NCBI GenBank assembly: GCA_021809755.1
Contig: JAJZJZ010000014.1
Span: forward strand, 1-32,006
Origin: Thermoplasmata archaeon
GTDB taxonomy: Archaea; Thermoplasmatota; Thermoplasmata; Thermoplasmatales; Thermoplasmataceae
Length of the DNA stretch: 32,006 nt
Reading direction: 5' to 3'
The position numbers were made by a program, and so were the translations under genes. Position 1 is the first letter of the stretch, and the number at the start of each line of letters is the position of its first letter. The notes under the pieces were generated by a model. It was not told the DNA's origin. It worked only from the letters and a program-made list of their open reading frames with translations, and searched no databases. This document shows, one piece after another, positions 1 to 32,006 of this stretch.

Positions 1-695
1 TCCTGAAGTGCCCTTGCCTGAATTCCGGCCTGCTGTCCAATCGTTGCATCCATAACAAGCAATATCTCGTCCGGATTCACTTCCTTTTTCAGATGAACGA
101 GTTCCTTGAGCAATTCTTCGTCTAGGGAATCACGACCGCTGGTATCAACGATCTTAACTGCAATCTCTTTCATCTCAGGTACGCTGGCTCTATATATCTT
201 TACAGGATTTTTTTCTCCGGGAATCCCGAAGAATTTTGCACCAGTCTGCTTAGCTATCTGCTGTAGCTGTTCATAAGCTGCAGGTCTGTGAACATCACAT
301 GCAATGAGACCGCACGAGAGACCTTTCCTGATGAAAAATCTTGAGAGCTTGCCTGCATGAGTTGTTTTTCCCTGACCGTATAATCCCACAAGCATTATGG
401 TCTGATTTTGAAGCTTAAGTTTGGATTCTTCACCAAGTATTGATAATAGTTCCTCATAGATAATTTTCAAAATAAAATCTTGGGGAGGCATACCTTGAGG
501 TGGTTTTTCTTCAAGTGATCGTTGTTCAACCTTTTTGGATAGTGATAAAGCAAGTTTTACATTAACATCCGATTTAAGGAGTGCCCTTTGGATATCTTTT
601 ACTGTCTCTTTAATCAGTTCAGGGCTTATGTAGCTGGCCCCTGAGATTTTTCTGAAGGTTTCTTTCAATGAACTTGATAAACTTTCCAACACCAT
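1..695 (-). CDS. srp54: Signal recognition particle GTPase SRP54, N-terminal part (gene runs off the window)
   Basis: SRP54 binds signal sequences and 7S RNA and, with FtsY, targets ribosomes to the membrane. Reading leftwards from ATG at 695, 231 codons are visible and the frame is still open at base 1, so the rest of the G domain and the methionine-rich M domain are outside. The start MVLESLSSSLKETFRKI is typical of archaeal SRP54. Residues 1-95 form the helical N domain. The G domain shows the P-loop GLYGQGKTTHAGKL (104-117), DVHRPAAYEQL (134-144) and DTSGRD (184-189). Two canonical positions differ: the P-loop is usually GLQGSGKTTT and the G3 motif usually DTAGR. It lies 60 bp downstream of TFS on the same strand. 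Its partner FtsY is encoded at 25259. Confidence 0.95.
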   Translation of the reverse strand, partial: MVLESLSSSLKETFRKISGASYISPELIKETVKDIQRALLKSDVNVKLALSLSKKVEQRSLEEKPPQGMPPQDFILKIIYEELLSILGEESKLKLQNQTIMLVGLYGQGKTTHAGKLSRFFIRKGLSCGLIACDVHRPAAYEQLQQIAKQTGAKFFGIPGEKNPVKIYRASVPEMKEIAVKIVDTSGRDSLDEELLKELVHLKKEVNPDEILLVMDATIGQQAGIQARALQ

Positions 696-755
696 ATGGG
701 ACTCACATCTATATTCCTGAATTTATCGTTTTCCCTTAACAATAATTCTATAAGT

Positions 756-1064
756 CTAGTATTCTCTCCATCTGTGGCCGCATGAAGCACAGGTATAGAA
801 CTTGGTTTCAGGTTCGTCTGCAGATCTTGTCTGCTTCAGAAGATAATAAGCACCAGTGTTTTTGCATTTTGGACAAACTGCATCTGAGTCCAAAGGTTCA
901 GTGTTCTTCTCTTCCCTGATCATTATAACTTCTTTTTTTGTACTTTTGGTTATAATTTTTCCCGCTGCCTTTGCTGCAGTCCTCTTTTCTTCATATCCGC
1001 AACTGGGGCAAACTCCTTTTTCCTTTGACATAACCATCAGTGTACCGCACTTTGCACAGAACAT
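756..1064 (-). CDS. tfs: Transcription factor S (TFS), RNA polymerase transcript-cleavage factor
   Basis: TFS (TFIIS/RPB9-like) rescues backtracked archaeal RNA polymerase by stimulating RNA cleavage. The 102-residue protein has an N-terminal zinc ribbon (CAKC at 3-6, CPSC further on) and a C-terminal TFIIS-type ribbon (CPKC, then CASC) that holds the catalytic acidic tip as RSADEPET. The length matches the family. An in-frame extension of 14 residues to 1106 exists, but MFCAKCG at 1064 is the conserved start. No Shine-Dalgarno is seen, so the mRNA is probably leaderless. A perfect 10-bp inverted repeat abuts the start codon (see 1065-1095). The gene is divergent from the CoA-binding protein gene. 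Confidence 0.95.
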   Translation of the reverse strand: MFCAKCGTLMVMSKEKGVCPSCGYEEKRTAAKAAGKIITKSTKKEVIMIREEKNTEPLDSDAVCPKCKNTGAYYLLKQTRSADEPETKFYTCASCGHRWREY

Positions 1065-1095
1065 AATAAGGTATGGAATTACCAGATACCTTATT
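1065..1095. promoter_or_regulatory. Perfect inverted repeat at the tfs start codon
   Basis: AATAAGGTAT (1065-1074) and ATACCTTATT (1086-1095) are exact reverse complements separated by 11 nt. The repeat begins one base before the tfs ATG (minus strand, 1064). It covers the place where a leaderless promoter would have its TATA element, about 25 bp upstream. It could be an operator or an mRNA hairpin; a protein binding site fits better if the transcript starts at the ATG. Confidence 0.55.
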
Positions 1096-1163
1096 AGCAT
1101 TTCCAAATCAAAAAATTGTAGATGATACCAATAAACTCATAAAATGGCATGTATTTTCAATTT

Positions 1164-1580
1164 ATGATTATAAACAGAGATGAAGATATCAAAGCATTAT
1201 TGAAGAATTCTAAAAATATTGCTGTTGTTGGAATTTCTGACAAGCAAGAAAGAGACAGCTTTGGGGTAGCAAAATATTTGGTATCAAGAGGATACAATGT
1301 GATTCCTGTAAATCCTTCATTGGAAACATGGCAGGGAATTAAGAGTTATCCCAATCTTTCAAGTATTCCGAAGGACACCAAATTGGATATAGTGGATATA
1401 TTCAGAAAATCGGAGGCCGTTGGAGAGATAGTTGAGGAATCTTTGAAAGTGAAGCCAAAAGCAATTTGGATGCAGCTTGGAGTTGTAAATGAAGAAGCCG
1501 GGAAAAAAGCATCTAACAATGGCATATCGGTTGTAATGGATAAATGCATTATGGTAGAGCACAGGAAACTGAAATTATAA
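1164..1580 (+). CDS. CoA-binding domain protein (YccU-like)
   Basis: A 138-residue single-domain Rossmann-fold protein of the CoA_binding_2 type. The N-terminal pattern KNIAVVGISDKQERDSFGVA is the dinucleotide-like loop of this family, followed by YLVSRGYNVIPVNP and a late segment KPKAIWMQLGVVNEEA typical of YccU/succinyl-CoA synthetase alpha-like proteins. The exact physiological role is unknown for most members. I chose ATG 1164 (MIINRDEDI); an upstream ATG at 1149 would add five residues. A TATA-like CATAAAATG lies about 23 bp before 1164, consistent with a leaderless mRNA. The gene stands alone, divergent from tfs. Confidence 0.85.
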   Translation: MIINRDEDIKALLKNSKNIAVVGISDKQERDSFGVAKYLVSRGYNVIPVNPSLETWQGIKSYPNLSSIPKDTKLDIVDIFRKSEAVGEIVEESLKVKPKAIWMQLGVVNEEAGKKASNNGISVVMDKCIMVEHRKLKL

Positions 1581-1794
1581 AAATACAATCAATTGTGTAA
1601 ATAATTCAAAATATCTAATTCAATGTGCAATACATTTGGAATATCAATTTAATAATAGTTTAGAATATTATTTATCACTATTATGGAAAAGACAGGAACA
1701 ATTTCCCATATATTAAATCGATATTAGCAAGATCAATATTATTTAGCAAAGGAAAGAGCAAGTTAATTAAAAGCGATTGAAATCCACTTCATAT

Positions 1795-1877
1795 GTCGGG
1801 GTAGCCCAGCCTGGTAAGGCGGCAGATTCGAGATCTGTTGCTCTCGTAGCTCGGGAGTTCGAATCTCCCCCCCGGCG
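1795..1877 (+). tRNA. tRNA-Ser (anticodon CGA)
   Basis: An 83-nt class II tRNA. The acceptor stem GTCGGGG pairs with CCCCGGC and is followed by discriminator G, usual for serine. The anticodon stem GCAGA/TCTGT encloses loop TTCGAGA, giving anticodon CGA. A long variable arm (GCT...AGC) is followed by the T arm GGGAG-TTCGAAT-CTCCC. CCA is not encoded. A TATA-like TTAATTAAAA lies about 27 bp upstream. Confidence 0.95.
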
Positions 1878-1882
1878 TAGCG

Positions 1883-1888
1883 TTTTTT
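1883..1888 (+). terminator. T-tract terminator after tRNA-Ser(CGA)
   Basis: Six consecutive T begin six bases after the tRNA 3' end, the usual form of an archaeal intrinsic termination signal. Confidence 0.5.
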
Positions 1889-1990
1889 ATATTAGTCTAT
1901 TTGTTTCGAATCAAGCTTATTTTCATTCATTTTTATCAGTGTTCCTGCATGTTAAAAAATAAATAGCAACTCACAATCTGCCCAAGTTAA

Positions 1991-2073
1991 GCTGGGATAG
2001 CCTAGCCTGGTAAGGCGCAGGTCTGGAAAGCCTGTGCTCTCGTAGCTCGGGAGTTCGAATCTCCCTCCCAGCG
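1991..2073 (+). tRNA. tRNA-Ser (anticodon GGA)
   Basis: An 83-nt class II tRNA. Acceptor GCTGGGA/TCCCAGC, discriminator G, anticodon stem CAGGT/GCCTG around loop CTGGAAA, giving anticodon GGA. The D-loop region, long variable arm and T arm are essentially identical to the tRNA-Ser(CGA) gene 113 bp upstream, so the pair looks like a duplication that diverged in the acceptor and anticodon arms. A TATA-like AAATAAATAG lies about 28 bp upstream, suggesting separate transcription. Confidence 0.95.
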
Positions 2074-2114
2074 CTCTTTTCAAATTTATGAAAGGGTCTA
2101 TTTTGTCAAAACGT

Positions 2115-2480
2115 TTAAACACGATAAACCATGAGCTCCTCACTACATTCCTTAGCCTTTGCAACTATTTTTCCGGTAACTATCCAATTTTCCATTGATA
2201 AGATTATTTTTCTCAGTTCATTTCCATTTTCTGTCAATTCATATGAAATCTTATATGAAGAGTCTTCGAAGGGTGTTTTCACCGCAATTTTATAAAATTG
2301 CAACAGTCTGAGTGTTTTGGAAATCAATGATGGAGATGTATTTGGTAATTTTTTTGATATTTCATTGAACGATACTTTCTCAGAATTACCTATTATGTTT
2401 ATGATTGGAATGACCCATTTTTTACCCAGTATGGCAAATATCTCTTCTGCATGGCACAGGCAATTTTCCATCCCTTCCAT
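2115..2480 (-). CDS. HxlR-family winged-helix transcriptional regulator
   Basis: A 121-residue protein with the HxlR layout: N-terminal Cys-containing MENCLCHAEEIFAILGKKW, then a winged helix with FNEISKKLPNTSPSLISKTLRLLQ as recognition region and a wing ending in YELTENGNELRKIILSMENW. HxlR proteins are small DNA-binding repressors or activators, several of which sense electrophiles or redox state through the N-terminal cysteine. Here two cysteines (CLC) are present. The start could be 2480 (MEGMENC) or 2471 (MENC). No co-transcribed gene is adjacent, so the target is unknown. A paralogue is at 28347. Confidence 0.85.
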   Translation of the reverse strand: MEGMENCLCHAEEIFAILGKKWVIPIINIIGNSEKVSFNEISKKLPNTSPSLISKTLRLLQFYKIAVKTPFEDSSYKISYELTENGNELRKIILSMENWIVTGKIVAKAKECSEELMVYRV

Positions 2481-3220
2481 GTATGATTGAGAGCAAACAA
2501 ACTATTGAATTTATGCAGATCATGAATCATATGGAAAGGAAGCTCCAATGCTTCAGGACGGAGAGGAATAGGGACACCATTATATTTTGATTAAGGACCT
2601 CCAGATAAAATTGCTTCTCAATAATGAACAGAGGGAATCACTCATCTTTACTTCCATTCAATGAGTCATGCAACTTTTTTTTGGGGATTGCCTTTGAAGT
2701 GAAGCTTTACAAAAAGGTCTCCCTAAGAAGAATGTTTACAGGGAAATCATGTGGAAAATTCAGCCTTATTGCACAACTTTCCATAAGAGTCTTAGTGGAA
2801 GTTGTTGAAACCCATAATTTGAGTAACACGGTTTTTCCTGAGTTCAGTGAGTTTGGATCCATGTGTTATAACTAGAGAATTTTGAGGTTAAATGAAATAG
2901 ACCGTGTCAGCATCAGAACTGTAAACAGCAGAACGTGTGTTCCCAAGACTATTTGAAGAAAAATTGCGATGCCCTTTGATGGGTGAAGCCACAGCGAGAT
3001 CTTTTCAGGAAGATTAGACGGCTTTACCTCATGGTTGCCATATAAGTTTCATAAGTACCTGCTGTTGAAAAGTAAGATGTAATCGGCATTGACCTAGAGA
3101 ATCTGCAAGGCATGAAAAAGAACAACGGATATGAAAGGTGATAAATATTTGTTATGAGATGCAAGTGTTTTTCGGAATCTATCAACCAAAATTTGAAAAT
3201 CTCCAAAGTTCCTATAATTT
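2481..3220. other. 740-bp stretch without a credible gene; eroded sequence
   Basis: No frame gives a recognisable protein. Short open frames on either strand (for example 2624-2875 plus and 3024-3206 minus) have no family features and unnatural composition. On the minus strand near 2800-2860 a short segment reads like part of a protein (HGSKLTELRKNRVTQIMGF) and then hits stops. Around 2540-2570 a GCTCC...GGAG segment resembles the hairpin found at the right end of IS200/IS605 elements. This suggests an old mobile-element graveyard, but no element can be named. Confidence 0.35.
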
Positions 3221-3937
3221 TTACTCACTATCTTTCTCAGGGTTCCTTGCCTCTATGTACTTTGAGTAGAGCATTAGGTAGGGCTCCATGGACTTCATAA
3301 TACGTGATTGCGCCTTGTTAAGATGCTCCTGCAACGTTGAGGGGCTGATTCCCCTTGTAGAGGAAAGATCCTCAACATGGGTTTTCTTTGGAATTTCATA
3401 GTATCCCCTTGAAACAGCATCATTGAGAACTTCAAGCTGTTTCTTTGACATCCCGGAAAACAGGTCACTCAGTGATATTGCCCAGACATCCCTCAGATCA
3501 TCGGAAAGAAGCTTTTTTTTCTCTATGAGTTCGATGGATGCGATGGTCATATATTTTGCAAAGAGTTTAGAAGGTACCTCAGGCTCCATTGAAATAAAGG
3601 TGATCTTTTCAACTGCGTTTTCATAAATTACAGGAGATCTAACCATGCATCCATGGGATTCTGCAATCTTTACGGTGGAATTGAAAACGCTGCATCTGCA
3701 TCTAATCATTATGGAGCCATAATCTCTGTGCCTTGAGGAAAATACCACTGTGCTTTTAAGCGATTCAGAAAATTCTGTCATTTCATTGAGAAATTTTTCA
3801 TAATCCAGATTTCTTTCATATATCTCAAGATAATCCACATATGAGTTACACCAACGAAATATCCTTGAACCGGGAAACAGGGATGCAACGTTGCTGAATG
3901 GTAAATTATGCCTAAGTTCCACTGTTATTTCTTCCAT
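3221..3937 (-). CDS. HTH_10 (bacterio-opsin activator-like) transcriptional regulator
   Basis: A 238-residue archaeal regulator. The C-terminal domain, about residues 165-225, is a clear HTH_10 domain: MSKKQLEVLNDAVSRGYYEI, then PKKTHVEDLSSTRGISPSTL and an EHLNKAQSRIM helix, matching the family pattern of sigma-4-like helices. The N-terminal 150 residues are a poorly conserved sensor-like region with a CRC motif (positions about 80-82). HTH_10 proteins act as DNA-binding activators or repressors. A perfect 18-bp palindrome lies three bases before the ATG, which suggests autoregulation. The neighbour across the promoter is the small protein at 4003. Confidence 0.88.
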   Translation of the reverse strand: MEEITVELRHNLPFSNVASLFPGSRIFRWCNSYVDYLEIYERNLDYEKFLNEMTEFSESLKSTVVFSSRHRDYGSIMIRCRCSVFNSTVKIAESHGCMVRSPVIYENAVEKITFISMEPEVPSKLFAKYMTIASIELIEKKKLLSDDLRDVWAISLSDLFSGMSKKQLEVLNDAVSRGYYEIPKKTHVEDLSSTRGISPSTLQEHLNKAQSRIMKSMEPYLMLYSKYIEARNPEKDSE

Positions 3938-3940
3938 AAC

Positions 3941-3958
3941 TACCGTTAGATAACGGTA
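3941..3958. promoter_or_regulatory. Perfect palindrome between HTH_10 regulator and small orphan gene
   Basis: TACCGTTAGATAACGGTA: arms TACCGTTA and TAACGGTA are exact reverse complements around GA. It lies between the HTH_10 start codon (3937) and an AT-rich TATA-like stretch (CATATATTAATC, from 3964) that could serve both divergent genes. It is a strong candidate operator, probably for the HTH_10 protein itself. Confidence 0.65.
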
Positions 3959-4002
3959 TAATACATATATTAATCTATGCCATTGTTAGTTAAGTGAAAA
4001 AC

Positions 4003-4263
4003 ATGGCAAATCTAATAGTTGAACATGAGTGGAAAGAAAAGAACAAAGAAGAAGCATTCAAAGTAGTAGGAAGCATCGTTGAAATGGCAAAGAACTCAAA
4101 ACTACCAGCTGGATTCAAACTTCAAAGCATTCAGGTGCTTGGAAGCGAAAACAAGGCAATATGCAACTGGGAAGCACCAAGCAAGAACGATATGATTGGA
4201 TTGCTTAAGCAGGTAAATCCTCCTACAAAGCACACAGTTTTTGAAGCACAGAAATTGTTCTAA
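4003..4263 (+). CDS. Small conserved hypothetical protein (possible dimeric ferredoxin-like fold)
   Basis: An 86-residue protein of unknown function, rich in Lys and Glu, without signal or membrane segment. It has an alternating strand/helix pattern (NLIVEHEW, then a helix rich in E/K, KLQSIQVLGSENKAICNWEA, a second helix, HTVFEAQKLF) that resembles DUF4242/DUF3303-type dimeric alpha/beta-barrel proteins; that link is inference. ATG 4003 is preferred; GTG 3994 is in frame and lies about 25 bp after the TATA-like element. It is divergent from the HTH_10 regulator, probably sharing the palindromic control site. The codon use is clean (many AAG/GAA, no rare codons), suggesting good expression. 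Confidence 0.75.
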   Translation: MANLIVEHEWKEKNKEEAFKVVGSIVEMAKNSKLPAGFKLQSIQVLGSENKAICNWEAPSKNDMIGLLKQVNPPTKHTVFEAQKLF

Positions 4264-4269
4264 TTTTTT
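4264..4269 (+). terminator. T6 tract after the small protein gene
   Basis: Six T follow directly on the TAA stop, a typical archaeal termination signal. Confidence 0.45.
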
Positions 4270-4307
4270 AAATTAATAGAGAGGGGCCTTAATGCCCAAT
4301 AAAATTT

Positions 4308-5057
4308 TTAGTTCTCTCTCCACCTTGTAAGATACCTTGCTATTGCAAAATATATAACAGTTTCAGTTAATAGAATACCTATCATTGTGTATAGTGTATT
4401 GTAAACAATAGGTTGGAGTCCAAACGCAAACTGTGCAAGAATTGCTGCAGGTGTTGCCGGAGAAAACGACATCAGATATATGATTATATTTCCGCCGTTT
4501 CTGGACATTATATCTGTATAAGGATAAAAGGTTGGAGGTATTACCGTCATTATTATTGATAGGACAGAAACTATGCCCCAAACATTTCTCACGTGTTTTA
4601 CTGCGCTGGAAATTATAAAGGAAATTGCAGAAGTGGAAAAGATAAGAATAACAATCAGGGATAGCATGATAAGAGAATCAAAGAGACTGTAAAGGTTGTA
4701 TAAAACGCCAAGAGAGACATAAACAATTATGCCTGGGACTGAAAAGGCAAGAAAACTAAGGGTAAGAGCCATCATATAATCTGTTGGAGAAACTTTGCTT
4801 GCCACATAAAGATCCTGAAGACGGAGCTGGAGCCTTAAAAATGTGGCGTCTCCTGCACTCGAAAGTCCGATAGATGCCACTAGCGTTATCATTCCTCCAA
4901 CAATTGCATACTTTACCAGGGCACCTGATGTAAGAATATATACCACAAACAGCAAAGAAAGAGGAGTGGTCAGGGATGCAATGATATAAGATGGCGCCCT
5001 CTTAATGATCTTGAATCCGTAGTACCAGGCAAAGGTGAAGATGAATTTAAGATTCAA
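4308..5057 (-). CDS. ABC-2 type transporter permease
   Basis: About 249 residues with six hydrophobic segments, the layout of ABC-2 exporter permeases; the central region carries the SAGDATFLRLQLRLQDLYVA stretch seen in this family before a run of transmembrane helices. It exports an unknown substrate (drug, lipid or polysaccharide are typical) with the ATPase encoded just upstream. The reading frame overlaps the ATPase gene. A GTG exists at 5066, but a GAGGTG ribosome site at 5064-5069 sits six bases before TTG 5057 (reading MNLKFIFTFAW), which I take as the start. Translational coupling to the ATPase is likely. Confidence 0.85.
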   Translation of the reverse strand: MNLKFIFTFAWYYGFKIIKRAPSYIIASLTTPLSLLFVVYILTSGALVKYAIVGGMITLVASIGLSSAGDATFLRLQLRLQDLYVASKVSPTDYMMALTLSFLAFSVPGIIVYVSLGVLYNLYSLFDSLIMLSLIVILIFSTSAISFIISSAVKHVRNVWGIVSVLSIIMTVIPPTFYPYTDIMSRNGGNIIIYLMSFSPATPAAILAQFAFGLQPIVYNTLYTMIGILLTETVIYFAIARYLTRWREN

Positions 5058-5886
5058 TGTCAACACCTCTCATAATGAAAAGATCATCCAAAGAGATTTT
5101 ACGAACATTATCTCCCTCTTTTATGAATTCTGAAGCATTATCTTGTGGCACATATTTTATATAAATTGTCCCCACCCTGAATGCATTATCCATCTTCCTG
5201 TAGCTTTCTATTCGCACCTTGTTTTCGAACCCCTTCAAAAGTGATTTGACAGTTCCTTTGTCTATTATTGATCCTGATTCAACCAGAAAGACCTCCTCAG
5301 ACAGTTTTTCAGCCTCCTCCATATAATGGGTTGTGAGAATTACATTTCCCTTAAGCTGCTTTATGGCTGACCACACCTCAAGTCTTGATATTGGATCAAG
5401 ACCGGTTGTAGGTTCGTCAAGGAAAATTACATCAGCATTTGCTGCAAGGGCCATTGCCACAAAGCATTTTCTCTTCATGCCGCCTGAGAGGGTATCAGCA
5501 GGGTTGTTCCTTGCGTCATGAAGGCCAACAGTATCAAGCGCATCGAGTGTAGCTCTTTTTGCGTCTGCAGATGAGAATCCCCTTCCCACCAGATACATGG
5601 ACACCTGTTCCATGGGAGTCAAAATGCCAATTGTCGAGGCCTCCTGTGGAATGCTCACAATTCTCTTTCTTATCTCCTTTGCCTGATGAACAACATCAAG
5701 ATCAAATATTGTGGCCTTTCCGGATGTTGGCATGAGCTGAGTTGAAAGAATTCTCAGGAGGGTTGTCTTTCCTGCTCCATTCCTGCCTATTATCGTGGTA
5801 ATTCTTGAGGACATTTCCGCGCTGATATCTTTCAGCGCAACATTATGGTCAGAATATACCTTTCTAAGATTATTGATGTTGATAAT
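5047..5886 (-). CDS. ABC transporter ATP-binding protein, apparent ATT start
   Basis: The ATPase of the exporter pair. Counting from the proposed ATT at 5886 (279 residues), it has the A-loop region NLRKVYSDH (7-15), Walker A GRNGAGKT (34-41), signature LSGGM (133-137), Walker B VIFLDEP (153-159) and a H-loop in TTHYMEEAEK. This is the DrrA/CcmA-like class. The first ATG is at 5814, but that would remove the first strand and the A-loop tyrosine. The 24 upstream codons read as normal ABC N-terminus (IININ, then LRKVYSDHNVALKDIS), contain no ATG, GTG or TTG, and are preceded directly by TAA and by GGCGGTG at ribosome-site distance. Either ATT initiates, or the start codon is mutated or misread. 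Confidence 0.85.
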   Translation of the reverse strand: MININNLRKVYSDHNVALKDISAEMSSRITTIIGRNGAGKTTLLRILSTQLMPTSGKATIFDLDVVHQAKEIRKRIVSIPQEASTIGILTPMEQVSMYLVGRGFSSADAKRATLDALDTVGLHDARNNPADTLSGGMKRKCFVAMALAANADVIFLDEPTTGLDPISRLEVWSAIKQLKGNVILTTHYMEEAEKLSEEVFLVESGSIIDKGTVKSLLKGFENKVRIESYRKMDNAFRVGTIYIKYVPQDNASEFIKEGDNVRKISLDDLFIMRGVDIES

Positions 5887-5889
5887 TTA

Positions 5890-5896
5890 CACCGCC
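5890..5896 (-). promoter_or_regulatory. Shine-Dalgarno-like site before the ATT codon
   Basis: On the minus strand GGCGGTG matches the archaeal consensus GGAGGTG at six of seven positions. It is followed by TAA and then ATT ATC AAC ATC. The GGCGG-to-ATT spacing is five bases, normal for initiation. This positions the ribosome at 5886 and not at the ATG 72 bases further on. Confidence 0.55.
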
Positions 5897-5982
5897 CCCT
5901 CTAAACTAAAGATGCAGTGAGATATGCTCCTCGGTTAATCTATTTTATGGAGCCAGAAAACGCTACAAAGCAAATGAAATGG

Positions 5983-5990
5983 AAAAAAAA
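5983..5990 (-). terminator. T8 tract downstream of the DUF981 gene
   Basis: Eight A on the plus strand (T on the transcript) lie 24 bp past the stop of the minus-strand DUF981 gene and before the ABC genes, fitting an archaeal terminator that separates the two units. Confidence 0.45.
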
Positions 5991-6013
5991 TTAAATATTG
6001 GAATTAAAAAATT

Positions 6014-6670
6014 TTACGGTGCTGTTAGCAAATGCTGTGGAATAGCGCTCAGACCTATATACGCAGTTGCTACTATTGCACCAAGCAGTGCGATCCAAAA
6101 CAGCACGAGTAATATCATCCAGCCTTTCCAAATCTTTTCCTTGCTTCCAGGAACAGTATCAACAATTAATGTCACTGGGAATGACAATATTCCAACTGCT
6201 CCGAATGCAATATACATCAAAAGCATTCCCAAAGGCTCAGAGGTCATGTTAAGGAGATATCCCTGATATCCATAGTCAATTGCAAAAATTCCAGCAAATA
6301 ATGCTAGAATTCCCACATACTGCAGCTTATATTTCAGTTTGACTGAAATGACATAGGAAATTATTACTATACCAGCAAACATGTAAGGGTCATAAAAGAG
6401 TATATTATAACTCTGGAATTTTGCCTCGACAGCTGCAGGAACTGCACTTCCAAGGCTCAGGGGCCATGTCATCTCGCTGTAAAGACCCATCAAAATCATT
6501 ACAATTCCCACAACAGCTAATGGTCCAACTCCGCTAAGCATATGCTCCTCAAGATTTCTCTCTCCCTTTTTGCTGTAATCATAATACACTCCAAGTGTCA
6601 TGTACAGCAAAATCACTCCGGCAAAGACAAGCGTAAACAATTCAAAGGCTAGGTCATCAATAAATGCCAT
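6014..6670 (-). CDS. DUF981 family membrane protein
   Basis: A 218-residue integral membrane protein with about seven hydrophobic helices. The segments GERNLEEHMLSGVGPLAVVG, MGLYSEMTWPL and YNILFYDPYMFAG match what I know of the archaeal DUF981 family, common in Thermoplasma and Sulfolobus relatives. Function is unknown; acidic and aromatic residues in the conserved loops hint at a channel, cofactor or metal role, which is speculation. A GGTGG ribosome site and a TATA-like TTTATATTC lie just upstream of the ATG. It seems to be transcribed on its own. Confidence 0.8.
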   Translation of the reverse strand: MAFIDDLAFELFTLVFAGVILLYMTLGVYYDYSKKGERNLEEHMLSGVGPLAVVGIVMILMGLYSEMTWPLSLGSAVPAAVEAKFQSYNILFYDPYMFAGIVIISYVISVKLKYKLQYVGILALFAGIFAIDYGYQGYLLNMTSEPLGMLLMYIAFGAVGILSFPVTLIVDTVPGSKEKIWKGWMILLVLFWIALLGAIVATAYIGLSAIPQHLLTAP

Positions 6671-6765
6671 TTTTTTCCACCGAATATAAATTACCCATGC
6701 CTATTTAAGTACGTGGCTTAAAAAGTAATGCTAAAAAGGTTATTTTTTTGTGAGAACCATAAAAT

Positions 6766-7068
6766 TCAAGCTTCTGCAGATGGATCATTACTGAAATCCT
6801 GAATCGAATTAATATCAATGTCGGGATGTTCCCTGATAAACTCATCCCTGTCATAAGTTCCAAGCGATCTTACTGGATCAAATGCGCTTTTGCCACATTT
6901 TATACATTTGAATCTCAGTTCATTGAACATATGAGGACGAAGAATATCTGATGCGTGGAAGATATGTTCGAATTCATAACCGCATTTTGTACACTTAACC
7001 AGCCATATGTGAATTTTCTTCATACCAAATTGATCACACGATTTCATATATTTCTTTTGAAACTCCAT
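6766..7068 (-). CDS. Small zinc-ribbon protein
   Basis: About 100 residues with one clear zinc ribbon: CTKC followed about 30 residues later by CIKC (KCTKCGYEFEH, then FKCIKCGKSAFDPV). The tail after the ribbon is acidic and polar. I do not recognise a family; such archaeal ribbons often bind nucleic acid or partner proteins. The start is uncertain: TTG 7089, ATG 7068, ATG 7047 or ATG 7023 are all in frame. 7068 is given because a shared TATA-like GGTATATATCC (7108-7118) would place the transcript start near 7088. It is divergent from the ABC operon. Confidence 0.65.
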   Translation of the reverse strand: MEFQKKYMKSCDQFGMKKIHIWLVKCTKCGYEFEHIFHASDILRPHMFNELRFKCIKCGKSAFDPVRSLGTYDRDEFIREHPDIDINSIQDFSNDPSAEA

Positions 7069-7082
7069 GCAGTGATATGAAC

Positions 7083-7099
7083 AGTTCAATTTTTGAACT
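7083..7099. promoter_or_regulatory. Inverted repeat in the divergent promoter of the ABC operon
   Basis: AGTTCAATTTTTGAACT has perfect 7-bp arms around TTT. It lies between the zinc-ribbon gene and a shared, nearly symmetrical TATA-like GGTATATATCC (7108-7118). The winged-helix protein at the end of the ABC operon is the obvious candidate to bind it; this is inference. Confidence 0.4.
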
Positions 7100-7137
7100 C
7101 TATTACGGGTATATATCCATATGAATTATGTATCATA

Positions 7138-7923
7138 ATGCTTGAAGTTCACAATATTAATGTTCGTTATGGAAAGAGCAGGAAACAGGCATTGAACGAT
7201 GTTTCAATTTCAGTGAATGGGGAAAAGGTTGCCATCGTTGGACCTAATGGTTCCGGAAAGACCACACTGCTAAAGGCAATTACAGGGTTAACTAATGTGT
7301 ATTCAGGAAATATCACTGTTTTCGGTCGAAATCTAACCACAATAATGAATGAATTGAGAATTTCTACGAATCTGCCAGACGTATACCGACTCTTAAGGAT
7401 GAATACTGCAGATACAATCAGATTGTATTCAGAACTGAAAATGCAGGATCCAGAAGAAATTCTTGGCTTCATAGAGGAAATGGATCTTTCTGATACGCTT
7501 GAAAAAATGCTCTATGAGCTCAGCACAGGTCAGCAGAAGATGATTTGTAATCTTATGTCACTTTCCAGCAGTTCCAAACTTATCTTGTTGGATGAGCCCT
7601 TTGAAAGCATCGATCTTAGGAGGAGAATAAAGCTGACAGATATGCTCATTAAGCATCCGGCGGAGATAGTTATGAATACACATGAATTTGATGTTCTGAC
7701 TAAATTAAAGGGCTGGGGTCTCTATTTCATCATAGAAGGAAGGCTTTTCGGAAAATTTGAGGCAAGCGAGGTAAAAAATCTCTTTATCAATAAGGGAGTG
7801 GTACCAAACAATATATCTGTCATGGAAACTGGATTTGGCACCTTTTCAATTTCAAGAGACCAGGGAGAAGTATCAATTTCTGCGGCAAGAAATTTCAACT
7901 CTCTTCTCAACGAGGTGACATAA
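7138..7923 (+). CDS. ABC transporter ATP-binding protein with divergent Q-loop and signature
   Basis: A 261-residue ATPase. Visible motifs: A-loop Tyr in NVRYGKSRK, Walker A GPNGSGKT (35-42), signature LSTGQ (128-132) where LSGGQ is usual, Walker B LILLDEP (148-154) and H-loop His181 in NTHEFD. The Q-loop region reads NLPDVYRLL, so the usual glutamine appears to be replaced by aspartate. An ATG 45 bases upstream is in frame, but the TATA-like box at 7108-7118 is 25 bp before ATG 7138, and MLEVHNINVRYG is a normal ABC start. First gene of a four-gene operon; its stop overlaps the next start (TAATG). Confidence 0.88.
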   Translation: MLEVHNINVRYGKSRKQALNDVSISVNGEKVAIVGPNGSGKTTLLKAITGLTNVYSGNITVFGRNLTTIMNELRISTNLPDVYRLLRMNTADTIRLYSELKMQDPEEILGFIEEMDLSDTLEKMLYELSTGQQKMICNLMSLSSSSKLILLDEPFESIDLRRRIKLTDMLIKHPAEIVMNTHEFDVLTKLKGWGLYFIIEGRLFGKFEASEVKNLFINKGVVPNNISVMETGFGTFSISRDQGEVSISAARNFNSLLNEVT

Positions 7924-8729
7924 TGATTGGTAAATATTTTCTTAAATCCATGCTAAAAAACCCAAATCTATGGGGCTGGGGGGTCTTATTCATGCTATTC
8001 TGGATATTCATGGGAGCATTTGTTTTCACCTCTAATTTTCCCAATCATGAGATTTACTTCAAATTGAATGCAGCCATATGGTTTGGCCTCATAGGATTAA
8101 TTTCAGCCAGCACTTTGTCCACATCCATTTCATACTCTATCTATTATGGAAACAGCTCTTTGGCGTATGCTTTCAGATTTACAACTCTTAAACCATCTGG
8201 ATATATATCTGGTTTTATGCTGAGCACCGGAATAATTGGGGGCGTTCTATCAGGAATCATGCTCACAATGACATTCGTCTTGTTCAGCTATACGAGCGGG
8301 TATTTACTCACGCCAAGCCTTCCTTACATTTCTATTTTGGCCGGAATTGCCGCAGGGGTATTCATGTTTCTCCTTGCATCCATAATAATAGTTGTTTTCA
8401 ATAACTATCTTGGTCTGAGAAACGTATCATTCGCTTCTTTTATTCCAATGATACTCACCTATCTCTTTGGATTCACACAGTTTAACGTAGGTCTTCCTTC
8501 GTATATTATATATGGAAGTCCTTTTACAGACATTTCAGATATCTTTGTATGGAGTTATTACGGGCATCGCGTTCCCTTAACACTAGAACCATTAAACAAC
8601 GGAATTCATATCAATCCGGAAATTCAGATGGTTATTCTGACAATATGGATATTAATCCTCATGGCTTGCTCGTTTTTGCTCATCAGAAGAATAAAACCCA
8701 AATCCATTGAGGAGGGGAGACAGGTATGA
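7923..8729 (+). CDS. ABC operon membrane protein (putative permease)
   Basis: 268 residues with six hydrophobic helices, no recognised motif beyond an ABC-2-like pattern. The first loop is long and follows a helix at residues 17-37. The start ATG overlaps the ATPase stop by one base and has a GAGGTG ribosome site five bases upstream, so translation is coupled. It probably forms the membrane channel for the ATPase at 7138, alone or with the next gene product. Substrate unknown. Confidence 0.8.
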   Translation: MIGKYFLKSMLKNPNLWGWGVLFMLFWIFMGAFVFTSNFPNHEIYFKLNAAIWFGLIGLISASTLSTSISYSIYYGNSSLAYAFRFTTLKPSGYISGFMLSTGIIGGVLSGIMLTMTFVLFSYTSGYLLTPSLPYISILAGIAAGVFMFLLASIIIVVFNNYLGLRNVSFASFIPMILTYLFGFTQFNVGLPSYIIYGSPFTDISDIFVWSYYGHRVPLTLEPLNNGIHINPEIQMVILTIWILILMACSFLLIRRIKPKSIEEGRQV

Positions 8730-9391
8730 CCCATGGCCTTTCTGAAAACGATATTGCAGATTTAACCGGAGTTGCAAAAAAAGCACTCAAATTTGATTTT
8801 TATATCTTTAGGAAAGCGTACGGATCATATTACGCAGTATGGGCAACTGCCATCACTCTATTTGTTTTTCTTCCTTATCTGTCATATTATCCTTCAATTG
8901 TCTCGTATGTTCCTTACATTCTCCTTACTGCATATCTTACCGTATTCTTTCTTGCCTTTTGGATAACCGGAAGAATTTTCAGAAGAGCTATACAGATAAT
9001 AGGATTCAAATCAATTCTAGTTGGAAAGCGAAAGGATTCTTTTGAAAGAAAATTTTTCAGTTCTTTGTCAATCATTATGTTTATTGTTATCATATTAATC
9101 ATCTCTTTCTACGGAATAAATAATATATTTGAGTCCCTCATTTTCTATAGTTTTTTAATATTCATGTCAATTTATCAACTCAAGAACCTTATGATGACAT
9201 TTGAGAAGATACCCGTTGAGGGTATGGTATCATTAATGTCATTTGTTTTGAGTATAATCCTATCCCTCCTCAGTATCTTTGTGGGAAAATCTGAGCTGGA
9301 TTTTTCCCTATCATGGCTTCCTGCAATAATTGGATGGTACTTCTCAGCACTCTATGCAATATACTCAAGCAAAAAATTTTTGGGGGAATGA
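8726..9391 (+). CDS. ABC operon second membrane protein
   Basis: 221 residues: an N-terminal cytoplasmic segment of about 35 residues, then six hydrophobic helices (about 38-85, 110-155, 165-215). No family recognised. It overlaps the previous gene as ATGA and has a strong purine-rich ribosome site (GAGGAGG). A basic loop after the second helix (GKRKDSFERKFF) would face the cytoplasm. It may be the second half of a heteromeric permease; this rests on the operon position. Confidence 0.75.
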   Translation: MTHGLSENDIADLTGVAKKALKFDFYIFRKAYGSYYAVWATAITLFVFLPYLSYYPSIVSYVPYILLTAYLTVFFLAFWITGRIFRRAIQIIGFKSILVGKRKDSFERKFFSSLSIIMFIVIILIISFYGINNIFESLIFYSFLIFMSIYQLKNLMMTFEKIPVEGMVSLMSFVLSIILSLLSIFVGKSELDFSLSWLPAIIGWYFSALYAIYSSKKFLGE

Positions 9392-9392
9392 A

Positions 9393-9767
9393 ATGCCCGA
9401 GTATGGAGGAGATCCAAATAATTCTTCAAAGGGGGATTCAGCACCATCCATTGATACTGACGAATTAAATAACATCATATCTGAGCTTTCAGAGCAACTT
9501 CAGGAGCCATTATTGAAATCATCTATTAGATTAATAATATTGATTTCGCTTGTTCATAACAAGCAGTTGAGTTTCAGTGAGTTGTCAAAAATAACATCAT
9601 CTGGAAAAGGGAGTATGAGCAATCATTTGGAAAAACTTCAGGAGAAAGGACTCATAAAAACATTTTATGCATTCAGCTTAACCGGTCCAAGATTGATGGC
9701 ACAGATAACAGAAAAGGGTATTTCGGCATATAACAGCTATGCCAATCTTCTTAAAAAAATTCTATAG
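9393..9767 (+). CDS. Winged-helix transcriptional regulator of the ABC operon
   Basis: 124 residues. The N-terminal 25 residues are polar and probably disordered; residues about 30-115 form a winged helix (LSFSELSKITSSGKGSMSNH is the recognition region, EKLQEKGLIKTFYAF leads into the wing), close to the wHTH_27/MarR-like proteins that are often encoded with archaeal ABC exporters. The ATG follows the previous stop by one base after a GGGGGAATGA purine stretch. It likely controls its own operon. Confidence 0.82.
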   Translation: MPEYGGDPNNSSKGDSAPSIDTDELNNIISELSEQLQEPLLKSSIRLIILISLVHNKQLSFSELSKITSSGKGSMSNHLEKLQEKGLIKTFYAFSLTGPRLMAQITEKGISAYNSYANLLKKIL

Positions 9768-9853
9768 TAGAATAAACGAAAAATCAACTTCTCTACGGGA
9801 TATAAGAAGATTCATATAAAAAAATGCTATTAGTAGCACTTCCAGGTGAATTA

Positions 9854-10786
9854 TTGGTTAAAATCGTTATAGCATTTGGTGGAAACGCCCTTTTGGAAAC
9901 AACAGATAGCAGAGATTATGCAACGCAGGTTAAACGCGCTTACAGAGCATTTGATGCAATTTGGAAAATAATATCCATGGAGGATGTTGTAATAACACAT
10001 GGAAATGGACCACAAGTTGGTGATATTCTTTTGAGAAACCAGATTTCAGATAGTTTACCACCACCAATGCCACTTGACACTTGTGGAGCAATGTCTCAGG
10101 GCCTCATAGGGCAGATAATGTTAGAGGCGTATGAGAGGGTACGGAATGAAAAGGGAATTTCAAAAGAGGCTGTTGTTACCGTAACAAGATCAATTGTCGA
10201 TCCTGAGGATAAAGCATTTCTGGAACCCACAAAACCAGTTGGGGCTGTATTTTCAGACGAAAAGGCAAGAGAATTAGTGAATAATAACGGCTGGAAAATG
10301 TCAAAGACAGAGAAGGGATGGAGACGGGTTGTTCCATCACCATTTCCGATGGAAATAGTTGAAAGAAATGTAATATTATCACAATTGAGGTCAGGGTTCC
10401 TTCCCATATGCACAGGCGGTGGGGGGATTCCAGTAATCAGGAAAAACAAAACACTCCTTGGAGTAGAGGCAGTTATTGACAAAGATCTGGCATCATCTGT
10501 TCTTGCAAGTTCAATAGAAGCGGATAAACTTGCAATATTAACGGATGTGAAAAATGTCTTTATTAATTTCGGAAAGCCCGACCAGAAAGCATTATCTCAA
10601 ATCACAATGGAAGAGGGAAAGGATTATCTGTCAAAGGGATTCTTCGGAAAGGGAAGCATGGAACCCAAGGTCAGAGCAGCTCTCAGATTCATTGAAAAGG
10701 GAGGAAAAGAGGCGGTAATTGGAAGTCTCTCAGATGCCCTTAACGTTCTTTCAGGAAAATCCGGAACCAGATTCGTAAAGTCATGA
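9854..10786 (+). CDS. arcC: Carbamate kinase
   Basis: Catalyses ATP + carbamate = ADP + carbamoyl phosphate, in the ATP-forming direction in arginine/citrulline or purine breakdown. Amino-acid-kinase motifs: AFGGNALL at the N-terminus, THGNGPQVGDILLRN, LDTCGAMSQGLIGQIM, ICTGGGGIPV, AVIDKDLASSVLA and FGKGSMEPKVRAALRF. The TTG at 9854 gives 310 residues, the normal family length, and has AGGTGA four bases upstream; ATG 9824 would add ten unconserved residues. No arginine deiminase or ornithine transcarbamylase gene is in the window, so the carbamoyl phosphate source is not visible. Its end overlaps no base of, but directly abuts, the convergent gene. Confidence 0.93.
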   Translation: MVKIVIAFGGNALLETTDSRDYATQVKRAYRAFDAIWKIISMEDVVITHGNGPQVGDILLRNQISDSLPPPMPLDTCGAMSQGLIGQIMLEAYERVRNEKGISKEAVVTVTRSIVDPEDKAFLEPTKPVGAVFSDEKARELVNNNGWKMSKTEKGWRRVVPSPFPMEIVERNVILSQLRSGFLPICTGGGGIPVIRKNKTLLGVEAVIDKDLASSVLASSIEADKLAILTDVKNVFINFGKPDQKALSQITMEEGKDYLSKGFFGKGSMEPKVRAALRFIEKGGKEAVIGSLSDALNVLSGKSGTRFVKS

Positions 10787-11437
10787 TGATTCAAGCGCAG
10801 AAAAATTGCCGCTGCCATCTGATTTTATTTTCTTCAACTTCTCCATATATTCCAGAATTGTTTTCAGCCTTTGTTCATCCATATCAAGTTCGAACGATTT
10901 TCCCAATTCCTTTCTAATCTGAAGCAAAGTCATTGGCGTCTTTAAGATTTTACCTGTCAGATTCATAACATCCTCAAAAACGTTCCAAGGGAATATGAAC
11001 CATGTCCATTGTGAGTCGCTTATCTCTCTTGCAAAATAATCAGGAATAAATTCTGAATGTGAAATGTGAAGCATCGCGGCAGTTTTTACGCTCTTCGGGG
11101 ATTGTGATTTAATATAATCCAATGCTACTCTCATGCTCTGTCCTGTATCGGTTATATCGTCAATAATCAAAACATTCATGCCCCTGATGTCAGAGGAAAG
11201 TCCCTGCTTCAGCTTTGCCATTCCGTCCTTTGAGGCTGTCAGACCCCAGTGCTCGGTTTTCACTGCATACAACTCCTTTCTAAGAAGTTTATCTGAAACA
11301 ATCCTTGCAGGCACCAGTCCTCCCCGTGACATTCCAATAATAGCATCGGGTATCTCTTCTGATATGATTTTATCTGACAGGCTCTTACACCAGTCCTCTA
11401 TTTCCTCCCAAGTTACCAGCTTTGCCCTGAATTCCAT
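10781..11437 (-). CDS. PRTase-type phosphoribosyltransferase
   Basis: 218 residues of the type I phosphoribosyltransferase fold. The PRPP-binding loop VLIIDDITDTGQS (89-101) and the N-terminal pattern IIGMSRGGLVPARIVSD are clear. Archaeal proteins of this type use hypoxanthine/guanine or xanthine, as in GPT/XPRT-like enzymes of purine salvage; the exact base cannot be read from the sequence. The C-terminal 60 residues carry a helical extension (MTLLQIRKELGKSFELDMDE and following) that is longer than in minimal enzymes. Convergent with arcC: the stops share TCATGA. Confidence 0.85.
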   Translation of the reverse strand: MEFRAKLVTWEEIEDWCKSLSDKIISEEIPDAIIGMSRGGLVPARIVSDKLLRKELYAVKTEHWGLTASKDGMAKLKQGLSSDIRGMNVLIIDDITDTGQSMRVALDYIKSQSPKSVKTAAMLHISHSEFIPDYFAREISDSQWTWFIFPWNVFEDVMNLTGKILKTPMTLLQIRKELGKSFELDMDEQRLKTILEYMEKLKKIKSDGSGNFSALESS

Positions 11438-11499
11438 TTTAATCCGGAGTCCGATTATCTAATTGCACATTTCCTTTTTGGTTTCATCTTTCACTCTAA

Positions 11500-13023
11500 C
11501 TAAACCTTTTCTGGTTTAGCAGCTAGTAATCTCGCCTCGTTCACCTTTCTCACCCTTTTTCCGGTTCCGAGAACCTCATTTGCTGTGATTGTAAGAACAG
11601 CTGCGAGGGCAAACGCTGCAGCGGATATGATGAATACTGTGAAATAAGCTGTGGACGAAGGAAGTGATTCATATATGGGTATATTGTGAGAAGAGCCTAC
11701 AAGGTAAACTGCTGTTATTGTGGACATTATGGATCCGGCAATTGGTGCCCCTATACTACTTCCAACATTTCTGAACGTTCCGTTCATGGCCGTTGCAAGA
11801 CCCATATCCTTTGGATTCACAGTCAGAACAATGAGGTTAATCAATGATGCATTCATGAGTGATATGCCACCACCTACGAAGAACTCAAGGAGGAGTATCT
11901 GATCATAACTAGTGCTATAAGCCATTAACAGGAATGCCACCGATGATAAAGCCGCACCAAATACTGCAAGTGGTTTTACCCCGGTTCTGGAAACCATCTT
12001 CCCGGTCACTATTGCAAGGAAGAAAACCCCCAATGCAAAGGGAACAAGAGAAAGTCCAGTTCCAAGGATGGATAAGTTAAATCCTGCCGGAGATGGGTTT
12101 TCAAATTTGTATGTGAGGGCCTGCATTGCCAGAAACATTCCCATTCCTGATATAGACAGAATTATGTTTGCCACCATGACATTTCTCATTGAGAGGAGTT
12201 TGAAGTGGATAATTGCCTCGCCGCCATTGAGTGAATATTGCCTCTCATAAATGAGTAATGGAAATAGAAGAACTACTCCAAACATGAGCAGAGCAATAGT
12301 GGATGTTGAATACCATCCCCATGATGGGCCTTCAGAAAGGGCAAATACCACGGCCCCTAGAGATAGTGCCAGAAGTGTTGCACCAATATAGTCAATCTTT
12401 ACTTCAGGTCTCCTGAATCTTGATTCTTTAACCATGATGAATGTGATAATGGCGAGAAACAGAATGAATGGGATTGCCGTGTGGTATGTCATTCTCCAGC
12501 CAAAGTCATTTGAAATCAGTGAGCCAAGGGGAAGAGATATTGCGAAACCTACACCAAACATTGCACTGATAAGGGCTTGAGCCCTTGGAACAATCTCTCT
12601 TGGAAATTCTTCCCTGACAAGACTCATGCCCAGAGGCATAATAGTCAATCCAATCCCCTGAATTGTCCTTGCAGCAATCATGAAATCATATGTGGGTGAA
12701 AATCCGGTGACGGAGACAGATATGGAGTATATTACAAGAACAATTGTGAGCATCTTCTTTTTGCCATAAAGATCTCCTAGCTTTCCAATAACGGGAGTAA
12801 GGGCAACTCCTCCCACAAGGTATGTGGATAGTAAGAGGCTTGCCTGTGCAACAGAAATATTGAATTGCTTCTCTATGGCCGGAAGTGAAGGGGTAAGCAT
12901 CCCCTCAATATACATCACAATTAAAACAAGTCCTGCAAGAATGAGCATAACTCTCAACGCGTATTTGGAATCAAACTCCTCTTTTGACCTGAAATTTTTG
13001 TCATCAATTTCGTTGTTTTCCAT
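11500..13023 (-). CDS. MFS transporter, DHA2-like drug exporter (14 TM)
   Basis: 507 residues with 14 hydrophobic helices, the layout of the DHA2 (EmrB/QacA) drug:proton antiporters. The family motif A in the loop after helix 2 is present as GKLGDLYGKKKML, and the early helix contains MLTPSLPAIEKQFNIS, typical for this group. I choose ATG 13023, which has GGGTGA five bases upstream and lies one base after the marR stop; GTG 13032 is in frame too. It is co-transcribed with the MarR regulator and probably exports toxic organic compounds under its control. Confidence 0.9.
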   Translation of the reverse strand: MENNEIDDKNFRSKEEFDSKYALRVMLILAGLVLIVMYIEGMLTPSLPAIEKQFNISVAQASLLLSTYLVGGVALTPVIGKLGDLYGKKKMLTIVLVIYSISVSVTGFSPTYDFMIAARTIQGIGLTIMPLGMSLVREEFPREIVPRAQALISAMFGVGFAISLPLGSLISNDFGWRMTYHTAIPFILFLAIITFIMVKESRFRRPEVKIDYIGATLLALSLGAVVFALSEGPSWGWYSTSTIALLMFGVVLLFPLLIYERQYSLNGGEAIIHFKLLSMRNVMVANIILSISGMGMFLAMQALTYKFENPSPAGFNLSILGTGLSLVPFALGVFFLAIVTGKMVSRTGVKPLAVFGAALSSVAFLLMAYSTSYDQILLLEFFVGGGISLMNASLINLIVLTVNPKDMGLATAMNGTFRNVGSSIGAPIAGSIMSTITAVYLVGSSHNIPIYESLPSSTAYFTVFIISAAAFALAAVLTITANEVLGTGKRVRKVNEARLLAAKPEKV

Positions 13024-13024
13024 A

Positions 13025-13510
13025 TTATTCACCCTGTTTTTTTATCTTTAATTCAACAGAATCATGAAGAAATAGTGTGAGTTTTCCCAGAAAATTAATG
13101 GCTACTTCGAAATTTTCAATGGGCATTGATTTTAAAGCTTGCTCTATGAGGCACTGGTTATGATTTTCAAGGTTAAGAACAAGCACTTTCCCTTCACTGC
13201 TCAACTCTACCACCACAACTCTTCTGTCAGTTTCATCGTGTGTTCTGAATATGAGTTTTTCTGATTCCATGGAATTTAGAATCTCTGAAACGGCTGGAAG
13301 GCTGATACCCAATAATTCAGAAATTTCAGAGGTTTTCCTCTTACCATGATAATATAGAAACTTCATGAGGAAGAATTTAGGTATGGTAATTCCCCTTGAT
13401 CTCAAAGAACCCATCTGGAGAAACATGATTTCCTGCAGCAGTGTTCTAAGAGACCTCGTAAATTCAGATATTTTAACTTCGTTCAGAGAGTCTTGTTTGG
13501 AATCAGTCAC
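13025..13510 (-). CDS. MarR-family transcriptional regulator
   Basis: 161 residues with a MarR winged helix: KRKTSEISELLGISLPAVSE as helix-turn-helix, EILNSMESEKLIFRTHDETD and RRVVVVELSSEGK as the wing with its conserved D-RR motif. Terminal helices would form the dimer interface. The start is GTG 13510 with no ribosome site; a TATA-like TATATAG is centred about 24 bp upstream, so the mRNA is probably leaderless. An inverted repeat beyond it (13538-13557) is a likely operator. It is the first gene of a two-gene unit with the MFS exporter, a common repressor-pump pair. Confidence 0.92.
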   Translation of the reverse strand: MTDSKQDSLNEVKISEFTRSLRTLLQEIMFLQMGSLRSRGITIPKFFLMKFLYYHGKRKTSEISELLGISLPAVSEILNSMESEKLIFRTHDETDRRVVVVELSSEGKVLVLNLENHNQCLIEQALKSMPIENFEVAINFLGKLTLFLHDSVELKIKKQGE

Positions 13511-13537
13511 AGTTAGTAATTAAAACAAACTATATAT

Positions 13538-13557
13538 TAGTTAGGATTCATTAACTA
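13538..13557. promoter_or_regulatory. Inverted repeat overlapping the marR promoter
   Basis: TAGTTAGGATTCATTAACTA: arms TAGTTA and TAACTA with an 8-bp spacer. It is adjacent to the TATA-like element of the marR-MFS unit (13530-13539), the usual place for a MarR operator. A related GTTAGTAATTA lies closer to the start (13512-13522). Confidence 0.45.
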
Positions 13558-13667
13558 TTAACTTATATTTATTTTAGAATATTTAAGTAATTACCCTAAT
13601 GCATCTAATAGACAAGGTATCTAAACTATATTTCTCAGAAGTGAAAAGCTTTCAATCAATTACAAAA

Positions 13668-13678
13668 TTAAATATAAG
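13668..13678 (+). promoter_or_regulatory. TATA box of tRNA-Glu
   Basis: TTAAATATAAG lies about 27 bp before the tRNA-Glu 5' end, a good archaeal TATA element for a tRNA gene. Confidence 0.55.
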
Positions 13679-13699
13679 AACTAGTGTTTACCTGTTACC

Positions 13700-13774
13700 G
13701 CTCCGATGGTGTAGTCCGGTCAAGCATATCGGCCTTTCGAGCCGACGACCCGGGTCCAAATCCCGGTCGGAGCA
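13700..13774 (+). tRNA. tRNA-Glu (anticodon TTC)
   Basis: 75 nt. Acceptor GCTCCGA/TCGGAGC with discriminator A. Anticodon stem TCGGC/GCCGA around loop CTTTCGA gives anticodon TTC. T arm CCGGG-TCCAAAT-CCCGG. No intron, CCA not encoded. Confidence 0.95.
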
Positions 13775-13827
13775 TTTCGCTGAATTATGTGTTTTACCTT
13801 CTATCTATCTGATAGGGAAACTGGATT

Positions 13828-14112
13828 CTAAATATCCAGTGATCTGTAAAGGAAAATATAACCAGCGAGCGAAAGGGCATTTATCAATAGAAGGAGTGCA
13901 GCAAGGCCTGAACTGAAACTCAATGATAGATTGTAGTAAATCACCACGGCCACTATTGATTCTGCCAGAAGTGTCGAACTGAACGCAATAATTCCGCCAA
14001 AGACTCTTGATCTGATGTTTCTGTAACTCCGAAGGTAAGACGCCAGCAGGAAAGCAAAAACGATCACTGACATAGAGAGCAGAATTATGTTCGCTATCCA
14101 CAATGGGCCCAT
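13828..14112 (-). CDS. Small three-helix membrane protein
   Basis: 94 residues with three hydrophobic helices (about 5-25, 37-62, 67-88) and a basic loop YLRSYRNIRSRVFG between the first two. It starts two bases after the winged-helix gene stop, so the two are co-transcribed. Pairs of an ArsR-like winged helix and a small membrane protein are frequent in archaea (for example DUF7521-type proteins in haloarchaea); the similarity here is in layout only. It may sense membrane state for the regulator. Confidence 0.72.
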   Translation of the reverse strand: MGPLWIANIILLSMSVIVFAFLLASYLRSYRNIRSRVFGGIIAFSSTLLAESIVAVVIYYNLSLSFSSGLAALLLLINALSLAGYIFLYRSLDI

Positions 14113-14113
14113 A

Positions 14114-14434
14114 TTATTCTTCCCTCCCTGTCATTCCTGCCTTGTCTAATATTTCTTCAAATATATAAAAGTTTTTGGTCAGTAGATGGGAAGCAAAATA
14201 AACCCTTCCATATCCTTCACCCTGTACACTCAGGAGGTTGTTTGCAAGCAGAATTTTGATGTGATGCTCTATTGTCCTGTAATTTACCTTGGTATCAGAA
14301 CTTAGCTGGTTAGCATTTTTGGGGTTATCTAGGATTGATTTCATTATTTTTAATCTCATGTTTCCTCCTCTTGTCGAAATGAATGTCCACCAGAGCAGAC
14401 GCTTTAACGAGCTTTGAAAATCTTCAGCAGCCAA
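14114..14434 (-). CDS. ArsR-like winged-helix regulator
   Basis: 106 residues. The pattern LLWWTFISTRGGNMRLKIMK, DNPKNANQLSSDTKVNYRTI and EHHIKILLANNLL is that of archaeal winged-helix proteins that start with a tryptophan-rich helix and an RGG turn. The TTG start at 14434 keeps this conserved helix; the next ATG (MRLKIM) would delete it. A TATA-like AT-rich element lies about 24 bp upstream. It forms a two-gene unit with the three-helix membrane protein that follows. Confidence 0.82.
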   Translation of the reverse strand: MAAEDFQSSLKRLLWWTFISTRGGNMRLKIMKSILDNPKNANQLSSDTKVNYRTIEHHIKILLANNLLSVQGEGYGRVYFASHLLTKNFYIFEEILDKAGMTGREE

Positions 14435-14482
14435 TTTATCAGTTGAATGGATAAAATAAGATAAATATTCCTCTTTCGAGGA

Positions 14483-15514
14483 TTACACTTTATTTAACGT
14501 ATTGGTTCCTGTTATCTGAAATACCTCGTTGAATATCTGAAACACAGGCATGCCACTGGCCGTTACAAATCCTGTGTTATAGTACAGGAGATCATAACTT
14601 ACGTTTATGTACTTGAACTGGGACAGGTTTGCCGAGTTCTGCACTATGAACTGAACAGTTGCGCTCACGTTGGCGACATTCCCATTAATTGTTACGCTTG
14701 GTGGAGCCTCCGCATAAAACCAGACTGCAGACCATGCCATGAAAAACTTGTTCCATGTAGTGTTAATCTGTGCAATACCGGAATATGTTCCATTCAGGGG
14801 ACCGCCAATCCATTTTAAAGTGGCGTTTGAATTGTACTGCTTCATAACGGATGTGTTGTTTTCTATGGCAATATTGTTCCAATGGCTGAATGCCAAATTT
14901 TCAACGTAATTCTGTAGCACAAACTGCTGCGCGGTTGAGACGTATCCGGATCCAACTATATGCCATGTCTCGTAACTTATCAGCCATTTCCCACTGTTTT
15001 CCTTGTAGTTGAGCGTATAGCTAATATTGAGGTACTGCACCTGATTGCTGTTGGCAACGGGTGTTAATACAAACTGATTTAATGAAGATACGATAGCATT
15101 ATTGCCGCTTACTGAAACTACGGGAGGTGATTCCGTATAATACCACACCGCAGACCATAGGCCAAAAAATTTGTTCCACGTGGAAGTGATGTTGGCAACT
15201 CCGCTATATGTACCGGAAAGCGGTCCGCCGATCCAGTGGAGGGTCGCGTTGCCCGTATACTGTGGGCTGATAAGGCTCGAGTTTTCTATTGCTATATAGT
15301 CCCAGTGCGAATAAGCACTGTTGAGAACCACCGAAGCCTGCTGACTTGAATAACCCGATTGCAGGTTGCTATAGCTGTTTTCGTTTCTGCCTGCTGCGGA
15401 ATACTCGTAAACAAAGAGCCCTGCCATGACTATGGTCAGCGCTACGAACACAGCCGCAACGACTTTGATTGATTTATTATCCATAATATTGAATGCTTTT
15501 ATTGATAAAGCCAT
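14483..15514 (-). CDS. Secreted/anchored protein with two NTF2-like repeats
   Basis: 343 residues. A hydrophobic helix at about 18-36 (VVAAVFVALTIVMAGLFVY) works as signal anchor. The rest consists of two homologous units, about 62-190 and 200-330, each with SHW...IAIEN, ATLxWIGGPLxGTYSGxAxI, TTWNKFFxxWSAVW and a final set of strands; this is the pattern of SnoaL/NTF2-like domains. Several N-glycosylation sequons are present. It should sit outside the cell; ligand unknown. ATG 15514 is supported by TTATAT (15536-15541), 25 bp upstream; ATG 15484 is an alternative. Confidence 0.75.
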   Translation of the reverse strand: MALSIKAFNIMDNKSIKVVAAVFVALTIVMAGLFVYEYSAAGRNENSYSNLQSGYSSQQASVVLNSAYSHWDYIAIENSSLISPQYTGNATLHWIGGPLSGTYSGVANITSTWNKFFGLWSAVWYYTESPPVVSVSGNNAIVSSLNQFVLTPVANSNQVQYLNISYTLNYKENSGKWLISYETWHIVGSGYVSTAQQFVLQNYVENLAFSHWNNIAIENNTSVMKQYNSNATLKWIGGPLNGTYSGIAQINTTWNKFFMAWSAVWFYAEAPPSVTINGNVANVSATVQFIVQNSANLSQFKYINVSYDLLYYNTGFVTASGMPVFQIFNEVFQITGTNTLNKV

Positions 15515-15535
15515 TTTTTCAAGATCGTGTGCGAC

Positions 15536-15541
15536 TTATAT
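15536..15541 (-). promoter_or_regulatory. TATA box of the NTF2-repeat protein gene
   Basis: GCATATAAGTC on the minus strand is centred 25 bp before ATG 15514, giving a leaderless transcript. Confidence 0.5.
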
Positions 15542-15628
15542 GCAAATCTCTTGCAGGTCTCTTCCTAAATTCGTATAGTCAATGAAAACGATAACGATAT
15601 ATTACAGCATTGAGTAAAGATATTATCA

Positions 15629-15897
15629 ATGAAAGCAAAGGATGTACTGAATCTGCTTCGCATAACACGGAAGACACTTCATGTCTATGCTAAAGATGGA
15701 AAGATACGATACACCGTGATGCCGAACATGTATACAAAATTCTGAATAAGGATATAAAAAGAAAAACAATCATAAATGCACGTGTCTCCACATCCAAACA
15801 GAAAAACGATTTACAGAATCAGATCGAACAGTTGAAGCAGTGGTGTTTCATTAATGGAAACACAATCAACGCAATATATTCTGACATAGCATCTTGT
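15629..15897 (+). pseudogene. Broken IS607-family transposase TnpA (MerR-like HTH + serine resolvase)
   Basis: The first 38 codons read MKAKDVLNLLRITRKTLHVY and continue as a MerR-like helix-turn-helix, then stop at 15743. The homology continues in another frame from 15718: DAEHVYKILNKDIKRKT, then INARVSTSKQKNDLQNQIEQ, LKQWCFINGNTINAIYSDIA. This is the N-terminal resolvase domain of IS607 TnpA; the catalytic serine is in ARVSTS. A short deletion after the HTH shifted the frame, and the rest of the catalytic domain and any TnpB partner are missing. It is a dead fragment lying between two surface-protein genes. Confidence 0.85.
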
Positions 15898-16063
15898 CAC
15901 CGGCTTTCCATTTACACGCTTTGATTCATAAAGCTTGTAATACTCTCTTCGTCATCCAGTACTTTCTGTAAGAAATCATCTAAATGGATCATATTTTTAC
16001 AACGTTAAATTGCCGCTATAGCAGAAGAGAAAAATGTTAAATTCATAAAACAGTTAATCGTTA
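15898..16063. other. Sequence after the IS607 fragment, no clear gene
   Basis: The IS607 homology stops abruptly. On the minus strand a 26-codon frame (about 15916-15993, MIHLDDFLQKVLDDEESITS and on) is open but has no recognised family. The last 25 bases hold the promoter region of the surface-protein gene (TTCATAAAAC). Confidence 0.3.
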
Positions 16064-19000
16064 GTGAACGGTAAGCGTTTTTTAATTATAATCAGTATCT
16101 TAACGATATTAATGATGATTGTACCTAATTTTCAGTCATCAGGAAATATTTTGAACAATTCTCCAACTCAAGTAACCCCCTCAAACTTTCTGAATGCACC
16201 CGTTAAGAGTGATATATCTAACAGCATCCTATCTGCCAATATTAACACGGATGCATTCATTGCAGATGGAAACAGTACAATTTCCATCCTGAACACCCAG
16301 GGAACAGCACCTGTTCAATATCTATTTCTGGGCGCAAAGGCATCAATCTCCAGCAGCGTTGCCGTTACTCCCAACGGATCATCAATTCTTGTGGGCACTT
16401 CCAATGATATGGGGTTGAACATAATCAACACAACCACCCTTCAAACCATGAAAATAATACCAACACCTGCAACAAAAGATGAATCAAATATCACAATATC
16501 ACCAAACGGATACTATGCGTATGTATCAGGTTCAGATTCATATAACATTTCAGTTGTTTCTCTTCTTACCTATACAGTTCTGAAAGTGCTCAATGTTTCA
16601 TACGATCCCGGTAAAATGGTCATTTCCCTCAATGGAACAATGGGATTTTCTTTCAGCGGAAAGACTCCAGCAGGGGGAACATCTGAAACATTCACTGAAA
16701 TAAACACCACTTCAAACAAAGTGATAGCTAACATAACCAATGGCAATTTAAATAATCCAGATACCGGTGCATTTTCTCCAAATGGAACATATCTTTTAAT
16801 AGGAAACAAAGGAAATTGCACTATTTCTGTAGCGAAGTTCACCCCTGATGGATTGGATATTTACTCCCATTTCAATCCCGGTGCAAAGACTCAAAGCATT
16901 ATATTTAACCTTCAGGGAACTGAGATTTACATTGGCGGAAAAAATCCAGAGTCACACACAAACAAAGGGGGAGCCTATGTGTCTGTATACAACACAAAAG
17001 GATTTTCATATAGCTATTCAATTAACCTGACTCAAACAAACTCTTCTTCGGTTGTTGGTATGTCTTTGGTTTCAATCAGCACTCTTTATGTGAGCATAAA
17101 AAATCCAAATATGATAGTGAAGGTGGGAATAGGGCTATCTAGTCTAAGTACCATCTTGTGTAACGATGGAAACTTAACGAATCCATTGACTCCAGGACAG
17201 ATAACATATTTCCACACTGCATTCTATATAAGTTTTAAGGTATTTGAGAGTGGCTTAGCTGCTAAGAGTAATTGGAATTTGCTTTTGGGAGGAGTAAATT
17301 ACAATTCCAACAAAACATATGTAAACGTAACATCATATTACGGTTCACAACCATATATTTTGTCATCTCCAAACTATTATCTTTTCCATAATTCCAGTGG
17401 TTATCTCAATGTAAACTTTACTTCTTCATTCAGCTTTGAAGCATATTATGCTTTGAATTCCAATGAAAGCAGGAATTATGCCATATTAAGTGAAAACTCT
17501 ACATGTACAGGGTCTCCGGTTCTTAGTACTGTGAACAACACATATCTGGCATCACTTCCCACAGGTTATAAATCACTTTCCAATGCAATAACGCCTAATG
17601 GAACCCTACTACTTTCTCTTGATGATTATACTATTCCATCTCTTAGGATAATTAACATGCACACTTTTCAACAGATTGCTAACATCTCACTTCCAAATGA
17701 AATAAATCCATGTTTTGTCTCTATAAACCCGGATGGCCTTTATGCCTATGTCAGTGCTTTTAGTTCCAATCTTTCTGTAATTTCACTTGAAACTTTAAGT
17801 ATAGTTAAAGTACTTAATGTCAGTTTTGCCCCCAGCCACATGGCATTCCTTCCAAATGGAACAGAGGGCTTTACCACATCCGTGAGCAACTACAATTGTA
17901 AAGGAACTCCCAAGAATTTTACTGTAATTAACACAGAAACCAATACTGTCATAAAAAATGTCACTAATGCTAATCTTAGCAATTCAGGCAACGATGCTGT
18001 TTCTCCAAATGGAACTTACCTTGTCATTTCTAATAATCACAATGTTACTATATTCAACACAAAAACATTGAACATTGTAAAGAGCGTTCAAATAAATAGG
18101 TATTATATTGGTACTGTAAAATTTAGTCCAAACGGCTCAAAGCTCTACGTAACATCAAATTATTTCGGCAATGTCAATTTTAGTGAAATATGGATGAGTA
18201 ATTTCACTTTGCATACCATATTTTCTTCAAATAACGTAGGCACACATTTTGCCTTCAACAGAAACGAATCAGAGGTATATTTTCCGGGTTCAAATTCAAT
18301 AGCAGTAGCTTATAACATGGATAACTTTAGCAAATTTACAGATATAAAAGCATATTCTAATGGTTATAGTCGCATAATAATTCCCGCATCTTCTTATTAT
18401 GGTTCAGTCAACTTTATTGAAAATGGATTATCCGCAAACACCCCATGGTCATTAACTCTAAACGGATTAAAATACACTTCCACATGTTCCAAAATAACCG
18501 CATATTCTTTCACAGGCATTCAGAATTATTCCATCAATATACCGACAGGATATATGTTATCAGAAAGGAACAGCGGTCAGATCATGGTCTCATATGAAAA
18601 CAATACTGTCAACCTGACATTCATCATCCCGGCAATCACCTTCAAAGAAACCGGACTTGGTTCAAACCCAATATGGTATCTTGAGATTAATGGATACAAC
18701 TCATCAAAGGAAATCACATCAGGCATTTACAATACGGGTTTACTATTTGGAACATATGAGGCAATAGCTTCTTCACCATATGCACAGACCTATTACCTGA
18801 ATTTCACATTCAGCACCACAGGTCAGACCTTCACCATTCCATTCAAGGCACAATATAACTTTTCAGTTTCTCAAACAGGATTATCCAATGTCATATGGTA
18901 TCTGAACATAACAAACAAAACAGGAATGGTTTCACAGATGAGTGGAACCGGTTTGACCTTAACTTCGACTCTGATCAACGGTTCATACAACTATACCGTA

Positions 19001-19441
19001 TCATCATCCAATAAGATCTATAAACCTTCCGTATATTATGGAAATTTCACAATAAATGGTTCTTCATATGCAATTAGAGAAGTATTCATACCTCAAACAT
19101 ATAATGTTACATTCTCAGAAACAGGCTTACCATCAGGTATCGTCTGGTACGTGAACTTAACAAATGGTATGAAATCAGGTCCAATAACCATCCCCACGTA
19201 TACATTTTTGGTTACAAACGGCTCTGTAGGCTATACCATATCAGGAACAGGAGGATATTCTGCAAACAAGACTTCAGGCAGCATTACAGTCAATGGATAT
19301 AACATATCAATATCCATGAAATTTAGCAAACCATCATCTTCGGCACCACCAACCACTCAGATAGAAGAATATTTAATCATCGGTGCAGTTGTGGCAATAG
19401 CACTTATTGGAGCATTCATATGGAAACGGAGGTCTCCATAA
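16064..19441 (+). CDS. Large membrane-anchored surface protein with duplicated beta-propeller and ETGL modules
   Basis: 1125 residues, GTG start. Signal peptide 1-25, then an exported region rich in N-glycosylation sequons, ending in a single TM helix at about 1103-1120 and a basic KRRSP tail. Residues about 60-370 are a YVTN/NHL-like beta-propeller with blades such as ITISPNGYYAYVSGSD and AFSPNGTYLLIGNK. About 385-465 follows a module of ESGL-x-W type. The same two-part unit recurs: a second propeller at 470-775 (VSINPDGLYAYVS, KFSPNGSKLYVTSN) and then four ETGL modules (near 785, 860, 935, 1017) with the pattern FxETGLPSGxxWYVNLTNG, known from thermopsin-like and other Thermoplasmatales surface proteins. 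Likely an S-layer-like or adhesive protein; precise role unknown. Confidence 0.85.
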   Translation: MNGKRFLIIISILTILMMIVPNFQSSGNILNNSPTQVTPSNFLNAPVKSDISNSILSANINTDAFIADGNSTISILNTQGTAPVQYLFLGAKASISSSVAVTPNGSSILVGTSNDMGLNIINTTTLQTMKIIPTPATKDESNITISPNGYYAYVSGSDSYNISVVSLLTYTVLKVLNVSYDPGKMVISLNGTMGFSFSGKTPAGGTSETFTEINTTSNKVIANITNGNLNNPDTGAFSPNGTYLLIGNKGNCTISVAKFTPDGLDIYSHFNPGAKTQSIIFNLQGTEIYIGGKNPESHTNKGGAYVSVYNTKGFSYSYSINLTQTNSSSVVGMSLVSISTLYVSIKNPNMIVKVGIGLSSLSTILCNDGNLTNPLTPGQITYFHTAFYISFKVFESGLAAKSNWNLLLGGVNYNSNKTYVNVTSYYGSQPYILSSPNYYLFHNSSGYLNVNFTSSFSFEAYYALNSNESRNYAILSENSTCTGSPVLSTVNNTYLASLPTGYKSLSNAITPNGTLLLSLDDYTIPSLRIINMHTFQQIANISLPNEINPCFVSINPDGLYAYVSAFSSNLSVISLETLSIVKVLNVSFAPSHMAFLPNGTEGFTTSVSNYNCKGTPKNFTVINTETNTVIKNVTNANLSNSGNDAVSPNGTYLVISNNHNVTIFNTKTLNIVKSVQINRYYIGTVKFSPNGSKLYVTSNYFGNVNFSEIWMSNFTLHTIFSSNNVGTHFAFNRNESEVYFPGSNSIAVAYNMDNFSKFTDIKAYSNGYSRIIIPASSYYGSVNFIENGLSANTPWSLTLNGLKYTSTCSKITAYSFTGIQNYSINIPTGYMLSERNSGQIMVSYENNTVNLTFIIPAITFKETGLGSNPIWYLEINGYNSSKEITSGIYNTGLLFGTYEAIASSPYAQTYYLNFTFSTTGQTFTIPFKAQYNFSVSQTGLSNVIWYLNITNKTGMVSQMSGTGLTLTSTLINGSYNYTVSSSNKIYKPSVYYGNFTINGSSYAIREVFIPQTYNVTFSETGLPSGIVWYVNLTNGMKSGPITIPTYTFLVTNGSVGYTISGTGGYSANKTSGSITVNGYNISISMKFSKPSSSAPPTTQIEEYLIIGAVVAIALIGAFIWKRRSP

Positions 19442-19846
19442 ATTTTATTTGGTTCATCACGCTTTTTTATGGGTCTTCATTACGGAAATCACACAAAAGT
19501 TATGAGAATAGCAGATTTTCCGGTAAATTAATCACTTCACAGATAATAATATGTTCTGGAAATTGTACGGAACCCACTCAAAAATAGAAATGTACATTCA
19601 TTACCCACATGAAAGCCCGGAGTGCCTTTTATTTTACAATTGATCCAAACAATCAAAATCTGATGAGATTTCTTTAATAGTTCAATGTAAATAAATTGGC
19701 ATTGACAAGTTTTCCTGAATGGCTCAGAGAGTTCGAAAAACTCTTTAATTCTCTCACAGGTCTGCCTCATCTAATTAATTCTAAATATGATTTACCAATT
19801 AGAAAACTGCTTAAATCACCCACTAATTGTAAGTATTATTGAACAA
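19442..19846. other. 405-bp intergenic region before the AbiE-like locus
   Basis: No convincing gene. A T6 tract at 19463-19468 can terminate the surface-protein transcript. A 48-codon frame from TTG 19696 (LALTSFPEWLREFEKLFNSL and on) has a protein-like composition and runs into the AbiE promoter; it may be a gene remnant. From 19791 the operator-like repeats of the AbiE locus begin. Confidence 0.4.
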
Positions 19847-19862
19847 TTTACCAATTGGTAAA
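19791..19862. promoter_or_regulatory. Operator-like repeats of the AbiE-type locus
   Basis: TTTACCAATTGGTAAA (19847-19862) is a perfect 16-bp palindrome lying three bases before ATG 19866. Its left ten bases, TTTACCAATT, recur exactly at 19791-19800, and a degenerate copy CACTAATTGTAAG lies between them (19821-19833). Spacing is about 30 and 26 bp. AbiEi antitoxins of type IV systems are known to repress their own promoter by binding inverted repeats, which this arrangement fits. A TATA-like CTTAAATC is at 19810-19817. Confidence 0.6.
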
Positions 19863-19865
19863 AAT

Positions 19866-20948
19866 ATGTATTCTACTAAATTACGCTCAATGAATAAGCG
19901 GGAAATCATAGCCAAACTGGCTGAAAAACTACCAATTCTACTGCCGAACATGAATATAGAAGACATATCATTTGATGTACCAATAGACAAGTACCATCGT
20001 TCCGATATGAAGGTTAAAGTTAGAACTGGAAGTCTTAAAAAATACTTGCTAATCGAGGTTAAATCTAATGGAGAACCCAGAATTGTTCAAAGTTCCATTT
20101 ATCAACTCAAAAAATATCTAGAGGAAGATAAGGGAGTTTACCCAGTATTTGCCGCTTCTTACATTAGTGAGAGATCAAGAGAAATTTTAGTCTCTGAAAA
20201 CATTGGTTATATTGATTTAATCGGGGATGTATACCTAAAATTTGACTCAGTCCTCGTAGATCGTATAAGCAACGTTGAGAGGGAGACAGAAAAACGATTC
20301 AGTCGCGGTATTTTTGCAACCAAATCCACGCGCATTATAAGGGCTATCCTGAATGATGTAGATAAGAGATGGAAGATAACAGAACTTGCCAATATCTGTA
20401 AAATGAGTCCCGCAGGTGTTTACTTTGTCATAAATCAGCTTGAAGATAAAGGCTACGTTTCAAGAGAAAGCGACAGGAGCATTAAGGTTATGGAGCACAA
20501 AAGACTTCTCAAAGACTGGGCATCGAACTGGACAGTAGAAAAGAGCAAATCGTCCAGTTTCTTCTCGTTTGCAAAAAATGTGGATGAAATAATATCAAAG
20601 GTTGCCAATGCTGGAAATGAATTGAATTTAAAATATGCACTTACAGGAATGGCTGGGGCTTCTATGGTATCTCCGTTTGTTCGTTACAATGATGTCTGGG
20701 TCTACGTATCGGGCGACATAGATACCATGGTAAAGAAACTTGATGTAAGACCAACAACATCTGGAGCCAATTTGAAGATTTTCAATCCCTATGATGAAGG
20801 TATTTTCATGGATTATAGGAAAATCAGAGATGTAAACGTAGTAAGTAATATCCAGCTATACGTAGATCTGTTCACATATCCGGCTCGTGGGGAGGAGCAG
20901 GTAGAAAGGATTCTTGAGAAAAGTTTGGAGGAGGTAGATAAAAATTGA
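19866..20948 (+). CDS. AbiEi-like antitoxin/regulator of a type IV toxin-antitoxin locus, with nuclease-like N-terminal domain
   Basis: About 360 residues. Residues 25-135 look like a PD-(D/E)XK-type fold: D47 in HRSDMKVKV, then a strand LLIEVKSNGEPR with E64 and K66, followed by a helix and GYIDLIGDVYLKF. Residues about 152-206 are a winged helix (WKITELANICKMSPAGVYFV). The C-terminal half (YALTGMAGASMVSPFVRYND, WVYVSGDIDTM, then LYVDLFTYPARGEEQVERIL) matches AbiEi/COG4861-like archaeal proteins. A TTG at 19839 would add nine residues but would place the palindrome inside the gene. The next gene overlaps it as TTGA. Antitoxin identity comes from family and context; the nuclease-like reading is inference. 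Confidence 0.78.
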   Translation: MYSTKLRSMNKREIIAKLAEKLPILLPNMNIEDISFDVPIDKYHRSDMKVKVRTGSLKKYLLIEVKSNGEPRIVQSSIYQLKKYLEEDKGVYPVFAASYISERSREILVSENIGYIDLIGDVYLKFDSVLVDRISNVERETEKRFSRGIFATKSTRIIRAILNDVDKRWKITELANICKMSPAGVYFVINQLEDKGYVSRESDRSIKVMEHKRLLKDWASNWTVEKSKSSSFFSFAKNVDEIISKVANAGNELNLKYALTGMAGASMVSPFVRYNDVWVYVSGDIDTMVKKLDVRPTTSGANLKIFNPYDEGIFMDYRKIRDVNVVSNIQLYVDLFTYPARGEEQVERILEKSLEEVDKN

Positions 20949-21792
20949 AGACGCGTTTCTCTTCAGATTTTGAAGATCAATTGATTGTTTCATCAAAAAG
21001 TGCTCTTGTTGAGCCAACTCGAATTTTAAAGCCTTATAGTGAGGCAATTGTTCCAATTGGAGGCTGGGTGCACTATCTACTATTGGAGTCTTATAATGCC
21101 CAAGATGACAATTTCAAACATGTAGGTTCAATCGATATTGATCTTCTCGTGGACCCTAATCGGGTGGGGGAAAACGAATATCAAACAATTGTAGAATTGA
21201 TAGAAGTTACAGGATGGGAGTAAGTGCAAGGAAAACAGTTTACTTTCAAGAGGGGTATTAAGGGTAAGGATGGCGTTTATAGAGAGATAACGGCGGATTT
21301 TCTAACATCTTCAGAGAAAAAAGTGAGGGGAGAGAACACCGGCATAGAGGGGTACAACCTGATCTAAAAGCAAGAACAATGTTTGGTGCGGAAATAGGTT
21401 TAACGCACAATTTCTGGAACAATATGAAGGGTGAGATGCCAAATGGTGCTATGACTGAAGTTGATTTCAAGATGCTTGATGTAGTGGGATGTATTGGTAC
21501 CAAAGGTATAGCATTGGGAAACCGTTACAAACACAAAGATGCTTATGACATAGTATCAGTATTGGATCACTATGGAAATGGCGTAAATGATGTATCAAAA
21601 GCATTTAAACCATATTTGGATGAAATTCAAATACAGGAATCTCTAAAGAGAATTCGTGAAAAGTTTTCTAACGAAAAATCAGAAGGTCCTCTGTTATATG
21701 CAGAGTTTTTGGAAGCGTCAGACGTGGAGACGAAGGATGTCTTTGCGCGAAGAGGTTTCATGCTCGTTTCAGAATTCCTAGAAAAATTGTGA
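20945..21792 (+). pseudogene. AbiEii-like nucleotidyltransferase toxin, disrupted
   Basis: Starts at TTG 20945, overlapping the previous stop, with GGAGGAGGT ten bases upstream. Residues 1-92 include GGWVHYLL and HVGSIDIDLLVDP, the nucleotidyltransferase GS...DxD core of AbiEii/AbiGii toxins. A TAA at 21221 interrupts the frame after TGWE; the same frame then reads on (GKQFTFKRGIKGKDGVYREI) to about 21330, where the homology moves to another frame (HRHRGVQPDLKARTMFGAEI) and runs to 21792. The shift fits loss of one G in the GGGG tract at 21327-21330. In type IV systems this protein is the toxin; two lesions suggest it is inactive here. Confidence 0.8.
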
Positions 21793-21930
21793 TTGAATGT
21801 TTACAGATGAAAATCCAGAGCTTTGAAGCGCAAGGAATCCTACTATCACCTATACAGAAAGTTCTGTAGATTCCATCTTCAACCCAAAATATAAAAAATC
21901 TGGGAAGCGATCCCATTTAGAGAGTATTCT

Positions 21931-22677
21931 TCACATCTCATTTTTTAAGCTATTCCTGCAAAATTCAAGAGATCTCTGAAGGGTTGCAGCATATTTCTCA
22001 GCAACTCCAACACTAATCCACTCATCTACAGGTATAAGGTGAAACCTGAATTCTTTATTTAGTGCAATGAGTTCATTTATTGCTGGTGTAAGCTCATTTG
22101 AAACAGACAGCTTCTCGAAACACCTGAATATTTCATATTCCAATACATATGCTGCACATAATGCAACATCGCTCTTCGGACGCTCAGGTTTTTCAGTGAC
22201 CGCAATTACCTTTCCATTACTTGAAAATTCAACATTACCGTACGCTTTAGGATTTCCTGTTTTGAATCCTGATAACACATTTACATTTCCGGAAGAGGCA
22301 TCATCAATCATTTTGGAATATATTTCTCTGTTCAGGATTACACCATCACCTGCATTTAGTATAAAACTCTCACCACCTATGAAATCCCTTGCAAGGCTTA
22401 CCGCATGGCCATAGCCCAGTGGCTCTTCCTGATACATCAGTTCTATCTGTGGAAATTCCCTTACAATATAGGTTTTTGTAATACTATCTTCCGGATTTAA
22501 TACCACACCAATCTTTTCTATGTGGTTTTCAATCATTCTGTTTATTATAAGATCAATAATAGGTCTAAGAACTATCTTTCCTTCTCTTATGTCATACATT
22601 GGCAACATCTCCTTCCTGAATTTTCCATCCAGACCGGATCTTGTTCCCTTTCCAGCTGCCGTTATGAGACCTTTCAT
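21931..22677 (-). CDS. Sugar-1-phosphate nucleotidyltransferase (NTP_transferase family)
   Basis: 248 residues. The N-terminal MKGLITAAGKGTRSGLDGKF has the GxGTRx(n)K nucleotide-binding signature of glucose-1-phosphate uridylyl/thymidylyltransferases, with KEMLPMYD following. Further conserved pieces: QEEPLGYGHAVSLARDFIG, FILNAGDGVI and VTEKPERPKSD. The product would be a nucleotide sugar for glycan or glycoprotein synthesis; UTP or dTTP preference cannot be read. ATG 22677 is the conserved start; the frame is open for 31 more codons upstream without homology. A TATA-like AATTAATACC lies about 25 bp upstream. No other glycan gene is adjacent. Confidence 0.85.
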   Translation of the reverse strand: MKGLITAAGKGTRSGLDGKFRKEMLPMYDIREGKIVLRPIIDLIINRMIENHIEKIGVVLNPEDSITKTYIVREFPQIELMYQEEPLGYGHAVSLARDFIGGESFILNAGDGVILNREIYSKMIDDASSGNVNVLSGFKTGNPKAYGNVEFSSNGKVIAVTEKPERPKSDVALCAAYVLEYEIFRCFEKLSVSNELTPAINELIALNKEFRFHLIPVDEWISVGVAEKYAATLQRSLEFCRNSLKNEM

Positions 22678-22743
22678 TTGACTATACCCTATGGTATTAA
22701 TTATTTTATACTGTTCTTTATTCTCTGTAAAAAGGATATCTGA

Positions 22744-23172
22744 ATGGTGAAATTGAATGACCAAACACATTATAAATATCTAATATATTTTGCAATTTGT
22801 TCCATAATTGCATTTATCATTGTACATATTTATGCAAACCGTTATAACATTGTAGATCGTTTAACGAACCCAGTTATTAATTTTGGTTTGAATATCACTC
22901 TTATTTTGGCGATTATGAGCCCAATATTTGCAATTAGTCAAACGTATATACAGTTAAAACAAAAAGAGGATGGTAAGATTCCCGTTAAAAATAGTGTGCA
23001 TGTTCAATCTCCAATTATATACATCCTGATTTTCGCAATCATCAACCTCATCATCATAGGCATGGTAATATTTGTTAGTTTACCGCCCCTCACTGCCTTA
23101 CTATTTTCTACGCTTTCATTAATGGCAATAGCCTTCTACTATATCCTCACAAGGAAAAACAATAGGGTTTAG
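22744..23172 (+). CDS. Four-helix membrane protein, unknown function
   Basis: 142 residues with four hydrophobic helices (about 11-30, 44-66, 90-110, 113-133) and a Lys-rich loop between helices 2 and 3. No family recognised. Divergent from the nucleotidyltransferase gene with a 66-bp gap. Start ATG 22744; the upstream AAAGGAT could be a weak ribosome site. Confidence 0.6.
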   Translation: MVKLNDQTHYKYLIYFAICSIIAFIIVHIYANRYNIVDRLTNPVINFGLNITLILAIMSPIFAISQTYIQLKQKEDGKIPVKNSVHVQSPIIYILIFAIINLIIIGMVIFVSLPPLTALLFSTLSLMAIAFYYILTRKNNRV

Positions 23173-23560
23173 AGAGCAGTTTTTCTTATTAACGGAGCAA
23201 AAGACGTTTAAATTTTATGGATATGTTTTTCAGTATTCAGGCAGATTTAACACATTCGACCGGGAATTCCCATTTTGCAATATAGGAAATGAAAGCGAAT
23301 GAAACTTTCTAATTTCTCTCAATATATTATCTTGTCCGCTGTTGGACAGAAGTGAGAAAGGTTGGGAAGCACATTGGTTCATGTGATATGCTCCATGCAA
23401 AACATTGGAGAGGAGACCACTGCAACACACTAATAGCACTCTTAAATTTCTTGCAATTAGTCAAACTATCTCTTATGGATTAGACTGAAAAAGTAAAAAC
23501 GCATTTGAATTCAAAGCCGTAAATTCTAAACGTTGATAAGTTTACATAATCGCAAAAAGC
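23173..23560. other. Intergenic region before pgk, nothing recognised
   Basis: About 390 bp without a coding frame of natural composition. It contains T-rich tracts after the membrane-protein gene (near 23178-23186 and 23226-23231) and, at its right edge, the pgk promoter. I see no repeat, RNA gene or element end here. Confidence 0.4.
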
Positions 23561-23566
23561 ATATAA
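23561..23566 (+). promoter_or_regulatory. TATA box of the pgk-pfdA-ftsY unit
   Basis: GCATATAAG with ATATAA at 23561-23566 lies 25 bp before ATG 23589, so the transcript should be leaderless. This argues against the in-frame TTG at 23568. Confidence 0.6.
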
Positions 23567-23588
23567 GTTGCAAAGCATACCCAAAAAT

Positions 23589-24854
23589 ATGGTTGAAGAT
23601 TCGGGGAAGTTTTTTACGCTTGACAGTTTTGATTTGAAGGGTAAAACCGTACTACTAAGACTTGATCTGAATTCACCCATACATCCAATTACTGGGGAAA
23701 TTCTAAGTGAATCCAGATTGAAATCACATATTAAAACAATCAACGATCTGAAGTTGTCCAAAGTGGTAATAATGGCTCATCAAAGCAGGCCAGGAAAGAG
23801 CGATTTTATACCATTAAAAGAGCATTCCAGAAGGCTTCAAAGGCTTGTAGGAAGGAAAATCACATTTGTGGATTCTCTTTTCAACAGCAATGCCATAAAT
23901 GAAATCTCCAAAATGAAAGATGGCGATATATTAATGCTTGAAAACACAAGATTTTATTCTGAAGATGTTTCTCTTGATACAACTGACTATGATGTTCTTG
24001 AATCTACCAATTTCGTCAGGAATCTTTCCCAGATCATTGACTACTTTGTTAACGATGCCTTCCCCGCTATTCACAGACCCCAAACAAGTCTCATAGGGTT
24101 TACGAGATTAGTGCCAAATCTTGCCGGGAGGCTCATAGAGAATGAAATCACGGCACTTGACAGGTTTCTGAAAGGCAATGAAAAACCTAAAATCGCCATT
24201 CTAGGCGGGGCCAAGATCGATGATTCAATCGCGGTTTCAAAATCTTTCCTTGAAAAGAATATTGTGAAGACAATTATTGCAGGGGGGGTCGTAGGAAATG
24301 CATTTTTAATGGCCAAAGGAGTAAACATAGGCAAAAAGAACAAGGATTTCATAATCAAGAATAATAAGAATCATGACAAGCTCATATCTATCTGTAAGGA
24401 GCTCCTTGAAAAATTCACGGACAGGATCATAATCCCGGTGGATTCAATACTAAACCCGTCTGGAAAGGTTTTGAATACTAGGGAAAGTGTTCCTGACGAT
24501 GAGATAATGGCAGATATAGGTCCAGAAACTGCCTCAATTTTTCGTGAAGCTATCGGTAAGGCCAAGGGAATTTTCATCAACGGACCTATGGGGATGTATG
24601 AAATTGCAGAATACGCAGGCGGAACACTGGATATATTCATGGCAGTGGCTGAAGCAAATGCTATCAAAATTGCAGGTGGAGGGCACACTATATCTGTCCT
24701 AGAATCACTGAAGGTAATGGATAAAGTTGATCATGTGTCAACGGGTGGCGGGGCACTCATAAGCTATTTATCCGGTGAGAAGATGCCAGTTCTTGAGGCT
24801 TTAAAACTAAGTTACAAGCAATTTTTTGAGGATGGTAAGATTGACAGAAAATGA
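23589..24854 (+). CDS. pgk: Phosphoglycerate kinase
   Basis: Cytosolic glycolytic/gluconeogenic enzyme converting 1,3-bisphosphoglycerate + ADP to 3-phosphoglycerate + ATP. About 421 residues, close to the usual archaeal length. Family motifs: VLLRLDLNSPI (variant of the RVDLNVP signature), SQSRPG-like AHQSRPGKSDF, LENTRFYSED, VNDAFPAIHRPQTSLIG, KIAILGGAKIDDSI, FINGPMGMYEIA and AGGGHTISVLE, VSTGGGALISYL. Ala-His-Arg positions fit substrate binding. Two downstream genes, pfdA and ftsY, follow with overlap or minimal gaps, linking central metabolism to protein folding/targeting genes in one transcript. Confidence 0.96.
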   Translation: MVEDSGKFFTLDSFDLKGKTVLLRLDLNSPIHPITGEILSESRLKSHIKTINDLKLSKVVIMAHQSRPGKSDFIPLKEHSRRLQRLVGRKITFVDSLFNSNAINEISKMKDGDILMLENTRFYSEDVSLDTTDYDVLESTNFVRNLSQIIDYFVNDAFPAIHRPQTSLIGFTRLVPNLAGRLIENEITALDRFLKGNEKPKIAILGGAKIDDSIAVSKSFLEKNIVKTIIAGGVVGNAFLMAKGVNIGKKNKDFIIKNNKNHDKLISICKELLEKFTDRIIIPVDSILNPSGKVLNTRESVPDDEIMADIGPETASIFREAIGKAKGIFINGPMGMYEIAEYAGGTLDIFMAVAEANAIKIAGGGHTISVLESLKVMDKVDHVSTGGGALISYLSGEKMPVLEALKLSYKQFFEDGKIDRK

Positions 24855-25254
24855 ACAGGAAATAACCCTTAGCCAGGAAATCCAATATTTGCAGAATGTT
24901 ATAGAATCAACCGACAGACAGATATCTGTCCTTTCAAAGGGGGCGGAAGATTATTTAAGAGCTCTATCAGTTCTTGAAGAATCCGCCATTGAAAGCTCCG
25001 GAGATGTGAGAATATCCATAGGAGGAGGCGTATTCGTCAAGGCAAGAATAGAGAGCAGCAAGCCCCTTATTATACCAATTGGTTCAGGAATTTTCATAGA
25101 GGAAACTCCAGAACAAACAAAAGAGAGGCTGAAGAAACTCATAAGTGACATTAACGGCACACTGGAAAACATGAATGCACAGAGAAAGGTTGCCATGTCT
25201 CAATACGAGCAGTTAATTTCCATGATGAAAGAAAACAGCGGAAAGAAGGAATGA
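24841..25254 (+). CDS. pfdA: Prefoldin alpha subunit
   Basis: About 137 residues, with N- and C-terminal coiled-coil helices (about 3-45 and 90-133) around a beta-hairpin core (DVRISIGGGVFVKARI, LIIPIGSGIFIEETPEQ), the archaeal prefoldin alpha layout. The hexamer with beta subunits captures unfolded proteins and hands them to the thermosome. The start is ambiguous: TTG 24841 has GAGG nine bases upstream and reads MTENEQEIT; ATG 24832 and TTG 24826 are in frame. All lie inside the pgk 3' end, so translation is coupled. Confidence 0.9.
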   Translation: MTENEQEITLSQEIQYLQNVIESTDRQISVLSKGAEDYLRALSVLEESAIESSGDVRISIGGGVFVKARIESSKPLIIPIGSGIFIEETPEQTKERLKKLISDINGTLENMNAQRKVAMSQYEQLISMMKENSGKKE

Positions 25255-25258
25255 TCTC

Positions 25259-26158
25259 GTGTTTAAGGGATTGAAGAATAAGTTTTCCAACATATTTGGC
25301 GGTGAAAGCGAAACCGAAATAAGGGGATCAACTTTTATTCAGAATGTGTATGAGGCACTTCTGGAATCAGATGTTTCTCTGGAAGCCACTGAAAAAATTT
25401 CTCAGGTTCTGGCAAAAAAAATTCAGGACCCGAAGAAAAAGTATTCAAGGGAGATGCTGAAAAAAAACCTGTATGATACAGTTTTTGAATTTCTACAGGG
25501 AGTAACTGCCGATACTTGGGGCATGCTTCAGGGAAACTCACCATTCAAGATATTATTTCTTGGAATCAATGGCACAGGCAAAACAACAACCATAGCAAAG
25601 ATGGCAAGATTCCTTATTGAAAGAAACAGACGGGTTGTTCTGGCGGCTTCTGATACATTCAGAGCAGGGGCCATTGATCAACTCAGTTATCAGGGAGAAA
25701 GGGTTGGGGTAAAGGTTATAAAACACCAGCCGGGAAGTGATCCATCCGCAGTGGCATATGATGCAATTGAACACGCAAGATCAAGAGGAATAGATTATGT
25801 TCTCATAGACACGGCAGGACGTATGCAGAATAACATAAATCTCAGGGAAGAGATGAAAAAGATTAAGAGAGTTACACAACCTGATCTGACAATCCTAGTA
25901 ATAGATTCAATGGCTGCAAACGATGTAATGGAACAGTCAAAGACATTTTCACGGGAAATTGGTTTCGACGGGCTTATTGTTACCAAACTCGATACTGATG
26001 CAAGGGGAGGATCCATACTCACAATATCTTCAGAATTAAAAAAGCCAATATTGTTCATAGGAACCGGCCAAAATCCCGAAGACCTAATGGAATTCTCTCC
26101 TCAATGGGTAATAAAAAAGATGCTCCCTGAAGAGCTTTTACCATCATCTCAGACCTGA
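25259..26158 (+). CDS. ftsY: Signal recognition particle receptor FtsY
   Basis: 299 residues, GTG start four bases after the pfdA stop with AAGGA upstream. N domain about 1-90; G domain with P-loop GINGTGKTTT (102-111), ASDTFRAGAIDQL (130-142), DTAGRM (184-189), TKLDTDARGG (about 237-246) and FIGTGQNPEDLMEF near the end. The acidic A domain of bacterial FtsY is almost absent, common in archaea. It docks SRP54-bound ribosomes at the membrane. The prefoldin-FtsY order is known from archaeal genomes. Its last 15 bases overlap the convergent XRE regulator. Confidence 0.95.
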   Translation: MFKGLKNKFSNIFGGESETEIRGSTFIQNVYEALLESDVSLEATEKISQVLAKKIQDPKKKYSREMLKKNLYDTVFEFLQGVTADTWGMLQGNSPFKILFLGINGTGKTTTIAKMARFLIERNRRVVLAASDTFRAGAIDQLSYQGERVGVKVIKHQPGSDPSAVAYDAIEHARSRGIDYVLIDTAGRMQNNINLREEMKKIKRVTQPDLTILVIDSMAANDVMEQSKTFSREIGFDGLIVTKLDTDARGGSILTISSELKKPILFIGTGQNPEDLMEFSPQWVIKKMLPEELLPSSQT

Positions 26159-26818
26159 GATCGCTCTACAAACTTCCTTAACCGGCATCTCTGTTGTAAT
26201 AAGTGGAATATTTTCAATTTCGGCAAGTTTTACTGCAAGTTCATCGACGCGATCGGCCTGAATATATACTACTGCTGCAGGCTTTAGGGGATGAACCCTA
26301 ATAGCAATCATTGGGCTTCTGCCCAGTTTAACGTCTGTGAAAAATATTGCCCTCTGGCTTGACCAGCCATAAAGAAGGCTATATTCAGAATATGAAAATG
26401 ATAGTATGGCTTTTATGCCGTCAACAACAGTATATCCATGGACATACCTATCAATCCCTTTTTTTGAGTGCACCACACCATCAATGGCCTTCACCATTCT
26501 AGAAAGATGTACATCATGATCATAGTCGCTAATGTCTATGAGCGCTTCGTAAGGAACGCCGCTATTATACCTCCTGAGAATGATTCCTCCCCTATCTCTG
26601 TCTATCTCAATCAAGGCAAAAACAAATTTCTTAATTGTAGCTATTCCCGGAGACTTTCTTCTTCCTGATTCATAATCACTTATCATTGAAGGGGAAATGT
26701 CCATGGCTCTTGAGAGATCTACTTTTGCCACCTGGAATTCCTCTCTCCATTTTCTCATTGTTTCTCCAGGATTCTCAGATATGGCTATCTCTCCTGCAAC
26801 CTTCTCCTCCAGATTCAT
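26144..26818 (-). CDS. Archaeal XRE-type transcriptional regulator (COG1709-like)
   Basis: 224 residues from ATG 26818 (MNLEEKVAGEIAISENPGET); the frame extends to 26866 without conservation. Residues about 20-75 are a Cro/C1-type HTH: MRKWREEFQVAKVDLSRAMD, ISPSMISDYESGRRKSPG. The C-terminal domain (from about residue 100) is a conserved archaeal ligand-binding-like region with AILSFSYSEYSLLYGWSSQR and RVHPLKPAAVVYIQADRVDE. This domain pair corresponds to predicted archaeal regulators often filed as COG1709. Target unknown. Convergent overlap with ftsY. Confidence 0.85.
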   Translation of the reverse strand: MNLEEKVAGEIAISENPGETMRKWREEFQVAKVDLSRAMDISPSMISDYESGRRKSPGIATIKKFVFALIEIDRDRGGIILRRYNSGVPYEALIDISDYDHDVHLSRMVKAIDGVVHSKKGIDRYVHGYTVVDGIKAILSFSYSEYSLLYGWSSQRAIFFTDVKLGRSPMIAIRVHPLKPAAVVYIQADRVDELAVKLAEIENIPLITTEMPVKEVCRAISGLR

Positions 26819-26989
26819 AGAATGCCATGTAAAGCGCAGATAAGAATTTGACGATTTCAAGTTCATTTTTTAGTATAGTGTGCGAAGCAGATTGAAAAGT
26901 CATACATAGCATTAGTTGACATAGTCTTGAGTTATGGCCACTTATCACTAAATACATTTAATATACTGAGGCAATACCTGAATTATATC

Positions 26990-27640
26990 ATGAATATTCC
27001 TATTCTATTGGCTGCAATGGGCATAACTCTTTTGGAAATGTCAGAAGCGTCAGCTGTTGGCATTGCACTCTATGCAGAGCAAAAAGAAATATCGATATTC
27101 CTTGCAATAGGGCTAAGCTCTGCAATAGTACTGAGTATTACTGCCATAGCAGGAGATCTTCTTTTATTTTTTCCAATATTTTATGTAAGGTTAATTTCAG
27201 CAACGCTACTTCTTTATTTTGGAATAAGACTCTTTTTCAGTGCAAGAAGGTCTGTCAAATTTCAAAAATATGGACCTCCTAAAAATTCTCATGAGGAGTC
27301 GGGAAAAAACAGCTTGTTGGTAACAGCTTTCTCTGTTGGTGCCGTTGAATCATTTGAAGCAGCAATAGTTCTGGTGGCTCTTTTCCCACAATCCTATAAT
27401 TCGACTCTGGAAGGTTTATTTGCAGGTGTTGCAATAGTTGTAGTTGCAGCATATATATTGAGATCTCAGGTGAGAAAGATTAAGCAGGCAATCATGAAGA
27501 TTCTGGTTTCATCGCTTCTTCTGACATTCTCCATCTTCTGGTACCTTGAAAGTGTCACAACCACATTGGACATCTATCTAATACCTATCTTTGCAGTTGT
27601 ATTTTTAACTGTTAATTATGTGGCAAGAAGAGGCGTTTGA
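26990..27640 (+). CDS. COG4280-like membrane protein with duplicated ExxE motif
   Basis: 216 residues with about six to seven hydrophobic helices in two similar halves. Each half contains an acidic motif in a helix: LLEMSEASAVGIALY near the N-terminus and GAVESFEAAIVLVAL in the middle, i.e. E-x-x-E inside the membrane. This is the layout of small cation transporters such as the UPF0016/GDT1 or COG4280 proteins; metal export or uptake is a guess. ATG 26990 is preferred, with a TATA-like TTTAATATAC about 25 bp upstream; a start at 26927 would add 21 residues. Confidence 0.72.
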   Translation: MNIPILLAAMGITLLEMSEASAVGIALYAEQKEISIFLAIGLSSAIVLSITAIAGDLLLFFPIFYVRLISATLLLYFGIRLFFSARRSVKFQKYGPPKNSHEESGKNSLLVTAFSVGAVESFEAAIVLVALFPQSYNSTLEGLFAGVAIVVVAAYILRSQVRKIKQAIMKILVSSLLLTFSIFWYLESVTTTLDIYLIPIFAVVFLTVNYVARRGV

Positions 27641-27648
27641 AAGGTTGA

Positions 27649-28245
27649 TCACATCTCCTTTTCAAAATCCAAAACTGCGGCAAAAATGATTGCCTGTAAC
27701 CCCATTTTTTTATCGTAAAGTTTTATGGGCCAGACATCCCTTACAGCAACTATTTTGTGTCTGATCTTTGCAATTTCTTTACCGTCAGAGCCAACTATGA
27801 GATATTTTCTTCGCATCACATTTCCCTCAACTGTCATGACAGGATCGTCACTATCGCTTTTAGTCCATCTTGCCTTTATTCCTCCTATGAGAAAACTTCT
27901 TTTAAGCAATATTTTTCCAATTATAGTTCCAGTTTCAGGTTCGACGACCTCAAAAGATGTCTTCCAAGAGCCAGCATATTTTTTAACCTCCAGAGCAAGT
28001 TCATCCTGATTATCCTTAATCTTGTACGTATATTTCATGGATCTTCCTATCCATTTTCCCCCATACTGGCTAATAGATTCGCCACCAAGATTTTGACCCC
28101 AACTGAGGTGCACGGAACAAATATTGTTTTTATCTTTATCCATAACATTATAATGCTTTCCTAGAGCCACTATTTTTTTCTTCATTAGAATTTCTTCTTT
28201 ACCATTTAATTCTGCTGTAATTGAGTTAAGTGCATTTTGTGACAT
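27649..28245 (-). CDS. LURP-one-related (Tubby-like barrel) protein
   Basis: 198 residues. The C-terminal 150 residues show the repeating strand pattern of LURP-one/Tubby C-like proteins: GGIKARWTKSDSDDPVMTVE, GNVMRRKYLIVGSDGKEIAK, IRHKIVAVRDVWPIKLYD, and the final hydrophobic helix LQAIIFAAVLDFEKE, which lies in the barrel centre in this fold. Relatives include phospholipid-scramblase-like proteins; function in archaea is unknown. TTTATATATAAA (about 28264-28275) is 25 bp before ATG 28245, giving a leaderless mRNA. It is convergent with the COG4280-like gene. Confidence 0.75.
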   Translation of the reverse strand: MSQNALNSITAELNGKEEILMKKKIVALGKHYNVMDKDKNNICSVHLSWGQNLGGESISQYGGKWIGRSMKYTYKIKDNQDELALEVKKYAGSWKTSFEVVEPETGTIIGKILLKRSFLIGGIKARWTKSDSDDPVMTVEGNVMRRKYLIVGSDGKEIAKIRHKIVAVRDVWPIKLYDKKMGLQAIIFAAVLDFEKEM

Positions 28246-28346
28246 CAGACTGTAATGATTTGGTTTATATATAAATATATTTTAGACCCATATCACGATA
28301 AGAAATACTATCCTTATCAGAGCTTTGCCCTATAAACGGTTTTTCA

Positions 28347-28733
28347 TTATAGTGATTCCCCTATATGCTCAAGTAACGGTCTTAAATCACTTCTTATAAG
28401 CTTCCCATTATCCGTTAGGGAATATGTTACCGTTTGATTCTCATCCCTTGAAATAAGGCCAAGAGATATGAGCTCTTTAAGTCTGGAAGATATTGCTGTT
28501 GCGCTTGAAAACGGTATATCTTTCAAAATTTCATTGAAGTTCTTTTTTCGAATATTATTGCCAAGCAATGCTAGTATGAGGATGGTGTACTTTTTACCAA
28601 GTACCTTCAAAATAGCCATCGAGGGGTCAATGCAAATAGTTTGATTTCCATACTCAATCATGCATGCCTTCATTCTATTGTTTATTCTTCTCTGCTCATT
28701 TCTATCTAATTCCCCCTCATTGGCAATTCCCAT
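28347..28733 (-). CDS. HxlR-family transcriptional regulator (second copy)
   Basis: 128 residues: an N-terminal polar extension of about 30 residues, then ICIDPSMAILKVLGKKYTIL, the helix-turn-helix FNEILKDIPFSSATAISSRL, and a wing closed by YSLTDNGKLIRSDLRPLLEH. Typical HxlR layout. Two N-terminal cysteines (C24, C34) may be redox sensors. It is divergent from the APC permease gene; the palindrome at 28825 lies between them, so it may control the permease and/or itself. Confidence 0.85.
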   Translation of the reverse strand: MGIANEGELDRNEQRRINNRMKACMIEYGNQTICIDPSMAILKVLGKKYTILILALLGNNIRKKNFNEILKDIPFSSATAISSRLKELISLGLISRDENQTVTYSLTDNGKLIRSDLRPLLEHIGESL

Positions 28734-28824
28734 ATGCTAACATGACAGGATTCTATATTTCTGTTTTCTATGCAAATAAAAATAGAACAAAGGTTTCATA
28801 TATTGATCAGATAAAAATAAATAC

Positions 28825-28841
28825 ATTAGTATCATACTAAT
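28825..28841. promoter_or_regulatory. Perfect palindrome upstream of the APC permease gene
   Basis: ATTAGTATCATACTAAT: 8-bp arms ATTAGTAT and ATACTAAT around a central C. It lies 34 bp before the permease ATG and about 90 bp before the divergent HxlR start, in an AT-rich region with TATA-like sequence. HxlR dimers bind such palindromes, so the neighbouring regulator is the first candidate. Confidence 0.55.
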
Positions 28842-28875
28842 TAAATATTCATGACACTAAGAGGTAATTCAAGCG

Positions 28876-30426
28876 ATGAATAACGACAAGACAAACTTCA
28901 GACTCAAGAGAGATCAGGTTGGTGTTTGGGGTGCGATTGCCGAAGAGATCTCAGCCATGGCCCCCGCATGTGACACAGTTGCATTTATGACATCTGCTGC
29001 TGCTTTTGCCTTCTTTCTAACGCCTCTGGCATTTCTCATTGCCACTGTTACAATGTTTCTGGAAGTGAACACTCTCTACCACCTTTCAAAAAGGCATGCA
29101 AGTGCAGGTGGTTATTATGGGTATATAGGCACGGCATTTGGACCAACTCCTGCAATAACGTCGGGGCTTCTATATGTTATGTATCAAATAGCGAGCACAG
29201 CTGCCATTCCAGTGTATGTTGGCGGGGTAGTTCTTCCAGGAGTTCTTTCATATTTTCTTCATATTTCTCTCCCCGCATGGATATGGATTCCTTTTATTCT
29301 GGTCTTTATCCTTGCACCAATCTCTCTGGCAATCCTCGGCATTCGCCCACAGATGAAATATATTAGAATTGCTGCATTCTTTGAGGTTATATTTCTTGCA
29401 GTTATGTCAGCCATAATTATTATTGAGGCTAAGGATAACACCCTCTCTGTTTTTGATCCATTCACAACAAATCCTGTATTTAATAGTGTGGGTGGCCCAC
29501 TAAGTGGACTGGGGCTTGGCATGATATTTGGCCTTACAAGTTTCATAGGTTATGGAGGTTCTGCACCTTTGGGGGAAGAGGCTGTGAACAGCCGGGCTAT
29601 AACAAAAAGCCTTGTTTTTGGTCTCATCATAGTGGGTATGGTACTGACTGAGGTTGCATATGCACTCACAGTTGGATGGGGGGTTTCACTTATGAGTGGC
29701 TTTGCACAGGCAAATATTCCGGGAATAATTGTTGCAACTATGTATACCGGAGTTGCAGGAGGTGTGATGTTATCTCTAGTTGCTTTCAACTCAGCATTTT
29801 CAGATTCGGTGGCCATGCAGTCCAATGCTGGGAGGGTATATTTTGCCATGGGCAGGGATGGGGTTTTACCTCACTATTTTGCTGAAATTCATGAGAAATA
29901 TGTGACTCCCCATAAAGCTTTAATTTTCATTGGAGCAATGGCATCTTTGCTAGCCATTGGAGGAACGGTGTTAATCAACGCTATGTTAGGGCAATCCTTC
30001 TTCAAAATATTCGATTCAAACACTTCAGATCCATTGGTTTATTCAACCTTGTCAAGCACATTCGATTTCCTCACAACACTTGCCCTGTTCGGGTTAATCA
30101 TTACTCATATTCTCCTAAACACAAGCGTCATGACACTGTTTTTAAGGCTCAAAGAAAAGCATTATGGAATTTTCACCTTCATTCATATAACGGAGCATTA
30201 TGTTCTACCAATAATTGCAACCATTATCTTCGTCTGGGTTCTATTTGAATCCTTGTACCCCCCGGTTTTTCCAATTTCAGAAGCAGTTATTGCCTCATTT
30301 GGATACCTAATATTTGCAATATTTTATGCAGTCAGGACCGTCAAAATAAAGCCTGATGTTGCTGCTAGGGCCGGAAAATCAGTAAATATAGTGGAGGAGG
30401 AAAAACTTGCAGAGCAGTTACATTAG
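28876..30426 (+). CDS. APC-family amino acid permease
   Basis: 516 residues with twelve or more hydrophobic helices. The first helix has the broken-helix pattern of the APC superfamily (GVWGAIAEEISAMAPACDTV), followed by HASAGGYYGYIGTAFGP, which includes the family's S-A-G-G-Y signature, and FIGYGGSAPLGEEAVNSRAI for helix 6. It should import amino acids or amines coupled to protons or sodium. GAGGT lies about eleven bases before the ATG. Its last bases overlap the small gene that follows, so the two are coupled. Confidence 0.9.
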   Translation: MNNDKTNFRLKRDQVGVWGAIAEEISAMAPACDTVAFMTSAAAFAFFLTPLAFLIATVTMFLEVNTLYHLSKRHASAGGYYGYIGTAFGPTPAITSGLLYVMYQIASTAAIPVYVGGVVLPGVLSYFLHISLPAWIWIPFILVFILAPISLAILGIRPQMKYIRIAAFFEVIFLAVMSAIIIIEAKDNTLSVFDPFTTNPVFNSVGGPLSGLGLGMIFGLTSFIGYGGSAPLGEEAVNSRAITKSLVFGLIIVGMVLTEVAYALTVGWGVSLMSGFAQANIPGIIVATMYTGVAGGVMLSLVAFNSAFSDSVAMQSNAGRVYFAMGRDGVLPHYFAEIHEKYVTPHKALIFIGAMASLLAIGGTVLINAMLGQSFFKIFDSNTSDPLVYSTLSSTFDFLTTLALFGLIITHILLNTSVMTLFLRLKEKHYGIFTFIHITEHYVLPIIATIIFVWVLFESLYPPVFPISEAVIASFGYLIFAIFYAVRTVKIKPDVAARAGKSVNIVEEEKLAEQLH

Positions 30427-30670
30427 ATTGGATCTTGCCATTTATGATGGAATGAGGGGCACATTAAAATTGACGGAGAAATCACTGGAATTTATCCCAA
30501 GAAAGGGTAAGGGGTTCACTATACCGGTCGAGAACATCAAGAAGCATTCATTCATAAAGACTGCTCTAACAACATCCACTCTTTATGTAAATGAAATTGA
30601 GATTACGGTATGCAGAGCACATCTATGGGCAGCAGATATTTCAAGCATTTTAAACTCAAAATCTCAATAA
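30407..30670 (+). CDS. Small PH/GRAM-like protein coupled to the APC permease
   Basis: 87 residues, TTG start 20 bases inside the permease gene with GGAGGAGG just upstream. Alternating strands (MRGTLKLTEKSLEFIPRKGK, GFTIPVENIKKHSFI, STLYVNEIEITVCRAH) and a terminal helix (HLWAADISSILN) are the pattern of a GRAM/PH-like domain. No catalytic residues visible. The tight overlap suggests a regulatory or accessory role for the permease. Family assignment is inference. Confidence 0.65.
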   Translation: MQSSYIRLDLAIYDGMRGTLKLTEKSLEFIPRKGKGFTIPVENIKKHSFIKTALTTSTLYVNEIEITVCRAHLWAADISSILNSKSQ

Positions 30671-30804
30671 CACAAAAAATTTCTTATAAAATTCAACTCT
30701 CCTTATCTGCTCTTTTCTGATTTATTTTAGAAATAATAATCACAGATCGTGTGAAAAGCCATCCTTAAAGCATCGATCTCTTAAAAGAATAGACTTGCGG
30801 AAAA

Positions 30805-30812
30805 TATATAAG
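30805..30812 (+). promoter_or_regulatory. TATA box of acs
   Basis: AAAATATATAAGAG with TATATAAG at 30805-30812 lies about 26 bp before ATG 30834. No ribosome site is present, so the acs transcript is probably leaderless. Confidence 0.6.
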
Positions 30813-30833
30813 AGCCATTTCATAAACATAGTT

Positions 30834-32006
30834 ATGGCAGAAACATCAGAAAACAGGGAAGTGCTTCCAGTCGATGAACGTTATCATCCTGGAATTGGGG
30901 CATTTGAGAAAGCTCACATAGAATCATTGGAACATCCTGAAGAGTTCTGGTCCAGAGCCGCAACTGTGCTTGATTGGTATAGAACGTGGGACAGAGTTCT
31001 CGACGATAGTAACCCACCATTCTACAAGTGGTTTGTAAACGGAAAACTTAATATTTCATATAATGCAGTTGACAGGCACATAACTTCTCACAGACGAAAC
31101 AAGGCTGCTTATATGTGGATCGGAGAAAACGGGGAAGAGAAGATTATAACATTCGATGGTTTATATAGAAGAGTTAACAATCTTGCATCTGCTCTCTTGA
31201 ATCTGGGAATAAAGAAGGGGGACAAGATACTCATATATCTCCCCATGATTCTTGAAGCCCCTGTCGCCATGCTTGCATCAGCAAGGATAGGTGCCACATT
31301 CTCTTTTGTTTTTGCTGGATTTGGTGCATCTGCAGTCGCCGAAAGAATAGAGGACGCTCAGGCAAAGATGATCATTACTGCAGATGGTGCCCACAGGAAC
31401 GGTAAGATCGTGGAGCTAAAGAAGATAATTGACGAAGCATTGGAACAAACTTCTACAGTTTCAAATGTTATAGTTGTCAAAAGAACGAATCATGGCGTGT
31501 CAATGGAGGAGGGCCGGGATATATGGTACCATGAAATAGTTGGAGACGGCATGACCTATGTGAAACCGGTAGAGATGGATTCCAATGATCCGCTTTACAT
31601 TCTGTATACTTCAGGAACAACAGGAAAACCAAAAGGAGTTGTGCACGGAAATGGAGGATATGCAGTTTGGGTAGCAAACACCATGAAATGGGCGTTCAAC
31701 CCCGCTGAGGATGATAGATGGTGGTGCGCAGCAGATATAGGATGGGTTACCGGGCACAGCTACATAGTATTTGCCCCTTTGATTTTGGGGATCACCTCAA
31801 TAATGTATGAGGGTTCCATTACATACCCTGCACCTGATCGTATGTGGGAAATTATTGAACGATACAGAGTGAATATACTATATACATCACCTACTGCCAT
31901 AAGGACACTAATGCGGTTTGGAGACAAGTATCCGAAAATGCATGATATTTCCACACTTAACGTATTGGGGACTGTAGGAGAGCCAATAAATCCCGCAGCA
32001 TGGAAA
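30834..32006 (+). CDS. acs: Acetyl-CoA synthetase (AMP-forming), N-terminal 391 codons
   Basis: Converts acetate, ATP and CoA to acetyl-CoA, AMP and PPi in the cytosol. The frame is open to the window end. It starts MAETSENREVLPVDERYHPG, has an acyl-CoA synthetase N-terminal domain (FWSRAATVLDWYRTWDRV), the AMP-binding motif YTSGTTGKPKGVVHGNGGY (about 260-278) and WWCAADIGWVTGHSYIVFAP, characteristic of Acs. Acetate is the likely substrate, but propionate-type enzymes look alike. The C-terminal lid with the acetylated lysine lies outside. It stands apart from the permease operon. Confidence 0.93.
   Translation, partial: MAETSENREVLPVDERYHPGIGAFEKAHIESLEHPEEFWSRAATVLDWYRTWDRVLDDSNPPFYKWFVNGKLNISYNAVDRHITSHRRNKAAYMWIGENGEEKIITFDGLYRRVNNLASALLNLGIKKGDKILIYLPMILEAPVAMLASARIGATFSFVFAGFGASAVAERIEDAQAKMIITADGAHRNGKIVELKKIIDEALEQTSTVSNVIVVKRTNHGVSMEEGRDIWYHEIVGDGMTYVKPVEMDSNDPLYILYTSGTTGKPKGVVHGNGGYAVWVANTMKWAFNPAEDDRWWCAADIGWVTGHSYIVFAPLILGITSIMYEGSITYPAPDRMWEIIERYRVNILYTSPTAIRTLMRFGDKYPKMHDISTLNVLGTVGEPINPAAWK

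Follow-up and report, generated by a model that had tools for sequence, protein, structure and literature searches.

Why should an archaeal genome keep an intact antitoxin gene directly ahead of a toxin gene that can no longer be read through? The question is raised by a locus in the window, by which we mean the whole stretch of 32,006 nucleotides analyzed here, corresponding to contig C44 of a 2.08-Mb draft genome in 179 contigs. A first-pass annotation, made from the sequence letters alone, had described the locus as an AbiE-family pair with a dead toxin and a retained antitoxin, and had named a homology search among the checks that could overturn this reading. That search places both genes in the AbiEi and AbiEii families.

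The antitoxin gene lies on the forward strand and is intact, as first described, with a frame that is unbroken from 19866 to 20948 and encodes an AbiEi-type protein of 360 amino acids. The frame is open from a TTG at 19839 or, more likely, from the ATG at 19866, and its stop ends at 20948. The earlier start of the locus at 19791 thus gives way to 19866, with 19791 instead being the first base of a degenerate second operator palindrome described below. The identification is based on a match to PF09952 (AbiEi_2) across residues 207–353 (E = 1.2e-9, 39.1 bits against a Pfam cut-off of 21) and on full-length homologs from bacterial plasmids that adjoin AbiEii genes. Ahead of the AbiEi_2 domain are a winged helix at residues ~152–207, for which the Pfam matches are weak (residues ~152–215) and strongest in the homolog from the relative G086, and an N-terminal domain at residues ~10–120.

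The PD-(D/E)XK signature consists of an aspartate followed by (D/E)xK on an alpha-beta-beta-beta-alpha-beta core. The N-terminal domain of the antitoxin (window 19866–20225) resembles it through D47 and E64-x-K66, and in the alignment D47 and [ED]64-x-K66 are retained in most archaeal and bacterial homologs and lost in Deinococcus. The predicted order of helices and strands also fits this fold, in a low-confidence AlphaFold model that was built from four sequences, has a mean pLDDT of 44, and is usable for the winged helix only. Sequence searches against solved structures gave no useful relative. We found no literature report of a PD-(D/E)XK domain in AbiEi, a weak negative given that the spelling is hard to search. 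We therefore treat the PD-(D/E)XK-like assignment as a lead rather than a result.

The toxin gene begins inside the end of the antitoxin gene, as the first-pass annotation had seen: its TTG start at 20945 falls within the antitoxin stop TGA to form a 4-base TTGA overlap. This TTG is retained, with one exception, in the toxin genes of relatives for which the start is covered. The 5′ part of the gene (20945–21223, forward strand) contains GG (motif I) and DxD (motif II), including the nucleotidyltransferase core HVGSIDIDLLVDP that had been picked out at first reading, and is terminated after 92 codons by the premature stop TAA at 21221–21223, where relatives have a glutamine codon. Residues 1–129 of an intact relative match this first frame (67% identity) up to 21334, and residues 123–280 match another frame from 21313 onward. 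From the overlap of the two matching frames at 21313–21334, together with a DNA alignment, we place a frameshift in this interval. The one-base loss previously proposed for the G tract at 21327–21330 therefore stands as a frameshift, whose interval includes the tract, but not as to the exact base, since an A tract also lies inside the interval and the relatives are too variable here. The 3′ part (21379–21792, forward strand, in the other frame) contains K...R (motif III) and KDxxD (motif IV), is 70% identical to the intact relative, and has weak matches to AbiEii in PADLOC (E = 5.3e-5) and, below cut-off, in Pfam (E = 0.0028). Both pieces match the intact relative far above chance (67–70% identity, E down to 1.9e-73). 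An alignment of toxins gives G39 and G40, D64 and D66, K186/R193, and K197, D198/D201 as the invariant residues, and motifs I–IV are unchanged across the two fragments in the window. With the stop at 21221 and the frameshift at 21313–21334, the locus is a degraded member of its family.

Relatives of both proteins are found on bacterial plasmids, where tblastn returned full-length matches to the antitoxin in 63 records and to the toxin of an intact relative in 28 records. In the plasmid records that were opened (n = 6) the two genes are adjacent and in the same order, with the 4-base overlap present in three of the six (both Sphingobium records and Deinococcus), and most of the homologs carry the NCBI names type IV AbiEi family antitoxin and AbiEii/AbiGii toxin. 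PF08843 (AbiEii/DUF1814) matches the intact toxin of G086 above its cut-off (25.1 bits versus 22.5) and that of a second relative, G030:C71, below it (16.8 bits). No relatives of either protein were found in viral contigs.

Four AbiEii/DUF1814 motifs and two pairings, COG5340–COG2253 (AbiE proper) and COG4861–COG4849, have been described by Dy et al. (PMC3985639). Because the antitoxin is long and carries AbiEi_2 (Pfam; PMC3985639), we would assign the pair to the COG4861–COG4849 branch rather than to the classic and better-studied COG5340–COG2253 AbiE. A COG5340-type antitoxin would be short with an N-terminal winged helix, whereas the window antitoxin has 360 residues, a winged helix in mid-protein, and AbiEi_2. 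The locus shares with COG4861–COG4849 pairs (PF09952 with PF08843) its gene order, 4-base overlap, AbiEi_2 domain, winged helix, and nucleotidyltransferase motifs I–IV, and full-length homologs of this branch occur on plasmids of Sphingobium, Comamonas, Mesorhizobium, Polymorphum, and Deinococcus. It differs from these bacterial members in its archaeal host, its broken toxin, and an identity of only ~23–29%. Compared with the classic AbiE of Streptococcus agalactiae (PMC3985639), the likeness lies in a two-gene operon with the antitoxin first, a winged helix combined with inverted repeats, and a nucleotidyltransferase toxin (hGG...DhD, motif III, +DxxD motif IV). However, the window antitoxin has an additional N-terminal domain of ~145 amino acids ahead of the winged helix, the spacing between motifs I and II is 23 residues in toxins of the window type versus 15 in classic AbiEii, and COG5340 antitoxins have no detectable sequence relationship to the AbiEi_2 branch (PMC3985639). 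AbiE is already known in archaea (PMC12988326), and one Thermoplasmatales genome is reported to have an AbiEi gene adjoining a nucleotidyltransferase (PMC10354927). A type IV pair would show toxicity that is neutralized with no stable complex being formed. In the related MenAT systems, the assignment to a type is a matter of dispute (PMC11375011).

The module occupies a segment (19451–21929) that is missing between collinear flanks in the same-genus genome G003, where window positions 19450 and 21930 map 93 bases apart (L100 8684 and 8777). The flanking genes are mostly ~78–97% identical at the protein level, with 66% for a large surface-protein gene. G002, in which the region is partly covered, has no module there and carries a decayed antitoxin remnant at another site. 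The empty site in G003 and the lack of a module in G002 mean that the module is an insertion of ~2.5 kb in the window lineage or has been cleanly lost in the others; no target-site duplication of at least 8 bases was found. Adjoining the insertion is a gene (16064–19441) for a repeat-rich, surface-protein-like product of 1125 amino acids, whose C-terminal part matches G003 twice and which is thus internally repeated. In relatives, several copies of the module sit close to tRNA genes, namely tRNA-Glu in G082 and G086, tRNA-Val in G014, and tRNA-Leu in G019 (~0.1 kb from abiEi), and the G002 remnant lies near tRNA-Ser. These neighborhoods look as if they were insertion sites of the module.

Directly 5′ of the antitoxin ATG is a perfect palindrome, TTTACCAATTGGTAAA (19847–19862), that represents a putative AbiEi operator and occurs about once per abiEi copy per genome. 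A palindrome of the form TTTACC-N4-GGTAAA precedes the antitoxin start at all nine loci with an intact antitoxin identified in this study (see below), with both 6-base arms identical and a variable center. It ends 3 bases before the ATG, or 12 bases in G014, where the aligned frame begins later. Conservation upstream of the palindrome is much lower, with a mean of 0.53 at −60 to −31. Alignment of the nine upstream regions, anchored on the palindrome, reveals a degenerate TATA-like box in the window (TTGTAAGTAT, 19827–19836, forward strand), and most relatives have the TATA-like TTTTAAATAT at the corresponding place. By sequence reading, a degenerate second operator-like site with two mismatches to the proximal palindrome (TTTACCAATTAGAAAA, 19791–19806) lies ~40 bases farther upstream and, among the nine loci, is present in the window only. 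The layout of the palindrome would fit an autorepressor such as S. agalactiae AbiEi, which acts on inverted repeats (PMC3985639); for the window antitoxin, binding to the palindrome is predicted by this analogy.

The first-pass annotation had proposed reading the same locus in close relatives, and doing so shows the combination of dead toxin and intact antitoxin to be a recurrent state. A search of 117 genomes of the order yielded nine loci with an intact antitoxin, of which two have an intact pair (G030:C71 and G086) and seven, including the window, have a dead toxin. Besides the stop and frameshift of the window, the toxin lesions comprise loss of the start codon with a frameshift near codon 10 (G030:C79), a stop near codon 27–31 (G031:C26), a stop near codon 41 with a change in the DxD motif and an internal deletion (G019), a frameshift near codon 96 (G020), frameshifts and stops with the 3′ part gone (G014), and reduction to 32 remaining codons (G082). 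As all of these lesions differ, the inactivations are independent. The opposite state is seen in G079, which has an open toxin and an antitoxin that is frameshifted near residue 280; this frameshift may be a sequencing error in the metagenome assembly. Seven loci thus have only the toxin broken and one has only the antitoxin broken (p = 0.015 in a binomial test against gene length, for eight events with loci treated as independent). Antitoxin decay also occurs: the gene is wholly decayed in G002, and in G104 it has perhaps decayed as well.

Elsewhere in the window genome there are four further AbiEii genes (three on contig C49 and one on C83), each adjoining its own AbiEi-like gene. The first-pass annotation had proposed looking for a second intact AbiEii-like gene that the antitoxin could neutralize; no unpartnered AbiEii was found for this role, and no second AbiEi_2 antitoxin or relative of the window toxin was found in this genome. 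With antitoxins of 190–282 amino acids, the four other pairs are COG5340–COG2253-like by our reading. None of their toxins is closely related to that of the window, so cross-neutralization by the window antitoxin would not be expected. Two of these shorter-antitoxin pairs lie on opposite strands of C49, ~0.7 kb apart.

The homology, the lesions, the empty site, the recurrence in relatives, and the conservation of the operator together point to a horizontally acquired AbiE module of the AbiEi_2, COG4861–COG4849 branch that is decaying, with the toxin lost first, and we consider this account probable. In the intact form, we infer, the winged-helix antitoxin would bind the palindrome over its own promoter and repress the operon, and would counteract the nucleotidyltransferase toxin translated from the overlapping TTG start. 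In the window genome, two lesions have inactivated the toxin. Since the antitoxin gene and its putative operator are intact, production of the antitoxin probably continues, and it would still repress its own promoter alone. The toxin would be expected to die first because earlier loss of the antitoxin would poison the cell. G079 contradicts this order, unless its frameshift stems from an error in sequencing or the truncated protein still functions. The antitoxin would then persist for a time, possibly aided by the protection it gives against later-arriving related modules.

Why the antitoxin remains is less certain than the decay itself. Pure lag, in which the toxin broke recently and the antitoxin has not had time to follow, has close to an even chance of being the whole answer. 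At 67–70% identity, the window toxin is still similar to the intact toxins of relatives (which are 74–75% alike among themselves), its motifs I–IV are unchanged, and the wholly decayed antitoxin of G002 shows that this gene can go too. What lag explains less well is the older ruins in G014 and G082 (32 toxin codons), where the antitoxin frame is still open and the operator arms are still perfect.

Alternatively, selection could keep the antitoxin as an antidote (anti-addiction) against closely related AbiE modules spread by mobile DNA within its habitat, a reading that we regard as possible but distinctly less probable. It would accommodate the seven independent toxin losses with antitoxin and operator intact, and the presence in G030 of an intact pair alongside another antitoxin whose toxin is dead. 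Orphan antitoxins, already described in bacteria, have been proposed as possible anti-addiction modules in Klebsiella (PMC7192599). The Klebsiella pneumoniae orphans likewise have no functional toxin beside the antitoxin and include type IV families, but that survey is bacterial and mostly of type II, whereas here distinct lesions are traced within one archaeal family.

The antidote reading can also be viewed through G014, where decay of the toxin is far advanced. On the G014 branch we count 29 changes over 357 sites in what is left of the toxin (22 nonsynonymous, 7 synonymous) and 20 over 1071 sites in the antitoxin (10 to 10), compared with 20 (11 to 9) in the paired antitoxin of the close sister locus G030:C71. 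The orphan has thus changed no faster than its paired sister, which is suggestive. We do not take this comparison as firm evidence that the orphan is under selection, because the nonsynonymous-to-synonymous contrast shifts with the polarization threshold and the sister toxin is also faster; as the toxin part diverges more than the antitoxin in the lineage with the intact pair as well, a slowly changing antitoxin is not peculiar to orphans. Pairwise antitoxin dN/dS values, mostly 0.09–0.21 at dS ~0.6–1.4, mix the time before and after toxin loss. The numbers are small, moreover, and recent losses such as that in the window are explained by simple lag.

A stronger version, which we think improbable, would give the AbiEi_2 antitoxin with its PD-(D/E)XK-like domain a useful job of its own, either as an antidote against incoming relatives or through a DNA-directed activity, such that selection repeatedly drops the toxin and keeps the self-regulated antitoxin.

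That the lesions are sequencing or assembly errors and the toxin is really intact is most unlikely. The source assembly is fragmented into its 179 contigs and 86% complete, and the toxin indel sits near homopolymers. Nevertheless, the 0.85-kb toxin gene has two lesions of different type, while no lesion was seen in at least nine conserved window genes, each of which matches G003 over its full length as a single piece. Two lesions in one such gene amid unbroken neighbors make random assembly error unlikely, and the toxin is also broken in G014 and G019, both single-contig genomes.

Finally, the suggestion that the antitoxin now regulates other loci finds no support in the distribution of its putative operator. 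A search for perfect arms across 16 genomes found the palindrome at abiEi copies or the G002 remnant and at two further sites, one in G018 and one in G104, a number similar to the background given by a reversed-pattern control. The G104 site (contig C84) was rejected as a regulatory target: it lies inside an elongation-factor-like gene (EF-2-like by reading) and is hence a chance match. Although a winged-helix protein with a well-conserved putative operator could in principle be turned to such a use, the palindrome occurs once in the window genome, before abiEi, and elsewhere is limited to these two chance-level matches among the perfect sites searched, so the antitoxin probably represses only itself and a wider regulatory role is highly doubtful.

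The decay described here is of a known kind and not a new system, and its modest addition is a set of toxin genes lost independently of one another next to a conserved self-control site. Together, the locus and its relatives make up a small natural series that runs from intact pairs through dead toxins to a few remaining toxin codons, with independent lesions and a conserved operator. The loci supply test candidates for the little-studied COG4861–COG4849 branch, and within a single archaeal family the series allows tests of the order of decay in addiction modules and of whether orphan antitoxins protect against further copies.
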